The position numbers and the translations under genes were made by a program. 64,000 bases of DNA from Gelidibacter algens (lineage in GTDB: Bacteria > Bacteroidota > Bacteroidia > Flavobacteriales > Flavobacteriaceae), in the NCBI RefSeq assembly GCF_001678675.1, contig NZ_LZRN01000007.1, forward strand, positions 62,001 to 126,000. The letters are read 5' to 3'. Of this stretch, positions 1 through 64,000 are shown one piece after another; the first letter of the stretch is position 1, and every line of letters starts with the position of its first letter. The notes beneath the pieces were generated by a model. The model was not told the origin of the DNA. It did not search any database and saw only the letters and a program-made list of their open reading frames with translations.

Positions 1-818
1 GTATTGTAACCATCAGCTTCTACTGCTTTGTCATGTTCAGCACCATGCTTTACATAAGCGTTTGTGATCGTACCAGTGTAGCCTTCAGTCCAGTCAATAG
101 AATCATCTTGTGCGTTGATAACTGACAGATAATTTACATTTACTGTCCCGCCAAAAAATTCAACCCCATCGTCTTTACCTTCAAAGACTTGGATGTATTC
201 AACAGTAGTTCCGTTTCCGACACCGTAGAATGAAATCCCATTGTTTTCAGATTGGCCATCAGCTGCACCACCAGAATACTCAACTCTAACGTAACGGAGG
301 ATTCCCGAATCATCTGAAACTTCAGTACCACCATATGGCAAACTTGCAATTTCTGACGTTGAAGTTGCAGATCCTGTTACAGAGTTAATAGGTGCTTTTC
401 CTAAGACAATTAATCCTCCCCAATCACCAGCAGCAGGACTTGATGCGGCAGAAGTCATAACAATAGGATTAGAAGCGGTACCATTGGCAATAATATTTGC
501 GCCTTGTGAAATGGCAATATAAACATCAGCCCCTGAAGCTGCAGCCCTAATGGTGACACCTTCATTAATTATTAGAGAGCTTCCGGCTGCCATGATTACA
601 GGACCGCTTATTGTATAACATTTGTTTGCTTGTAACACTAAATTTGAAGTAAATAAAGCTGCTGGAATGGCTTCACAAGTTTCGGTAGGTGGTGTATCGC
701 CATTTCCATTGTTGTTGGTGATACTATTGTCATTGATAATAATATCAGCTGTATCGTCGGTCGTACATGAGAAAAACAGTGTAACGAATGCTAATCCAAA
801 TAATAAAGTATTTTTCAT
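1..818 (-). CDS. Surface lipoprotein, partial (3' end beyond window)
   Basis: The reading frame starts at the ATG at 818 and runs off the left edge, so the C-terminus is missing. The N-terminus is a typical lipoprotein signal with lipobox (LFFSC followed by TTDDTAD), so the mature protein should be anchored to the cell envelope. After a low-complexity Asn/Asp/Gly linker the protein is rich in short Gly/Ser/Asn/Ile strands (GDWGGLIVLGKAP, NGISFYGVG, DDSIDWTEGY), which suggests a repetitive beta-helix-like fold. Proteins of this type are often encoded next to TonB receptors in Flavobacteriia. Here it lies only 45 bases downstream of one, in the same direction, so the two are probably co-transcribed. 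No catalytic motif is visible and the substrate is unknown. Confidence 0.8.
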   Translation of the reverse strand, partial: MKNTLLFGLAFVTLFFSCTTDDTADIIINDNSITNNNGNGDTPPTETCEAIPAALFTSNLVLQANKCYTISGPVIMAAGSSLIINEGVTIRAAASGADVYIAISQGANIIANGTASNPIVMTSAASSPAAGDWGGLIVLGKAPINSVTGSATSTSEIASLPYGGTEVSDDSGILRYVRVEYSGGAADGQSENNGISFYGVGNGTTVEYIQVFEGKDDGVEFFGGTVNVNYLSVINAQDDSIDWTEGYTGTITNAYVKHGAEHDKAVEADGYN

Positions 819-863
819 TTTTTCTAGTTTTAATTTAATTTCTAATGTTCAGTTATATTAATT

Positions 864-3677
864 TTAAAATTTGTATTTGAGTTGGAGATTTACATTAATA
901 CCTCTCTTATAATCGGAAACCCCATTACCATTTGCGGAGTTAACCACCACATCTCCAAGAGTGGTTTCACGAATGTATTTTATGGTTGGATCAAGGAGGT
1001 TTTTTGCACTAAAGTTGACTTCAAAGGCATCATTAAAATTGTTCTTCCAGATAAAGTCTAAGGTTGAAACACTCTTTTCAATAACATTTCCCAATTGTCC
1101 AGAACCCAGAGCGTCAATTCTGTCAGAGAAATATGAGTACACAATATTAGCCGTTGGTTTGTAGGTTCCAAAAACTGGTGAATAGCTGATGTCAGCATTT
1201 ATAAGTAGTGGTGAGGCACCTTGCAGTTCTTCTGATTTTTTATTGAAACTCACATCATAAGTCTCCCCGTCAATTTGCGCATACAAGTCTTGTTCAGTAT
1301 GCATATAGGTAGCATTCGTACCAAAGGATAAAGTGGCATTGTCGTCTTTATCAGTAATTAGGTTTTTTCTTAGTTCAAGTTCAAAGCCATATACTGTAGC
1401 TTTATCACCGGTTCTGAAATAACGCTGGGTACCAGTAGCATCTGCACCCACTACCAAGTTGACTGGGTTTTTGATTTGTTTCCCAAATGCCGCTACAGAA
1501 AGAAGCTCACTTTTACTGAAAAACCATTCGTATTTTAAATCGAGGTTGATAATTTCAGAAAACCCTTTCTCTAATAAATCTGGATTACCACCAATTCGTG
1601 TTGTGACATCTTCATAAATAAATGGCGCAATCTCCTTGAATTCAGGAATAGAAACCGTTTGGCTAGCTGTAAACCTTAAGTTCTGGTCTTCATTAAGACT
1701 GTACTTAATATTTAAACTTGGCAAGTAAAAGTTTTTATAAAAGTTTTTTTCGTCCTCTCCATTGATGCCAAGATTGATGACGTCATAGGCAATGTTTTGG
1801 TTGAGCGATTCCACTCTTATACCAGGTACAAATAGCCATTTTTCACCAGCTTTAATTTCAGCGTCAAAATAACCTGCGTAAACAGTCAAGTTTCCGTTGT
1901 ATGTGTTTTCAGGAAGACCAGGTCTGTTAGTGTTTGATAATGTTGGAACGGTATTGATGACCTTAATTTCATAGATGCCATTGCTTGCCGGATTGATGTT
2001 AAGGTTTTCTAGCGAAAATATATTGTTGAAATCGTTAACATTCGTTACAGGAAAATTAGAGTTTACAATGTCATAGCCATATCGAATATTGTCGAAGGTT
2101 CTTTCCTTTTTTCTGCCATCATATCCAAAATTTAATTTGATATCTTCTGAAATGTTATAGGCTAAGTTTAAACGACTATTCAATTCTTCATCTTCAATGT
2201 TCTGAAAGTAGCGTTGGTTGTCAAATACCACATTGCTATAGAATGTTGGATTAGTGTTTGGATCGTTATCCAAAGCAAACTGGTAATTTTCAAGAGTGAC
2301 ACGCTTTCTGTCAGGTTGTTTGGAGTATACAACATTATAGCCTAAGCCCCAATCCAAATCAAATTTTCCAGAAGTATGTTGACCTTCCAATTGGTTCACA
2401 AACATTTGGGTTTGATCAAATTGAACGTTCATTTGATAGAACCCCTGTTCAGTATTTAAAATAGCGTCTCTACTTCGTCCGCTTCCGTCTGTCCCAAAAT
2501 ATCCAACCACATCAGATGAGTTGTTTATAAACAAGGAGTTGTATTTTACACTATTATCACTATTGATTTTGTAATTTACATTGGCCATTGCTGTTGTGGT
2601 GGTTGCATACTCATATTCTTCAGCACTGTCAACAAAGGCTTTTTTCTCGGTCAAGGTATAATCAATGGCTGATCCTTTTCTGTATTCATAATTGTTTTCA
2701 AAAGAAGCCGTTCCGAAAAAACTCAGGCGAGAACCATTATTAAAGTCAAAAGACTCACCACCAGAGGCACCATAAACAATATTTATGGGCGTTCCTGCAT
2801 CTACAGGATCAATTCCATGAGATAATATAATTGCAAACGGATTGTGCTCGTACCTGCCGTAGTAACCAAAATAGCCTGTGCCTTCACTTCTGACAAAATT
2901 TTTATCAGCAGCATTACTATTAAACCCAGAACCTGTAAAGACTTCGAAAAAGCCATTCCCTTTATAGTCCTTTGAAGCGATATCAATATTTCCAGCGGAG
3001 AAATCACCATAGAATTTTGATGAGTATGCCTTGCTTACAGAAACATTCTCTATGACATCTGAAGAGAACAAATTGAGATTGATATTTTTCTTGTTGACGT
3101 CATTTGATGGTAAGGACAACCCATTCAAGGTCGTATTCTGGTATCTATCTCCCAATCCTCTAACATAAACATTGCTTGACCCTTCTTGTTTAGAAACTCC
3201 TGAGATTTTGGCAACTGCCGCAGCAGCGTTACTGACGCCTTTTCTAGAAAGTTCTTCTGCCCCAATACTTTGTTTAATGGCAACGGCTTTTTTCTGATCC
3301 AATAGTAAGGCTGTCTCACTTTCTTTTCGTGTGGTTGTAGTAATGACAACTTCGTCCAAAGATGCTGCACTTGCTCCCATTGGGACATTAACAGTAGTGA
3401 CTTTTCCTGAGACAACCTCAACGTCCAACTCTTGTGTTTCATAACCTATAAAGCTAAATACTAAGGTGTAACTTCCAGGAGATAGATTTTCAAAACCATA
3501 CAAACCATCAATATCAGATGTGGTTCCTGTTGTAGTTCCTTTAAGGAGTACGTTTCCAAAGGCCAATGGCTCATTGTTATATTCTTTATCAATCAATTTT
3601 CCGGCTATAGAACCTGTGGTTTGTGCTGAAATCATTGAAGTGAAAAGAAATGCTAATCCTATTAAAATGTGTCTCAT
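864..3677 (-). CDS. TonB-dependent outer-membrane receptor with carboxypeptidase-like regulatory domain
   Basis: About 937 residues. I chose the ATG at 3677 because it is followed directly by a signal peptide (MRHILIGLAFLF, cleavage after ISAQ); the longer frame to 3716 would bury the signal. Next comes a CarboxypepD_reg-like beta-sandwich (roughly residues 20-105: GSIAGKLIDKEYNNEPLAFG, YGFENLSPGSYTLVFSFIGY). A plug domain follows (around 110-230, with VSKQEGSSNVYVRGLGDRYQ) and then a long 22-strand-type barrel ending in the aromatic KYKF expected for an outer-membrane barrel. Such receptors import bulky nutrients using TonB-ExbBD energy. The partner lipoprotein lies directly downstream. There is no SusD homologue beside it, so a classical polysaccharide locus is unlikely. 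The ligand cannot be told from sequence. Confidence 0.93.
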   Translation of the reverse strand: MRHILIGLAFLFTSMISAQTTGSIAGKLIDKEYNNEPLAFGNVLLKGTTTGTTSDIDGLYGFENLSPGSYTLVFSFIGYETQELDVEVVSGKVTTVNVPMGASAASLDEVVITTTTRKESETALLLDQKKAVAIKQSIGAEELSRKGVSNAAAAVAKISGVSKQEGSSNVYVRGLGDRYQNTTLNGLSLPSNDVNKKNINLNLFSSDVIENVSVSKAYSSKFYGDFSAGNIDIASKDYKGNGFFEVFTGSGFNSNAADKNFVRSEGTGYFGYYGRYEHNPFAIILSHGIDPVDAGTPINIVYGASGGESFDFNNGSRLSFFGTASFENNYEYRKGSAIDYTLTEKKAFVDSAEEYEYATTTTAMANVNYKINSDNSVKYNSLFINNSSDVVGYFGTDGSGRSRDAILNTEQGFYQMNVQFDQTQMFVNQLEGQHTSGKFDLDWGLGYNVVYSKQPDRKRVTLENYQFALDNDPNTNPTFYSNVVFDNQRYFQNIEDEELNSRLNLAYNISEDIKLNFGYDGRKKERTFDNIRYGYDIVNSNFPVTNVNDFNNIFSLENLNINPASNGIYEIKVINTVPTLSNTNRPGLPENTYNGNLTVYAGYFDAEIKAGEKWLFVPGIRVESLNQNIAYDVINLGINGEDEKNFYKNFYLPSLNIKYSLNEDQNLRFTASQTVSIPEFKEIAPFIYEDVTTRIGGNPDLLEKGFSEIINLDLKYEWFFSKSELLSVAAFGKQIKNPVNLVVGADATGTQRYFRTGDKATVYGFELELRKNLITDKDDNATLSFGTNATYMHTEQDLYAQIDGETYDVSFNKKSEELQGASPLLINADISYSPVFGTYKPTANIVYSYFSDRIDALGSGQLGNVIEKSVSTLDFIWKNNFNDAFEVNFSAKNLLDPTIKYIRETTLGDVVVNSANGNGVSDYKRGINVNLQLKYKF

Positions 3678-3856
3678 TAGTTGCTCATAAATATTTGATG
3701 CAAAGAAACTCAACAAGTGTGAAGACGAGGTTATGTAAGGATTAAACCTAAGTCATATAAAAGTTAATTCAATGTTAGTTTAAGGCCAATTATTGTAAAT
3801 AGGACATCTTAACTTAACATTGAAAAATGTATCTTGCGTGCGCTTAAAGCGTTACT

Positions 3857-5200
3857 ATGAACTGGGAACAATTATTATCATTAAAGAGATTTGGAGATAC
3901 ACATAAACGTATCCGTAAAGAACAGGATGAAACACGTTTGGGCTTTGAAGTAGATTATGATCGGGTCATTTTTTCTTCAGAATTTAGAAGCCTTCAAGAT
4001 AAAACCCAAGTCATTCCACTATCACAAACAGATTTTGTCCACACCCGTTTAACGCACAGTCTTGAAGTAAGCGTGGTAGGTAGAAGCTTAGGCAGACGCG
4101 TTGGTCAAAGAGTATTGGCCAAATACCCACATCTTCAAAATATTCATGGGTATCAGCCCAACGACTTTGGCGCTATTGTGGCCGCAGCCGCTTTGGCACA
4201 TGATATTGGAAATCCACCTTTTGGACATTCTGGTGAGAAAGCGATTGGTGAATTTTTTAAAAACGGAAAAGGGAAGCAGTTTAAAGCGCATTTGACAGAT
4301 AAGGAATATCAAGATTTGTGCGACTTTGAAGGCAATGCCAACGGATTTAAAATATTGACCGAAAGTCGCGTGGGCAGATTGGGTGGTTTGCGTTTAAGCT
4401 ACGCCACACTTGGTGCCTTTATAAAATACCCCAAAGAATCCTTGCCAAAAAAACCAACGTCGCATATTGCAGATAAGAAATATGGATTTTTCCAGAGTGA
4501 AAAAGACGCTTTTGTGGATGTTGCGCAAGAACTTGGACTGATTTGTAGGGGTAAGGATCAACATTTGAGTTATTCCAGACATCCTTTGGCTTTTTTGGTG
4601 GAAGCTGCGGATGATATATGTTATACCATCATCGATTTTGAAGATGGCATTAACTTAGGTTTGATCAATGAAGAATATGCGTTGGAATATCTGATAAACT
4701 TAGTAAGAGATACCATCAACACTAAAAATTACCACGCCTTGTCAAATACTGAAGATCGCATCAGTTATTTGCGGGCTTTGGCAATCAGTACATTGATCAA
4801 TGAAGCTGTGGAGTTATTTATGGCTCATGAAGATGAGATCCTTAACGGAACGTTTGACAAAGCTTTGATGGACGTCTCTAAATATCAAGCGCAGATTACG
4901 GATATTATTAAAGTGAGTATTGAAAAGGTATATCAATCTGCCGAAGTTGTGGATAAAGAAATAGCCGGGTTTAAAATTATTGATGGTATTTTGGATGTTT
5001 TTACCAATACGATCATGAATCACCATCAAGGAAATTTAGGCAACTACAACAAATCGATTCTTAAGATTTTTCCAAAAACATTGGATCTGAATGAAGAAAA
5101 TCTATACCATAGTGTATTGGGCATCTGTAATTATGTGGCTAAATTTTCAGACAGTAAGGCCATTATGACGCATAAAAAATTGCAGGGCACGCATTTTTAG
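3857..5200 (+). CDS. dgt: Deoxyguanosinetriphosphate triphosphohydrolase (dGTPase)
   Basis: 447 residues, the normal length of the family. The HD-domain metal ligands are visible: RLTHSLEVS (His about 67), ALAHDIGNPPFGH (His-Asp about 112-113) and the later Asp in AADDICYTIIDFEDG. The N-terminal RSLQDKTQV motif is also typical. dGTPases hydrolyse dNTPs, classically dGTP, to the nucleoside and tripolyphosphate, and help set the dNTP pool. The gene stands alone, divergent from the TonB receptor, with 179 bases between the two starts. Some family members act on all dNTPs, and sequence does not settle which applies here. Confidence 0.95.
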   Translation: MNWEQLLSLKRFGDTHKRIRKEQDETRLGFEVDYDRVIFSSEFRSLQDKTQVIPLSQTDFVHTRLTHSLEVSVVGRSLGRRVGQRVLAKYPHLQNIHGYQPNDFGAIVAAAALAHDIGNPPFGHSGEKAIGEFFKNGKGKQFKAHLTDKEYQDLCDFEGNANGFKILTESRVGRLGGLRLSYATLGAFIKYPKESLPKKPTSHIADKKYGFFQSEKDAFVDVAQELGLICRGKDQHLSYSRHPLAFLVEAADDICYTIIDFEDGINLGLINEEYALEYLINLVRDTINTKNYHALSNTEDRISYLRALAISTLINEAVELFMAHEDEILNGTFDKALMDVSKYQAQITDIIKVSIEKVYQSAEVVDKEIAGFKIIDGILDVFTNTIMNHHQGNLGNYNKSILKIFPKTLDLNEENLYHSVLGICNYVAKFSDSKAIMTHKKLQGTHF

Positions 5201-5441
5201 GGATTAATATCCGAGAAAAGAACAAATACCGCTTCGCTTCTAGAACCAAGAACAACGACTAGATTTATAAAGAGATAAAATTAACTTTTGAAGTTCGAAA
5301 TTCTCTAACACTCTCAGCTGAGGGTTTAAAAACCTATCTGTGATAGGAGTACTTATCCATAAAAAGTATCTCTGGTAATTGTCTCAAAGACAGTAGGTAC
5401 GATTCTATTTTTAATAAATTTTGGACTTTAATCGAAAAAAT

Positions 5442-5471
5442 TTGCATTTTATCGGTGTTTTTGTATATTTG
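5442..5471 (+). promoter_or_regulatory. Bacteroidota-type promoter for the 41-residue gene
   Basis: TTG at 5442-5444, a 19-nt gap, then TATATTTG at 5464-5471. This is a perfect match to the TTG-N19-TAnnTTTG pattern of the Bacteroidota housekeeping sigma factor. The predicted start of transcription, near 5478, leaves a leader of about 16 nt before the ATG at 5494. Confidence 0.8.
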
Positions 5472-5493
5472 ATGTATCCCAAATTCTAATAAC

Positions 5494-5619
5494 ATGAAAA
5501 GAAATATAATTGGTGCTTTGGTTATCCTTTTGGTGACCATCGCTTTTTTATTGGTTATTGATGATATTTCAAGAGCCCAAGATTTACCAGATCACGTTAA
5601 CGTGCATGAAACCAATTAA
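5494..5619 (+). CDS. Small single-span membrane or secreted protein, 41 residues
   Basis: A short frame with an ATG start. It has a basic N-terminus (MKRN), a hydrophobic stretch (residues 5-22, IIGALVILLVTIAFLLV) and a polar C-terminal tail (DDISRAQDLPDHVNVHETN). The segment could be a membrane anchor or an uncleaved signal, although the sequence SRAQ at residues 26-29 could also be a signal-peptidase site. The perfect promoter 23 bases upstream of the ATG strongly supports a real gene. It converges with dxs, whose stop is 8 bases beyond. I do not recognise a family and no function can be given. Confidence 0.6.
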   Translation: MKRNIIGALVILLVTIAFLLVIDDISRAQDLPDHVNVHETN

Positions 5620-5627
5620 AATTCGGT

Positions 5628-7406
5628 TTAGTGATTCTCAATCTCCAACAACGCTGCTTCTAAAGTTTTAGTAATATACTCGGCGTCCAATTTGCACAAC
5701 TTTTGCAATTGTGCCACCGTTCCTTGTTCGATGAACAGATCAGGAACGCCTAATACTTTTATGGGCAGATGATACCTTTGTTCTGCTGCAAATTCGAGAA
5801 TGGAAGTTCCAAATCCGCCCTTGACCGTGCCATCTTCAATCGTCACAATATATTTGAAGGTCTTGAAGATGTCGTGTAGAAGCGCTTCGTCCATAGGTTT
5901 TATAAAACGCAGATCATAATGTGCAATACGCTGTGGATCGCTCATTTCAGAAATAGCTTTTTTTGCGTTTTCGGCGATAAATCCAACGGTTAAAACCGCA
6001 ATGTCTTTTCCTGGTTTTAATACTTCGCCTTTACCAATGTCCAGTTTCTTAAAAGGTTGTTTCCAATCAGCAATGGCACCATAACCGCGAGGATATCTTA
6101 TGGCAATGGGGTGTTCAAGTCCTAGTTGAGCAGTATACATCATGTTGCGCAATTCAATTTCATCCCGAGGTGCCACAATAATGAGGTTGGGAATACATCG
6201 CAAATAAGCCAAATCAAAAACCCCGTGATGTGTTGCACCATCTTCACCCACCAAACCTGCACGATCCAAACAAAAAATAACAGGCAAATTTTGTAAAGCC
6301 ACATCATGAATGACCTGGTCATAGGCGCGCTGTAAAAATGTAGAGTATATATTGCAAAAAACCACCATGCCTTGTGTGGCCATTCCTGCAGAGAGCGTTA
6401 CCGCATGCTGCTCAGCAATTCCCACATCAAAAGCGCGATCCGGCATTTGGTCCATCATATATTTTAAAGAACTTCCTGTTGGCATTGCGGGTGTAATACC
6501 GACAATTTTGGGGTTTTGTTTTGCAAGTTCTACCAAAGTCAATCCGAAAACATCTTGAAATTTAGTGAGCGATGAAGCCGATTTTACAATCAGTTCGCCA
6601 GTAAGAGAATCAAATTTTCCGGGAGCGTGATAGGTGACCTGGTTTTCTTCGGCTTGTTTTAAACCTTTACCCTTTGTGGTGATGACATGCAAAAACTTTG
6701 GGCCTTTAACGGTTTTTAATCGCTCCAATTCTGATATGAGGGCATTTAAATCATGGCCATCAATAGGTCCGGAGTAATCAAAATTCAATGCTTCAAAAAT
6801 AGTATCCTGTTTCTCTGTGCCTTTTTTAACATTGGTCAAATATTGCTTTAAGGCACCCACACTCGGGTCAATGCCTATAGCGTTGTCATTAAGGATGACG
6901 AGTAAATTAGCATCCGTAACGCCCGCGTGATTCAAACCTTCAAAAGCCATTCCGCTGGCAATGGAGGCATCACCAATAATAGCTACATGGTGTCTGTGTT
7001 CTCCCTTTAATTGTGAAGCAATGGCCATTCCTAAGGCTGCCGAAATGGAGGTGGACGAGTGGCCAACACCAAAAGTATCATAGTCACTTTCGTCGCGTTT
7101 TGGAAAACCACTGATGCCGTGAAGCTGTCTGTTGGTGTGAAAGAGAGATTTCCTACCGGTCAGTATTTTATGACCATAAGCTTGATGGCCAACATCCCAA
7201 ACCAACAAATCCTCTGGCGTGTTAAAAACATAATGCAATGCAATGGTGAGCTCTACCACACCAAGACTGGCGCCTAAATGACCTTCTTTGGTTGCCACAA
7301 TATCAATAATAAACGCCCGTAGTGCTTTAGCCAGTTGTGGTAAATCCTTTTGATTTAGAGCTCTTAAATCTGAAGGCGAATGGATATGGTCCAATAAATT
7401 TTTCAT
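5628..7406 (-). CDS. dxs: 1-deoxy-D-xylulose-5-phosphate synthase
   Basis: 592 residues. This is the thiamine-diphosphate enzyme that joins pyruvate and glyceraldehyde 3-phosphate in the first step of the non-mevalonate isoprenoid pathway. The N-terminal substrate-binding motif VWDVGHQAYGHKILTGR, the ThDP/Mg motif (GDASIASGMAFEGLNHAG ... NDNAIGI) and the transketolase-type pyrimidine domain (FDVGIAEQHAVTLSAGMA, LVGEDGATHHGVFDLAYLR) are all present. The C-terminal domain is also complete. It is transcribed divergently from tadA. On the minus strand a TACATTTG box at 7414-7421 ends just before the ATG, so the transcript may have almost no leader. It supplies precursors for the polyprenyl synthase found at 56.3 kb. 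Confidence 0.96.
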   Translation of the reverse strand: MKNLLDHIHSPSDLRALNQKDLPQLAKALRAFIIDIVATKEGHLGASLGVVELTIALHYVFNTPEDLLVWDVGHQAYGHKILTGRKSLFHTNRQLHGISGFPKRDESDYDTFGVGHSSTSISAALGMAIASQLKGEHRHHVAIIGDASIASGMAFEGLNHAGVTDANLLVILNDNAIGIDPSVGALKQYLTNVKKGTEKQDTIFEALNFDYSGPIDGHDLNALISELERLKTVKGPKFLHVITTKGKGLKQAEENQVTYHAPGKFDSLTGELIVKSASSLTKFQDVFGLTLVELAKQNPKIVGITPAMPTGSSLKYMMDQMPDRAFDVGIAEQHAVTLSAGMATQGMVVFCNIYSTFLQRAYDQVIHDVALQNLPVIFCLDRAGLVGEDGATHHGVFDLAYLRCIPNLIIVAPRDEIELRNMMYTAQLGLEHPIAIRYPRGYGAIADWKQPFKKLDIGKGEVLKPGKDIAVLTVGFIAENAKKAISEMSDPQRIAHYDLRFIKPMDEALLHDIFKTFKYIVTIEDGTVKGGFGTSILEFAAEQRYHLPIKVLGVPDLFIEQGTVAQLQKLCKLDAEYITKTLEAALLEIENH

Positions 7407-7467
7407 CTGACTACAAATGTAGCATTTGAAATTGTATTTTTGATTTTTAACCTTTGAAGATTGCCTT

Positions 7468-7917
7468 GTGGAAAACCCTTTTGACGCTAATTATTTTATG
7501 AAAAAAGCTTTACAGGAAGCTGAAGTTGCTTTTGATAAAGGCGAAGTTCCTGTAGGTGCAGTAATTGTTATTGACGACAGAATCATCGCAAGGGCGCACA
7601 ACTTGACGGAACTTCTTACTGATGTGACAGCTCATGCTGAGATGCAAGCCATTACTGCAGCAGCCAATTTTTTAGGAGGAAAATATCTTATCAACTGTAC
7701 ACTATATGTCACCTTAGAGCCTTGCCAAATGTGTGCAGGAGCTTTGTACTGGAGCCAGATAAGTAAAATTGTTTACGGTGCAAGAGATCCTGAAAGAGGA
7801 TGTATTGCACTGAATACGAAGCTGCATCCCAAAACAGTGATGGTGGGAGGCGTTATGGCAGATGAATCTGCAGAATTATTGAAACGTTTCTTTATTGAAA
7901 AACGCAATTTGAATTAG
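7468..7917 (+). CDS. tadA: tRNA-specific adenosine deaminase
   Basis: 149 residues. The zinc-dependent deaminase signature is complete: TAHAEMQAI (His ligand and catalytic Glu) and EPCQMCAGALYWSQI (two Cys ligands). TadA converts adenosine 34 to inosine in the anticodon of tRNA-Arg(ACG), so it acts in decoding. The start codon is GTG at 7468. It is preferred because the residues ENPFDANYFMKKAL resemble the normal family N-terminus; an ATG only appears 10 codons later. Its last 4 bases overlap the end of the convergent small membrane gene. Guanine deaminase is a related family but the length and CQMC context favour TadA. Confidence 0.93.
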   Translation: MENPFDANYFMKKALQEAEVAFDKGEVPVGAVIVIDDRIIARAHNLTELLTDVTAHAEMQAITAAANFLGGKYLINCTLYVTLEPCQMCAGALYWSQISKIVYGARDPERGCIALNTKLHPKTVMVGGVMADESAELLKRFFIEKRNLN

Positions 7918-8147
7918 CGCTTGTACTTCTCCTTATCCCGCATCTTGTCAAGATTTTCCTTGTTGAGCATATAATCCTTTAAATTTTTGTCCTTCCAGCG
8001 GTGATAAGTAAACAATGGGAAGAGAATAAAGAATATGCCCATAATTCCGAAGCCAATCAGTTTTTCCGAATATGCTGTTTCCAACAGAAAACCTGCTGCA
8101 ATACTACCTAAAGTGGCTATAAAAAGAAAGATGAGAATGTATTTCAT
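7914..8147 (-). CDS. Small two-span membrane protein, 77 residues
   Basis: The protein is two hydrophobic segments (about residues 3-20 and 30-48) followed by a highly charged C-terminal tail rich in Lys, Asp and Glu (HRWKDKNLKDYMLNKENLDK). The start ATG overlaps the stop codon of the CLC gene by one base, so it is almost certainly translated with it. Small proteins of this sort are common as neighbours of transporters in Flavobacteriia, but I do not recognise a named family. The function could be accessory to the CLC protein or unrelated. Confidence 0.75.
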   Translation of the reverse strand: MKYILIFLFIATLGSIAAGFLLETAYSEKLIGFGIMGIFFILFPLFTYHRWKDKNLKDYMLNKENLDKMRDKEKYKR

Positions 8148-9934
8148 TATTGGGTAATGTTAATTAATTTGCGACGGTACATGGTGAGCAGTTTCGATTT
8201 TGATATAAAACCGACATAAATGCCATCATCCACCACGGGTAAATTCCAAGCATCGCTGTCTTGAAACTTTTTCATTATTTCAGTCATTTTATCCTTTTTG
8301 ATGTCGATGGTATCGGGTGGTGCTTGCATCACATCACGGGCATAAACTTCAGTGTAAAGAGATTGGTCAAACATGATAGGACGTATGTCATCAAGCAGAA
8401 TAATCCCTTTTAGCTTATTGGATTTATCGTCTACTACCGGAAAGATATTTCGGTTTGATTTGATGACTGCTTCATGCACAATTTCGCCTAAAGTCATCGA
8501 GGTTGTAATTTTTATAAAATTGGTCTCCACAACTTTATTGATATCCATTAAGGTCAATACCGCATGATCTTTATTATGGGTTATCAGTTCACCTTTTCTA
8601 CCCAGCTCCATAGTATAAACGGAATGAGGATGGAAATATTTGGTAATCCCGAAAGATATGGCCGCCGTAAGCATTAACGGAATAAAAAGCTCATAGCCTC
8701 CAGTAACTTCTGCAATCAAGAAAATTGCCGTTAAGGGCGCATGGAGCACACCCGCCATCAAGCCTGCCATTCCTACCAAAGTAAAATTACTTTCGGAAAC
8801 CGGATAATCTGTAAACCCGCTATGATTGATGAGTTTTGCAAAACAGTTACCCATAATGCTTCCCATGAACAGTGTTGGTGCAAAAATACCTCCAACACCA
8901 CCAGCACCAAAGGTAAGCGCACTCGCAATAATTTTAAAAAATACCAATCCCGCCAAAAGTAAAATAACAATCCAGGTATTGTCTAAATTGAGATCCAAAA
9001 AATTATTTTGTAATGCTTTTTCATGATTTCCTGCAATCAAATTATTGATCACCTCAAAACCTTCGCCATATAAGGGCGGAATAAAATAAATTAAAACGCC
9101 AAGCAGGGAGCCACCAATCACTAATTTTTTTATTGGCGAATCAATACGATCGAACAAGCGTTGGATGCGATCATAAACTTCAGTAAAATATATGGATGTA
9201 AATGCTGCAACGACTCCTAAAAGCAGATAAAACGGAGCGTCAGACAGTTTAAAACCTTCCTCAAGGCTAAACGGCAGCAGCACATCATTCCCTAGAAAAA
9301 AATAAGAGGTCAAAATTGCAGACAATGAAGCCAATAACAACGGCAGCATGGAGGCAATGGTCAGATCTAAACTGAATACTTCAATAGCAAAAATAATAGC
9401 TGCAATAGGCGCTTTAAAAATTGAGGACATGGCCCCGGCGGCGGCGCAACCAATCAATAAATTACGCGTGGTTTGGTTGACGTGAAATAAGCGTGCAATA
9501 TTGGAGCTTATGGCAGCACCAGTAGCCACGGTAGGCCCTTCCAGTCCTACAGAACCACCAAAACCGACGGTGAGTGGTGCGGTTAAAATGGACCCAAACA
9601 TTTGATAGCGTTTCATGATGCCTTTACGCTTGGATATAGAAAATAATGTTGATGGGATGCCGTGACTTACTTTATGCCTGATCACATACTTCATGACGAG
9701 GTACACCAAGGTCAGACCAATAATGGGAAACAAAAAATAGAACGCTTCATGGTAATAACGTACCAATTGGCCTTCCATAATATGTTGGATAAAATGCGTT
9801 AGGTTTTTTAGAACAACCGCACCAACACCTGAAGTAAAGCCTACCAAAATACTTAAAATGGCCACAAACTGGTTGTGGGAGATGTATTTTGCTCTCCAGA
9901 TTAAGAGTTGCTTAAAAAGCGGTTGTTTCGGCAT
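8147..9934 (-). CDS. CLC-family chloride channel/transporter with C-terminal CBS pair
   Basis: 595 residues. The membrane part carries the chloride-site motifs SHGIP (residues 90-94), GGSVGLEGP with the gating glutamate at 132, and GVGGIFAPTLFMG. Two CBS modules fill the last ~140 residues (TSMTLGEIVHEAVIKSN..., VMQAPPDTIDIKKDKMTEIM) and probably sense nucleotides. At the position of the inner proton glutamate of E. coli ClC-ec1 (Glu203) the sequence reads IEV, that is valine 186, as in animal channel-type CLCs. That makes strict 2:1 chloride/proton exchange uncertain, so the protein may be a channel, a fluoride/chloride transporter or an atypical exchanger. It shares an operon with the 77-residue protein. 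Confidence 0.93.
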   Translation of the reverse strand: MPKQPLFKQLLIWRAKYISHNQFVAILSILVGFTSGVGAVVLKNLTHFIQHIMEGQLVRYYHEAFYFLFPIIGLTLVYLVMKYVIRHKVSHGIPSTLFSISKRKGIMKRYQMFGSILTAPLTVGFGGSVGLEGPTVATGAAISSNIARLFHVNQTTRNLLIGCAAAGAMSSIFKAPIAAIIFAIEVFSLDLTIASMLPLLLASLSAILTSYFFLGNDVLLPFSLEEGFKLSDAPFYLLLGVVAAFTSIYFTEVYDRIQRLFDRIDSPIKKLVIGGSLLGVLIYFIPPLYGEGFEVINNLIAGNHEKALQNNFLDLNLDNTWIVILLLAGLVFFKIIASALTFGAGGVGGIFAPTLFMGSIMGNCFAKLINHSGFTDYPVSESNFTLVGMAGLMAGVLHAPLTAIFLIAEVTGGYELFIPLMLTAAISFGITKYFHPHSVYTMELGRKGELITHNKDHAVLTLMDINKVVETNFIKITTSMTLGEIVHEAVIKSNRNIFPVVDDKSNKLKGIILLDDIRPIMFDQSLYTEVYARDVMQAPPDTIDIKKDKMTEIMKKFQDSDAWNLPVVDDGIYVGFISKSKLLTMYRRKLINITQ

Positions 9935-9956
9935 ATTTAAATCTACTAAAAAATTT

Positions 9957-9976
9957 GTCCCGATGGCTATCGGGAC
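9957..9976 (-). terminator. Rho-independent terminator of aspS
   Basis: A perfect inverted repeat GTCCCGAT/ATCGGGAC with a 4-base loop lies 12 bases after the aspS stop. On the minus strand it is followed by AAATTTTTTAG, so the polarity fits aspS. It sits between aspS and the CLC gene, separating their transcription. Confidence 0.8.
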
Positions 9977-9988
9977 ATGGTTTAAATA

Positions 9989-11746
9989 TTATTGAGATTT
10001 GAGATTAAGTTTCAAACTCAGTTCTTCAAGTTGTTTATCATCAATTGGTGCAGGTGCGTCAATCATCACATCGCGACCGGCATTGTTTTTTGGGAATGCT
10101 ATAAAATCACGAATGGTTTCCTGCCCGCCCAAAATAGCCACCAATCTGTCCAATCCAAATGCCAATCCACCATGCGGCGGTGCGCCATATTGAAAGGCAT
10201 TCATTAAAAACCCGAATTGTGCTTCGGCTTGTTCAGGTGTGAATCCTAAATAGTCAAACATCAGGGCTTGGGTCTTTTTATCATGAATTCTGATAGATCC
10301 ACCACCTATTTCGTTTCCGTTCAATACCAAATCGTAAGCGTTTGCTTTAACGGCGCCAGGATCAGTTTTTAAAAGTTCCAATTGTCCTGGTTTTGGTGAG
10401 GTAAACGGATGGTGCATGGCGTGGTAGCGCTTTGTGTCTTCATCCCATTCCAAAAGTGGAAAATCGACAACCCATAAGGGTGCAAATTCTTTAGGATTGC
10501 GCAAACCTAAACGGGTTGCCAATTCCATACGCAAGGCACTCAATTGCGTTCTTACTTTATGCGCATCTCCTGAAAGTACACAAATTAGATCACCAGGTTT
10601 TGCGCCTGTGGCTTCGGCCCATGTTGCCAAATCGTCTTGATCATAAAATTTGTCGACAGAAGATTTAAAGCTGCCATCGTCATTATAACGTGCGTAAACC
10701 ATGCCTAAAGCACCAATTTGCGGACGCTTTACCCAATCAATCAATTGGTCAATTTCTTTACGTGTATAAGTGTTTCCACCAGGAACAGCAATACCCACTA
10801 CTAATTCAGCGGTGTTGAAAACACCAAAATCTTTGTGTTGTGCTACTTGGTTCAATTCTCCAAACGCCATCCCAAATCGAATGTCTGGTTTGTCGTTGCC
10901 ATACTTTTGCATCGCCTCGTCATAGGTCATGCGTGGGAATTTTTCAATTTCAACCCCATTGACTTCTTTTAGGAGGTGACGTGTCAAGCCTTCAAAAGCA
11001 TTCAAGATATCTTCTTGCTCAACAAATGCCATTTCACAGTCAATTTGAGTGAATTCTGGTTGTCTGTCGGCACGTAAATCTTCATCGCGAAAACACTTTA
11101 CAATCTGGAAATATTTATCCATACCACCAACCATCAACAATTGTTTGAAGGTTTGCGGACTCTGCGGAAGCGCATAAAACTGACCTGAATTCATACGGCT
11201 TGGTACCACAAAATCGCGGGCCCCTTCTGGTGTTGACTTGATCAAATATGGCGTTTCAACTTCTATAAAACCTTCGTTTGATAAATAGTTTCTTACTTCT
11301 TGTGCTACTTTGGCTCTAAAGATCAAACTGTTTTTTACAGGATTTCTTCGGATGTCCAAATAGCGGTATTTCATACGGAGTTCTTCACCGCCATCGGTTT
11401 CATCTTCAATTGTAAATGGCGGGAGTAGAGCCGAGTTTAGAATTGTCAATTCAGAAACCAAAATTTCAATATCACCAGTGGCCATGTTGGGATTTTTAGA
11501 TGTACGTTCAATGACAGTTCCTTTAACCTGAATCACGAATTCACGTCCCAAATTTTGAGCTTGCGCCATCAACGCTTTTGGGGTACGCTCCTCATCAAAA
11601 ACAAGTTGCGTAATCCCGTATCGGTCGCGTAAATCCACCCAAAGTACAAATCCTTTATCGCGGCTCTTTTGTACCCAACCTGAAAGTGTGACCTCATTAT
11701 TGATATGTGATGCTCTTAACTCACCACAATTGTGACTTCTGTACAT
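9989..11746 (-). CDS. aspS: Aspartyl-tRNA synthetase
   Basis: 585 residues, the length of a bacterial-type enzyme with the GAD insertion. The N-terminal OB-fold anticodon domain ([21 protein letters not shown]) is followed by class II motif 2 ([21 protein letters not shown]). Motif 3 is at the C-terminus ([16 protein letters not shown]). It charges tRNA-Asp with aspartate in the cytoplasm. A possible tRNA-Asn mischarging role depends on whether asparaginyl-tRNA synthetase exists elsewhere. It is transcribed on its own and ends at a clear terminator. Confidence 0.97.
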
Positions 11747-11856
11747 AGTATGAAAAATTGAAGTGCAAATTTAATGAAGTTAAATGAGTATCATATGAAA
11801 AGGTTTAACAATTATGGGGGCTTTAAACTTAATACAGGTGATGTGTGAAATACGAA

Positions 11857-11890
11857 AAACACCGCTTTCAATTTGCTGAAAGCGGTGTTT
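11857..11890 (-). terminator. Terminator downstream of nrdA
   Basis: A 14-bp perfect stem (AAACACCGCTTTCA paired with TGAAAGCGGTGTTT) with a 6-base loop, 23 bases after the nrdA stop. There are T-rich flanks on both sides, so it could act in both directions, but only nrdA ends here. Confidence 0.88.
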
Positions 11891-11913
11891 TTTTATAACA
11901 GTTCTTCCTATAA

Positions 11914-14403
11914 TTAGGAGCCACACATGAGGCAATCATCGCCCTCTGCTTCTTTGGCTTGGGCAATTAATGCTTTCATTTCTTCGGTACTCATAGGTTC
12001 TGCTTCAACGGTTTCCTGAGAAAATTTAACTGCTGTTTTTGCAGCTTGTTGTTTTTGTTGCGCAATTAAACTCTCATCCACATCAGCAACTTCAGCAAGT
12101 GCTTCTATTGGTTCGCCTTTTTTTGTATTATCCAATGTGAATTTAATGGCGTCTACAGCACTCTTCGTTCTTAAATAGTACATGCCAGTTTTTAGGCCGC
12201 TTTTCCATGCGTAGAAATGCATTGAGGTCAATTTTGCCATCGTCGCACCTTCCATAAATAAATTCAGTGATTGTGATTGGTCAATAAAATAGCCTCTTTG
12301 ACGCGACATGTCAATAATATCTTTCATGCTCATCTCCCAAACCGTTTTGTAAAGCTCTTTAATGTCTTCTGGAATGTTGTCAATATGTTGGATGGAACCG
12401 TTGGCTCTCATAATATCTTGTTTCAAACCTTCATTCCAAAGCCCTAATTCTACTAAGTCTTCCAATAAATGCTTGTTGACGATAATAAACTCGCCAGAAA
12501 GTACACGACGGGTGTAAATGTTGGAGGTGTAAGGCTCAAAACATTCGTTGTTTCCTAGAATTTGAGACGTACTTGCTGTAGGCATTGGCGCCACCAAAAG
12601 TGAGTTGCGCACCCCATGTTTCTTAACCTCATTGCGGAGCTTTTCCCAATCCCAAGTCCCGCTCAGATCATTGTCATTAATACCCCAGAGGTTGTGTTGA
12701 AATTCGCCGTTGCTTATTGGTGAGCCTTCGTAAGTGGAATAGGGTCCTTCAACTTGTGCCATTTCCATACTTGCCGTCACTGCAGCGTAATAGAGCGTTT
12801 CAAAAATTTCTTGATTTAATTTTTTGGCCGCATCACTTGTAAAAGGCATTCTCAACAAGATAAACGTATCTGCCAAACCTTGTACGCCCAAGCCAATAGG
12901 CCGGTGGCGCAAATTGGAATTTTCAGCCTCTTTGACAGGATAGAAGTTACGGTCAATAACCTTGTTCAAGTTTTTGGTTACACGTTTGGTGATCTTGAAC
13001 AATTCTTTATGATCAAAAGCACCATTTTTCACAAACATTGGTAAGGCGATGGACGCCAAATTACACACTGCAATTTCATCAGGAGAGGTGTACTCCATGA
13101 TTTCAGTACATAAATTTGAAGAACGGATGGTGCCTAGGTTTTTCTGGTTTGATTTTCTGTTGGCCGCATCTTTGTAGAGCATATAAGGAGTGCCCGTTTC
13201 AATTTGCGATTCTAAGATCTTCTCCCAAAGCTCACGTGCCTTGATGGTTTTTCTGCCTTTTCCTTCAGATTCATATTTGATGTAAAGCGCTTCAAATTCT
13301 TCACTGTGAACATCACATAAACCTGCACATTCATTAGGACACATTAAGGTCCATTTCCCATCTTCCTGCACGCGTTCCATAAACAAATCAGAAATCCACA
13401 TCGCGTAAAACAAGTCTCTTGCACGCATTTCTTCTTTTCCGTGGTTCTTTTTCAAATCCAAAAACTCAAAAATATCGGCATGCCAAGTTTCCATATAAAT
13501 AGCGAAACTGCCTTTCCGCTTTCCACCACCCTGATCTACGTAACGTGCCGTATCATTGAACACTTGTAGCATGGGTACAATGCCGTTACTCGTGCCGTTG
13601 GTACCAGCGATGTAACTGCCCGTAGCCCTAACGTTATGGATAGACAAGCCAATACCACCTGCCGACTGTGAGATTTTTGCCGTCTGTTTTAAAGTGTCAT
13701 AAATACCATCAATACTATCATCTTTCATGGTTAAAAGAAAGCATGACGACATTTGTGGTTTTGGGGTGCCGGCGTTGAAAAGTGTAGGTGTAGCGTGTGT
13801 AAAATATTTTTTAGACATGAGCTCATACGTCTCAATGGCAGAGTCAATATCATTAAGGTGGATGCCAATGGCAACGCGCATTAACATATGTTGAGGACGT
13901 TCAGCAATCTTGCCATTTAATTTGAGAAGGTAAGAACGTTCTAAGGTTTTGAAGCCGAAATAATCATAGCCAAAATCGCGATTGTAGATGATTGTAGAAT
14001 CCAATTTCTCTTTGTTTGCCATAATGACGTCGTACACATCATCTGCCAATAAAGGGGACGGCTTTTCGTTTCTTGGGTTGACATACACATATAGATCATG
14101 CATGACCTCACTAAAGCTCTTTTTTGTGTTTTTATGTAGGTTGGATACAGAAATACGTGCCGCCAAACGCGCGTAATCAGGGTGTGCGGTGGTCATGGTT
14201 GCGGCTACTTCAGCTGCAAGATTGTCCAATTCACTTGTAGTCACGCCATCATAAAGTCCTTCAATAACTCTCATGGCAACTTTTACTGGGTCTACCAATT
14301 CATTGAGGCCGTAGCACAATTTTCTCACTCTTGCGGTGATTTTGTCGAACATCATTGGTTCTTTCCTGCCATCTCTTTTTACTACAAACATAGAATTACA
14401 CAT
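11914..14403 (-). CDS. nrdA: Ribonucleoside-diphosphate reductase, alpha subunit (class Ia)
   Basis: 829 residues from the ATG at 14403; an in-frame ATG at 14391 ([12 protein letters not shown] follows) is an equally likely start. An N-terminal ATP-cone (about residues 5-95) implies allosteric activity control by ATP/dATP. The catalytic barrel has the substrate-channel motifs SSNLCTEI and [20 protein letters not shown]. The C-terminal tail ends in CLMC, the redox-active cysteine pair reduced by thioredoxin or glutaredoxin. It reduces NDPs to dNDPs together with NrdB, which is encoded 161 bases upstream in the same direction. The last ~80 residues before the CxxC are a charged flexible linker. 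No inteins or insertions are seen. Confidence 0.97.
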
Positions 14404-14564
14404 TTTAGTTTTCAGTAGCGCCTACTCTGAAAAGTTATTAATAGTTGGTTGATATACTAAAAGACCCATGTCAATTGAAATGGTCTTGATTTTAAAGGTG
14501 AAAAATCCTGTCCTGAAAAGTTTCAGGCCCTTAAATTTGAATCTTTAAAGAGGTTTTGATGCTG

Positions 14565-15545
14565 TTAAAATTCGGCGTCAAAGTTGAATTTGTCTTTCTC
14601 TTCCTCTTTGTTCATGACCCCAGCTTTTTGATATTCAGAGACTCTTTTTTCAAAGAAATTTGTTTTTCCTTGAAGTGAAATCATATCCATAAAATCAAAA
14701 GGATTTGCGGTGTTAAATTCTTTATCACAATCTAATTCAGATAAAAGTCTATCGGTGACAAACTCTAAATATTGAGTCATCAAATTAGAATTCATCCCAA
14801 TCAAACTCGCTGGCAAAGATTCTGTAATAAATTCACGTTCAATATCTAAAGCATCCACAAGAATTTCTCTGATACGTTCTTTTGGGACTTTATTGATGAG
14901 GTGGTGATTGTGCAAATGCACCGCAAAGTCGCAGTGTACGCCTTCATCACGGGAAATTAATTCATTACTAAACGTCAAACCTGGCATCAAGCCACGTTTT
15001 TTTAGCCAAAAGATAGAACAGAAAGCACCTGAGAAGAAAATGCCTTCAACTGCTGCAAAAGCAATCAAACGTTCAGCAAAACTTGGTGAGTCGATCCATT
15101 TCAATGCCCAATCTGCCTTTTTCTTAATCGCAGGGAAGTTGTCTAACGCGTTGAATAATAATCCTTTTTCTTTTTCGTCTTTAACATAAGTGTCAATCAA
15201 TAGCGAGTAGGTTTCACTATGGATGTTCTCCATCATGATTTGGAAACCGTAAAAGAATTTGGCTTCACTGTACTGCACTTCATTGACAAAGTTTTCAGCC
15301 AAATTTTCATTGACAATACCATCGCTAGCTGCAAAGAAGGCTAAGATATGTTTGATAAAATAACGCTCGTCGTCATTTAACTTATTGTTCCAATCTGTAA
15401 GGTCTTGGTGCAGATCAATTTCTTCAGCTGTCCAAAAACTAGCTTCAGATTTTTTATACCACTCCCAAATATCGTGATGTTGGATAGGAAAGATGACAAA
15501 ACGACTTTTGTTTTCTTGCAAAATTGGTTCAGTAGCTTGAGACAT
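14565..15545 (-). CDS. nrdB: Ribonucleoside-diphosphate reductase, beta subunit
   Basis: 326 residues. The di-iron ligands are visible: Asp75 in SDGIVNENL, Glu106 and His109 in [11 protein letters not shown], a later Glu in [10 protein letters not shown], and Glu/His in DEGVHCDF. The radical tyrosine is Tyr113, four residues after His109, so this is a conventional tyrosyl-radical class Ia subunit. It acts with NrdA. The order nrdB then nrdA is usual in Bacteroidota. Between them is a small perfect hairpin (CCTGAAA-AG-TTTCAGG, 14512-14527) without a strong T-run, which might set their expression ratio. Confidence 0.97.
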
Positions 15546-15836
15546 TATTGTGTTTGTTTTTTGTGAAATATGAGACGAAATTTTTACTGTAATCTGGAAC
15601 TAACAAAGATTGAAAAATGAGACTGGAAATGAAAGGTATATTTATAAACATTGTCAACAAGTTTTTAACAAACCCGATAAATTTTCACTTTAGAAAGAGG
15701 TTTTATTGTAAATATTTCTTATTGAAAATCAGATTGTTATAAAACAAAAATGCTTGTATGCCTTATAAACACAAGGAAGGTTATTTGGGGGTTTTATGGA
15801 TTGATGCGTAGGATTTGCTTAGGGTTTTAAAACATA

Positions 15837-15866
15837 AAAAAGGAACGTTGAATGACGTTCCTTTTT
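15837..15866. terminator. Orphan terminator hairpin 1
   Basis: 12-bp perfect stem AAAAAGGAACGT / ACGTTCCTTTTT with a 6-base loop. T-runs flank it on both strands, so direction cannot be assigned. No annotated gene reads into it. Confidence 0.65.
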
Positions 15867-15936
15867 CCCCAATAATTAAATTAACTAACTAAAATTATTC
15901 TCCACACAATGTGATGATCTGGAATTCTTTTTTTTG

Positions 15937-15964
15937 AAAAAGTCAGGGTTGCCCCTGACTTTTT
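15937..15964. terminator. Orphan terminator hairpin 2
   Basis: 12-bp perfect stem AAAAAGTCAGGG / CCCTGACTTTTT with loop TTGC, preceded by a run of T. It is 70 bases from hairpin 1 and, like it, lies between two outward-pointing genes. Confidence 0.65.
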
Positions 15965-16259
15965 ATTGATTAATAGCATTTAATCTAAAAGTGAATCCCC
16001 ACGATCACCTTTTGTTATGGGTAAAATAAATCCCTGATCAAATATCCCAAATAATATGTCTGTAATGGTAGACTGTTGTATGGTTGGTATCAAAAAATGT
16101 ATAGTTGGTAATTCTTACACAAATGCGCGTTACGATAATAAGTGTCATGTTTTCAGAGTATTATAAAAGAGAATTATAAAATGGGCGCGTTATACAGGAA
16201 ATTCTGCTAATCATACATATTTGTTTAAATTTCATGCGTAATAGTATTATATTTAAATT

Positions 16260-17108
16260 ATGGTAAAAGCTGTAATTGTTGATGATGAACCTAAGGCTAT
16301 CCAGAGTCTCACATGGGAGCTTTCAAACTTTAGTAATGACATTGATGTTATCAAAACCTTTACTAGTCCGGAAGATGCCATTGATTATTTGGATAATAAT
16401 GCCCTTGACTGTTTGTTTTTGGACATTCAAATGCCAACAATGGACGGGTTTCAGTTTTTGGGGAAACTCACTAATAAAGATTTTGCGGTGGTCATTACCA
16501 CGGCTTACAATGAATTTGCAATAAAGGCCATGAAACATGAGGCCATTGATTATTTGTTGAAGCCCATAGATTCTGATGACCTACAGGAAACCATTAAAAA
16601 GATCAAAAAGTATAATTCTAAAATGAGCAGTTCAACTAAAATTGAAGAGGTACTTCTTAATTTTAACTCAAAGTTTGATCCAAAGAAAATTACCATTAAC
16701 ACTGATGGTAAACTTATTTTCTTGGATGCTGAAGAAATCTTGTTTGTTGAATCTGACGGAAATTACTGTACCATCATCATGGAGAATTCCCAAAAAATTG
16801 TAATTACAAAGAAATTGAAAGAAATGAATACGATTCTGCCAGAAAATCAGTTTTTCAGAATTCATAATTCTTACATCATCAATTTGAAAAAAATAAAAGA
16901 ATTCATAAAGAGTGAAGGTTACGTGATCATGGAATCAAACCATAGGATTCCTGTAGCAAGACAACGAAAATCTGACTTTTTAGTAAAAGTTATAACCCAT
17001 GCACCCTATTCGACTAAAACAGAGAGCACTTTTAAAAGAGCCTCTCAGCCTTTGTATACTCTTGTTGATGTTTTTTTGTGCCTACAATACATTTCAGGCG
17101 CAAAATGA
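16260..17108 (+). CDS. LytTR-family response regulator
   Basis: 282 residues. The receiver domain (1-120) has the acidic pocket DDE, the phospho-acceptor Asp in FLDIQMP, and the conserved Lys in LLKPID. The LytTR DNA-binding domain (about 140-245) shows EILFVESDGNYCTI and FFRIHNSYIINL. Family members normally end soon after the motif seen here as ARQRKSDFLVKV. The last ~36 residues are read from DNA that also encodes the start of the downstream kinase in another frame, so this tail is probably a by-product of the overlap. The regulator should be phosphorylated by that kinase. Confidence 0.93.
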   Translation: MVKAVIVDDEPKAIQSLTWELSNFSNDIDVIKTFTSPEDAIDYLDNNALDCLFLDIQMPTMDGFQFLGKLTNKDFAVVITTAYNEFAIKAMKHEAIDYLLKPIDSDDLQETIKKIKKYNSKMSSSTKIEEVLLNFNSKFDPKKITINTDGKLIFLDAEEILFVESDGNYCTIIMENSQKIVITKKLKEMNTILPENQFFRIHNSYIINLKKIKEFIKSEGYVIMESNHRIPVARQRKSDFLVKVITHAPYSTKTESTFKRASQPLYTLVDVFLCLQYISGAK

Positions 17109-18990
17109 AAAACCTAGTGATTTTGACAATACCTTGAAAAATTTACAAGGTTTTTGGCCCAAAAAACACCAAACCATAGATTCAATATTTTCTAGGTTTG
17201 ACAGTGACAGTTTGGCCTTGAAGGATCTAATTATAAAGTCAGGAAAAGCTGATGCTTTGGAGGTAGAGAGTTATGCGCTGAACAAATTGGGAGAAATTTA
17301 TAGAAATATTCCTTCTTATGATGCTGCTCTCGAAGCACATTTTAAAGCCGAAAAATTAGCACAACAAGCTAAAAATATTCCCTTGGAAGTCATCAGTCTC
17401 AATATGATTGGTGTGGTTTACAGGCGCATGGATTTGATAAAACCTGCTCTAGATTACCATAAGAAAGCTCTGGATATTGCAAACTCGGTCAAAGATCCGT
17501 CTCAAGAATTAAAGTCAAGTATCGCTGTATCTCAAAATAGTATGGGGAATATATACTTGACCTTAAAGCAGTATGATCTTGCTGTTGAACAATTTGAGAA
17601 GTCGTTGATTATTGAAAAACAATATGGGAACAAGTTAGGTTTAGCTATTAATTATCATAATTTAGGATATGCTGATGAGGCCAAAGGACTTCTGGATCTG
17701 GCTTTAGAAAACTACAAACGGTCTTTGGATTATAATGAGCAAATCAATTCTGAAGTTGGCCGCGTGATTTGTTTTATTAGTATAGGGCAGGTTTATATAA
17801 AACAAGAAAAATACAATGATGCTAAAGTTATAATTGAAGAGGCGCTAAAGAAGGCGCTTCTATTGGGAGATCAATTTTATATTTCTTATGCTTACATTAA
17901 TTTGGGGTGGGCACAAAAGGAACTGAACATGGATGAGGAGGCAGAGTTCAATCTTAAGAAAGGTCTGGAAGTTTCTGAAACCTACGGATTAAAAACCTCC
18001 ATAGTTGATGCGCACAAGCATCTTTCTGATTTTTATAAAAAACAGAATGATTTCAAAACGTCTTTATTTCATTATAAGGAAGCGATTGAGCTAGAAAAGA
18101 CCATTTTCACCGAGCGTAATATGCAGTATGTGAGTGATATTATTGTTCAATATGAAAATGAAGCCAAGAACAATCAAATTATACAACTTGCCAATGAAAA
18201 TGAATTGGTAAAATCAAAGATGCAGCGCAACCAAACTATTTTTTGGTTTGCAATCTTAGCCTTAGTCATAACAGCGGGAATCATGATTGCTATTAACAGA
18301 AACAGACAACTTAGGCATGAAAAGCAAATTTTGACTTTGGAGCAGGACATGTTAAGAAGCCAGATGAACCCTCATTTTATCTTCAATTCATTAAACTCCA
18401 TTAAGCTCTATATCATCAATAATGAGAAAGAAAATGCGGTGTATTATCTTAATAAGTTTTCAAAGTTTATCAGAAAAATCCTGATAGCCTCTACTGAAAA
18501 GGAAATTTCTTTAGAAGATGAATTGGACACCATGCAGCTTTACATGAACATTGAGAATATTCGTTTTTCAAACGATATTAATTTTACGGTAGACGTAGCC
18601 CCTGGAATCAATACCTCAAACATTCGCGTGCCCTCACTCATTTTGCAGCCGTTTCTTGAAAATGCGCTCTGGCATGGACTTTCATCTAAAAAGGAAGATA
18701 AACAAATTGAACTGAAAGTTTATAAAGACACAGATGCGTTTATTACAATTTCCATCACTGATAATGGTATTGGCAGAAAAGCTTCAGAAAGTATAAACCG
18801 TGACAGAATCATAAAGAGAAAATCAGTTGGTCTGACCATTACCAAAGCGCGATTGACCAATTTCTCAAAAAGGTTTACCGCAGACTACAAAATGGAGATT
18901 GAGGATTTATATGACGACCAAAATGTACCCGTAGGGACTAAGGTTGTGGTTGCCATACCAATTCACAGTAACAGTTTAAAGACTGCTTAA
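16999..18990 (+). CDS. TPR-containing sensor histidine kinase, LytS/YehU-like
   Basis: 663 residues. After a signal peptide (CILLLMFFCAYNTFQAQ) there is an extracytoplasmic region of about 350 residues made of TPR repeats (for example LTLKQYDLAVEQFEKSLII). One membrane span follows (IFWFAILALVITAGIMIAI). The cytoplasmic part has the His_kinase motif QMNPHFIFNSLNSIKLY, with the phospho-accepting His after NP, and an ATP-binding domain (ILQPFLENALWHGL, ITDNGIGRK). It is the cognate partner of the LytTR regulator, with which it overlaps by 110 bases. The start ATG at 16999 is needed to keep the signal peptide. The stimulus is unknown. Confidence 0.93.
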   Translation: MHPIRLKQRALLKEPLSLCILLLMFFCAYNTFQAQNEKPSDFDNTLKNLQGFWPKKHQTIDSIFSRFDSDSLALKDLIIKSGKADALEVESYALNKLGEIYRNIPSYDAALEAHFKAEKLAQQAKNIPLEVISLNMIGVVYRRMDLIKPALDYHKKALDIANSVKDPSQELKSSIAVSQNSMGNIYLTLKQYDLAVEQFEKSLIIEKQYGNKLGLAINYHNLGYADEAKGLLDLALENYKRSLDYNEQINSEVGRVICFISIGQVYIKQEKYNDAKVIIEEALKKALLLGDQFYISYAYINLGWAQKELNMDEEAEFNLKKGLEVSETYGLKTSIVDAHKHLSDFYKKQNDFKTSLFHYKEAIELEKTIFTERNMQYVSDIIVQYENEAKNNQIIQLANENELVKSKMQRNQTIFWFAILALVITAGIMIAINRNRQLRHEKQILTLEQDMLRSQMNPHFIFNSLNSIKLYIINNEKENAVYYLNKFSKFIRKILIASTEKEISLEDELDTMQLYMNIENIRFSNDINFTVDVAPGINTSNIRVPSLILQPFLENALWHGLSSKKEDKQIELKVYKDTDAFITISITDNGIGRKASESINRDRIIKRKSVGLTITKARLTNFSKRFTADYKMEIEDLYDDQNVPVGTKVVVAIPIHSNSLKTA

Positions 18991-19069
18991 TTGTTTTGAG
19001 TAGCATAAAATAGATGACTCCAAAGAAGTACTAGTTGGAGAAGTCTTTATAAGTGTACTAAAAATAAGA

Positions 19070-19636
19070 TTACTGATGTTTTTCAGCAACTTTTTCCAAT
19101 TCCATATACCAATCTTCTCCAAATTTTCGGATAAGGGCCTGCTTGACAAATTTATAAACAGGAACTTGAAGTTCCTTGCCTAGCGTACAGGCATCATCGC
19201 AAATTTCCCATTTGTGATAATTAACGGCAGAAAATTCAGAATAATCCTTTACACGGACGGGATATAAATGACATGAAACGGGTTTCTTCCAATCTATTTC
19301 TCCTTGATTATGGGCTTCTTCAATGGCACAAAGCGCGGTGCCTTTGTTGTCAAACATCACATAGGCACAATCTGCACCGTTTATTAGCGGCGTTTCAAAT
19401 TCCCCATCTTCAGTGGTGATGAAAGCGCCTTGGGCTTCAACGGCAGCTATTCCTGCTTTGCGCATAAATGGTTTTACTTTTGGATAGATATTCTGCATGA
19501 TTTTTGTTTCCTCCAGCTCTAAAGGAGCGCCAGCCTCTCCATCAATGCAACAAGCCCCTTTGCAGGCGGATAAATTGCATACAAAATCCTTCTCAATGAT
19601 GTCTTCTGAAACAATGGTTTTCCCTAACTGAAACAT
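19070..19636 (-). CDS. DUF3109 family cysteine-rich protein
   Basis: 188 residues from the ATG at 19636 (MFQLGKTIVSEDIIEKDF). The longer frame begins at a TTG that lies inside the promoter -7 box at 19685-19692, so it cannot be the true start. Conserved cysteines (CNLSACKGACC, DCAYVMF, CAIEEA, SCHLYPVR, CDDAC) mark the DUF3109 family, related to the YkgJ/zinc- or iron-chelating cysteine cluster proteins. It is probably cytoplasmic and binds a metal. The biological role is not known. It is divergent from marC with mirror-image promoters. Confidence 0.9.
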   Translation of the reverse strand: MFQLGKTIVSEDIIEKDFVCNLSACKGACCIDGEAGAPLELEETKIMQNIYPKVKPFMRKAGIAAVEAQGAFITTEDGEFETPLINGADCAYVMFDNKGTALCAIEEAHNQGEIDWKKPVSCHLYPVRVKDYSEFSAVNYHKWEICDDACTLGKELQVPVYKFVKQALIRKFGEDWYMELEKVAEKHQ

Positions 19637-19684
19637 AACGTGTTGGCTTAAAAAATGAGCTGATTTCTCGTAAAAAGTAGGGTA

Positions 19685-19714
19685 CAAAAGTAACTTAAAT
19701 TTACTGTTATTTAA
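19685..19714 (-). promoter_or_regulatory. Promoter of the DUF3109 gene
   Basis: On the minus strand TTA, a 19-nt gap and TACTTTTG (19692-19685). The predicted transcription start lies near 19678, about 40 bases before the ATG at 19636. This decides between the two possible starts. Confidence 0.65.
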
Positions 19715-19716
19715 TA

Positions 19717-19746
19717 TTATAAATCGATATTAAAAATCTACTTTTG
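19717..19746 (+). promoter_or_regulatory. Promoter of marC
   Basis: TTA at 19717-19719, a 19-nt gap and TACTTTTG at 19739-19746: the same elements and spacing as the divergent DUF3109 promoter. It lies 23 bases before the marC start. Confidence 0.65.
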
Positions 19747-19769
19747 CAAAAAATTAAAAGCCTAGTCTT

Positions 19770-20357
19770 ATGGAACTTGATTTTAAGGAAATTTTTACAG
19801 CATTCATGATTCTTTTTGCGGTTATTGATATTATTGGAAATATTCCAATCATTATTGATTTGCGCAAAAAAGTGGGCCATATTCAGAGTGAGAAAGCCTC
19901 TATTATTGCTGGCGTAATTCTGATTCTATTTCTATTTATTGGTCAAAATATTTTGTCATTGATTGGTATTGGTGTCAACTCATTTGCCGTAGCGGGTGCC
20001 TTTATTTTGTTTTTTATAGCTTTAGAGATGATTCTGGGGATTACACTCTATAAGCACGAAGAAAATGATTTGTCAACCGCCTCAGTATTTCCACTGGCAT
20101 TCCCTTTAATTGCGGGACCAGGAAGTTTGACGACCTTACTCTCATTGAGAGCGGAATTTAGAATAGAAAATATCATCGTTGCTATTATTGTTAATGTTAT
20201 CATTATCTTTATCGTCCTAAAAACATCGTCTAAAATTGAACGTTTTTTAGGTCCTAATGGGATCAGTATTATCAGAAAAGTTTTTGGGGTGATTTTATTG
20301 GCGATTGCCGTAAAATTATTTGCTGCCAACATCAAGGCCCTATTTGAATTATCTTAA
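19770..20357 (+). CDS. MarC family integral membrane protein
   Basis: 195 residues with about six hydrophobic segments. The family features are visible: the N-terminal AVIDIIGNIPIIIDL and the central FPLAFPLIAGPGSLTTLLSL motif. MarC/UPF0056 proteins are inner-membrane proteins of unknown transport function; the old link to multiple antibiotic resistance has not held up. A 69-residue membrane protein follows after 10 bases, so the two form an operon. Confidence 0.92.
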   Translation: MELDFKEIFTAFMILFAVIDIIGNIPIIIDLRKKVGHIQSEKASIIAGVILILFLFIGQNILSLIGIGVNSFAVAGAFILFFIALEMILGITLYKHEENDLSTASVFPLAFPLIAGPGSLTTLLSLRAEFRIENIIVAIIVNVIIIFIVLKTSSKIERFLGPNGISIIRKVFGVILLAIAVKLFAANIKALFELS

Positions 20358-20367
20358 TTAAATTACT

Positions 20368-20577
20368 ATGAAAGTAGCTACTATCATTTTATCTGTCATC
20401 GCTTTGGGACTTATTGTTTTCAACGTTACAAAACTCGATTTTAATGCCCTTCTTGAGGGAGAGAATGTTGTAGCACTTATAACAATCTTTACCTCTCTTT
20501 GTGCCATTGTTTTACTTCAAATTCTCAGAATTTCTAAACGTATTGAGAAACTTTCAAAAGAAAAGCGTAGTGCATAA
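20368..20577 (+). CDS. Small two-span membrane protein, 69 residues
   Basis: Two hydrophobic segments (about residues 2-18 and 33-53) and a Lys/Arg-rich C-terminal tail (SKRIEKLSKEKRSA). It sits 10 bases after marC in the same direction, which supports co-expression. No named family is recognised. Confidence 0.75.
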   Translation: MKVATIILSVIALGLIVFNVTKLDFNALLEGENVVALITIFTSLCAIVLLQILRISKRIEKLSKEKRSA

Positions 20578-20941
20578 GGTTTTGAGTGTTGGAGAACAGA
20601 AGTATTGTACTAATTGTTCAATATGAGCTTCACAACTTCAAAACGGCCTTAGTTGACATTTTTTGGGACTCACGCAAGGTGCCATTAGTGGTAAGTGTGT
20701 TGATTTAGTGGTAAGTGTGTTGATTCAGGATGAAGTTCAAAACCCTATAACCTGTCCTTATTTGGAACACAAGGAGAATGATAAGAAGACTCCATTATAA
20801 GTTTGTATGATGGGTTGATACAGTAACTATTACTAAAACGGCTTACAGTTTCTAAAGCTATTGTTTTTGAGAATATTTATCTTGGAGATTGATATTATCT
20901 GGTTTTTAATAGAAATTAAGAACTAATGACAACCAATAGCG
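20578..20941. repeat. Intergenic stretch with a 20-bp tandem direct repeat
   Basis: No gene is seen. At 20685-20704 and 20705-20724 the 20-bp unit beginning TTAGTGGTAAGTGTGTTGA occurs twice head to tail. The rest is AT-rich and featureless, between two convergent genes. Confidence 0.6.
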
Positions 20942-22534
20942 CTATTGTGTTTTGATCAACTTCAAGACTTCCTCAATCATATCATCTGTTGCGTTTATAA
21001 TTTCTTCAGAAGCGTTAGAACCATATAATTGATCAGCCAAAGCGGCTTTTATAAGTAGTTTCATTTCTTGATGGTAAGCCACAAAAGTAACTTTAGCTGC
21101 TTCCCTGATATTGAGATATTCCTGAAAGCGAATCACGACGTCATCACTCACTTCAAAATTGGCGACAAAATCCTGCTTAGAAATGCCCAAGTAGCTTTTA
21201 CGGTCTTTATCCAATTCTTCAAAAACAAAATAGTTGATGAGGCCACTTTGTTTGATGTAGTTTAAAGTTTCGTTTTGAGTGCTTTGGTCTATGGGCACAA
21301 AAATATCAGGAATAATCCCACCACCGCCATATACAACTTTGCCCTTTGGCGTTGTGAATTTCAAAGAATCGGCTACCTTAATATTGATTTCATCATTAAA
21401 TTCGCCACTGCTTCTTCGTTTGTAGTAGTCGTTATAATATTCTTGATTGTGGCCATTGTCATAAGGACGCTGAATGGAACGTCCGGTAGGCGTATAATAT
21501 CGGGAGACAGTTAAACGTACGGCGCTGCCATCTCCCAAAGCCATTTCACGCTGTACCAAACCTTTGCCATAACTGCGACGTCCAATAATAGTGCCTTTGT
21601 CGTTATCCTGTAATGCGCCTGCAACAATTTCACTGGCAGAGGCTGAATTTTCATTGATTAGAATAAATACTTCGCCTTCTTCAAAATCACCTCTACGGGT
21701 GGCAAAACTTTTTTCAATACGACCAGATTTGTTTTTTGTGAAAAGAATCAATTTATCATCTTCTAAAAATTCATCAGCAATCTGTTCTGCAATGGCCAAG
21801 AAACCTCCAGGATTATCGCGTAAGTCCAACACCAATTTGGTGGCGCCTTCATCTTGTAATTTATCTAAGGCTCTTTTAAATTCTTTATAAGTAGATTCGG
21901 CAAATCTGTTGATTTTGATATAAGCCAGGACAGGGGTGAGCATATAGGCAGCATCGACGCTATTTATGGGAATGCTAGAGCGTTTGACATTGAAATCGAG
22001 AAATTTGTTTTCACTTTTCCGATAAATTTTCAAACTGATTTTTGTGTTTTTTTCACCTTTTAACTTCTGAATAATCTGCTCATTGTCCCATTGACGTCCA
22101 AAAATGGAGTCCCCATCAGCCATAATAATCCGATCACCACTTTTAATTCCGGCTTTTTCACTGGGACCGCCAGCGATTGGTCTGATCACGGTAATTGTAT
22201 CCTTGTAGGTATAGAAGCTTACGCCAATTCCTACAAAATCGCCCTTCATATTTTCAGTAACACGTTGTAGTTCGTTTTTGGGAATGTAAATGGAATGCGG
22301 ATCGAGTTTTTCTAAAATACCATTAACGGTAACATCCACAATGCTATCTGTATTGACATCGTCTACATATTCATAATCAATATAATCGATCAGACGGTTG
22401 AGTTTGTCTTTTTTGCTGTTTGAAGTAAATAGGCGGTCAGAAGTATCGGTAAAATTGAGCTTTCCACCAATAAGAACGCCTGCTGCAACAGCAACGCCAA
22501 TAATCAATGGAATATATTTTTTATTAAAAGCCAT
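20942..22534 (-). CDS. S41 family carboxy-terminal processing protease
   Basis: 530 residues. One N-terminal membrane anchor or signal (IPLIIGVAVAAGVLIGG) puts the protein in the periplasm. A PDZ domain (about 95-180, GIGVSFYTY ... SGDRIIMADG) is followed by the tail-specific protease domain. The nucleophile serine lies in ENSASASEIVAG (about 300) and the catalytic lysine in RRSYGKGLVQ (about 325). These Ser-Lys proteases trim or degrade envelope proteins from their C-termini. The start overlaps the dCMP deaminase stop by one base, so the two are translated together, an arrangement often seen in Flavobacteriia. Confidence 0.94.
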   Translation of the reverse strand: MAFNKKYIPLIIGVAVAAGVLIGGKLNFTDTSDRLFTSNSKKDKLNRLIDYIDYEYVDDVNTDSIVDVTVNGILEKLDPHSIYIPKNELQRVTENMKGDFVGIGVSFYTYKDTITVIRPIAGGPSEKAGIKSGDRIIMADGDSIFGRQWDNEQIIQKLKGEKNTKISLKIYRKSENKFLDFNVKRSSIPINSVDAAYMLTPVLAYIKINRFAESTYKEFKRALDKLQDEGATKLVLDLRDNPGGFLAIAEQIADEFLEDDKLILFTKNKSGRIEKSFATRRGDFEEGEVFILINENSASASEIVAGALQDNDKGTIIGRRSYGKGLVQREMALGDGSAVRLTVSRYYTPTGRSIQRPYDNGHNQEYYNDYYKRRSSGEFNDEINIKVADSLKFTTPKGKVVYGGGGIIPDIFVPIDQSTQNETLNYIKQSGLINYFVFEELDKDRKSYLGISKQDFVANFEVSDDVVIRFQEYLNIREAAKVTFVAYHQEMKLLIKAALADQLYGSNASEEIINATDDMIEEVLKLIKTQ

Positions 22535-22965
22535 TATGCGCTTAAATCTTCAATATGTTGTAACTCGATGCCCGCTTTGGCCAAAAATTGGAGGCCAGAA
22601 TCATCTTTATAGCCTTCATGATATACAACACGAATGATGCCAGCTTGGTGGATCAATTTGCTGCATTCTTTACAAGGGGATAGCGTAATGTATAAGGTTG
22701 CGTCTTTGCAGGATTGTGTGGAAGCCGCTACTTTTAAAATGGCGTTTGCCTCTGCATGAAGCACATACCATTTGGTGTATCCTGCATCATCTTCACAATA
22801 ATTTTCAAAGCCAGTTGGGGTACCATTGTAACCATCAGAAATGATCATCCGGTCTTTAACGATCACGGCACCAACCTGTTTTCGTTGGCAGTGTGATAAC
22901 TTGCCCCATTCTTTTGCTATTCTTAAATACGCTTTATCATAGCGCATCTGTTTCCTATTTGGCAT
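22534..22965 (-). CDS. dCMP deaminase (ComEB-type)
   Basis: 143 residues. The zinc-binding deaminase motifs are VLHAEANAIL (His and catalytic Glu) and LSPCKECSKLI (two Cys). The context NRKQVGAVIVKDRMIISDGYNGTPTG is specific to the dCMP deaminase branch. It converts dCMP to dUMP for thymidylate synthesis. The S41 protease gene follows with a one-base overlap; the functional link between the two is not obvious. Confidence 0.93.
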   Translation of the reverse strand: MPNRKQMRYDKAYLRIAKEWGKLSHCQRKQVGAVIVKDRMIISDGYNGTPTGFENYCEDDAGYTKWYVLHAEANAILKVAASTQSCKDATLYITLSPCKECSKLIHQAGIIRVVYHEGYKDDSGLQFLAKAGIELQHIEDLSA

Positions 22966-23109
22966 TTATTTAATTTACAATTGTGGGAGTGCTATTTCCG
23001 ATTTTCAATACCTGGGTAAATTGCATCAGACAAAACCTGCAACGAATATAAAAGGTTCGTATTTTAATTTATATAATTTAGAGTTAAAACTTTAGCACAC
23101 TTTAAAGTT

Positions 23110-23700
23110 TTATGAAAGGAACTTACTGTTGATCAACATAGGGATGACTAATCCTACAACAATTGCAGAAAGTACCATCATCCAATCGCGTCTTGAAAAC
23201 CTGAAAATAGTTTGGCATAAAAAGCCTAAAAACAGGACTACAAATACAATGATAAGTTGTGCCAATTCAATCCCTAATGCAAACTCTATTAAAGGAAGTA
23301 ATTTGTTGTCTGATCTGCCAACAAACATTTTAAACTCGCCAGCAAAACCAAGCCCATGTATCAACCCGAAAAATAAAGTTAAAAAAAAGAGGATGCCAAT
23401 TTTTTCATTAGGTGCTTTTTTGCCTGCCGTAAAAATGTTGTATATAGCGACAACCATGATAGTTATGGGAATCAGAAATTCAACCAAATTGGTATTAATG
23501 CTGATAACGCCGTAAACTGCCAGCACCAAACTTATAGTGTGGCCCAAAGTAAACATGGTTACGAGCAGCAATACACGTTTCCAATCTTTAAACATATAAG
23601 GTACCGTAAGTACCAATAAAAAAAGAACATGGTCATAAGCGTTGATGTCCAGTACATGGTTCATGCCGTATTGCATGTTAAACCAAAAATTATCGAGCAT
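23110..23700 (-). CDS. HupE/UreJ-family membrane protein
   Basis: 196 residues from the ATG at 23700. The longer frame starts at a TTG lying in the promoter between the -7 and -33 boxes, so it is rejected. There are six hydrophobic segments and the family signature is seen in YGMNHVLDINAYDHVLFLL, TLGHTISLVLA and LIHGLGFAGEF. HupE/UreJ proteins are thought to carry nickel or cobalt; in Flavobacteriia this subgroup occurs outside hydrogenase or urease clusters, and the metal is unproven. It is transcribed from its own promoter. Confidence 0.9.
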   Translation of the reverse strand: MLDNFWFNMQYGMNHVLDINAYDHVLFLLVLTVPYMFKDWKRVLLLVTMFTLGHTISLVLAVYGVISINTNLVEFLIPITIMVVAIYNIFTAGKKAPNEKIGILFFLTLFFGLIHGLGFAGEFKMFVGRSDNKLLPLIEFALGIELAQLIIVFVVLFLGFLCQTIFRFSRRDWMMVLSAIVVGLVIPMLINSKFLS

Positions 23701-23722
23701 AAATTGAGTGTTTGGGTAGCTC

Positions 23723-23752
23723 CAAAGGTACAAGGAATGGTAAGAGTTGCAA
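23723..23752 (-). promoter_or_regulatory. Promoter of the HupE-like gene
   Basis: On the minus strand TTG (23752-23750), a gap of exactly 19 nt, and TACCTTTG (23730-23723). Transcription should start near 23716, giving a leader of about 16 nt to the ATG at 23700. Confidence 0.8.
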
Positions 23753-23764
23753 AATTATATTTTT

Positions 23765-23828
23765 GAAAATAGAAAATAGAAAATAGAAAATAGAAAATAG
23801 AAAATAGAAAATAGAAAATAGAAAATAG
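23765..23828. repeat. Heptanucleotide tandem repeat, unit GAAAATA
   Basis: About nine perfect copies of the 7-bp unit GAAAATA head to tail. It lies between the dinB stop and the promoter of the HupE-like gene. It is outside any gene I accept. Confidence 0.9.
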
Positions 23829-23864
23829 TAAACGGAAAACAGAAATTTGTAGGTTCGACTTTTC

Positions 23865-23934
23865 GACTGAAGACTGAAGACTGAAGACTGAAGACTGAAG
23901 ACTGAGGACTGGAGACTGGAGACTGAAAACTAAG
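23865..23934. repeat. Heptanucleotide tandem repeat, unit GACTGAA
   Basis: About ten copies of a 7-bp unit: five perfect GACTGAA, then variants GACTGAG, GACTGGA and a degenerate end. It abuts and touches the stop codon of dinB. It shares period 7, but not sequence, with the GAAAATA array 36 bases away. Confidence 0.9.
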
Positions 23935-25147
23935 CTTTCCGATGCGGCAACAGCGGTGGCGGTTCACCATTAAATGGATTCCATCTGCCAATGGTTCGGG
24001 CTTCCATTCCTGCAGCGCTAATAACCGACCTATCGCCATAGCGTTCGCGCATCTTATCAATAGCTTCGCTCAAATGAAGAAACTTCGTATCGTCATCAAA
24101 CAAATTGACCTGATGGCCGCCTTCTACCAAATGGCTGAATTTAACGCCAATCAGGCGTACTAAAAGACGTCGGTTGTAAAGTTTTTCAAACAAGTCCAAA
24201 ACTATGGGAATGATATTGTGATCCATAGCGCTATACGGAATACGCTGCTGTTGGGTATAGGTCTGAAAATCAGAATAGCGAATTTTAAAGGTGATGCACG
24301 CCGTTAATTTATTGCCACGACGTAATTGGTACGCCAAATTTTCAGCCATGGCGATGATGATGCCTTTTAATTTTGCGACATCTGTAGTGTCTTTATTAAA
24401 AGTGCGTTCTGTAGAAATCGATTTGCGCTCTTGGTATTGAATAACTGGCGAATTATCAATGCCATTCGCTTTGTTCCAAATGCCCAAACCATTTTTGCCT
24501 AATACTTTATACATCAATTCCATCGGCATTTCCTGTACGGTCCTGATTTGTTTGATACCCAAATCACATAAGGATTTGTAGGTCACATCGCCTACCATTG
24601 GGATTTTTTTAATTGATAAAGGTGCCAAAAATGGTTTTTCATTGCCTGAGAGGATCTGGATTTCGTTATTGGGTTTTGCTTCCCCAGTGGCGATTTTGGA
24701 TACCGTTTTGTTGAGCGATAAACCAAAGGAAATTGGTAATCCAGTTTCTCTGATGATGCGCTGGCGCAACTCAGAGGCTAATTTATGGCACCCGAAAAAC
24801 TTGTCCATCCCCGTCAAATCAATATAGAATTCATCAATAGACGACTTTTCATACAACGGAACCGTGTCTTTAATAACATCGGTTACGTTTTGCGAGAATT
24901 TAGTGTAGGTACCTGCATCCCCTCGGAGAATGATGGCCTCAGGGCACAATTGTTTGGCCATGCGCATAGGCATTGCAGAGTGGATTCCAAATTTCCGTGC
25001 TTCATAGCTACAGGAGGCTACAACACCTCTGTCACTCGTGCCGCCTATAAGAACGGGTTTCCCGTTTAGGCGACTGTCGAGCAGGCGTTCACAGGACACA
25101 AAAAAGGTATCTAAATCCATGTGCACTATGGAGCGTTGGTAGGTCAT
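23930..25147 (-). CDS. dinB: Y-family DNA polymerase IV
   Basis: 405 residues. The palm motifs are clear: HMDLDTFFVSCERL near the N-terminus (metal-binding Asp) and SSIDEFYIDLTGMD (the acidic pair) about 100 residues on. Helix-hairpin-helix elements and a little-finger domain follow. It carries out translesion synthesis without proofreading. It lies in the same direction as, and 1 kb downstream of, the DnaE-type polymerase gene, separated from it by a toxin-antitoxin pair. The stop codon sits at the edge of the heptad repeats. No beta-clamp peptide stands out in the C-terminus (LLPHRKA). Confidence 0.95.
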   Translation of the reverse strand: MTYQRSIVHMDLDTFFVSCERLLDSRLNGKPVLIGGTSDRGVVASCSYEARKFGIHSAMPMRMAKQLCPEAIILRGDAGTYTKFSQNVTDVIKDTVPLYEKSSIDEFYIDLTGMDKFFGCHKLASELRQRIIRETGLPISFGLSLNKTVSKIATGEAKPNNEIQILSGNEKPFLAPLSIKKIPMVGDVTYKSLCDLGIKQIRTVQEMPMELMYKVLGKNGLGIWNKANGIDNSPVIQYQERKSISTERTFNKDTTDVAKLKGIIIAMAENLAYQLRRGNKLTACITFKIRYSDFQTYTQQQRIPYSAMDHNIIPIVLDLFEKLYNRRLLVRLIGVKFSHLVEGGHQVNLFDDDTKFLHLSEAIDKMRERYGDRSVISAAGMEARTIGRWNPFNGEPPPLLPHRKA

Positions 25148-25309
25148 GATAAAAGATGAATTAAGAGTAAAGATTAGAGAATAAGCACTTGTTCAACTCC
25201 TTAATAAATGACGTGATTTTTATAATAATTAAATTTTGGGAACAAATTTCAGTTATACATTTTTTTAAAAACGTAAACTTCTCTGTTTTAAAGTAACAAC
25301 CTCTTTTTA

Positions 25310-25732
25310 TTAACTGTTAGGTTTTCCTTTTAAATAGCTTTCAGGGGTCATTATGGCTAATGTGCTTTTTTTGAAATCCTTTAAGTTTCTTGTTAAAATG
25401 ACATTAATATTTTCTTTTCCGAGAGCGGAAAAATTCTGTAGAGCATCTTCAAAATCTTTGAATTGAGAGTTGAGTGCGTTTAAAACAATAGTCTTATCCA
25501 TTTCTGCAATGTCAATAATGGTTAAAAGTTGTTTTAATTTTTCAATGATGAGCTCGTGTTTTCCGATTTTCCTCAATAAATGATACACATTCGATATTGC
25601 TACTGGTGTTACAAATCCTTTTATTTTCTGTTCTTCACATAAGTTTAAAACTTGTGCGGCATATTCAGAATAGGGCTCGCGGTCAAAGAAAAAATCCAAT
25701 ATCACGTCGGTGTCTATAAGTACATGGTCCAT
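25310..25732 (-). CDS. PIN-domain toxin (VapC-like)
   Basis: 140 residues. The acidic PIN-domain residues are visible: Asp7 and Asp9 in IDTDVILDF, a Glu near residue 40 (NLCEEQ), Asp in FKDFEDALQ, and the later NVILTRNLKDF. PIN toxins are Mg-dependent ribonucleases. The gene starts one base after the antitoxin stop, the standard antitoxin-toxin layout. All expected acidic residues seem intact, so it should be active. It splits dinB from dnaE. Confidence 0.88.
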   Translation of the reverse strand: MDHVLIDTDVILDFFFDREPYSEYAAQVLNLCEEQKIKGFVTPVAISNVYHLLRKIGKHELIIEKLKQLLTIIDIAEMDKTIVLNALNSQFKDFEDALQNFSALGKENINVILTRNLKDFKKSTLAIMTPESYLKGKPNS

Positions 25733-25733
25733 T

Positions 25734-25985
25734 TCAAAAATATTTTTCTTCCAATCGTTTCTCCAATTCCTTTTTGTAGTCGAGTTTTTTAGAGGTCTTA
25801 AAAGAGCCTTTTAAGGATTTTACAATAGGATTGAGAGGTTGATCGCTTTGTTTCCTTTCTTCTATAGTTAATATTTTGAGGTAATTTTCAATAATATCAG
25901 ACAGACTACGGTTTTTCTGTTTCGCATATCGTTTTGCCTTCTCTATGACTTCCTTTTCGATTGTCAATGTTAGTTTTGTGTTCAT
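25734..25985 (-). CDS. Antitoxin of the PIN toxin (DUF6364-like)
   Basis: 83 residues. The N-terminus (NTKLTLTIEKEVIEKAKRYA) looks like a ribbon-helix-helix DNA-binding unit. The C-terminal half is charged and would wrap the toxin (KTSKKLDYKKELEKRLEEKY). Such proteins neutralise the toxin and repress their own operon. A palindrome just upstream is a candidate operator. Confidence 0.85.
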   Translation of the reverse strand: MNTKLTLTIEKEVIEKAKRYAKQKNRSLSDIIENYLKILTIEERKQSDQPLNPIVKSLKGSFKTSKKLDYKKELEKRLEEKYF

Positions 25986-26001
25986 AATCTGTTGTTTTTT
26001 A

Positions 26002-26035
26002 CAAAGATAATAAAAAATTAAAGCACGTGTTTTAA
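26002..26035 (-). promoter_or_regulatory. Promoter -7 box and palindromic operator candidate of the toxin-antitoxin operon
   Basis: On the minus strand TATCTTTG (26009-26002) matches the TAnnTTTG box, 17 bases before the antitoxin ATG. Just upstream, 26018-26035 is an imperfect palindrome centred on CACGTG with TTAAA/TTTAA arms. It covers the spacer and -33 region, where an autorepressor would bind. No clear TTG is found. Confidence 0.5.
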
Positions 26036-26100
26036 TTCTAAAATTAATACGTATCGTTTTTTGATTGCTGATATTGATGATCAGTATTGATCGCTTCTTT

Positions 26101-29100
26101 TTATATAGTTGTTTGAATAGATTGTGTTTTTGATTTCGATGTAATTTTTGGGATTATACCGCCGCCAAACCTCTCTTCGTTAGCTACTGCAGTATGGGGA
26201 TTAGAGTATGGGCTTGCGCTATACCGCGGATCTTCAATAACTGACAACCGTTCCATACGTTCTACTTCAATGGTGACACAATCAAATTCAATCATCACTT
26301 TACCTGTAATACTATAGATGCCTTTACCTCTAAACGGAAATCTAGCTGCCACAGGAGGGAAATGGACCGTATCAACAAAATCGCCATCACGATCCAAAAA
26401 ATTTACCAAAATGCATGATTTTGTCCATTGGACGTTCTGGTGTTTTTTGTGGTGATGAGGTAGCCTTCAATTGTAATCATTTTTCCTTCCAAAGATTCCA
26501 AATGTTTGGCACGTAACTGATTTACTGAATGGTTTTCCAGCAGATGAAACGGATTGCACAGCGGGAAGCCCAACAATTCAATTTCATCAAAGGCATTTTC
26601 CAAAGCTGTACTTGGCAATTCTGGTGTTTTATAATGCACGCGTTCGGTTTTAAAGAGCGTGATGACATGTTCTTGCACCGCGTGTTTGCTGATTTTAAGA
26701 TGGGCTTCCCAGAGCAATTCACGTTTGTTGCTGCCTGTAAATCGAAATGCATTGATTTTTATCAAAATCGAAATCTGTTCTATGGAAATGGGAACCCGTT
26801 CAATAAAATTATCCATGCTCAAAAAGGAACCATTTTCATTCCGTTCTTTTACGATGCGTTTAATGGTTTTTGATTCGAAGGATTGCAAAAACATGAATCC
26901 GAGATAAATTGTTTTGCCATGAATGACCGTTTGTGTAAAACTACGGTTGATGCAAGGCGCTTCAATGATGCCGCCATGCATTCTGGCTTCATGGACATAC
27001 AATTCAGTACTATAAAATCCGCCAAAATTATTAATAGTGGCCACCATGTATTCCAGTGGGAAATACGCTTTCAAAAATAGACTCTGATAACTTTCCACTG
27101 CATAGGACGCGGAATGTCCTTTGGCAAATGCATAACCAGCAAAACTTTCAATCTGTCGCCAAATATCTTCCACTAGCGCATCTGGTTTTCCAGAATTTTT
27201 ACAATTGTCAAAAAACTGTTGCTTCACTTTCATAAATTCATCACGCGATCGGAATTTTCCTGACATCCCACGCCGCAACATATCGGCTTCTCCAAGTGTG
27301 AGTCCGCCAAAATAATGTGCCACCTTAATTACATCTTCCTGATATACCATAACGCCAAAGGTTTCTGGCATAATGTCGAGTAACACTTTGGGCGCATTCT
27401 TAACACGTTCCGGATCGCGATACCTCAAAATATATTCACGCATCATTCCGCTTTTGGCAACTCCAGGGCGAATGACGGAACTTGCCGCCACCAAGCCCAA
27501 ATAATTATCTACCTGTAATTTTTTCATAAGCATTCGCATTGCGGGCGATTCCACATAAAAACACCCGATGGCTTTGGCGTTTCTCAATAAATTTTTGATG
27601 CGCCCATCTTCCTTGAAACGCTTGATGTCGTGGATGTCGATGGGAGACTTTTCAGGATGGTTATAAGCAACAATTTCTGTGGCCTCTTTAATTTTCCCGA
27701 GTCCGCGTTGGCTTAAAATATCAAATTTATACAATCCGATATCTTCTGCGACAACCATATCAAACTGCGTGGTAGCATAGCCTTTTGGCGGCATAAAGGT
27801 GGCGCCATAATAATGGATGGGCTTTTCTGAAATCAGAATTCCGCCAGCATGAATGCCTAAATAATTAGGAAATCCTTGAATATAGGTACTGTATTTAATG
27901 ACGAGTTGGGATAATTGATCCAATTGATTAACGTTGTATTTGCCCCTGGTAAGCATGTCCATTTCCGATTTTGGCAAACCAAACACTTTCCCCAATTCAC
28001 GAACAGAGGCTTTAAATTTAAACGTATTATAAACCGCAATCAAAGCCGTGTTTTTGAACCTCGTAAAGATAAAATTGGTAATATCATCACGATCTCTCCA
28101 TGAGAAATCGAGGTCAAAATCGGGTGGGTTTTGTCTAAAAACATTGATAAAACGCTCAAAGTATAAATCGAGTTCTATAGGATCCACATCCGTAATTCGA
28201 AGCAAATAGGCCACAATGCTATTGGCACCACTGCCACGACCTACATAGAAATAGTTTTTACTGCGTGCGTATTTCAAAATCTTCCAATTGATTAAAAAGT
28301 AGGACACAAAATCCTTTTGTTCAATGATAGATAGTTCTTTTTCGATACGTGAAAAAACGCGCTCGTCAGGATTTTTGTAGCGGTAATGCAATCCGTCATA
28401 GGTGAGTTTTTTTAACAATCTAAAATCCAAAGCCTCATTGTGGGTGTAGCAACGTTGGTTGTTTGGGTTTTCTTGAGAAAAATCAAAATCTACATGGCAT
28501 TTGTCGAGGATGTGAGCTGTGTTATTTAGGAGTTCAGGAAATTCGTCATAGGTAGTGCACAATTCCTGATAAGGCAACATTTTGTCGGTTTCCTGGCCTT
28601 GTTCACTTTTAGGCAGTTTGCTCAACAGGGTATTGTTGTCGATGGCGCGTAATAGGCGGTGGGTGTTAAAATCTTTTTTGTTCTGAAATGATACGGTTTG
28701 CAAAACGACCAATTTGTTCCGCAGTAAATTCCATTTAGAGAATTTGAGATGGTTCAAATCCTGTGGCTTAATACCCAAAAATTCGTTTTCTTTTAGAGCA
28801 TATATTTTTTTATGAATGTAGGGATAAATCACAAATACATCTTCGAGTTGGGGGGCGGTTTCAGGGATTTTCAATTCAGAGTCATGTAAAAATCCAGAGA
28901 GGTAATCGTTGATGTTCTGAAACCCCTTATTGTTTTTGGCAATGAGGATGAATTGCTGTTGCGCACCATTTCTGAAATCGATACCCAAAACAGGTTTGAT
29001 TTTATATTTTGAGGATAATCGTGCAAAATCCAAACACGCTGAAGTGCTGTTGATATCAGTCAATGCCAAAGTCTGTAAGCCATTTTCTGAAGCAATGGCA

Positions 29101-29165
29101 AGCAGTTGCTCAGGCTTTATAGTGCCGTAGCGAAGACTGTAGTAGGTGTGGCAGTTGAGGTACAT
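26101..29165 (-). CDS. DnaE-type DNA polymerase III alpha subunit, short form, C-terminus split by frameshifts
   Basis: The main frame (29165-26403, 920 residues) covers the PHP domain, polymerase core (PPDFDLDF around 349-353, LYKFDILSQRGLG), fingers and beta-binding region. It stops within the C-terminal OB domain after TSNGQ. A second frame (to 26101) continues the same domain (NFLDRDGDFVDTVHFPP). Removing one A from the run at GGACAAAATC and one T from the following T6 run restores a single 1020-residue protein reading GQIMHFGKFLDRDG. The PHP start reads CHTYYS rather than the usual HxH, so exonuclease activity of that domain is doubtful. Its length is well below the ~1150-1450 residues of replicative DnaE, and it neighbours dinB and a LexA-like repressor. 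A role in damage-induced synthesis is therefore likely, but the replicative function is not excluded. Confidence 0.85.
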
Positions 29166-29193
29166 ATTTTTGTTTACTAATGATTTTTCAAAA

Positions 29194-29214
29194 TTAACTA
29201 TTATATGTAGTTAA
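29194..29214. promoter_or_regulatory. Palindromic operator candidate between dnaE and the LexA-like gene
   Basis: TTAACTA-N7-TAGTTAA, a perfect 7-bp inverted repeat. It lies between two outward TAnnTTTG boxes: TAATTTTG on the minus strand (29196-29189) for dnaE and TATATTTG on the plus strand (29222-29229) for the repressor. A second pair of arms, TTTACTA (29173) and TAGTAAA (29230), has almost the same centre. It is well placed for one repressor to shut both promoters. Confidence 0.6.
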
Positions 29215-29370
29215 CCTTGCTTATATTTGTAGTAAATTAAGAAAAGGAATTGAGATCGCTTCGCTTTTAGAATCGAGAACTAAGATTTTTTGTTGCTACA
29301 TTCATGGTTTGGGCATTGATTAATAACACTTTTAAAAACTTACTCGCACATTCATTGCAAAAAAAATAAC

Positions 29371-30141
29371 ATGAAAAATATCCAAATAAACATAAAACAT
29401 CTCCGCTCAATAAAGCAGCTCTCCCAAGAGCGTTTTGCAGATGAATTGGGCTGGTCGCGTTCCATCGTTGGGTCTTATGAAGAGGGGCGTTCAGAGCCAC
29501 CCATCGACCGACTGATCGATTTGTCGGACTACTTTAAAATACCGATTGATATTTTGGTAAAGAATGATTTGCGCAAAGCCAAAGACACCTCTTTTATTGA
29601 TATTGGCAGCAAACGTGTGCTGTTCCCGATAACCGTAAGTGAAGATAATGAAGATCTGATTGAAATTATCCCTGCGAAAGCCTCGGCCGGGTATCTGGCA
29701 GGCTATGATGATCCTGAGTATATTGAGCAGCTGCAAAAAATCAAGCTGCCCTTTCTTCCCACAGGAACCCATCGTGCTTTTCCTATCAAAGGCGATTCCA
29801 TGTTGCCTGTAAAAGATGGCGCATTTGTGGTGGCTAAGTATGTTGAGGAGGTTCAAGATGTAAAAAATGGACGCACCTATATTGTGCTGACCAAAGATGA
29901 TGGTCTGGTTTATAAAAGAGTCTCTAATTTGATAGAAGACAAACAGACGTTACTGTTGAGTAGCGATAATAAGGCATATCAACCTTATGAGATTCCGATT
30001 GAAAATGTGTTGGAGCTTTGGGAATTTACCTGCTGCATCAACACTCAGGAATATGATGAAAAAGAACTGAAGATGAGCAGTATCATGGCGATGTTCCAAG
30101 AACTAAAGGTGGAATTGGAAGCAGTTCAAAAAATGGCATAA
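29371..30141 (+). CDS. XRE-family repressor with self-cleaving S24 (LexA-like) peptidase domain
   Basis: 256 residues. The N-terminal helix-turn-helix (about 10-65, LSQERFADELGWSRSIVGSYEEG) is of the Cro/C1 type. The C-terminal S24 domain has the catalytic Ser144 (IKGDSMLPVKDG) and Lys183 (GLVYKRV), 39 residues apart. A cleavage site Ala107-Gly108 lies in ASAGYLAG at LexA-like distance. This predicts RecA-stimulated autocleavage after DNA damage. It overlaps the next gene by one base and is divergent from dnaE across a palindrome, so it probably represses both itself and dnaE. A phage-type repressor origin is possible, but no phage genes surround it. Confidence 0.92.
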   Translation: MKNIQINIKHLRSIKQLSQERFADELGWSRSIVGSYEEGRSEPPIDRLIDLSDYFKIPIDILVKNDLRKAKDTSFIDIGSKRVLFPITVSEDNEDLIEIIPAKASAGYLAGYDDPEYIEQLQKIKLPFLPTGTHRAFPIKGDSMLPVKDGAFVVAKYVEEVQDVKNGRTYIVLTKDDGLVYKRVSNLIEDKQTLLLSSDNKAYQPYEIPIENVLELWEFTCCINTQEYDEKELKMSSIMAMFQELKVELEAVQKMA

Positions 30142-31520
30142 TGGCGAAAACCAAAGTAACTTATACGATTATTGATGTGGAGACCACAGGACGTGGCAAC
30201 AAGATTACAGAAATTTCCATTTTTAAATACGATGGAGAAAAGGTTGTTGATGAATTTACATCACTTGTTAATCCGGAGGCGTTAATCCCAGATTACATTA
30301 CCGCATTGACAGGTATCGACAATGCTATGGTTGCTGATGCTCCAACTTTTGCAGAAATTTCAGAAGCTATTCTTTCTATTACTGAGGACAGTATTTTTGT
30401 GGCCCATAATGTCAATTTTGATTACAATGTCATCAGAAATGAATTCAAAGCAATTGATGCCGATTTCAGACGCCGAAAACTGTGCACAGTCCGCTTGTCT
30501 CGAACCTTGTTTCCGGGATTTCGATCTTATAGTTTAGGGAAGTTGTGCAATTCAATGGACATTAATTTAGTTGACAGGCACAGGGCGCGAGGAGATGCCG
30601 AAGCAACCGTCACACTGTTTGAAAAATTACTGGCACATGAACACTCAGAAACCGTTTTTTCTGATTTCTTGAAAAAAGGCTCTAAAGAAGCGACGCTGCC
30701 TTCAAATTTGCCAAGTGCTATTTTTGATGCCATTCCAAATGGTGCTGGTATTTATTATTTCAAAAATAAAAAAGGAAAGATCATTTATGTAGGGAAAGCA
30801 ATCAATCTGAAAAAGCGTGTTTTGGGGCATTTCTATGATAAAAAAGAGAAGGAACTGAACCTTTGCAGAGAAACTGCGCACATTGATTATGAACTTTCGG
30901 GGAGTGATCTTGTGGCGCGACTGATGGAAGATGCGGCCATTAAACATCATTTTCCCATCTACAATCAAGCGGCCAAACGTGTACCAAAACCATATGCCGT
31001 TTTTAGTTATGAAGACCGGCGCGGGATTCAGCATTTGGCATTTAATACGCTCAAAGCAACCCCCAATCCGTTACAAATATTTCATAGTATTCGTGATTGT
31101 AGGCTGTATTTGGAACAAGTGTGCGAGCAATTTGAGCTCTGCCCAAAATACTGTCATTTACAAGAAAATGTATGGACCTGTTCACATTACAAACTGAACA
31201 CTTGTAAAGGCATATGTAGGGATGAAGAAGCAATGGTTGCTTATAACGAGCGTGCAAATTTAGCTATTGATTATATGGCAAATTCCAATCAGAATATGGT
31301 GTTGAAAGAGAAAGGGCGCCATGTGGAAGAAGAAGCTTTTGTGCTTATCAAAAACGGACTGTATCTTGGCTATGGTTTTGTAGAGAAATCAGAACAGATT
31401 TTGAATCCTGATGATTTGGAAACATTTCTAATTCCGCAAAAGGAAACTACGGAAGTTCAGGGCATTTTGAGAAAACTCTTGCTACAGTCTTCAGCTGCCA
31501 AAACCTTGGAGCTTCAATAA
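30141..31520 (+). CDS. DEDD exonuclease fused to a GIY-YIG (UvrC-like) nuclease domain
   Basis: 459 residues. Residues 1-170 form a DnaQ-type 3'-5' exonuclease with all motifs: IIDVETTG (Exo I), VAHNVNFDYNVI (Exo II) and HRARGDAEAT (Exo III). A GIY-YIG module follows (about 195-275: GAGIYYFKNKKGKIIYVGKA, ending with a Glu/Asp-rich helix), then a Cys-rich stretch (CEQFELCPKYCHL, CSHYKLNTCKGICRDEE). The same fusion is annotated as a polymerase III epsilon/UvrC-like protein in other phyla. It starts on the last base of the LexA-like gene, so it should be damage-inducible. A repair or proofreading role with the neighbouring polymerases is an inference. Confidence 0.92.
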   Translation: MAKTKVTYTIIDVETTGRGNKITEISIFKYDGEKVVDEFTSLVNPEALIPDYITALTGIDNAMVADAPTFAEISEAILSITEDSIFVAHNVNFDYNVIRNEFKAIDADFRRRKLCTVRLSRTLFPGFRSYSLGKLCNSMDINLVDRHRARGDAEATVTLFEKLLAHEHSETVFSDFLKKGSKEATLPSNLPSAIFDAIPNGAGIYYFKNKKGKIIYVGKAINLKKRVLGHFYDKKEKELNLCRETAHIDYELSGSDLVARLMEDAAIKHHFPIYNQAAKRVPKPYAVFSYEDRRGIQHLAFNTLKATPNPLQIFHSIRDCRLYLEQVCEQFELCPKYCHLQENVWTCSHYKLNTCKGICRDEEAMVAYNERANLAIDYMANSNQNMVLKEKGRHVEEEAFVLIKNGLYLGYGFVEKSEQILNPDDLETFLIPQKETTEVQGILRKLLLQSSAAKTLELQ

Positions 31521-31551
31521 ATTCAAGTTTTTACATATAAAAAAAAGACAC

Positions 31552-31762
31552 TAATTTTTTTTAAGTGCTTTTTGTTTTTTACGTTATACTGAATGATCAA
31601 TCTGTCACACGATACCATTGTTGAGTCCTGTAAAAAAATGCAATATAGCCGCGTACGTTTAAGATATTGGGTGTCTCATTGTCAATCCACATCTTACATT
31701 TGTACTCCTTTCCTTTTTCCGGATCAAAAATAGTACCTCCTTCGTATTCATTATCGTCTTTA
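31552..31762 (-). pseudogene. Duplicated 3' end of the adjacent DUF2147 gene
   Basis: 211 bases nearly identical to 31792-32003, offset by about 241 bases in direct orientation. The only differences I see are single-base indels. Read on the minus strand it codes for the last part of a DUF2147 protein and continues through FFYRTQQWYRVTD to a TGA. The full-length gene instead stops at FFY because of one extra base. The fragment has no start and is not a gene by itself. The remaining intergenic bases (31521-31551 and 31763-31867) show nothing else. Confidence 0.85.
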
Positions 31763-31867
31763 GTTTTACTATAAAATAAAAAAAGCTACTTTAATTTTTT
31801 TAAGTGTCTTTTTGTTTTTTACGTTATACTGAATGATCAATCTGTCACACGATACCATTGTTGAGTC

Positions 31868-32281
31868 CTAGTAAAAAAATGCAATATAGCCGCGTACGTT
31901 TAAGATATTGGGTGTCTCATTGTCAATCCACATCTTACATTTGTACTCCTTTCCTTTTTCCGGATCAAAAATAGTACCTCCTTCGTATTCATTATCGTCT
32001 TTATCTTTGGTCAAACCTTTAGCGATAACTAAACCTTCAATAGGTTGATTGTAATCTTTGCCTGTACATTTTATGCATGGTTTACCTTTATCTTCGGGCA
32101 ACAACAATTTAACAATCTTTCCGTAGATTTCTCCATCCTTTTTATATAGTTCAACGATGGATTTGGCCTTGCCGCTTTCGTCATCAACTGTTTTCCATTG
32201 CCCAACAATACTCTGTGCTTGAACCAAGGGAATGCTTAAGAGCAATCCTAAAAATAAAAGATACGTTTTTATCGATTTCAT
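31868..32281 (-). CDS. DUF2147 exported protein, C-terminus cut by one-base insertion
   Basis: 137 residues with a signal peptide (LLFLGLLLSIPLVQAQ). The DUF2147 fold is seen in VGQWKTVDDESGKAKSIVEL, PCIKCTGKD and GGTIFDPEKGKEYKCKMW. The family usually ends with a conserved aromatic segment; here the frame stops at RGYIAFFY. The duplicated copy downstream continues as RTQQWYRV, which is evidence that this copy lost about 10 terminal residues. DUF2147 proteins are periplasmic or outer-membrane associated and of unknown function. The gene follows a beta-barrel protein after 9 bases and probably shares its transcript. Confidence 0.88.
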   Translation of the reverse strand: MKSIKTYLLFLGLLLSIPLVQAQSIVGQWKTVDDESGKAKSIVELYKKDGEIYGKIVKLLLPEDKGKPCIKCTGKDYNQPIEGLVIAKGLTKDKDDNEYEGGTIFDPEKGKEYKCKMWIDNETPNILNVRGYIAFFY

Positions 32282-32290
32282 AACTTCGGA

Positions 32291-33223
32291 TTAAAGTGTA
32301 AATCTGATACCAACATTGACGCCTATCCCACTCGCATTAACAAATTGTGTTGGAATTTGTCGCGGTGCATCTTGATTAGGTTGCGTTGTGGTGCTTTGAC
32401 TGTAATCATCACTAAACTCAAACTGCTTTTCATAAACAGGTAAATCTGCCAATTGTTGTCCTGGTACCAATTGCGACTGGCCGTCGGTTATAGCAGTGGT
32501 AGAGTATTCGGTAATTTCAGCCGATTTACTTTTGATGCTCAAATTCTTGATTTCAACTTCTCCAAAAATACTCAAATTGTCACTGACGGGATAGTTGAGG
32601 CCAAGAGCTCCAAAATAGCCAACACTAAATTTACTTTTAACTTCACTCTTGGCTTCCACCATAATGTCAGTACCTTGTCCGCCACCATTTGTTTGTCTCG
32701 CCATGGTCTCAATAGTCAGATCGCCAGCAATAGGAACGATCAGCCCCATGCGTGCATAAGGATTAACCTTTTTAAAATTTGGCGTTAAAATAATGCCTGG
32801 CGCAACGTCAAATCCTCTTAGGTATGTGTTTTCTTCTGAGGTAACCTGCGGACTTCTCAAACGGCCAATCATGGTTTTGTCGCCATGAAAATAACTGATG
32901 CCCATTTCGGCACCAATATATGGATTGAACATATAGCCTCCGGTAACATTTACTTTTATACCAGCGCCTACAGTGCCATTGAGTGATTTTACATTAACAT
33001 TAGAGCCATCTGCGCTTACTGTAATATCGGTAGATTGCATGATGCCGGTGAGTCCGTTAGGATCTGCATTATTGAATTCGGTTTTTCCTGATTCGAAGCT
33101 GTAACCGGTACTGACGCGGATATAAAAGTTTGAATCGTCACTAACAATATCATTTTGAGCTTGTGTTAGGTAAGTTGTCGACGCAAGAACACAAACAATT
33201 AAAGCTTTGGGTATCATTCTCAT
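32291..33223 (-). CDS. Outer-membrane beta-barrel protein
   Basis: 310 residues, starting with a signal peptide (IPKALIVCVLASTTYLTQAQ). It is built of alternating polar/hydrophobic strands such as FYIRVSTGYSFESGKTEFN, YMFNPYIGAEMGISYFHG and PYARMGLIVPIAG. It ends in IGVNVGIRFTL, a final strand with a hydrophobic terminal residue as in OmpA/OprF-like small barrels. No peptidoglycan-binding domain is present. An in-frame ATG two codons later (33217) is also possible as the start. It forms an operon with the DUF2147 gene. The role (porin or adhesin) is unknown. Confidence 0.85.
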   Translation of the reverse strand: MRMIPKALIVCVLASTTYLTQAQNDIVSDDSNFYIRVSTGYSFESGKTEFNNADPNGLTGIMQSTDITVSADGSNVNVKSLNGTVGAGIKVNVTGGYMFNPYIGAEMGISYFHGDKTMIGRLRSPQVTSEENTYLRGFDVAPGIILTPNFKKVNPYARMGLIVPIAGDLTIETMARQTNGGGQGTDIMVEAKSEVKSKFSVGYFGALGLNYPVSDNLSIFGEVEIKNLSIKSKSAEITEYSTTAITDGQSQLVPGQQLADLPVYEKQFEFSDDYSQSTTTQPNQDAPRQIPTQFVNASGIGVNVGIRFTL

Positions 33224-33557
33224 AATTCTGGGTTTTAAGATGCAATTGATTTATTTAAAATGTATTGATTTAGATATGGCACTGACTATCTTTCACGGCC
33301 ATAGTTTAAAATTACGTATAAATATATACTGTAACGAATCAAATCATGACGCATTTGAGTTGTTGAGAAGGCTATTCACCTTAATAGATTTACAAGCAGT
33401 TGGCAATAATAGATCACTAGATAGTTCAATTTCATGTTGGATAAATTATTGGGACAAACATTTTGATCATTAAGGGTCTAATTGAACTTTTCATTTTTTA
33501 CTATGATATTTTATTGAACTACACTATATTGGCTTTCCAATTGAATCCCCAATCCCC
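33224..33557. other. Intergenic, nothing convincing
   Basis: 334 AT-rich bases between divergent genes. An 88-codon frame on the plus strand overlaps the start of the barrel gene and has no protein-like features. No promoter matching the TAnnTTTG pattern was found. Confidence 0.5.
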
Positions 33558-36500
33558 ATGAAACATCTTTATCTAGTGCTATCTGCTTGTTATTGTATAA
33601 CTTTCTACGGACAAGAAAAGCTTCTCTTTATTGACCATGAAACTATTTTTGCTTCCGTTGCAGAAAGTGCAGAAAAGGAAGATTATGACGAGGCTCTTGA
33701 GCAACTGCAACGTATCAACAAAGATGATTCTACTTATTGTTCGGTATTGACTTCTAAATCTTACTATTACATTCTTCAAAAAAAGTATAATGAAGCACTC
33801 GCTATTACAAATGAAGGTTTGGCACTTGATTGCGGGAGTAGTTCTAAGCTATATCTTTTAATGAATAAAGGTGTTAGTTACTCCAGTAATGAAAATTACA
33901 AAGAAGCATTAAAAGTTTATGAAACCGCATTAGAACTGTATCCTAGAAATCCAAAATTATGGTTTAACAAGGGTATTGCACTCGAAAAATTAGAGAATGT
34001 TCCAGGAGCTATTGAAGCTTTTCAAAAAGCAATAGTGTATGATCCGCTATATAGAAATGCCCATTTACAGTTAGGAAATATATGCTATCGTCAACAACTT
34101 ATGGCACAAGCATTAATGTGTTACAATATGGCTTTAATAATAGAGCCAGATACGGAAAGAGCTTTTGCATTGTTAAAATATGTCAATGATGTTGTGGCTG
34201 ATAAAAACGAAAGTGAGTCGGTGTCTAATTTGGTGGTCTCTACAGATGATGACGCTTTTGAAGATATCGATCTTATCTTGAATAATAGAATAGCCCTAAA
34301 TACCAATTATCCTATTGATACCAAAATCCCAATCCCTTTGGTAAAACAAAATCATGCGCTGTTGCAGCAACTGCAATCTGTTGAGGGAAATGGCGGATTT
34401 TGGGATAAGTATTATGTGCCATTTTACAAATGGATCAGCGCCAATGACTATTTTGAAGACTTTACCTATACGGTCAATTATTCAATTAAAAATGACGATT
34501 ATAAAAATATAATAGAGAAAAATAAAAATGAAGTTACTGCTTTCATCAAAGCATACGTTGAGGAATGGCTTAAAATTTTAAGCAAAAATGAGAAAGAAGT
34601 AATGGCTTATCATTATTCTGATTCAAAATTTTCGGCTGAGGGTTCAATAAAAAATGACATTTATGTAGGAGATTGGACGTTTTATGACACCAATGGCAGG
34701 CCATCCACTAGAGGATATTTTAACGAGAAAGGTGAACGTCACAACACATGGACTTGGTTTCATGAAAATGGTAAAACAAAGGAAATTGCTATTTACAAAG
34801 ACGGGAAATTGAATGGTGAAAACAAACAGTTTTATGAAGATGGAAGCCCTTATGTAGTAACTACGCTAAAGGATGGAGAATACGAGGGTGAGTATAAATA
34901 TTATGTTGAAACCGGTGGATTGAAACAAAAAAAACAATTTTCCAATGGCAAACTTAATGGAAGGTATATGGCGTATTTTGATGTTGGTGAAGCGTTGAAA
35001 GAATACAATACAGATTACAAGGATGGCGCTATTTTTGGAGATTTGATAGAATATTATGCTGATGGAAAGGTCTATTCTGTAGTCAATTTTGAAAATGACA
35101 AACGTCATGGTAAAGAAATTCAGTATTATTGGAACGAAAAGAAATTGCTTGATGCTGGTTATAAAGATGGCAATTTACAGGGTCCATACATAGCCTACCA
35201 TGCTAATGGCAACCAAAAAGACGTTGGGCAATCTGATGAAGGTTATTTTAATGGTGATTGGAAATCTTATTTCTATGATGGTATTATTAATGCCGAATAT
35301 GCTTATAATAAAGGCGCGTTGGATGGTCTTTATAAAACCTATGACGTCGATGGTGTTTTGGCTTCAGAGTTTCAATACCGTAAAGGTGAAATCATCAGCT
35401 ACAAATTCTACGACAAGTCTGGCACTATACTTTCTGACGCGCGTAAAAAAGGAGGTGAGTTTTTCTATGAAGGCTATCATCCTAATGGAAATAAAGCTGC
35501 TGAAGGGATGTATGACATCAGTGGTGGTAAAATTGGCGATTGGAAATTCTATAGTAATAATGGTGTGCCCAGTGAAGAGGGCAGATATCAGGACAATGAA
35601 CCTCTCGGTATCCACAACTCCTATTATAAATCTGGAGGAATCATGTCTATTTCTGATTATGATAAAGAAAACGGAAATACATATTACAAATATTTATATC
35701 CTAACGGACAAATCCAAACCCAGGGTTGGTACAAAGGAGGCGTAAAACATGGTGAATGGCGCTATTATTATATAGACGGCACTTTGGAAGCCACACGTTT
35801 CTATCACAAAGATCAATTACATGGCACCCAGGAAAACTTTAGGGTGGATGGAAACATAGAAAGCTACACCACATATAAGTATGGAGAAGCCATAGAAGAG
35901 GCATATTACAACACCAATAAAGAGATTTATGAAACAGTTGATTTTAAAGCTGCTGAAAAAACCTATAAACTAGTTACACATTACCAAAATGGTAACATTC
36001 AAACTGAGATTAACTATGTCAATGGCCTTCACCATGGTCCTTATAAACTTTACAATTTTTATGGAACGGTAGTCGCTTCAGGAAACTACAATAATGGGAG
36101 TCAACATGGTGAGTGGAATTGGTATTATGATGATGGTAAAATAAGGATTTCAGAAGGCTATTTAAATGGCAATAGAGATGGAACATCCAAACATTATTAC
36201 AAATCTGGTCAATTGGAAGACGACTATTTTTACAACTATGGTTCCAAAACAGGAACTTGGTTGTCCTATCATGAAAACGGAAAACTCTTTACATCTACAG
36301 GTTATGCCAATGATTTACAAGAGGGCAGAAAAGAGTTTTATAGCGCTTCTGGCAATTTACAAATAGTTCGAATCTATAAAAATGATGTGCTCGTTGGATA
36401 TACTTACCTTGATGCCAATGGAAAGGAAAAGGAGATGATTCCTATTAAAAACGAAACGGCCAAAATGGAAGCATTTTATGATAATGGAAAACCTTCAAGA

Positions 36501-36833
36501 ACCATGACCTATGTCAATGGCGATTTACAAGACGATTATAAAGCCTATTGTTATAATGGACAATTGGAAAATCATACCATTTATGAGAAAGGAGAATACC
36601 ACGGTCTGGATATTGATTACTATGAGAACGGACAAATAAAATTGAGTGAAAATATGTTGTATGGCATGCGTAACGGTAAATCTGAAAAATTTTACGCAAA
36701 CGGAAAATTAAAAGAATCGCTCAATTATCTTAATGATGAAAGACATGGTGAAGCAAAATATTACGATGAAACAGGTAAACTCATCAAAACTGAATACTAT
36801 TCAAATGGAGATATCTATGAATCAAAAAGCTAA
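33558..36833 (+). CDS. Giant exported TPR and MORN-repeat (YwqK-like) protein
   Basis: 1091 residues. A signal peptide (MKHLYLVLSACYCITFYGQ) is followed by TPR repeats (about 30-210, for example YKEALKVYETALELYPRNPK and PGAIEAFQKAIVYDPLYRN). A linker comes next, and from about residue 360 to the end there are many copies of a ~23-residue MORN-type repeat (consensus GxWxxYYxNGxLxxxxxYxxG, as in GEWNWYYDDGKIRISEGY and GTWLSYHENGKLFTSTGY). Such repeats form extended beta-hairpin sheets and also occur in proteins annotated as YwqK antitoxins. An enzymatic domain is not visible. It leads an operon with two DUF3857 proteins, the first overlapping by 17 bases. Confidence 0.9.
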   Translation: MKHLYLVLSACYCITFYGQEKLLFIDHETIFASVAESAEKEDYDEALEQLQRINKDDSTYCSVLTSKSYYYILQKKYNEALAITNEGLALDCGSSSKLYLLMNKGVSYSSNENYKEALKVYETALELYPRNPKLWFNKGIALEKLENVPGAIEAFQKAIVYDPLYRNAHLQLGNICYRQQLMAQALMCYNMALIIEPDTERAFALLKYVNDVVADKNESESVSNLVVSTDDDAFEDIDLILNNRIALNTNYPIDTKIPIPLVKQNHALLQQLQSVEGNGGFWDKYYVPFYKWISANDYFEDFTYTVNYSIKNDDYKNIIEKNKNEVTAFIKAYVEEWLKILSKNEKEVMAYHYSDSKFSAEGSIKNDIYVGDWTFYDTNGRPSTRGYFNEKGERHNTWTWFHENGKTKEIAIYKDGKLNGENKQFYEDGSPYVVTTLKDGEYEGEYKYYVETGGLKQKKQFSNGKLNGRYMAYFDVGEALKEYNTDYKDGAIFGDLIEYYADGKVYSVVNFENDKRHGKEIQYYWNEKKLLDAGYKDGNLQGPYIAYHANGNQKDVGQSDEGYFNGDWKSYFYDGIINAEYAYNKGALDGLYKTYDVDGVLASEFQYRKGEIISYKFYDKSGTILSDARKKGGEFFYEGYHPNGNKAAEGMYDISGGKIGDWKFYSNNGVPSEEGRYQDNEPLGIHNSYYKSGGIMSISDYDKENGNTYYKYLYPNGQIQTQGWYKGGVKHGEWRYYYIDGTLEATRFYHKDQLHGTQENFRVDGNIESYTTYKYGEAIEEAYYNTNKEIYETVDFKAAEKTYKLVTHYQNGNIQTEINYVNGLHHGPYKLYNFYGTVVASGNYNNGSQHGEWNWYYDDGKIRISEGYLNGNRDGTSKHYYKSGQLEDDYFYNYGSKTGTWLSYHENGKLFTSTGYANDLQEGRKEFYSASGNLQIVRIYKNDVLVGYTYLDANGKEKEMIPIKNETAKMEAFYDNGKPSRTMTYVNGDLQDDYKAYCYNGQLENHTIYEKGEYHGLDIDYYENGQIKLSENMLYGMRNGKSEKFYANGKLKESLNYLNDERHGEAKYYDETGKLIKTEYYSNGDIYESKS

Positions 36834-38760
36834 ATTCAGTCTATTTTTTAGTGCTTTTATTTTGCTTTTGCTTATTCCAATAAATTTAAAGGCACAATAT
36901 TCGCCTGAATTTGAGCTAAATAAAAGTAGATATCCTGAATCTAACAAGGTCAGATTATTGGATGAGGTTTCAATTTCAGTTAAGTTGAAGAACAACGCTA
37001 TAGAAATACAACAGTCTTTTGTAGAAGAAGATCTGTTCTTGGATGAATCTGCAACCTATGGTTCTAAAAAAGCGTTAAGTTTTTCTTCCTTTTTTGAATT
37101 GCAATCTGTTGAGGCCACGTCTTATGAATTTAAAAACGGAAAGTACAACAGCTATAAAGTAGAGAATTTTGTAGAAAAGGATGAATTGGATGATGCCTTT
37201 CATGATGACAGCAAATCTTTGAATTTTATTTACCCAAATCTATCCATTGGCGGTAAAACAAAATTATCTTATACTGAGATTGTAAAAAATCCACGTTTTT
37301 TAAGTCCGATCTATTTTGGCGATTTTTTCCCTATTCAACATAAAAAAGTCACTTTAACTGCTGATAAAAATATTAAGTTTAGATTTCAAGAATTCAATAC
37401 CGAAAATTATGATCTCATATTTTCCCAAGAGGAAAAAAGAGGAGACATCATCTATACTTGGGAGCTTAAGAATATCAACAAATTGAAGTACGAGTCCAAT
37501 ATACCAAGCTACGCCCGTTTATTGCCTCACATTGTCCCTATCATCACCTCCTATACCTCTGCAGGAAAAACGGTAAACCTTTTAAATGACGTATCAGATC
37601 TTTATGGATGGTATTATTCCATGGTTAAGGACATCAATAAAGAAGCTTCAGATACTGATTTGGTAGCATTAGTAAACACCCTTACCAAAGATCAAAAAAC
37701 AGATATTGATAAAGTAAAAGCCATTTATTACTGGACACAAAAGAACATCAAATACATTGCTTTTGAATATGCATTGGGAGGCTTTATCCCAAGAGAAGCC
37801 AATGATGTCTTTAAAAAGAAGTATGGCGACTGTAAGGACAACTCCAGCCTTCTATATGAAATGCTAAAAATTGCTGGACTGGAGGGTAAATTGACCTGGA
37901 TTGGTACCAGGACCATTCCGTATAGTTATAACGACGTGCCAACGCCAATTGTTGATAATCACATGATCTTATCGATAAATATTGATGGGCAAACCTATTT
38001 TTTGGATGCTACAGGACGTTACTTGCCTTTAGAAATGCCATCTTCGTTCATACAAGGGAAGGAAGCTTTAATATCAAAAAGTGAAACGGATTTTGAAATC
38101 AAGACCGTTCCGGTAATGGCGCCAAAAACTAATATGTTTAAGGAACGCACAACACTTCAGTTAAAAGGTAACGAAATTGTAGGTAAAACTCAAACCGAAA
38201 TCTCAGGCTACTTCAAAATTGACTTTTTTAATCAATTGGAGAGTGAAAACACAGCAGTAAAAATTAAAGAGTATTACACTTCGAAATTAAGAAAGGGTAA
38301 TAATAAATTCCTGATTGATGAGGTCACGGAGACCAATAAATATGATTATGATAAAAACCTAAATATAGATTATACCTTCAAAATCAGCGATTATGCCAAA
38401 AAACTGAATGATGAAATCTATTTTAATCTCAATCTTAATCAGGATATTTCGCTTTTTAAGTCCGAAGATGATAGACAAAATGATACTGAGGCCAAATATA
38501 AAAGTTACTATGATTATGAAACCGTTTTAGAAATTCCGGAAAACTATGTAGTAGATTATATACCTGAAAACTTCTCGGTACATAATGACTATTTTGATTG
38601 CGCAATTAGTTACATCACATCTAATAATACCATCATCTACAAGCATCAATTGGAGATGAAATTCTTAAATCTCAAACCAGAACAACAAAAAGAAGTTAAT
38701 AAAGCTATTAAAGCGGTAGAAAAGAACTTTAAAGAAATTGTTGTCCTAAAAAAAAGATAG
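36817..38760 (+). CDS. DUF3857 / transglutaminase-like exported protein (active-site triad intact)
   Basis: 648 residues from the ATG at 36817, chosen because a signal peptide follows at once (FSLFFSAFILLLLIPINLKAQ). The longer frame reads into the MORN gene. An N-terminal DUF3857 beta domain is followed by a transglutaminase-like core. Its Cys (YGDCKDNSSL, about 338), His (DNHMILS, about 381) and Asp (FLDATG, about 396) form a complete catalytic triad. A C-terminal beta domain ends the protein. It acts in the periplasm or on the surface; whether it is a protease, a cross-linker or a structural protein is not known. It overlaps the MORN gene and is followed after 3 bases by a paralogue. Confidence 0.9.
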   Translation: MNQKAKFSLFFSAFILLLLIPINLKAQYSPEFELNKSRYPESNKVRLLDEVSISVKLKNNAIEIQQSFVEEDLFLDESATYGSKKALSFSSFFELQSVEATSYEFKNGKYNSYKVENFVEKDELDDAFHDDSKSLNFIYPNLSIGGKTKLSYTEIVKNPRFLSPIYFGDFFPIQHKKVTLTADKNIKFRFQEFNTENYDLIFSQEEKRGDIIYTWELKNINKLKYESNIPSYARLLPHIVPIITSYTSAGKTVNLLNDVSDLYGWYYSMVKDINKEASDTDLVALVNTLTKDQKTDIDKVKAIYYWTQKNIKYIAFEYALGGFIPREANDVFKKKYGDCKDNSSLLYEMLKIAGLEGKLTWIGTRTIPYSYNDVPTPIVDNHMILSINIDGQTYFLDATGRYLPLEMPSSFIQGKEALISKSETDFEIKTVPVMAPKTNMFKERTTLQLKGNEIVGKTQTEISGYFKIDFFNQLESENTAVKIKEYYTSKLRKGNNKFLIDEVTETNKYDYDKNLNIDYTFKISDYAKKLNDEIYFNLNLNQDISLFKSEDDRQNDTEAKYKSYYDYETVLEIPENYVVDYIPENFSVHNDYFDCAISYITSNNTIIYKHQLEMKFLNLKPEQQKEVNKAIKAVEKNFKEIVVLKKR

Positions 38761-38763
38761 TAC

Positions 38764-40728
38764 ATGAAATCATTCTTATGTTTTTGCCTGCTTTATGTTG
38801 CTGGGATGTTCACCACAATAGCGCAACCGTTTTACGAATCTTATGATTGGGATGCTGATCCAAAATATTCCAAAAACGGACTTGCCGAAGAATACATGGC
38901 ATCATTAAAAGAAAAAATAGTATCAGAATTTTATTTTGATGGCGATGGTGGTTTGGTAGAATATTTTCTGGAGCATAAGGTCTATTATCTCAATTCTGAC
39001 GACAGTATTGAAGAATTCAACAAAGTGTATTTGCCTTATGCGTCAGATTCAGAATTGCAATTAAACAAAGCAAGAGTCATAACAGCTTCAGGTCAAGTGA
39101 TCAATTTGGACGACTCTAAGATCCTAACTGCCACCAACGAAGAAACCAACAACACGTATAAGTATTTTGCTTTTGAAGGTATTGAAAAGGGAAGTTTTAT
39201 TGAGTATTTATATGTAGTTGAGCGCTATCCGGTTTATAAAGGAAAGCGCATTGACTTTCAGTCTAATTTCTTAAAAAGCAATTTGGAGTTTGATGTTTAT
39301 GCGCCTTCCAATTTGGAGTTTAAGTTCAAAAGTTACAATGGATTGAATGATGTAGAAAACGATACGGTTATTGAGAACAAAAACCATTGGTCATTGAAAA
39401 TTCCAAAGGCTAAGTTGTTGGAACGGGAAGATCTTGCAGCTTATGATGCGGACAGACAGTTTCTGGTATATGCCTTAGATGAAAACACAGCAAGTAGGGT
39501 TAAGGATATCAGTTCTTATGCCAATGTGGCCCAAAACATTTATGATTTTTATAGTCAAGAGGTTTCAAAAAAAGAACAGTCAGAATTAAACAGTTTCTTG
39601 AAACAAATCGATTTTAAAGAAGAAGATGCTATCGACGTCAAATTAAGAGCTATTGAATCATTCATAAAAACCAATATTTTCATTGCAGAAGGCAGCAATG
39701 AACAATTAGCATCACTATTGGATGTACTCAAAGATAAGGTAGCCAATGAAAGAGGTATCATCAAATTGTATGCAGCTATTTTTAATCAATTGCATATAAA
39801 ATTCGAGTTTATCTATACCTGCGAACGTGATTATATGCGTTTTGATAAGGACTTTGAAGCCAATAACTTTTTGTTGGAAGCTCTTTTTTATTTTCCGAAG
39901 ACAAAAAAATACATGTCACCAACGGAGACGGGTTCTCGTTACGGATTTCCGCCGCCTTATTTAACGGACACTTATGGTTTGTTTATCAAAGAAGTTGCCA
40001 TTGGAGATTTTAAATCGGCAGTTGGTAAAGTGGAATATATCAAGCCAGTAGAAGCTGAAAATACAACCGACAAAATGCTTATTGAGGTGTCCTTTGATGC
40101 TGATGATTTGACCATCGTCAATATAAAATTGGATAAATCTTTAGCAGGCTATTATGGGATGTACATTCATCCGTTTATGGATTTGATCAAGCCTGAAGAC
40201 AAAGATGAGCTTATCAAGGGGTTTGCAAAAAACATTGATGCAGGTGCTGATATCAAAAACAAAATGGTCAATAATGGAAGCCCAAAATTATTTGGCATAG
40301 AGCCTTTGCAATTTATACTTGATTTTAATTCCAGCGCATTTGTGGAAAAAGCAGGGCGGAAATATTTATTTAAAGTTGGTGATTTGATAGGTCAACAAAT
40401 GGAAATGTACCAAGAAAAGAAACGCATTTTACCATTAGAAAACGAATTTCAGCGCAGTTATTTCAGAACCATGACTATAGCAGTTCCTGAAGGTTATAGG
40501 TTTGCAAATTTGGAGGACATCAATATTGAAAATTTTTATACTATGAATGGCAAAGAATTATTAAGTTTCAAATCGTCATATCAGTTGGAGGGCAATACGC
40601 TCACTATTACGGCAAATGAGCACTATAAGGTCAACCATATCAGTGCTGATATGTATGAAGATTATAGAAAAGTGATCAATAGTGCTGCTGATTTTAATAA
40701 AGTTACTCTGGTGTTAGAACCGAAGTAA
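38764..40728 (+). CDS. DUF3857 protein, transglutaminase-like core without catalytic Cys
   Basis: 654 residues with a signal peptide (FLCFCLLYVAGMFTTIAQ). It resembles the preceding protein in domain order and in the N-terminal DUF3857 part (VITASGQVINLDDSKI, FEGIEKGSFIEYLYVVERY). In the core, where the paralogue has GDCKDNSSL, this protein reads VANERGIIKLY, so the nucleophile cysteine is gone. No DNH motif is evident either. It is probably a non-enzymatic partner of the upstream protein. The three genes from 33558 to 40728 look like one operon that ends at the hairpin at 40819. Confidence 0.85.
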   Translation: MKSFLCFCLLYVAGMFTTIAQPFYESYDWDADPKYSKNGLAEEYMASLKEKIVSEFYFDGDGGLVEYFLEHKVYYLNSDDSIEEFNKVYLPYASDSELQLNKARVITASGQVINLDDSKILTATNEETNNTYKYFAFEGIEKGSFIEYLYVVERYPVYKGKRIDFQSNFLKSNLEFDVYAPSNLEFKFKSYNGLNDVENDTVIENKNHWSLKIPKAKLLEREDLAAYDADRQFLVYALDENTASRVKDISSYANVAQNIYDFYSQEVSKKEQSELNSFLKQIDFKEEDAIDVKLRAIESFIKTNIFIAEGSNEQLASLLDVLKDKVANERGIIKLYAAIFNQLHIKFEFIYTCERDYMRFDKDFEANNFLLEALFYFPKTKKYMSPTETGSRYGFPPPYLTDTYGLFIKEVAIGDFKSAVGKVEYIKPVEAENTTDKMLIEVSFDADDLTIVNIKLDKSLAGYYGMYIHPFMDLIKPEDKDELIKGFAKNIDAGADIKNKMVNNGSPKLFGIEPLQFILDFNSSAFVEKAGRKYLFKVGDLIGQQMEMYQEKKRILPLENEFQRSYFRTMTIAVPEGYRFANLEDINIENFYTMNGKELLSFKSSYQLEGNTLTITANEHYKVNHISADMYEDYRKVINSAADFNKVTLVLEPK

Positions 40729-40818
40729 TGGTTATGTTATAGAATGTCTATTGTGACATTTAAGGTAAAAAATGCTACATTTTCTTAACGCGCCAAATTT
40801 GCATAAGGTGTTCATCTG

Positions 40819-40853
40819 AAAAGCCCCACTAAAAAATTTTTAGCGGGGCTTTC
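40819..40853. terminator. Bidirectional terminator
   Basis: A long stem, AAAGCCCCACTAAAAA paired with TTTTTAGCGGGGCTTT (one mismatch), lies between the convergent DUF3857 and fasciclin genes. It could end both transcripts. Confidence 0.75.
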
Positions 40854-40910
40854 ATTTATCTGAATCCTAGAACAAATGCTAGGAATGCCATTTAATAGTA
40901 ATAAACGATA

Positions 40911-41462
40911 TTAATCAACAAAAAATATTGATCGATTTGGAACAATGATATCGTTGACGATATGTATGATTCCATTTGAAGCCTCTATATCAGACCTGAT
41001 TATTTTAGCGCCGCCTATAAAGACATTGTCATAGGTGTCTCTAGAAACCGATATTTCATCGGGAGACGAGCCCGTCATAACCTGAGAATCTTTGAAATCG
41101 AATTTCATATGCTTTTTAGGCGTGATATGATATTGCACGAATTCAACCAATTTTGTTCGATTCTTAGGATCTGTCAACTCTGAAAATCGTTCTATAGATA
41201 TATCACGAAAGGCATCGTTAGTGGGTATAAATACCGTGTGATCGTCGGTCATTATCATAGAAGGCGCAAGACCTGATAATGTCACCAAATTCACAAAGGT
41301 TGAGAGGTTTGGATCCATAGAGGCCAAATCTAGTGTTGTGTAATTTTTAGTATTGTCGACCTTTTCAAAAACTTTATTGCCGGCCCATTGCGCATTGGCG
41401 GTAAAGTTAAAGACAAATAGGATCAAACCTAACGCGAAAAAATTTCTTAATTTTGTTTTCAT
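40911..41462 (-). CDS. Fasciclin-domain exported protein
   Basis: 183 residues: a signal peptide (FALGLILFVFNFTANAQW) and one FAS1 domain. The conserved H1 region is seen as TVFIPTNDAFRDI and the H2 region near VNDIIVPNRSIFFVD; the TY(D)NVFIGGAKI segment lies between. FAS1 domains mediate adhesion at cell surfaces. It stands alone. It lacks a sorting domain for type IX secretion, so it may stay periplasmic. Confidence 0.9.
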   Translation of the reverse strand: MKTKLRNFFALGLILFVFNFTANAQWAGNKVFEKVDNTKNYTTLDLASMDPNLSTFVNLVTLSGLAPSMIMTDDHTVFIPTNDAFRDISIERFSELTDPKNRTKLVEFVQYHITPKKHMKFDFKDSQVMTGSSPDEISVSRDTYDNVFIGGAKIIRSDIEASNGIIHIVNDIIVPNRSIFFVD

Positions 41463-41917
41463 AATTTAATGTTTTAATAATTAATAATGTCCTTCCAATG
41501 AAGGCTGAAATGATATTGAAATAGAGGTGTAATCTGTTTCAACATAGTCAAAGTAAAACATAACCTACTCAGGGGTTGACTTTTATGCCATTATTATTGA
41601 CGCATTTAGCTTTCTATAGGCGAATACAGAGTTTTATCCAATTTTGAAGTGTGAGGAATCCTTAACCTTGCTAAAATGTACGCGAGCTCTGAAGGCAGTT
41701 ATGACCTATAAATGTTCGTTAGGCTAAAGTGCTATACCTTATCAATATCTGGCTTAATCAAGATTAGTACATTCTATCTGCATTTTAAAATAAGCTTCCT
41801 GAAATAATCTAAGACTCTACAGGTTTTTATAATGCGCACAATTCAACCCATTCAAAATTTCCATTAAGTTAGCTCGTTTGCTGAGCACCTAAAAGATTTT
41901 TTTGGTATAATTGTCCA
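41463..41917. other. Intergenic, no gene seen
   Basis: 455 bases between the fasciclin gene and the next membrane gene. I find no long frame, clear hairpin or promoter match. Confidence 0.5.
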
Positions 41918-42822
41918 TTACTTATGCGCGTTTGTAGGCAAAGCATCTTTCTCGTAACAGTTGTGAATTGTTATAATTATAAAACCAAAAAGAACAGCAG
42001 CAACAATTAGAATAGTGCTAACCGGGCCGCTTACGGCAAAAGACATTCGGATTAAAATAGTTGAAATAATGAATCCAGAGTTTCTGATAATTTTATGAAA
42101 CTGGTCTGTATAAAAGAAGGAAATTAAAAGTAGTACGACATCTACTAAAATCAATACTGTAAAAAATTGGTCAAAGAATAGATTGTTGATGCTTTCAAAT
42201 GATGGGATCTCATGTGATGAAAATGAAATTTCAATAGACCAATTTATAAGAGTATATAGGGCCATTGTGAAAAATACAGGGATCAAAATAATAGCAATAA
42301 GCTTTTTTGTGTTTACGAATTTTACAATTGTAGATTTGATTTCCCCTTGCAATTGCAGTTTTCGTCTACCTTGCTTTTGAAATTGGAATATTAAATAGAA
42401 TAGTATCAGTGATGCCAGAATATCATAAGTAAATTGAAGATCCTCTTTTATTTCAAACCAATTGGATGAAAGTTCTATGGCCGCTAAATCTTTGAATAAT
42501 TTCCGAATTATAATCAGCGTAATAATTTCATATTGCTTAGTGATATAGGTTGTAAACGATTTAGGCAAGTAGTAAATTAGAAGATAAACCTCATAAATAA
42601 GAATAAATGAAAATGGAGTATATATGGCAGATATAGGGTTTTTAAGTAACTCTGAGGTTGACGTAATGTCTATAAGCTCAAATTTAATAAGGGAGATTAT
42701 CAGCAAATGGACAAAAAAACTAAATATCGCCACTCTGAGTATAATTTTTCAATCTTTTCTCGAGTATTTTCCGACAAAAGTTTATCGAACAGGAATGGAA
42801 CTATGTTCTTGTTTATAGTCAT
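41918..42822 (-). CDS. Multi-span membrane protein, apparent frameshift near the N-terminus
   Basis: The long frame (to 42733) must start at a GTG in mid-protein, directly after an in-frame stop. In the other frame an ATG at 42822 opens a plausible N-terminus (FDKLLSENTREKIEKLYSEW) that hits a stop at SIC. Adding one base to the T7 run (A7 on the plus strand, 42713-42719) joins the two into a 301-residue protein reading EWRYLVFFVHLLIISLIKF. The result has about seven hydrophobic segments. No family is recognised. Whether the indel is real or a sequencing error is open. Confidence 0.65.
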
Positions 42823-43433
42823 AGCAACGTATTTTGCCTAATGGTTATGTATTTAGGAAAAGCTGGTTTGGTTAACAACTAAATTAGTAAAAGAAAACTA
42901 GCCAATAACAAATCTGTAGGTTATTTTGAGTACACCTTAATTGCCGCTAACTAGGTATAAGATTTTTTGGATGTGCTTATTTTTAAAAGTGAAATTTTGC
43001 CATATTCCATTTCGCCGTTTTGTCTTCCTTTTGGTAAATCTTTCGTTTGCGTCAATTTAATCTTAAACGATTGGCCGGGACTCTTTTTCAGAATCGGTTC
43101 AGCTGGTCTATTGAAAATTAAGGAATTCTCTGTCATTCTGATTCATATTCAATTTGAGACTGCTCTTGTAGTTAACTCATTAAAAATCCTATATTTTTTT
43201 AATTGAACAAATGAGGCAGTAGTGCTCTGAAGGTGTCTGGAATAATTCAGGTTTGATCTGTTAGTAGCATCCACCACTAAGGCAATCTTTTTCCAGAAAG
43301 AGTCTTAGTGAAAATTTTCATTCCTAATGCGTTAAGTGAGAAAATAAGCGAAAAAGAATTAGAAGGTACATTATAGAAATGTTGTACCTGCAAATAAAAA
43401 AAAGCTCCAACATTTCTGTTGAAGCCTTTGTAG
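42823..43433. other. Intergenic, mostly featureless
   Basis: Frames of 61 codons (minus, 42951-43136) and 79 codons (plus, 42967-43206) overlap each other. Neither has recognisable features, and I leave both out. At 43275-43310 CACTAAG/CTTAGTG form a hairpin with an inner stem; its role is unknown. Confidence 0.4.
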
Positions 43434-43513
43434 TACTCAAGGCGGGAATCGAACCCGCACTCCGAAGAACTGGATTTTGAATCCAGCGCGTCTACCAATT
43501 CCGCCACTTGAGC
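43434..43513 (-). tRNA. tRNA-Leu (anticodon CAA)
   Basis: The acceptor stem GCTCAAG/CTTGAGT (one G-T pair at the end) and the D-arm with GGTAGA are visible. The anticodon stem CTGGA/TCCAG carries loop TTCAAAA, so the anticodon is CAA. The T-arm is GCGGG-TTCGAAT-CCCGC. The discriminator base is A at 43434. The variable region (about TTCTTCGGAGT) is the extended type. CCA is not encoded. It reads UUG codons. Confidence 0.95.
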
Positions 43514-43523
43514 AATTATTCGG

Positions 43524-43554
43524 TAAATATAATTTATTTTTTGTCTCTTAGCAA
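43524..43554 (-). promoter_or_regulatory. Promoter of tRNA-Leu
   Basis: On the minus strand TTG (43554-43552), a 20-nt gap and TATATTTA (43531-43524), one mismatch from TAnnTTTG. The predicted start is about 4 bases before the mature tRNA 5' end. Confidence 0.55.
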
Positions 43555-43675
43555 CTTGTGTAATTTTCACAAACTCTATCAAACATTGATAAATCGGACT
43601 GCAAAATTATAAAATATTTTTCTACAAACAACTAAAATATCTTTCTTTTATACTTTTTCTGTCCAAATAAATTCC

Positions 43676-43683
43676 TAAATTTG
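43676..43683 (+). promoter_or_regulatory. -7 box of prs
   Basis: TAAATTTG matches TAnnTTTG, about 53 bases before the prs ATG. The -33 position has TTT rather than TTG. Confidence 0.45.
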
Positions 43684-43735
43684 CAGCCTGTTAAACAAAA
43701 CGAGCATTAGTTCGTTATAAAACACTCCATTACAA

Positions 43736-44677
43736 ATGCCTAACGTTGCCACAGAAGCCAAAATTTTTGCATGTTCACAGAGTACAGAACTTGCAGAAAA
43801 AATAGCAGCCAAATTTGGTGCGCCTCTAGGTAAGGTCATTACGTCAACATATAGTGATGGTGAGTTTCAGCCGTCTTATGAAGAATCCATTAGAGGAACA
43901 CGGCTTTTTATCATAGGGTCTACGCATCCTGGTCCTAAAAATCTGATGGAGATGTTATTGATGATTGACGCTGCAAAACGTGCCTCAGCAAGACATATTA
44001 CGGCAGTGTTGCCTTACTTTGGTTGGGCAAGACAGGACAGAAAAGACAAACCAAGAGTGCCTATCGCGGCAAAATTAGTGGCAAAAATGTTGGAGGCAGC
44101 TGGTGCAACCCGAATTATCACCATGGATTTGCATGCGGATCAAATTCAGGGCTTCTTTGAAAAACCAGTGGACCATTTATTTGCATCCACAGTGTTTTTG
44201 CCATATTTAAGAAGTTTGAAGCTTAATAATTTGACTATTGCCTCACCTGATATGGGGGGTTCTAAAAGAGCTTATGCTTATTCTAAAGCATTGGAAAGTG
44301 ATGTGGTTATTTGTTATAAGCAGCGTGAAAAGGCCAATATCATTTCGCATATGGAATTGATTGGTGATGTGACTGGTAAAAATGTGGTCTTGGTAGATGA
44401 TATGGTGGATACCGCTGGAACATTGACTACTGCTGCTGATTTAATGATGGAGCGCGGTGCCCTGAGTGTTAGAGCTATTTGTACACATCCTATTTTATCA
44501 GGAAATGCATATGAACGTTTGGAAAACTCTAAATTGGAAGAATTGATCGTGACAGATTCCATTCCTTTAAAACAAAAAAGTGATAAGATTAGAGTGATCA
44601 GTTGCGCAGATTTATTTGCGGAGGTGATGCACAACGTACATTACAACAAATCTATCAGTTCTAAATTTTTGATGTAA
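43736..44677 (+). CDS. prs: Ribose-phosphate pyrophosphokinase (PRPP synthase)
   Basis: 313 residues. The PRPP-binding loop NVVLVDDMVDTAGTL, the ATP flexible-loop region with YFGWARQDRKDKPR, and the metal-binding MDLHADQIQGFF are all conserved. The enzyme makes phosphoribosyl pyrophosphate from ribose 5-phosphate and ATP for nucleotide, His and Trp synthesis. It is followed after 67 bases by rplY, a conserved prs-rplY-pth order in many bacteria. Confidence 0.97.
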   Translation: MPNVATEAKIFACSQSTELAEKIAAKFGAPLGKVITSTYSDGEFQPSYEESIRGTRLFIIGSTHPGPKNLMEMLLMIDAAKRASARHITAVLPYFGWARQDRKDKPRVPIAAKLVAKMLEAAGATRIITMDLHADQIQGFFEKPVDHLFASTVFLPYLRSLKLNNLTIASPDMGGSKRAYAYSKALESDVVICYKQREKANIISHMELIGDVTGKNVVLVDDMVDTAGTLTTAADLMMERGALSVRAICTHPILSGNAYERLENSKLEELIVTDSIPLKQKSDKIRVISCADLFAEVMHNVHYNKSISSKFLM

Positions 44678-44744
44678 TAGTAAGAGTCAATAAAAAATAG
44701 TAATAAACAATAAGTAGTAATAATTAATAAATAATTTTTTCAAA

Positions 44745-45395
44745 ATGAAATCAATTACAATCAATGGATCTCAAAGAGAAAGCGTAGGCAAAAAGTCAAC
44801 AAAAGCCTTACGTAATGCTGGTCAGGTTCCTTGCGTATTATACGGAGGAGACGAACCAGTGCATTTCTCAGCACCTGAATTGGCTTTCTCTAAACTGGTT
44901 TATACGCCAAGTGCGCATACCGTTGTGATTGCCATAGAAAACGGAACGTCTTTTAATGCAATTATGCAAGACATACAGTTTCACCCAGTAACTGACAGAA
45001 TCTTACATGTAGATTTTTACCAGTTATTTGAAGACAAGGAAATTAGTATGGAAATTCCTGTTCACATCATTGGAACTTCCAAAGGAGTATTGAATGGTGG
45101 TGTTTTAAGAAGAAACCAACGTAAGCTTAGAGTAAAAGCAATACCATCAAATTTACCAGATTTTATTGAGGCTGATATTACACCTCTTAAAATTGGAAGT
45201 AAATTGTATATTACTGAATTATCAAGTCCTGATTTTAAATTCTTACACCCAGATAACACTGTAGTTTGTCAAGTAAGACGTTCTAGAGCAAGTGTCGCTG
45301 AGTTTGAAGGAGATGATGAAGAAGAACTTGAAGAAGGAGCGGAAGGAGCTGCAGAAGGAGCAGAAGCAACTGAAACTGCTGAAGGTCAAGAATAA
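44745..45395 (+). CDS. rplY: 50S ribosomal protein L25, long (CTC) form
   Basis: 216 residues. The N-terminal L25 domain (about 1-95, [39 protein letters not shown]) binds 5S rRNA. The C-terminal TL5/CTC-type beta domain (about 100-185) is followed by an acidic tail of Glu/Ala/Gly ([20 protein letters not shown]). It belongs to the large subunit. It shares a transcription unit with prs and ends at a terminator. Confidence 0.95.
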
Positions 45396-45416
45396 ATCTT
45401 GTTTCACACTATATTT

Positions 45417-45447
45417 AAAAGCATTCTGTGTATTCAGGATGCTTTTT
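45417..45447 (+). terminator. Terminator of prs-rplY
   Basis: AAAAGCATTCTG / CAGGATGCTTTT (one wobble pair) with a 6-base loop and a run of seven T, 21 bases after the rplY stop. Confidence 0.85.
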
Positions 45448-45508
45448 TTATTAGGGAAACTTTGTTTTGAAAAATTGTAACATACATTCAAAACAGATAG
45501 TTCAACTA

Positions 45509-45637
45509 ATCCCGCTTTTTTAACGGGATCTCAGTTTTTAGTAACCAAGGCTCACCTTGGGGGGGTGTCACACCTTATTTTTTAGTCTTACCCAAAATAT
45601 TTTGTATGAATAATTCTGACCTTTCCACAGGAAAGGT
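45509..45637 (+). promoter_or_regulatory. Cluster of four hairpins in front of pth
   Basis: Four inverted repeats follow each other: ATCCCG/CGGGAT (45509-45529), CCAAGG-CTCA-CCTTGG (45545-45560), GGTG-TCA-CACC (45564-45574) and ACCTTTCC-ACA-GGAAAGGT (45619-45637). The last is followed by TATTTTTC and so looks like a terminator only 44 bases before the pth ATG. A run of seven G lies at 45559-45565. It may be an attenuated leader, remnants of a repeat element or the end of an unseen small RNA. Confidence 0.5.
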
Positions 45638-45681
45638 TATTTTTCACTTTGACAAATAGGTTAACGAATAAAAACTATAAA

Positions 45682-46314
45682 ATGCTTAAGTTTTTACACA
45701 CTATTTTTAAATCATCAAAGCGCTCAACACAAGTTGAAGAAAACTCTATGAAAAAATATCTCATTGTAGGTCTAGGCAATATTGGCAGTGATTATGAAAA
45801 TACGAGGCACAATATTGGTTTTAAAATCTTGGATCATTTTGCTAAAAAGGAAAGTTTAACTTTTGAGACCCTAAAACTGGGAGACGTCACCGTCTATAAA
45901 TTTAAAGGACGCCAATTCATCTTTTTGAAGCCCAGTACGTATATGAATTTAAGTGGAAAGGCCATCCTATATTGGTTGAACAAAGAGAATGTGCCTTTAG
46001 AAAATTTAATGATCATAACTGATGATTTGAATTTGCCATTTGGCACTATTCGTCTCAAAACAAAAGGCAGTGCTGGTGGCCACAATGGTTTAAAGGATAC
46101 CCAAGACAAATTACAAACTAATACGTACAATCGCTTTAGATTTGGAATTAGTGATGCTTTCAGTACAGGCAGACAGGTAGATTATGTTTTGGGGGAATGG
46201 ACGCCAGAAGAAGAAGCTAAATTAACAGAACGTCTGGATAAATCTATAGAGCTTATTAAGTCCTTTGGAACTGCTGGGATAAATATCACCATGAATACAT
46301 TTAATGGACAGTGA
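45682..46314 (+). CDS. pth: Peptidyl-tRNA hydrolase
   Basis: 210 residues from the ATG at 45682. The core begins at MKKYLIVGLGNIG, and the catalytic motifs are NTRHNIGF (His), FLKPSTYMNLSGKA and GSAGGHNGLKD. It frees tRNA from prematurely released peptidyl-tRNA. About 22 residues (MLKFLHTIFKSSKRS...) precede the usual start; such extensions occur in flavobacterial homologues. The internal ATG at 45748 is the alternative. A longer frame would begin at a TTG at 45649 and is less likely. Confidence 0.94.
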   Translation: MLKFLHTIFKSSKRSTQVEENSMKKYLIVGLGNIGSDYENTRHNIGFKILDHFAKKESLTFETLKLGDVTVYKFKGRQFIFLKPSTYMNLSGKAILYWLNKENVPLENLMIITDDLNLPFGTIRLKTKGSAGGHNGLKDTQDKLQTNTYNRFRFGISDAFSTGRQVDYVLGEWTPEEEAKLTERLDKSIELIKSFGTAGINITMNTFNGQ

Positions 46315-46338
46315 ATTTGAGATGTGATTGTTACAAAT

Positions 46339-46372
46339 AAAAAAAGCATCAAAGTGTTTTGATGCATTTTTT
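46339..46372. terminator. Bidirectional terminator between convergent genes
   Basis: GCATCAAA / TTTGATGC stem (46346-46365) flanked by A- and T-runs on both sides. It lies between the pth stop and the convergent MORN gene. Confidence 0.8.
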
Positions 46373-46389
46373 ATGTTTTAGTTTAAGAA

Positions 46390-46747
46390 TTATTCCTGGA
46401 AAGCGACGGATGATGTATTGGACCATTCATTTACACTCGCAATGGCATTACTTGTATAATCTACTTCTTTAAGAATTTTATCTGTCCAATAGAACCATTT
46501 GCCAACTTTTTTTCCTTGATCATAAGTGGCGGAAACTGTCTTGGTGCCGTTAATATTAAAACTTAACCATTCTCCTTGTAATTTTCCATCTTTGGTATAC
46601 GATCCAGTTTGACTGACTTCTCCATTGTCATGATAGTAGACCACATCAATAAGATTTGTAGATTTATTCAGTTCTAAAGATCGCTCTTTTTGTGCAAAGG
46701 TTAGAGTTGTGAAAAAAAATGATTGAAATAAGGGCTATATTTTTCAT
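46390..46747 (-). CDS. Small exported MORN-repeat protein, signal peptide split by a frameshift
   Basis: The visible frame gives 84 residues (MVYYHDNGEVSQTG...GKWFYWTDK) containing three MORN-type repeats. An ATG at 46747 opens a signal peptide (MKNIALISIIFF) that runs out of frame after an A8 run on the plus strand (46712-46719, T8 on the coding strand). With seven T the protein reads on as FFTTLTFAQKERSLELNKS and joins the MORN frame exactly, giving 118 residues. It is a small relative of the giant MORN protein at 33.6 kb. The indel may be a sequencing error. Confidence 0.7.
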
Positions 46748-47037
46748 GTGAATATTTTATTAAGTTAATACTGACATAACAAATATAATGAAAAATTTAC
46801 ATTAATTACATGTTTAAGTAACATTAAATTAACATTGTAGAGGTAATCAATTGATATTCATTAAATTATAGAGTATTAAAACTATTTATTTGGGCATCAA
46901 TAGTTGTTAGACTTCAATATAAAATCGGTCAAAAGTGAAGCTTTAAGGTAGATTAGTCTCCTTAGAACATAACCTTTTGATAACATTGTGTTCAATTTAA
47001 AAGATGAAATTTGTGCCTTGAATTATATTCGATTTTG
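46748..47037. other. Intergenic, AT-rich
   Basis: 290 bases between divergent genes. No convincing frame or hairpin. A weak TTG-N17-GAAATTTG near 46986-47013 is the nearest thing to a promoter for the permease. Confidence 0.4.
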
Positions 47038-49356
47038 ATGGAAAATATTTACTTATACATGATTATTGCCCTTGCCATTTTAGCTGTTGCTGATTTGGTA
47101 GTAGGGGTCAGTAACGATGCGGTTAATTTTTTAAACTCTGCTCTTGGTTCTAAAGCAGTTTCTTTCAGAACTATCATGATTGTAGCAAGTCTTGGTATCG
47201 CCATTGGAGCCATATTTTCCAGTGGGATGATGGAGGTTGCCCGAAAGGGTATTTTTAATCCAGGAGAATTTATGTTTAGCGAGATCATGATTATTTTCAT
47301 GGCCGTAATGATTACAGATATTTTGTTGTTGGATTTTTTCAACTCCATAGGATTGCCAACGTCCACTACGGTTTCTATCGTATTTGAGTTGCTTGGCGCG
47401 TCAGTGGCAATGACCCTGATCAAAATCAGTCATAGTGGTGGTGATTTAGCTGACGTGATGAACTATATCAACACCTCAAAAGTCTCAGAAATTATTTTTG
47501 GAATATTGCTCTCAGTAGTTATAGCATTTACAATAGGTGCATTTGTGCAATGGGTTGCAAGATTGCTTCTTTCTTATGATTTTGAAAGGAAAGCCAATTG
47601 GGTAGGAGCCTTATTTGGAGGCATCGCTTTAACGTCCATAACCTATTTTATTTTTATCAAAGGGATTGGTGGTACCAATATGGCCAACCAAAGTTATGAC
47701 CTCATTGGTGGTGAAACTATAAAGGATTTTTTAGAGCATCAAGCGCTGTATATTGCGTCTGCCAGTTTTGTATTTTGGATTGTATTATCCTTTGTTCTGA
47801 TAAAATTCTTGAAGACCAATATTTATAAAATGGTCATCTTGGTGGGTACTTTTGCATTAGCATTGGCTTTTGCAGGTAATGATTTGGTCAATTTTATTGG
47901 GCCTTCAATGGGTGCGTTTCAGGCCTATTCTGATTTTACCAATCCGGCCATCAACACGCTCGGTTTATCAGCTTCAGAGTTTCCAATGGCTAGTTTAAGT
48001 GAAAAAGCATCCACCCCAACATTGCTTTTATTGTTGGCAGGCATTGTTATGGTGCTGACCTTATGGTTTTCTTCAAAAGCCAAAAATGTTGTAAAAACAT
48101 CGATTGATTTAGCAAGCCAAGGAGAAACTAAGGAACGCTTTCAACCAAACTTTTTGTCTCGAAACTTTGTTAGAGCAGCAATGGGAATGTCTCAACTTTC
48201 CTCATACATATTACCAAAATCATGGGTAGCGAAAATTGATAAACAGTTTGAAGCCCCTGTTATTAAACTATCTAGAGACAAAGTGCATGAGTTGCCCTCT
48301 TTTGATTTGGTAAGAGCTGCAGTAAACCTTATGGTAGCTGCTGTATTAATTGCAATTGCAACGTCTTACAAATTACCGCTATCTACAACATACGTCACGT
48401 TTATGGTAGCCATGGGATCTTCTTTAGCGGATAGGGCTTGGGGAGCAGAAAGTGCGGTGTATAGAGTGGCAGGTGTTGTCAATGTTATTGGAGGTTGGTT
48501 TTTTACCGCCTTTAGTGCGTTTTTTGCTGCCGCCTTAGTTGCCTATTTGCTTAACTTGAACATTAGTATCATGTTTCCAATCTTGCTGTTGGTCGCTTTT
48601 GGCTTGCTCGTGAAAAGTTCACTTGCACACAGTAAAAAATTAAAAGAAACGAAAGCTGAGGATCATTTGAGCAAAACTGAGAGTAGCTCTGTTCAGGGCG
48701 TTATCCACGAGAGCGCCAAAAATATTGCCAATGTCGTGAAACGTGGCAACAAAATTTTTACTAATGCCATTAATGGTTTAGCGTTGCAAGACCTCTCATT
48801 GCTGAAGAAAAATAAAAAGCAAGTGCGTAAACTTTCTGATGAGGTTGATGAACTGCGAGACAATATCTTTTATTTTATCAAAAATTTGGACGATTCGAGT
48901 GTAGGTGCCAGTAATTTTTACATCAATATCTTAGGGTATCTTCAAGATATGACGCAATCTTTGGAGTACATCTCTAAAGTGAGTCACAAACACATCCACA
49001 ACAATCACAAAAAATTAAAGTTCAGTCAAATAAAAGAACTTAAGGAAGTGGATGAGCGTTTTGAGCGTTTGTTCAACAACACAAGAAATGCTTTTGAATC
49101 ACACTCTTTTGAAGAAATCGGAATCATCTTAGGTAGAAAAAAGGAAATTATAAGTCTTGTTACAGATAAAATCCAAAAGCAAGTAGAACGTACGCGAACT
49201 GAAGAGTCAAGTCCTAAAAATACAACATTGTATTTTAGTATCTTATTGGAAACTAAAGATTTGCTTACGGCAACGATGAATCTTTTGGAAGAATATTATC
49301 TGGCGCATGACAGCTCTGTTGAGCCGTTACCTTTTCCAGAGAAGCCTAATAAATAG
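47038..49356 (+). CDS. PiT-family inorganic phosphate permease with C-terminal PhoU-like domain
   Basis: 772 residues from the ATG at 47038 (MENIYLYMIIALAILAVADL); the longer frame starts at a TTG and adds nine residues. The two PiT signatures are seen as VVGVSNDAVNFLNSALGSKA and FAGNDLVNFIGPSMGAFQAY, within about ten membrane spans. From about residue 560 the protein is cytoplasmic and helical with many heptads (KKQVRKLSDEVDELRDNIFYFI), as in PhoU. The fusion is common in Bacteroidota. It takes up phosphate using an ion gradient, and the PhoU-like tail may regulate it. It stands alone, with a terminator right behind. Confidence 0.93.
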   Translation: MENIYLYMIIALAILAVADLVVGVSNDAVNFLNSALGSKAVSFRTIMIVASLGIAIGAIFSSGMMEVARKGIFNPGEFMFSEIMIIFMAVMITDILLLDFFNSIGLPTSTTVSIVFELLGASVAMTLIKISHSGGDLADVMNYINTSKVSEIIFGILLSVVIAFTIGAFVQWVARLLLSYDFERKANWVGALFGGIALTSITYFIFIKGIGGTNMANQSYDLIGGETIKDFLEHQALYIASASFVFWIVLSFVLIKFLKTNIYKMVILVGTFALALAFAGNDLVNFIGPSMGAFQAYSDFTNPAINTLGLSASEFPMASLSEKASTPTLLLLLAGIVMVLTLWFSSKAKNVVKTSIDLASQGETKERFQPNFLSRNFVRAAMGMSQLSSYILPKSWVAKIDKQFEAPVIKLSRDKVHELPSFDLVRAAVNLMVAAVLIAIATSYKLPLSTTYVTFMVAMGSSLADRAWGAESAVYRVAGVVNVIGGWFFTAFSAFFAAALVAYLLNLNISIMFPILLLVAFGLLVKSSLAHSKKLKETKAEDHLSKTESSSVQGVIHESAKNIANVVKRGNKIFTNAINGLALQDLSLLKKNKKQVRKLSDEVDELRDNIFYFIKNLDDSSVGASNFYINILGYLQDMTQSLEYISKVSHKHIHNNHKKLKFSQIKELKEVDERFERLFNNTRNAFESHSFEEIGIILGRKKEIISLVTDKIQKQVERTRTEESSPKNTTLYFSILLETKDLLTATMNLLEEYYLAHDSSVEPLPFPEKPNK

Positions 49357-49380
49357 AAGCTTGCTGAGTTGCTTAATTTT

Positions 49381-49420
49381 AAAAACCCTTAGTTGATATT
49401 GACATCTTCTAAGGGTTTTT
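49381..49420 (+). terminator. Terminator of the phosphate permease gene
   Basis: AAAAACCCTTAG / CTAAGGGTTTTT stem with a 16-base loop and six T, 24 bases after the stop. Confidence 0.8.
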
Positions 49421-49464
49421 TATGACCATCGCAGTGTTGCCAATCGCTTCATCAATGGACAGAA

Positions 49465-49498
49465 AAAAGGCTAAACAAACAAAGTCATTTAGCCTTTT
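49465..49498 (-). terminator. Terminator of the efflux operon
   Basis: AAAAGGCTAAA / TTTAGCCTTTT stem with a 12-base loop. On the minus strand it is followed by a run of T, 22 bases after the RND gene stop. Confidence 0.8.
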
Positions 49499-49519
49499 AA
49501 TACTATCTGTTATTGCAAG

Positions 49520-52500
49520 TTATTCTGCAAGTTCTTGGTCTAATTCTTCGTTGACCGATTTTACTTTTGAGCGCAACCACATTTTAAATTTGGCAACCAA
49601 AAAGAATAAGATCGGTACGACTATTAAAGTCAGGAATGTAGCAATAAACAATCCATAAATCACGGTCCAAGCCAATGGGCCCCAAAACACCACGTTGTCT
49701 CCACCCATATAAATATTGGCGTCAAAATCTTTAAACAAGGTAAAGAAGTTAATGTTTAAACCAATAGCCAACGGAATTAAACCTAAAATTGTGGTTATGG
49801 CTGTCAATAGTACAGGACGCAAACGTGCTTTTCCTGCTTTGACGATGCTTTCAAAAAGGTCTTCGGTCTCTAAATAATCGGATTTTTCAAGCCCCAGTTC
49901 ATACTTTTTTCGTTCGATGAGCAGTTCAGCATAATCCAAAAGTACCACCCCGTTGTTGACCACAATTCCGGCCAAGGAAATAATCCCAACCATAGTCATC
50001 ATAATCACAAAGGCACTTCCGGTAATCACAATGCCTCCAAACACACCAATAAAACTTAAAAAGATAGCCAACATAATAATGGCTGGTTTTGAAATTGAGT
50101 TAAATTGAAAAATCAAAATAAAGAAAATCAATCCGAGACCTGTAAAAAAGGCACCCATCAAAAAGGCCATTTGCTTATTTTGTTCCTCAATCTGTCCCGT
50201 GTAATCAATTTTGATGTTCTCTGGCAAGCCTTCATAGCTTCTCATTTCATTTTGAATTTGTGACACTATTGCCCCAGCATCTGTATAACCAGGAGCTAAT
50301 GCAGAATAGACTGTAACCACACGGTTGGTGCCCTTATGTTTTATGGCACTAAACCCAGAGTTATTTTCGTATTTGATAAGCGTCGATAAAGGAATATTCT
50401 TGATCTGACCTTTATTATCCCTAAACGTAATGTTCTGATTGAATAACGCACTCGTGCTGTAACGGTTTTCTTCATTGAAACGGACGTAAATATCAAAATC
50501 ATCACCGTCTTCCTTGTAAATGCCGGCTTTAGAGCCAAAGATCGAATTGCGCAACTGTTGTCCCACTTGGGAAGAGCTCACGCCAAGTTCTCCAGCTTTT
50601 TCACGATCGACGGTAACACGCATGGTGGGTTTATCTTTATTGACGTCAATTTTTAGCTCATCAATACCGGCAACATTTTTGGTATTGATAAATTCGCGCA
50701 TGTTTTCAGCAGTCGTGATCAGTTGATCGTAGTCATCACCTTCAATTTCAATGTTAATAGGTGATCCTGCCGGGGGTCCATTGGCATCTTTTTCTACAGA
50801 GATCAAAACCCCAGGATAAATACCCACTAAAGCTTCCTGTACTTTTTGGCGCAACAATTCGCTATCAGCACCTTTTCGGTATTTATACTCACGCATAGAA
50901 GCCGTGATTTTTGCTTTGTGTGGCATTTCGGCAGCAGATCCCATATCTGCTTGTGGATTTCCAGCACCTTCGCCAACTTGAGAAACCGCACTTTCTACCA
51001 AAAAGTTAAAGTCGCCGTCTTTATATTCACTGTCATTGATCACATTATATACACGCTTTTCAATTTGTTTGGTAATCGCATTGGTTTTTTCAATGGCTGT
51101 ACCTTGTGGGTATTCAATGTAGACAATAATTTGATTTGGCTTATTGTCTGGGAAAAACTCGACTTTTGTTCGTTGGGAAGATAGAGAGGCGCCAAATGCC
51201 ACAAATGCCAAAATCAACAACACAAAAGTCCCAATGCTCAGCACATAGGGCATTTTGCCTGAAAGCGATCGGCGCAGTTGACGCTCATACCAGTTTTCCA
51301 ATTTAACAAGCGTATAATTTTGAAAATTGTTGGCCCACCTTCTTAGGAAAAAACGATAGACCCAAAGCATGATGGCCGTAATAATCATAATGGTCCCAAG
51401 TGCGCGATATTCTCCCGCTACAAAAAAGACAATCAGTCCCAGAACCGCCATGACACTTGTCGTGATGATGATACGTTTTAATGGCATGTTTTTATCTTCA
51501 ATACTCATGAATTGCGACACCAAAACGGAGTTGAAAAATATGGCCACAAATAGTGATGATCCCAAAACGACAGATAAGGTTATCGGTAAAATCATCATAA
51601 ATTCGCCCATGATGCCTGGCCATAATCCTAAAGGGATAAAAGCGGCAACCGTTGTGGCTGTTGAAATGATAATAGGGAAGGCAATCTCACCAATCCCTTT
51701 TTTTGCAGCTTCCAAACGGCTCATACCTTCTTCGTCCATAAGACGATATACGTTTTCAACTACAACAATTCCGTTGTCAACCAACATCCCGAGGCCCATA
51801 ATCAACCCGAAAAGCACCATAGTATTTAAACTCTGGCCCAGAAAATCCAAGATCATTAAAGACATGAACATAGACATAGGTATCGCAAACCCAACAAAAA
51901 TGGCATTTTTGAAACCTAAAAAGAACATTAAGACAGTTACTACCAAGATCACCCCAAAAATGATATTGTTGACCAAATCATCAACCTGACCAATGGTTAC
52001 GGAAGATTGATCATTGGCTATGGTAATTTTAAGATCAGGAGGGAAGACCTCTTTTTTTGCTTTCTCAACAATGGCTGTTATTTGTTCTACCGCTGCCACC
52101 ATGTTTTTTCCAGCACGTTTCTTAACATCCAACATCACAACGGGCTCTCCAAACTCACGCGCAAACGTGGTTTTATCTTCCTCATGGAACGTCACCGTTG
52201 CTACATCTTTGAGATAAATAGCATTGCCATCTTCTGACTTAACGACAAAGTTTTCCAATTCTTTAGGTGACGTGATTTCACCCAAAATACGGATGGTACG
52301 TCGTTGTCCACTAGCAATTAAATTTCCTGCAGACATAGTAACGTTTCCGCCCTTAATCGCACCAATGATGTCATTGAAATTAACTTCTGACGCCATCATT
52401 TTGTAGATGTCCACGGCTATTTCTACTTCTTTGTCCTGCGCCCCGCGAATGTCTGCTTTTTTGATTTCTTGGATGTCTTCAATTTCATCCTGAAGATATT

Positions 52501-53020
52501 CGGCAAATTCCTTGAGTTTTTCAACCGTGTAATCGCCGGAGATATTGATGTTAAGAATGGGCATTTCCTCTGAAAGGCTCAATTCAAAAACATCAGGCTT
52601 AACTTTGGCGTCATTAAATGTTGGCCAATCTTCACCAGCGGTTTCACTGTCTATTTCGTCCTTTACTTTTTGTTTAGCTTGTTCAACCGTGATATTTTCA
52701 TCAAATTCAACCACAACCATAGAAAAATCCTCTTGGGATGTTGAGGTGATGTCCACGACATTACTGACCGTTTTCAATTTATCCTCCAGCGGATCAGTAA
52801 TTAGTTTCTCAATGTCTTCTGCAGTGTTTCCAGGGAAAACAGAACTGACGTAAATTTTAGTTTCATTGACCTCTGGGAAACTTTCCCTTGGCATATTGAA
52901 AAACGCAGCAATACCCAAATAAAAAATTACGGCAATAAGCACATACATTGTGGTCTTATTGTTGATGGCCCATGAAGACAAACCAAATTCTTTGTCTACT
53001 TGCTTTTTCTTCTTAGTCAT
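49520..53020 (-). CDS. RND efflux pump inner-membrane permease (HAE1/AcrB-like)
   Basis: 1166 residues from the ATG at 53020; the longer frame uses a TTG. There are 12 spans with two large periplasmic loops. The proton-relay region in TM4 reads GMLVDNGIVVVENV, with one of the two classical aspartates replaced by Asn, a common variant in Bacteroidota pumps. An insertion of about 100 residues is visible around TM6-TM7. It is the drug/solvent-pumping subunit of a tripartite system with the adjacent MFP and TolC proteins. It overlaps the MFP gene by 8 bases. The substrate is unknown. Confidence 0.95.
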   Translation of the reverse strand: MTKKKKQVDKEFGLSSWAINNKTTMYVLIAVIFYLGIAAFFNMPRESFPEVNETKIYVSSVFPGNTAEDIEKLITDPLEDKLKTVSNVVDITSTSQEDFSMVVVEFDENITVEQAKQKVKDEIDSETAGEDWPTFNDAKVKPDVFELSLSEEMPILNINISGDYTVEKLKEFAEYLQDEIEDIQEIKKADIRGAQDKEVEIAVDIYKMMASEVNFNDIIGAIKGGNVTMSAGNLIASGQRRTIRILGEITSPKELENFVVKSEDGNAIYLKDVATVTFHEEDKTTFAREFGEPVVMLDVKKRAGKNMVAAVEQITAIVEKAKKEVFPPDLKITIANDQSSVTIGQVDDLVNNIIFGVILVVTVLMFFLGFKNAIFVGFAIPMSMFMSLMILDFLGQSLNTMVLFGLIMGLGMLVDNGIVVVENVYRLMDEEGMSRLEAAKKGIGEIAFPIIISTATTVAAFIPLGLWPGIMGEFMMILPITLSVVLGSSLFVAIFFNSVLVSQFMSIEDKNMPLKRIIITTSVMAVLGLIVFFVAGEYRALGTIMIITAIMLWVYRFFLRRWANNFQNYTLVKLENWYERQLRRSLSGKMPYVLSIGTFVLLILAFVAFGASLSSQRTKVEFFPDNKPNQIIVYIEYPQGTAIEKTNAITKQIEKRVYNVINDSEYKDGDFNFLVESAVSQVGEGAGNPQADMGSAAEMPHKAKITASMREYKYRKGADSELLRQKVQEALVGIYPGVLISVEKDANGPPAGSPINIEIEGDDYDQLITTAENMREFINTKNVAGIDELKIDVNKDKPTMRVTVDREKAGELGVSSSQVGQQLRNSIFGSKAGIYKEDGDDFDIYVRFNEENRYSTSALFNQNITFRDNKGQIKNIPLSTLIKYENNSGFSAIKHKGTNRVVTVYSALAPGYTDAGAIVSQIQNEMRSYEGLPENIKIDYTGQIEEQNKQMAFLMGAFFTGLGLIFFILIFQFNSISKPAIIMLAIFLSFIGVFGGIVITGSAFVIMMTMVGIISLAGIVVNNGVVLLDYAELLIERKKYELGLEKSDYLETEDLFESIVKAGKARLRPVLLTAITTILGLIPLAIGLNINFFTLFKDFDANIYMGGDNVVFWGPLAWTVIYGLFIATFLTLIVVPILFFLVAKFKMWLRSKVKSVNEELDQELAE

Positions 53021-54200
53021 TCTGTTTGTTGTCAATAGTTAATACTTCTACAGTTTGTCCATCTTTCACACTTCTGGCGCCTTCCTGAATGAGTTCTGCA
53101 TTGTTTTCTATGCCTTCTAAAACTTCAATTTCATCACCTTGTGTTCGTCCTGTTTTGATGATGACTCTTGATGCAGTACCTTGATTTTTGTCGTTTTTGT
53201 CCTTTATGATATATACATATTGTTCACCTTCAGCATTTTCAGAAATAATACTTTGAGGGATCAACAATGCATTTTCACTGGTATAATCGTTGATTTTTAG
53301 ACGTGCTGTTAAATTTGGCTTAATTTCTTTATCCTTGTTTGGGATGGCCACTTCAGCTTTAAATGTGCGGTTTGAAGGATTGATAACATTACTGGTTTGG
53401 CGCACCTTGGCCATAATGGTTTTGCCTAGTATTGGAAAATTGACTTCAACATCTTTTCCTTTCGTTATACTATTGACATAGCGCTCAGGAACTTCAGTTT
53501 CAATATACATCTCGTCTAAATTCACAATACGCATCAGTTGCGTTTGCCCGGCAGCAACAACGCTTCCTTGTTCTGTGATCACATCATCAATAGTACCTGA
53601 AAAAGGCGCTTTGATGATAGTTTTAGAGATTTGTTGCTCCAATTGGCTGACGGCTTTAGATTGTCCTTCATAGTTGGATTTTGCTTGAAGGAACTGAATT
53701 TCACTACCTATCTTTTGATCCCATAACCTTTTTTGACGCTCGAAAGTGGTTTTGGCTAAATCGGCTTGAATTTGTTGTTGTGCCAATTGTTGTGCCAATC
53801 CACCATCATCAATTTTACCTAAAGTTTGACCTTTGCTCACGCGCTGTCCTTCTTTTACATAAACATTGGTAAGAATGCCATTGTACTCTGGTGTGATGAC
53901 CATGAGGTTTTTGGTGGTGACATTACCTTGTAATTCCAATACGTGATTGAATTCTTCAGGATTTGCTTTAAAAGTGGTGATTAGCGGAATGTTTTTAGTG
54001 GTATCCAACACTGATATTTTTTCATCTAGTAACATGATTTTATCGTGAAGTACTTGTTGGTCATCTACCAGTTCTGCTCTTTTTTTTCTGATAGTTTCAA
54101 GGTTGTTACTTTCCAGTACCTTTTCTACGGTATTATTCTTGCCGTCTCCACAGGAAGTGATAAGAAAGGTCGTGATAAGAATTACAAATATATTTTTCAT
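53013..54200 (-). CDS. RND efflux periplasmic adaptor (membrane-fusion protein)
   Basis: 395 residues. It is a lipoprotein: MKNIFVILITTFLITSC gives the lipobox. The order is a coiled-coil hairpin (about 30-60 and 110-185, QQLAQQQIQADLAKTTFERQ), lipoyl halves (GILTNVYVKEGQRVSKGQTL and TIIKAPFSGTIDDVITEQGS), a beta-barrel and a membrane-proximal domain (TASRVIIKTGRTQGDEIEVLEG). It bridges the permease and TolC. It overlaps the permease gene and lies 3 bases after the tolC gene. Confidence 0.94.
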   Translation of the reverse strand: MKNIFVILITTFLITSCGDGKNNTVEKVLESNNLETIRKKRAELVDDQQVLHDKIMLLDEKISVLDTTKNIPLITTFKANPEEFNHVLELQGNVTTKNLMVITPEYNGILTNVYVKEGQRVSKGQTLGKIDDGGLAQQLAQQQIQADLAKTTFERQKRLWDQKIGSEIQFLQAKSNYEGQSKAVSQLEQQISKTIIKAPFSGTIDDVITEQGSVVAAGQTQLMRIVNLDEMYIETEVPERYVNSITKGKDVEVNFPILGKTIMAKVRQTSNVINPSNRTFKAEVAIPNKDKEIKPNLTARLKINDYTSENALLIPQSIISENAEGEQYVYIIKDKNDKNQGTASRVIIKTGRTQGDEIEVLEGIENNAELIQEGARSVKDGQTVEVLTIDNKQND

Positions 54201-54203
54201 ACT

Positions 54204-55565
54204 CTAAAGTTTCTTTTGGTTGTTTAATTGGACTGTGTTTAATGAAGTTTCTAACTCAGCTTTTGCCTTAATGACATCCAGCATGGCTTGTAAAAATTCT
54301 TGTTGTGCGCTGTACAATTGTGTTTGGGCCTGACGTAAATCAAAACTTGAAGAAATACCTTCAAAGAATTTGGTTTGGTTCTTTGCTTCAATACGCTCTG
54401 CAAGCATTAAATTCTGCTTTTTGTTGTCGTAGTCTTCTATGGCGAATTGATAATCGCTTTTAGCTGCAGTAATTTCAAATTGAATGGTTTGTTCCTTTTC
54501 AATAAGATCGATTTCAGCTTTTTGTAAATTTATTTCCGCTCGTTGGGTGGCGGCGCTTCGCATTCCGGAACTGAAAATTGGAATATTAAGGTTGAGACCA
54601 AATAAAGAGGATCCAAACCACATTTGCTCTTTTTTAGTGAACGTAAAATCATCGCTAAAAGCTGAATATCCGCCGTTGATGAAAGCATCGAGCGTTGGTA
54701 AAGCCTTGCTTTTTTCCAATTTCAATAAGAGTTCTTTTGTGACCTTATCATTTTCTGCAATTTGGTAATCGATAGTGTTTTCAACATTGGCCTCAGTTTC
54801 TAACAATTCTAAAGAAATGTTTTCTTTAGTGAGGCGTTCTAAATCATCGACTAAAATTGTTGGCCGATTGATATCCAACCCAAGGGTTATATTGAACATT
54901 TGATAGGCCAGAGTTTTCATTCTGGTCACATTGTTCAAATTACTTTCAACACCTGCAAGTGTAATTTGTAATTGCTCTACACTTTCTTCCTCTTCTAAAC
55001 CATTCTCAAAAATTTTGGTAGTTTCTTCAAGATTCTTTTGAAGAACCGCAAGATTGCGCTGTAGAATTTGAACACTTTCTTCAGCTAATAGAACATTGCC
55101 GTAAGCATTGATCACTCCTTTACGGACTTCTAAGTCTGTTTTAGTTTTGGCGTTTTCTGATATCTCCAAAAATACTTTGGCCGATTGAAGCGCTACAAGA
55201 TAAGAGCCATCAAACACCTTTTGAGATAAGGTAGCAGTGGCATTCATGCTTTGCTTGGTACCAAAAACGATTTCAGCAAACTCTCCAGGATTGCCGCCAA
55301 AAAATTCGGCAGGAATAACTTGCACCTGCTGTTTTAAAAAGTTTTGATAGTCTACTGCTGCGCTTACTTGAGGCAGTCCGGTTGCTGTAGTTTCCCATTT
55401 CTGGGCTTTGGCCGCCTCAATATCCAATTGCGCATTCATAGAATTACGGTTGTTTTGCAGGGCAAAATCAATGGCTTCCTGCAGGCTAAACCCTTTGGGT
55501 GCCTCTTGTGAGAATCCGACAAACGGAAGCAGGATCATTAAAATAATATAAAACTTAGTCGTCAT
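54204..55565 (-). CDS. TolC-family outer-membrane channel
   Basis: 453 residues with a signal peptide (FYIILMILLPFVGFSQ). Two OEP repeats (about 25-215 and 235-445) form the alpha-barrel/beta-barrel trimer; SSSFDLRQAQTQLYSAQQEF and a mirrored LQEAIDFALQNNRN show the repeat. It is the exit duct of the RND system. It overlaps the tetR gene by 11 bases, so regulator and pump are one operon. Confidence 0.94.
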   Translation of the reverse strand: MTTKFYIILMILLPFVGFSQEAPKGFSLQEAIDFALQNNRNSMNAQLDIEAAKAQKWETTATGLPQVSAAVDYQNFLKQQVQVIPAEFFGGNPGEFAEIVFGTKQSMNATATLSQKVFDGSYLVALQSAKVFLEISENAKTKTDLEVRKGVINAYGNVLLAEESVQILQRNLAVLQKNLEETTKIFENGLEEEESVEQLQITLAGVESNLNNVTRMKTLAYQMFNITLGLDINRPTILVDDLERLTKENISLELLETEANVENTIDYQIAENDKVTKELLLKLEKSKALPTLDAFINGGYSAFSDDFTFTKKEQMWFGSSLFGLNLNIPIFSSGMRSAATQRAEINLQKAEIDLIEKEQTIQFEITAAKSDYQFAIEDYDNKKQNLMLAERIEAKNQTKFFEGISSSFDLRQAQTQLYSAQQEFLQAMLDVIKAKAELETSLNTVQLNNQKKL

Positions 55566-56172
55566 TTGGTTGTAATTGATTGTTGATGAATTTTTTTAAA
55601 ACAGTTAAACCCGTGTCTGTTACAATGGCTCTTAAGTGATATTCAAGATAACTTTCCATTAAATATTCCATAGAGAAAAGATCGTGCGGAAAAATATGTT
55701 CGTCCTTTATACCAGACATGCCGTTGAAATACATGCGCGAAATAAAATCGATATCAATGTTGCGTCTAAAGAGGCCGGTTTCAACCCCTTTTTTGATGCT
55801 CTCCTTTACTGAGACTTGCATTTTTTGAAATTGTTTCAATTGTAAACGCTGATAGATTTGCGGGTAATATTTTTTTAATTGGAATTGAGGGGATGTTTTT
55901 TCATTCTTTAAAAAGGTCATGGCATACATCTTAATGTCATACAATTCTTCTATAGGATTGATAGAAGCTTCACAAATACAGTCAATGCCGTTGCAAATGT
56001 TCTCAAAAACAGAAAATGTAGTAGCTTCAATCAATTTCGTTTTGTTTTCAAAATGTACGTATATGGTTTTCTTTGAGATGCCCATTTCATTGGCAATATC
56101 ATCCATAGTGACGCTTTTGAAACCTAGTGTCAGAAACAATTCCGTAGCTATATTTATTATTTTTTCTCTCAT
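55555..56172 (-). CDS. TetR-family repressor of the efflux operon
   Basis: 205 residues from the ATG at 56172 (MREKIINIATELFLTLGFKS). The longer frame would begin upstream of the promoter's -7 box. The helix-turn-helix is TMDDIANEMGISKKTIYVHF. The C-terminal ligand domain is not similar to a known one. As the first gene of the tetR-tolC-mfp-rnd operon, it should repress its own promoter and be released by a pump substrate. Confidence 0.93.
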   Translation of the reverse strand: MREKIINIATELFLTLGFKSVTMDDIANEMGISKKTIYVHFENKTKLIEATTFSVFENICNGIDCICEASINPIEELYDIKMYAMTFLKNEKTSPQFQLKKYYPQIYQRLQLKQFQKMQVSVKESIKKGVETGLFRRNIDIDFISRMYFNGMSGIKDEHIFPHDLFSMEYLMESYLEYHLRAIVTDTGLTVLKKFINNQLQPNDD

Positions 56173-56181
56173 AACTGGCTG

Positions 56182-56222
56182 CAAATGTACAATAGGAAAC
56201 TTTAAAAACAAAAAAAGTTTCC
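56182..56222 (-). promoter_or_regulatory. Promoter and palindromic operator of the efflux operon
   Basis: On the minus strand TTG (56211-56209), a 19-nt gap and TACATTTG (56189-56182), a perfect Bacteroidota promoter. The inverted repeat GGAAACTTT-N10-AAAGTTTCC (56195-56203 and 56214-56222) covers the spacer and flanks the -33 box, where a TetR dimer would block RNA polymerase. Confidence 0.75.
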
Positions 56223-56291
56223 AAAGTTTAATGAAATTTATTATAGATTTTTAGGCTTGTTTTACTAAAGGTATTTGCCTTATTTTGCTGT

Positions 56292-57266
56292 ATGCAAAAT
56301 ATTTCTTTTTACCATACTGCCTTTATTGATTATTTAGAAGCTAAAATTGAAGTAAAGGAGCCAGCCTCGCTTTATGATCCCATCCATTATATTCTCGATT
56401 TAGGGGGTAAACGTTTACGGCCGTTGTTGACTCTTATGACTGCTGATGCTTTTAATGGCGATTATAAAGAAGCACTGAATGCTGCCTTGAGCGTTGAAAT
56501 ATTCCATAACTTCTCACTGATTCATGATGACATTATGGATGACGCACCATTGCGTCGTGGTAAGGCGACCGTTCATGAAAAGTGGGATATCAATACAGGT
56601 ATTTTATCTGGAGATGCTATGCTGATTATGGCCTATCAGCTTTTTGAATATTATGAGGCCAATACCTTCCAAGAATTAGCTAAACTGTTCAGTAAAACTG
56701 CATTGCAGGTTTGTGAAGGTCAGCAATATGATATGGATTTCGAAAACAGAGATGACGTCTTTGTGGCCGATTATCTTAAAATGATAGAGTTCAAAACGGC
56801 AGTGTTGGTTGGTGCTGCCATGAAAATGGGTGCTATTGTTGCAGGAGCTTCAAATAAAGATCAAGACCATATTTATGAATTTGGAAGATTGTTAGGCATA
56901 GCGTTTCAGCTTCAGGACGATTATTTGGATGCGTTTGGAGATCCAAAAACTTTTGGAAAGCAAGTAGGTGGTGATATCATCGAAAATAAAAAGACCTTTT
57001 TGTTTTTAAAAGCTCTTGAATTTTCTAATGATGACGATCAATTGCAGTTACAGCACTTGTTTGGCATTAATCCTTCTGATGCCACTGATAAAATTGAAAC
57101 TGCTAAACAGATTTTTCAGTCTAGTGGCTCTGCAGATGCGACACGGAAGGAAATTGAAAATTATACTAAGCAGGCATTTTCAGTGTTGGATGAACTTTCA
57201 ATTCCTGAAGACAAAAAAGAAATGCTCAAACAATTTGGTCATGATTTAATGAATAGAAGAGTATAA
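56292..57266 (+). CDS. Polyprenyl diphosphate synthase
   Basis: 324 residues. The first aspartate-rich motif (HDDIMDDAPLRRGKATVH) and the second (FQLQDDYLDAFGD) are both intact, and KRLRPLL near the N-terminus binds diphosphate. It condenses isopentenyl diphosphate units, made via Dxs, into a longer chain for quinones or carotenoids. Chain length depends on the residues ahead of the first motif (NFSLI) and is not certain: geranylgeranyl or longer. A 117-residue gene follows after 5 bases. Confidence 0.93.
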   Translation: MQNISFYHTAFIDYLEAKIEVKEPASLYDPIHYILDLGGKRLRPLLTLMTADAFNGDYKEALNAALSVEIFHNFSLIHDDIMDDAPLRRGKATVHEKWDINTGILSGDAMLIMAYQLFEYYEANTFQELAKLFSKTALQVCEGQQYDMDFENRDDVFVADYLKMIEFKTAVLVGAAMKMGAIVAGASNKDQDHIYEFGRLLGIAFQLQDDYLDAFGDPKTFGKQVGGDIIENKKTFLFLKALEFSNDDDQLQLQHLFGINPSDATDKIETAKQIFQSSGSADATRKEIENYTKQAFSVLDELSIPEDKKEMLKQFGHDLMNRRV

Positions 57267-57271
57267 ATACC

Positions 57272-57625
57272 ATGGAAAATTTACAAACCTTTGATGATTT
57301 GGTCGGGCAGGCCAACAAGATGCAGCTTTATACAAAACTTGTAGAGCAGCTCAATAAAGATTTGTCTTTGGCGAACGTTAATTTAGAGTTCGATCCTGCG
57401 GTTTTGCCAACAAGTCTCAAATTGTTGCTCCATGAAAAAGTGTACCACCTTATTCAGGAAAAATTTATGGACTATCTTAATTTGCTCTATATTGTTGATG
57501 TTTCAGAAGAAAAAATAAGAGCATTGGATGGAAATGATGCCTTGCAATTGTCAGAAAACGTGACGTTTTTGCTCCTTAAACGGGAATGGCAAAAAGTGTA
57601 TTACAGGAGTACATTCCCATCCTAA
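57272..57625 (+). CDS. Conserved hypothetical protein, 117 residues
   Basis: A soluble, mostly helical protein with no signal peptide, no Cys clusters and no known motif (VYHLIQEKFMDYLNLLYIVD is the most hydrophobic part). It sits 5 bases after the prenyl synthase and so is co-expressed. Its last codons, CCA TCC TAA, lie inside the left arm of a REPIN-like element. I do not recognise a family beyond flavobacterial neighbours. Confidence 0.8.
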   Translation: MENLQTFDDLVGQANKMQLYTKLVEQLNKDLSLANVNLEFDPAVLPTSLKLLLHEKVYHLIQEKFMDYLNLLYIVDVSEEKIRALDGNDALQLSENVTFLLLKREWQKVYYRSTFPS

Positions 57626-57734
57626 ATTCTTCCCGAAGGGAAGGACTTTTTCTCATGCCAAATTAAAAAAATTTAGTGGTGTTTGAATCTGCAATCACAT
57701 AGCAGTTCCCTTCCTTCGGGAAGGGTTAGGATGG
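57617..57734. repeat. REPIN-like inverted repeat element
   Basis: The left arm (57617-57645, CCATCCTAA... CTTCCCGAAGG...) and the right arm (57704-57734) are near reverse complements about 30 bases long around a ~60-base centre. Each arm is itself a small hairpin; the right arm is CCCTTCC-TTCG-GGAAGGG, with a UUCG tetraloop. It fills the gap between two convergent genes and may also end their transcripts. Confidence 0.7.
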
Positions 57735-57737
57735 ATT

Positions 57738-58271
57738 TTAAAAATAAACCCTCACAAAAGGCGCCCAAGCATCGGCATAAATACTTTTATATTTATCGTA
57801 CAGTACATCATATCTGATCCCTATGGCAACATTGCGAGATCTGTAACCAATACCAACAAAGAGGGCAGGATACCAATAATTTTCATCTGCAATAGCAAAT
57901 CGTTCCTCCCAGTTTCTGCTAACATTTAGCTCTTCAAACTCAGCCGACAGTTGAATTTCTTGTATGGGATTGTACAAACCAATCAGGCTACCGCCAAAAA
58001 CGGTCGATTTATAAAAATTCTTCTGCGTATTGTAAGTGGCATTAAGTCCAACGCCCAAAGCGAATTGGTCATCAAATTCGTAAATGGCACTCGGGGCAAG
58101 CGTTCCACTAAAAAAACCATCACCAAAACTTAGTCCAATGCCACCTCCAAAACGAACATGCGTCCAGAAATCAGACGAAGCGCTAGAGGCGTTTAATTGT
58201 GCGAGTGTATTCAAGGAAAAGGATGCTATCAAAAGGAAAAGAAATAGGTTTTTATAAGGTGTAAATGGCAT
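57738..58271 (-). CDS. Exported beta-barrel-like protein, 177 residues
   Basis: A signal peptide (LFLFLLIASFSLNTLAQ) is followed by strands typical of an eight-stranded outer-membrane barrel (VRFGGGIGLSFGDGFFSG, FALGVGLNATYN, LFVGIGYRSRNVAIGIRYDV). It ends in WAPFVRVYF with a terminal aromatic. Relatives next to sucA are sometimes labelled alpha-ketoglutarate decarboxylase, which is a neighbour-based error; nothing enzymatic is visible. It is divergent from sucA. Confidence 0.85.
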   Translation of the reverse strand: MPFTPYKNLFLFLLIASFSLNTLAQLNASSASSDFWTHVRFGGGIGLSFGDGFFSGTLAPSAIYEFDDQFALGVGLNATYNTQKNFYKSTVFGGSLIGLYNPIQEIQLSAEFEELNVSRNWEERFAIADENYWYPALFVGIGYRSRNVAIGIRYDVLYDKYKSIYADAWAPFVRVYF

Positions 58272-58395
58272 AAAATTGCTATTTTGTTTATTGATGCAGT
58301 TATACCATATAAATATACTAAAAGCAATTCTTATTTTGGTAAAAGTTGTATTTTTGAGAAAAATTTGAGAACACCTGAACGTTTTACCAAAAATA

Positions 58396-61155
58396 ATGGA
58401 TAAATATTCCTTTTTAAACGCCGCGCACTCAGCTTACTTTGCTGAATTATACGATCAATACTTACAAAACCCTGATACTGTTGAACCGAGCTGGAGAGCC
58501 TTTTTTCAAGGTTTTGATTTTGGCTCTGAAAACAGTGAAACAACTTATGATGAGGGAGAGGTTTGTATCTCGCCAGAAGTTCCTGAACTCATGCAAAAGG
58601 AGTTTAATGTGGTGCGGTTGATGGATGGTTACAGAAATAGAGGACATTTATTTACAAAAACCAACCCTGTTAGAGAACGCCGCAAATATGAGCCTACTTT
58701 GGCACTTGAGAATTTCGGACTTTTAAAAGAGGATCTTAAAACGATTTTTTCTGCTGGAGAGATTTTGGGGATAGGCCCACAGACTTTGGAAAGCATTATT
58801 AACCATCTTGAAAAGATTTACTGTTCTTCCATTGGTGTGGAATATATGTATATCAGGAATCCGAAAGAAATAGAATGGATTCAGAAAAAATTGAACATCA
58901 ATGACAATCAGCCTAAATTTTCTTCTGAAGAAAAAAAACATATTTTAACGAAACTAAATGAAGCCGTTGCTTTTGAAAGCTTTTTGCATACCAAATACGT
59001 AGGGCAAAAGCGCTTTTCACTTGAAGGTGGAGAATCTTTAATACCGGCACTTGATACACTCATTGAAAATGCCGCAGAACTAGGCGTCAAGGAATTTGTG
59101 ATGGGAATGGCTCACCGTGGTCGGTTGAGTACGCTGATTAATATTTTCGGAAAATCTGCGAAAGATGTTTTTAGTGAATTTGATGGGAAAGATTACGAAC
59201 AGGAAATTTTTGATGGTGATGTCAAGTACCACTTAGGCTGGACTAGTAATAGAGAGTCTAAAGGCGGTAAAAAAATAAATTTGAATATTGCGCCAAATCC
59301 TTCGCATTTAGAAACTGTAGGAGCAGTAGTTGAAGGGATTGCCAGAGCTAAGCAAGATGATAAATATCTTGATAACCCATCTCAGGTACTGCCTATCATT
59401 GTGCATGGAGATGCTGCTATTGCAGGACAAGGGATAGTTTACGAAGTGATTCAAATGGTTAATTTGGAGGGCTACAAAACCAACGGAACAATCCATATTG
59501 TGATCAATAACCAAATTGGGTTTACCACTAACTATCTAGATGCACGTTCAAGTACCTACTGTACGGATGTTGCAAAAGTAACGTTGTCTCCAGTGCTGCA
59601 CGTCAATGCTGATGATGTTGAAGCGGTGGTTCATGCTATGTTGTTTGCCCTAGATTTTAGAATGACCTTTAAACGCGATGTGTTTATTGATCTTTTAGGC
59701 TATAGAAAATATGGCCACAATGAAGGCGATGAACCTCGTTTTACGCAACCAAAATTATATAAAGCCATTGCAAACCATGAAAATCCGAGAGATATTTATG
59801 CGGCCAAGTTATTAGAAGAAGGTGTGGTTGATAAGGATTTTGTTCAAAAACTTGAAGAGGCCTATAAGGCGTCCTTAGAAGAAGAATTGGAAGATTCCCG
59901 AAAGGAAGAAAAAACGGTGATTACGCCATTTATGCAAGATGAATGGACCGGTTTTGATTATGCTGATGAGAATAGAATGATGGAAACCATCGATACGACT
60001 TTTTCTGAAGAAAAATTGTCGCAAATCGCTGATGTCATTTCTACCTTACCAAAAGATAAAAAATTCATCCGTAAGATCGAACGTCTGGTTGAGTCTCGTA
60101 GAACTGTTTTTGATGAGAACAAACTTGATTGGGCCATGGCTGAGCATTTGGCTTATGGTACGCTATTGGAAGAAGGTCATGACGTGCGTATGTCTGGACA
60201 AGATGTTGAGCGTGGAACTTTCTCACACCGCCACGCTGTGGTTAAGGTTGAAGACAGTGAAGAAGAGATCGTGCTATTAAATCATATTAGTGATGACCAA
60301 GGTAAATTCTATATTTACAACTCTTTACTTTCTGAATATGGCGTTGTTGGTTTTGACTATGGTTACGCCATGGCAAGCCCAAAAACATTAACCATTTGGG
60401 AGGCGCAATTTGGAGATTTCAGTAATGGAGCCCAAATCATGTTGGATCAATATATTTCAGCGGCAGAAGATAAATGGAAGTTGCAAAACGGACTCGTCAT
60501 GTTATTGCCGCATGGATACGAAGGCCAAGGTGCCGAACATTCTTCTGCACGTATGGAGCGTTACTTACAATTGTGTGCAAGCGATAATATGTATGTTGCA
60601 GATTGTACAACACCGGCAAATATGTACCATTTGCTAAGAAGACAAGTTAAAGCAAACTTTAGAAAACCGTTAATAGTGTTTACTCCTAAAAGTTTATTAC
60701 GTCATCCTTTAGTCATTTCTACGGTTGATGAATTTGCAAACGGCAGTTTTCAAATGGTCATTGACGATCACCAGGCAGAAGTTGAAAAGGTAAAAACGCT
60801 GGTATTTTTAACCGGGAAGTTCTATTACGATCTATTAGAAGTAAAAGAAGAGCAAAATAGAGACGATATAGCATTGGTAAGAATAGAACAGTTATTCCCG
60901 TTACCAGCTAAACAGATGCGAGAGATCTTAAAGAAATATGAACATGCTGATGATGTGGTCTGGGCACAAGAAGAGCCTCGTAATATGGGCGCTTACAGTT
61001 TTATGATGATGCATTTTGAAGAGTCTAAATCCTTCAGGATTGCTTCGCGTCGTGCGTACGGTGCGCCGGCGGCAGGAAGCTCAACACGCTCAAAACGCCG
61101 TCATAAAGAGGTGATTGATTATGTGTTTGACAAAACCAAGAACAACCAACGCTAA
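58396..61155 (+). CDS. sucA: 2-oxoglutarate dehydrogenase E1 component
   Basis: 919 residues. The N-terminal E2-binding segment (YFAELYDQYLQNPDTVEPSW) is followed by ThDP-binding motifs (VMGMAHRGRLSTLINIFGK, HGDAAIAGQGIVYEVIQM, NNQIGFTTN). The transketolase pyrimidine domain has EAQFGDFSNGAQ and GYEGQGAEHSSARMERYLQL. It decarboxylates 2-oxoglutarate and passes the succinyl group to SucB lipoyl, in the TCA cycle. SucB is encoded 572 bases downstream with an unrelated gene in between. Confidence 0.97.
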   Translation: MDKYSFLNAAHSAYFAELYDQYLQNPDTVEPSWRAFFQGFDFGSENSETTYDEGEVCISPEVPELMQKEFNVVRLMDGYRNRGHLFTKTNPVRERRKYEPTLALENFGLLKEDLKTIFSAGEILGIGPQTLESIINHLEKIYCSSIGVEYMYIRNPKEIEWIQKKLNINDNQPKFSSEEKKHILTKLNEAVAFESFLHTKYVGQKRFSLEGGESLIPALDTLIENAAELGVKEFVMGMAHRGRLSTLINIFGKSAKDVFSEFDGKDYEQEIFDGDVKYHLGWTSNRESKGGKKINLNIAPNPSHLETVGAVVEGIARAKQDDKYLDNPSQVLPIIVHGDAAIAGQGIVYEVIQMVNLEGYKTNGTIHIVINNQIGFTTNYLDARSSTYCTDVAKVTLSPVLHVNADDVEAVVHAMLFALDFRMTFKRDVFIDLLGYRKYGHNEGDEPRFTQPKLYKAIANHENPRDIYAAKLLEEGVVDKDFVQKLEEAYKASLEEELEDSRKEEKTVITPFMQDEWTGFDYADENRMMETIDTTFSEEKLSQIADVISTLPKDKKFIRKIERLVESRRTVFDENKLDWAMAEHLAYGTLLEEGHDVRMSGQDVERGTFSHRHAVVKVEDSEEEIVLLNHISDDQGKFYIYNSLLSEYGVVGFDYGYAMASPKTLTIWEAQFGDFSNGAQIMLDQYISAAEDKWKLQNGLVMLLPHGYEGQGAEHSSARMERYLQLCASDNMYVADCTTPANMYHLLRRQVKANFRKPLIVFTPKSLLRHPLVISTVDEFANGSFQMVIDDHQAEVEKVKTLVFLTGKFYYDLLEVKEEQNRDDIALVRIEQLFPLPAKQMREILKKYEHADDVVWAQEEPRNMGAYSFMMMHFEESKSFRIASRRAYGAPAAGSSTRSKRRHKEVIDYVFDKTKNNQR

Positions 61156-61212
61156 AACAAGTTGTTATTTGGAAGTGTTATAGAATAATATTCTTTGAAT
61201 TTATAAAATAAT

Positions 61213-61722
61213 TTGAAGCCACAAGAAATCGAAAATAAGATTTATGAAATCAGACATCAAAATGTGATGTTGTATTTTGATTTGGCTGAAATGTACCAGA
61301 CAGAAACACGTGCATTGAAACAAGCTGTAAGACGAAATCTTGAAAGATTTCCAATAGATTTCATGTTTGAACTCAATGAAATAGAAATTGAATCTATGGT
61401 ATCACAAAATGTGATACCTTCAAAACAACAACTTGGCGGAGCAAAACCTTTCGCCTTTACAGAACAAGGCGTTGCAATGCTCTCAAGCGTATTGAAAAGC
61501 AAGATAGCAATTGAAATTAATATTTCAATTATAAGAGCTTTCGTACTTATGAGACAATATGCGTTATCGCATATAGAGTTGAGTGAAAAATTGAATCAGC
61601 TCGAAAATACATTCAATAAAAAATTTAATGATGTAGCAGAAGCTTTAAATTTTTTATTGCAAAAGGATCACATAGAAACAGAACAAAAACAACGCAAACC
61701 AATAGGTTACAAAAAACAATAA
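61213..61722 (+). CDS. ORF6N-domain protein
   Basis: 169 residues. The ORF6N domain occupies about residues 5-115 ([51 protein letters not shown]). This domain is a DNA-binding module of phage and mobile-element proteins. The start is a TTG at 61213, because no ATG precedes the conserved part. The C-terminus is a short coiled coil and a basic tail ([11 protein letters not shown]). It is wedged between sucA and sucB, 5 bases from the latter, and is probably read through with them. A recent insertion is likely. Confidence 0.85.
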
Positions 61723-61727
61723 GAACT

Positions 61728-63026
61728 ATGATTTTAGAAATGAAAGTTCCTTCACCAGGAGAGTCCATTACAGAAGTAGAAATTGCTGCATGGTTAGTTG
61801 CAGATGGCGATTATGTAGAAAAAGATCAGGCTATTGCTGAGGTAGATAGTGATAAGGCCACTTTAGAGCTTCCTGCTGAAGCAAGTGGAATTATTACCCT
61901 TAAAGCAGAAGAAGGTGATGCTGTTGCCGTAGGTGAGGTGGTATGTTTAATTGATACAGACGCTGAAAAACCATCTGGGGGTGACTCAGATTCCAAAAAA
62001 GCAGAAGCAACCGAAGAGAAGAAGTCTAAGAGCACAGGTGATGAAGGCTCTGGTGATAAAAATGTTGAAAAGGAACTTTCTAAAGATAAAAAGGAAACTC
62101 CTAACAAAGAAGAATCTAAAAAAGCACCTAACCCAGCCGAAAAAACATATGCATCAGGCGTTGCAAGTCCGGCAGCTAAAAAAATATTGGCAGAAAAGAA
62201 AATGTCAGCTTCTGAGCTGAGTGGTTCAGGAAAAGATGGTCGCATTACCAAAGATGATGCTGTAAAAGCAGTGCCGTCAATGGGTACGCCAACAGGAGGA
62301 AGACGTGGAGAGTCGCGTTCAAGATTATCAATGTTGCGTCGTAAAGTTGCCGAACGTTTGGTATCAGCTAAAAATGAAACCGCAATGTTGACCACTTTTA
62401 ATGAGGTCGATATGTCTGCGATATTTAAATTGCGTGAAGAATATAAGGAAACCTTCAAAAATAAACATGGTGTTGGTTTAGGCTTTATGAGTTTCTTTAC
62501 CTTGGCAGCTGTTAGAGCTTTAAAGGAATATCCAACTGTAAACTCCATGATTGATGGTCAGGAAATGATCAGTTTTGATTTTTGTGATATCAGTATTGCT
62601 GTTTCAGGTCCAAAAGGATTGATGGTTCCTGTAATCAGAAATGCCGAAAACTTGACGTTCAGGGGTGTTGAAGCTGAGGTAAAACGTTTGGCAATCAGAG
62701 CCCGTGACGGACAAATTACGGTAGATGAAATGACCGGTGGAACGTTTACAATCTCTAATGGAGGTGTTTTTGGAAGTATGTTATCTACACCAATTATCAA
62801 TCCGCCACAAAGTGCCATCTTAGGAATGCATAATATTGTGGAACGTCCTGTAGCCATTGATGGTCATGTAGAGATTAGACCAATTATGTACCTAGCAGTG
62901 TCTTATGACCATAGAATTATTGATGGTAAAGAAAGTGTCGGTTTCTTGGTAGCGATTAAAAAGGCCTTAGAAAACCCAACAGAATTATTAATGGATAACG
63001 ATGTTAAGAGAGCTTTAGAGCTATAG
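61728..63026 (+). CDS. sucB: Dihydrolipoyllysine succinyltransferase (2-oxoglutarate dehydrogenase E2)
   Basis: 432 residues. A lipoyl domain (1-78, lipoyl-lysine in [11 protein letters not shown]) is joined by a long Lys/Glu/Ser-rich linker (about 80-135) to the E3-binding domain ([14 protein letters not shown]). The catalytic domain ends with the active-site [15 protein letters not shown]. It transfers succinyl groups from SucA to CoA. One lipoyl domain is normal for SucB. It follows an ORF6N gene after 5 bases and is followed by a shared terminator. Confidence 0.97.
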
Positions 63027-63045
63027 TTACATCGTATAAAAAAGT

Positions 63046-63082
63046 AAAAAGGGCAACTTAAGTATTTAAGTGCCCTTTTTTT
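63046..63082. terminator. Bidirectional terminator between sucB and the small-peptide gene
   Basis: AAAAAGGGCA...TGCCCTTTTTTT with an inner ACTTAA/TTAAGT stem and one bulge. It lies 20 bases after sucB and 13 bases after the minus-strand peptide stop, and so ends both. Confidence 0.8.
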
Positions 63083-63094
63083 ATGAATCAAAAA

Positions 63095-63196
63095 TTAAGA
63101 TAAATTAACCAAAATGTTTGCGGTAATGATCAATATAGCGCTCAATATCAAACCTATAATTAGGAGCTTGTTGACATTTTTAAAATCATTTTTCAT
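63095..63196 (-). CDS. Small membrane peptide, 33 residues (peptide A)
   Basis: A short frame from the ATG at 63196. The basic N-terminus MKNDFKNVNK is followed by a ~19-residue hydrophobic span (LLIIGLILSAILIITANIL) and the tail VNLS. It is clearly related to the peptide at 63557-63664: both begin MKNxF, share an N about ten residues in, and end with NILV plus a Ser. It has its own palindrome and promoter-like box 77-126 bases upstream, and a terminator downstream. The paralogy makes it a real gene rather than a chance frame. It may be a single-span membrane protein, a toxin-like peptide or a secreted signal; the function is unknown. Confidence 0.75.
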   Translation of the reverse strand: MKNDFKNVNKLLIIGLILSAILIITANILVNLS

Positions 63197-63272
63197 AGAT
63201 GTTTTAGAGATTTGGTTCTTGTGGATTGGCACCACTAAGAATTTGGGGTTTTAATAAAGTCCAGTAGGGTTT

Positions 63273-63322
63273 GTAAATTTCGGGATTAAGAAGACGTCAA
63301 ACAATACGTAGAACTACGTATT
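63273..63322 (-). promoter_or_regulatory. Regulated promoter unit 1 (palindrome plus box)
   Basis: The 20-bp palindrome AATACGTAG-AA-CTACGTATT (63303-63322) is followed on the minus strand by exactly 20 nt and then CGAAATTTAC (63282-63273). A TTG lies 2 bases after the palindrome. The palindrome could bind an activator touching RNA polymerase. It drives peptide A. Confidence 0.65.
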
Positions 63323-63351
63323 TTTAATATAGAAATGGCATAAAATAATAA

Positions 63352-63379
63352 AGCCCTGAATCAATGACAATCCAGAGCT
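63352..63379 (-). terminator. Hairpin ending leader 2
   Basis: AGCCCTG / CAGAGCT stem with one mismatch. On the minus strand it is followed by TTTATTATTTT. Transcription from unit 2 (starting near 63405) would stop here, giving a ~60-70 nt RNA with no peptide frame. Confidence 0.45.
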
Positions 63380-63413
63380 CTATATAAAAATTCCCCTAAG
63401 AATTAATAGCTCT

Positions 63414-63462
63414 GTAAAATTCGACAATTTAAGAATGCCAAACAATACGTAGAACTACGTAT
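63414..63462 (-). promoter_or_regulatory. Regulated promoter unit 2 (palindrome plus box)
   Basis: Palindrome at 63444-63462, 20 nt, then CGAATTTTAC (63423-63414). As in unit 1, a TTG follows the palindrome after 2 bases. No peptide gene lies between it and unit 1; only the hairpin at 63352-63379. Confidence 0.6.
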
Positions 63463-63500
63463 ATTTTGATGGATTTATGGCTTTTTTGATTATTTGACAA

Positions 63501-63535
63501 AAAAAAGCGCACCCTAATACACGGGATGCGCTTTT
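63501..63535 (-). terminator. Terminator after peptide B
   Basis: AAAAGCGCACCC / GGGATGCGCTTTT stem with one bulged base and a run of T on the minus strand, 21 bases after the peptide B stop. Confidence 0.8.
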
Positions 63536-63556
63536 ACAGTTTATTATCTTACCTGA

Positions 63557-63664
63557 CTAACTAAAGAAGCCCACTAAAATGTTCATGGAAATGACTAGAA
63601 TGGAAGTGATGATTAAACAAAGGGCAAAAAAAGTATTGATAAAACTGAAATTATTTTTCATCAT
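63557..63664 (-). CDS. Small membrane peptide, 34-35 residues (peptide B)
   Basis: Two adjacent ATGs (63664 and 63661) open the frame. The sequence has MKNNFSFIN, a hydrophobic span (TFFALCLIITSILVISM) and the ending NILVGFFS. It aligns end to end with peptide A without internal gaps in the first 30 residues. A hairpin (63678-63711) sits in its leader, and a palindrome-promoter unit lies 80-130 bases upstream. It is on the same strand as the LuxR-type gene whose stop codon lies 120 bases upstream. Function unknown. Confidence 0.75.
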   Translation of the reverse strand: MMKNNFSFINTFFALCLIITSILVISMNILVGFFS

Positions 63665-63677
63665 AGCGAATTTTGGG

Positions 63678-63711
63678 AAAAGCTCTGAATTTTAGATAAT
63701 CCAGAGCTTTT
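63678..63711 (-). promoter_or_regulatory. Leader hairpin of peptide B
   Basis: AAAAGCTCTG / CAGAGCTTTT, a perfect 10-bp stem with a 14-base loop, ends 13 bases before the first ATG. On the minus strand the T-run is only four, so it may attenuate or shape translation rather than fully terminate. A related hairpin ends leader 2. Confidence 0.55.
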
Positions 63712-63743
63712 TTATACTCCTAAAAGAATTGATTAATAGCCTG

Positions 63744-63793
63744 GTAAAGGTCGCCATTATCTCAATACCGCACAATACGTAGAACTACGTATT
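63744..63793 (-). promoter_or_regulatory. Regulated promoter unit 3 (palindrome plus box)
   Basis: Palindrome at 63774-63793, 20 nt, then CGACCTTTAC (63753-63744). The spacing is identical to units 1 and 2, but the TTG is replaced by GCG. The palindrome contains the stop codon TAG of the LuxR-type gene. It drives peptide B. Confidence 0.65.
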
Positions 63794-64000
63794 TTTATCA
63801 AGAAACTGTTCGTTTTCCTTAGCAAAAAGTACTAAGCTGCCTCCTTTTGACTCTAAATCTAGCTTTTTGATGATATGGCTTTTGTGTTTTTCAACCGTTC
63901 TGCTTGACGTAAATAAAATGTCACCAATTTCTTTAGCAGTTTTATTTTGAGCAATGAGTCTTAAAACTTCTTTTTCTGACGGCGTCAGTAACCCAAGCTC
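63785..64000 (-). CDS. LuxR-type transcriptional regulator, partial (5' end beyond window)
   Basis: Only the last 71 residues are in the window. They form a complete LuxR helix-turn-helix: LGLLTPSEKEVLRLIAQ, KTAKEIGDILFTSSRTVEKH and SHIIKKLDLE, then a short tail. The spacing fits the C-terminus of a NarL/FixJ-type response regulator, but the receiver or ligand domain is outside the window. Its stop codon is part of palindrome 3. It is a natural candidate for the protein that binds the three palindromes; this is inference from proximity only. Confidence 0.88.
   Translation of the reverse strand, partial: ELGLLTPSEKEVLRLIAQNKTAKEIGDILFTSSRTVEKHKSHIIKKLDLESKGGSLVLFAKENEQFLDKNT

Follow-up and report, generated by a model that had tools for sequence, protein, structure and literature searches.

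Homotype false duplications are described in PMC9516828 as sequence left under-collapsed as a result of read errors; gaps are there one of several signs of a false duplication, and a case is assigned to the homotype class when read depth is low or heterozygous k-mers are missing. The repeat studied here was found in Gelidibacter algens, within a window (the whole stretch of DNA that was analysed, 64,000 nucleotides long) corresponding to bases 62001-126000 of contig 7 in an assembly of 140 contigs and 4,506,948 bases. It resembles the homotype class in that a sequence stands doubled, in all probability because errors blocked merging, and in that the copies appear to differ by error and not by evolution. 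Platform-type differences, absence from relatives and other unmerged noisy overlaps were all found, but the gap was not. The cases described there come from vertebrate assemblies, mainly with long-read errors and with gaps between the copies as one sign, whereas the present repeat measures 241 bp, lies in a bacterial 454 draft and has no N between its copies, nor is there any N in the window.

Two further points of comparison are the noise of the 454 platform and the DUF2147 family. Like 454 over- and under-calls, all differences between the two copies are run-length changes in single flows of the TACG cycle. Unlike what is expected of that platform, several of them are one versus zero, and over-calls of zero-length flows are presented as improbable in Roche 454 sequencing, in contrast to Ion Torrent, in PMC3623719; one other difference is as large as 1 versus 4. 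As for the family (DUF2147, Pfam PF09917), the assembled gene scores well within it (88.5 bits, above the gathering cut-off of 27), and a relative's DUF2147 protein is matched by the outer fragment over the corresponding part. Yet the assembled gene covers positions 1-101 of the 112 in the profile, so that the last 11 are missing and the C-terminus of the domain is incomplete. A structure search for a solved DUF2147 structure returned 0 matches.

A DUF2147 gene and its repeated 3′ end

The initial annotation had described a tandem duplication of the DUF2147 3′ end. This was borne out by a period-241 array at 31556-32003 (1.9 copies, 99% matches; Tandem Repeats Finder) and by a blastn match of 240 nt at 95.4% identity between the inner copy (P) and the outer copy (D) (Table 1). 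Tandem Repeats Finder gave seven rows in the window, and this array was the sole one with a period above 20. Judging from the alignment, similarity of this extent cannot have arisen by chance. The similarity goes beyond the limits first given to the repeat, 31552-32003, as far as about 31527, and the far end of P is frayed.

In the first 195 nt of P, the copies differed by one single-base indel (position 133) and by zero substitutions. The differences beyond this point were confined to the A/T-rich terminator behind the gene. Aligning a relative's protein to the DUF2147 locus placed one TAG within the match. The outer copy runs past FFY into RTQQWYRVTD, where relatives' proteins matched it (31600-31770); the annotation was right that this copy has the ending usual in the family.

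Table 1. Features of the DUF2147 region and of the neighbouring DnaE gene. Hairpin energies were computed over 57 and 62 nt in P and D and over 80 nt in the seven relatives; they are not strictly comparable and serve as a hint only.
Feature	Position in window	Strand	Remarks
DnaE-type DNA polymerase III alpha, frame-broken	26403..29165	minus	920 aa vs relatives' ORFs of 1015-1020 aa; 2.7 kb from DUF2147
DUF2147 gene as assembled	31868..32281	minus	137-aa ORF ending ...RGYIAFFY; PF09917 match; ~10 residues short of the usual family end
Inner copy (P), repeated 3′ end and terminator	31763..32002	minus	bears the frame-breaking base; far end frayed
Outer copy (D), same 3′ stretch	31527..31761	minus	bears the usual C-terminal ending RTQQWYRVTD
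Terminator hairpin, frayed, at the far end of P beside the P/D junction	31763..31824	minus	MFE -6.5 kcal/mol (57 nt)
Terminator hairpin of outer copy D	31527..31584	minus	MFE -8.6 kcal/mol (62 nt)

The platform behind the assembly matters for what follows. The published draft of G. algens ACAM 536 was made from 454 GS-FLX/Plus reads only, with Newbler 2.8 and at 30-fold coverage. It comprises 140 contigs and 4.50 Mbp with a GC content of 37.2%, an N50 of 88 kb and an L50 of 13, and a rhodopsin gene is named as one of its features (PMC5009979). The contig number and size of the window's assembly agree with that draft, the GC content of the window is 0.37, and a rhodopsin gene was found in the window's genome. 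Summing the contigs, on the assumption that they are numbered by size, gave an N50 of 80,114 at contig 16, with contig 15 (88,125 bases) bringing the sum to 49.6% of the total; the published N50 is near but unequal to this value, and the L50 of 13 was unmatched. The window's assembly is very likely the 454/Newbler draft of PMC5009979. PacBio-like insertion noise, which the insertion bias had suggested, was dropped as an explanation because the published draft is 454 only. A literature search combining Newbler with carry-forward, incomplete extension and insertion found nothing. Incidentally, a second, weak rhodopsin-like match was noticed at C12:48031-48252 (locus L146), with two internal stops and a score under the family cut-off.

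The copies differ in the manner of 454 flow noise

In pyrosequencing, bases are read in a fixed cycle of nucleotide flows, and errors alter the length of a run, including changes between zero and one, while leaving the flow count unchanged. Homopolymer error by itself was rejected as a full explanation of the differences between P and D, because several of the extra bases sit outside homopolymers; the copies were therefore subjected to a flow test. P and D were rewritten as flow values and compared in all six cyclic orders. The choice of TACG arose from inspecting the insertions themselves, and TACG is also the 454 flow order given in PMC2872875.

In the TACG order, P and D each occupied 310 flows and aligned without a gap. 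Three hundred flows were equal and the remaining 10 differed in run length alone, eight of them by one unit, one by two and one by three, the largest difference being 1 versus 4. Nine of these 10 lay within the last 38 flows, adjoining the P/D junction. The other five orders gave 15 to 83 differences, with unequal flow totals in four of them, and three of the five were out of register from the first indel onward. With TGAC the register was lost late (310 versus 306 flows), and with TAGC the totals were equal, yet there were 15 differences of up to 7 units.

We compared this outcome with a random-indel null, in which four run-creating insertions and one run-removing deletion were placed in 100,000 trials per placement scheme; run-length changes, which are always neutral, were omitted from the simulation. 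The same flow count together with 10 differing flows or fewer was obtained in 0.54% of trials when the indels could fall anywhere and in 0.45% when they fell in the last 70 nt. The chance of flow-neutrality was 0.33 per random insertion. The differences between P and D are of the kind produced by 454 flow noise. The flow test speaks to the nature of these differences, not to the number of copies.

Relatives, contig ends and the broken DnaE gene

We searched nine genomes, namely the window's own and eight others of the same genus, the species being represented by one strain. In a whole-genome protein search, DUF2147 was single and uninterrupted in six of the eight, and two DUF2147 matches were found only in the window's genome. 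The duplication was absent from all six same-genus genomes having DUF2147 (whole-genome protein search). Unlike these six, the other two (G005 and G007) gave no DUF2147 match in DNA or protein searches.

Seven of the 16 closest-match loci carried Gelidibacter names, one of them belonging to an uncultured isolate; the six single-copy genomes account for six of these seven loci, which makes seven distinct relatives overall. In all seven, the C-terminus of the DUF2147 protein was FFYRTQKWYRVT (six loci) or FFYRTQKWYQVT (one locus) plus one residue, and the PF09917 profile was matched over positions 1-112 in six proteins and 1-110 in the seventh. A hairpin and a run of T stood behind the DUF2147 stop in all seven loci, the stem being bulged in one relative (L007). 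Beyond the hairpin, visual inspection showed the neighbouring exonuclease gene with its 3′ end.

Unmerged noisy overlaps were also present elsewhere in the assembly. We compared 68 of the 280 contig ends (2278 pairs), leaving out the end of contig 140, which read as N throughout the letters inspected. Two of the 2278 end pairs showed tip overlaps with indels that had stayed unmerged; a control on inner sequence showed none in 2278. The first joined the right end of contig 2 to the left end of contig 15 over about 30 nt (with a terminal match of 26 nt). In TACG it aligned without a gap and 5 of its 34 flows differed; this short stretch also fitted two other flow orders. The second joined the right ends of contigs 16 and 17 over about 45 nt; it was gapless in TACG up to an N, with 9 of 32 flows differing, and also fitted TAGC. 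Flow differences at these ends were sometimes of two or three units, one being 0 versus 3, and both overlaps were far shorter than 241 nt. Only TACG gave an alignment free of gaps and with small differences for the repeat and for both overlaps alike. As far as the end sequences tell, contigs 2 and 15 are probably neighbours, and so are contigs 16 and 17.

A second frame break was found in the DnaE gene (Table 1). It consists of two extra bases, which lie close to the gene end at a distance of 18 nt and flank a short inverted repeat; the relatives' ORFs continue in another frame. One of these bases was flow-neutral in either placement. The other was neutral in one placement and not in the second, its position being ambiguous because the relatives differ at the neighbouring base. 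Counting the seven changes at DUF2147 and DnaE, whose contexts were listed by hand, 7/7 were flow-neutral in TACG in the placement used and 6/7 in the alternative, and the other orders fitted at most 4/7 in the placement used.

To see how far such breaks extend, ORFs from sampled stretches of four relatives were searched for in 535,476 bases of the window's genome, the orthologs covering part of these; the largest set, that of G002, held 146 orthologs and 56,637 aa. Among 436 query-target comparisons, seven were split in the window's genome, all at DUF2147 or DnaE. The 916 comparisons between relatives gave a single split, at a divergent 115-aa ORF. At a looser filter, a divergent 115-aa ORF also appeared as a third split in the window's genome, and it was gone under a stricter one. 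The G003 query set missed the DUF2147 split, though the protein search shows both matches. A uniformly poor draft, in which many frame breaks would be expected, was rejected on the ground that splits occurred only at these two genes. Within the sampled sequence, the sequencing noise looks like a local patch in an otherwise sound draft.

The preferred reading and its alternatives

We consider it highly probable that the chromosome carries a single DUF2147 copy, of which two noisy 454 readings entered the assembly without being merged. An assembly artefact had been raised in the initial annotation on a par with a silent cassette, and it is now strongly supported by the gapless flow alignment, the match in contig number and size to a published 454/Newbler draft, the contig-end overlaps and the single copy in 6/8 genomes. 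The frame break in DnaE, 2.7 kb away, also speaks for it. The copy number of one is what we infer from the error type, the absence of the duplication from relatives, the matching platform and the other noisy overlaps. According to this scenario, the chromosome would hold one intact DUF2147 gene followed by its terminator, and 454 reads would be noisy across the A/T-rich terminator. Newbler would have failed to equate two overlapping pieces and would have set them head to tail, P being the noisy end of one piece and D the start of the other. The truncating base would be an over-call in one nucleotide flow of the inner piece, and DUF2147 is most likely not truly truncated despite the premature stop.

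Several observations weigh against an artefact. The flow differences of 1 versus 4 in the repeat and 0 versus 3 at a contig end are large for single-flow noise, there is no N between the copies, and the noisy overlaps are short, rare and compatible with other orders too. Besides, no second head-to-tail case like the repeat was seen in 324,000 scanned bases of the window's genome, and the published N50 and L50 were not matched. As over-calls of zero-length flows are described as improbable and should be out-voted at 30-fold coverage, the artefact needs thin, noisy or biased coverage at this place.

The first alternative is that 241 bp were truly duplicated in tandem in this strain a very short time ago; the copies would be essentially identical in the cell, with the differences and the stop arising as read noise. 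Identical copies read with 454 noise would give the same flow signature, and near-tandem repeats of at least 50 nt do occur elsewhere in the window's genome and in relatives. Yet none of the six same-genus genomes with DUF2147 has the duplication, the noise piles up at the P/D junction, and noisy overlaps were left unmerged elsewhere in the assembly. Moreover, the scanned stretches of the window's genome contain three further pairs with 97% identity or more, and these, unlike P and D, differ by substitutions and are ungapped. We regard such a duplication as improbable.

A related idea, to which we give very little weight, is that the DUF2147 gene is truncated and a very young real duplication keeps an intact C-terminus outside it; RecA-type recombination or slippage between the repeats could then switch the gene from one ending to the other.

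Real pseudogenisation, in which DUF2147 and DnaE would have decayed in this lineage through natural single-base insertions, seems just as doubtful. Both breaks lie within 5.5 kb, no other ortholog was split among those compared, and for one of the DnaE insertions there is a placement that is not flow-neutral. However, the changes at both loci follow the 454 cycle, as counted above, and the two proteins remain 75-81% (DUF2147) and 90-92% (DnaE) identical to those of Gelidibacter relatives.

Least credible of all is the silent cassette proposed in the initial annotation, in which D would store the intact C-terminus and recombination between direct repeats would toggle the gene between a truncated and a complete form: it has the geometry in its favour (a near-identical direct repeat of ~240 bp with an alternative coding end of the family type on D) and nothing beyond it, whereas the P/D differences fit flow miscalls and resemble read noise rather than alleles, the fragment was present in 0/6 relatives with DUF2147, each giving one match, and a similar break occurs in DnaE, where no spare fragment was seen.

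If the single-copy reading holds, the biology is ordinary, a small gene having been mis-assembled, and the value of the case is diagnostic. Near-identical copies can be checked for a 454 origin by rewriting them as flow values and seeing whether TACG is the only order in which they align without gaps. For old drafts made from 454 reads only, such a flow-space test is of use in telling real duplications or pseudogenes apart from read noise. For the draft of G. algens, 181 pseudogenes are reported (PMC5009979).

Some minor observations concern the surroundings of the repeat. The stretch at 23930-31520 of the window encodes a DinB-type polymerase IV, a PIN-domain protein, DnaE, a repressor with HTH and S24-peptidase domains, and a DEDD exonuclease with a GIY-YIG domain, a gene set which we take to be an SOS-mutagenesis-like neighbourhood. 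Behind dinB lie two heptanucleotide arrays, GAAAATA x 11.6 (23765-23845) and GACTGAA x 9.6 (23865-23931), the latter overlapping the 3′ end of dinB by 2 bases. The start of contig 19 also has repeats of short units, some of which look to be 7 bases long, with weak matches in other stretches.
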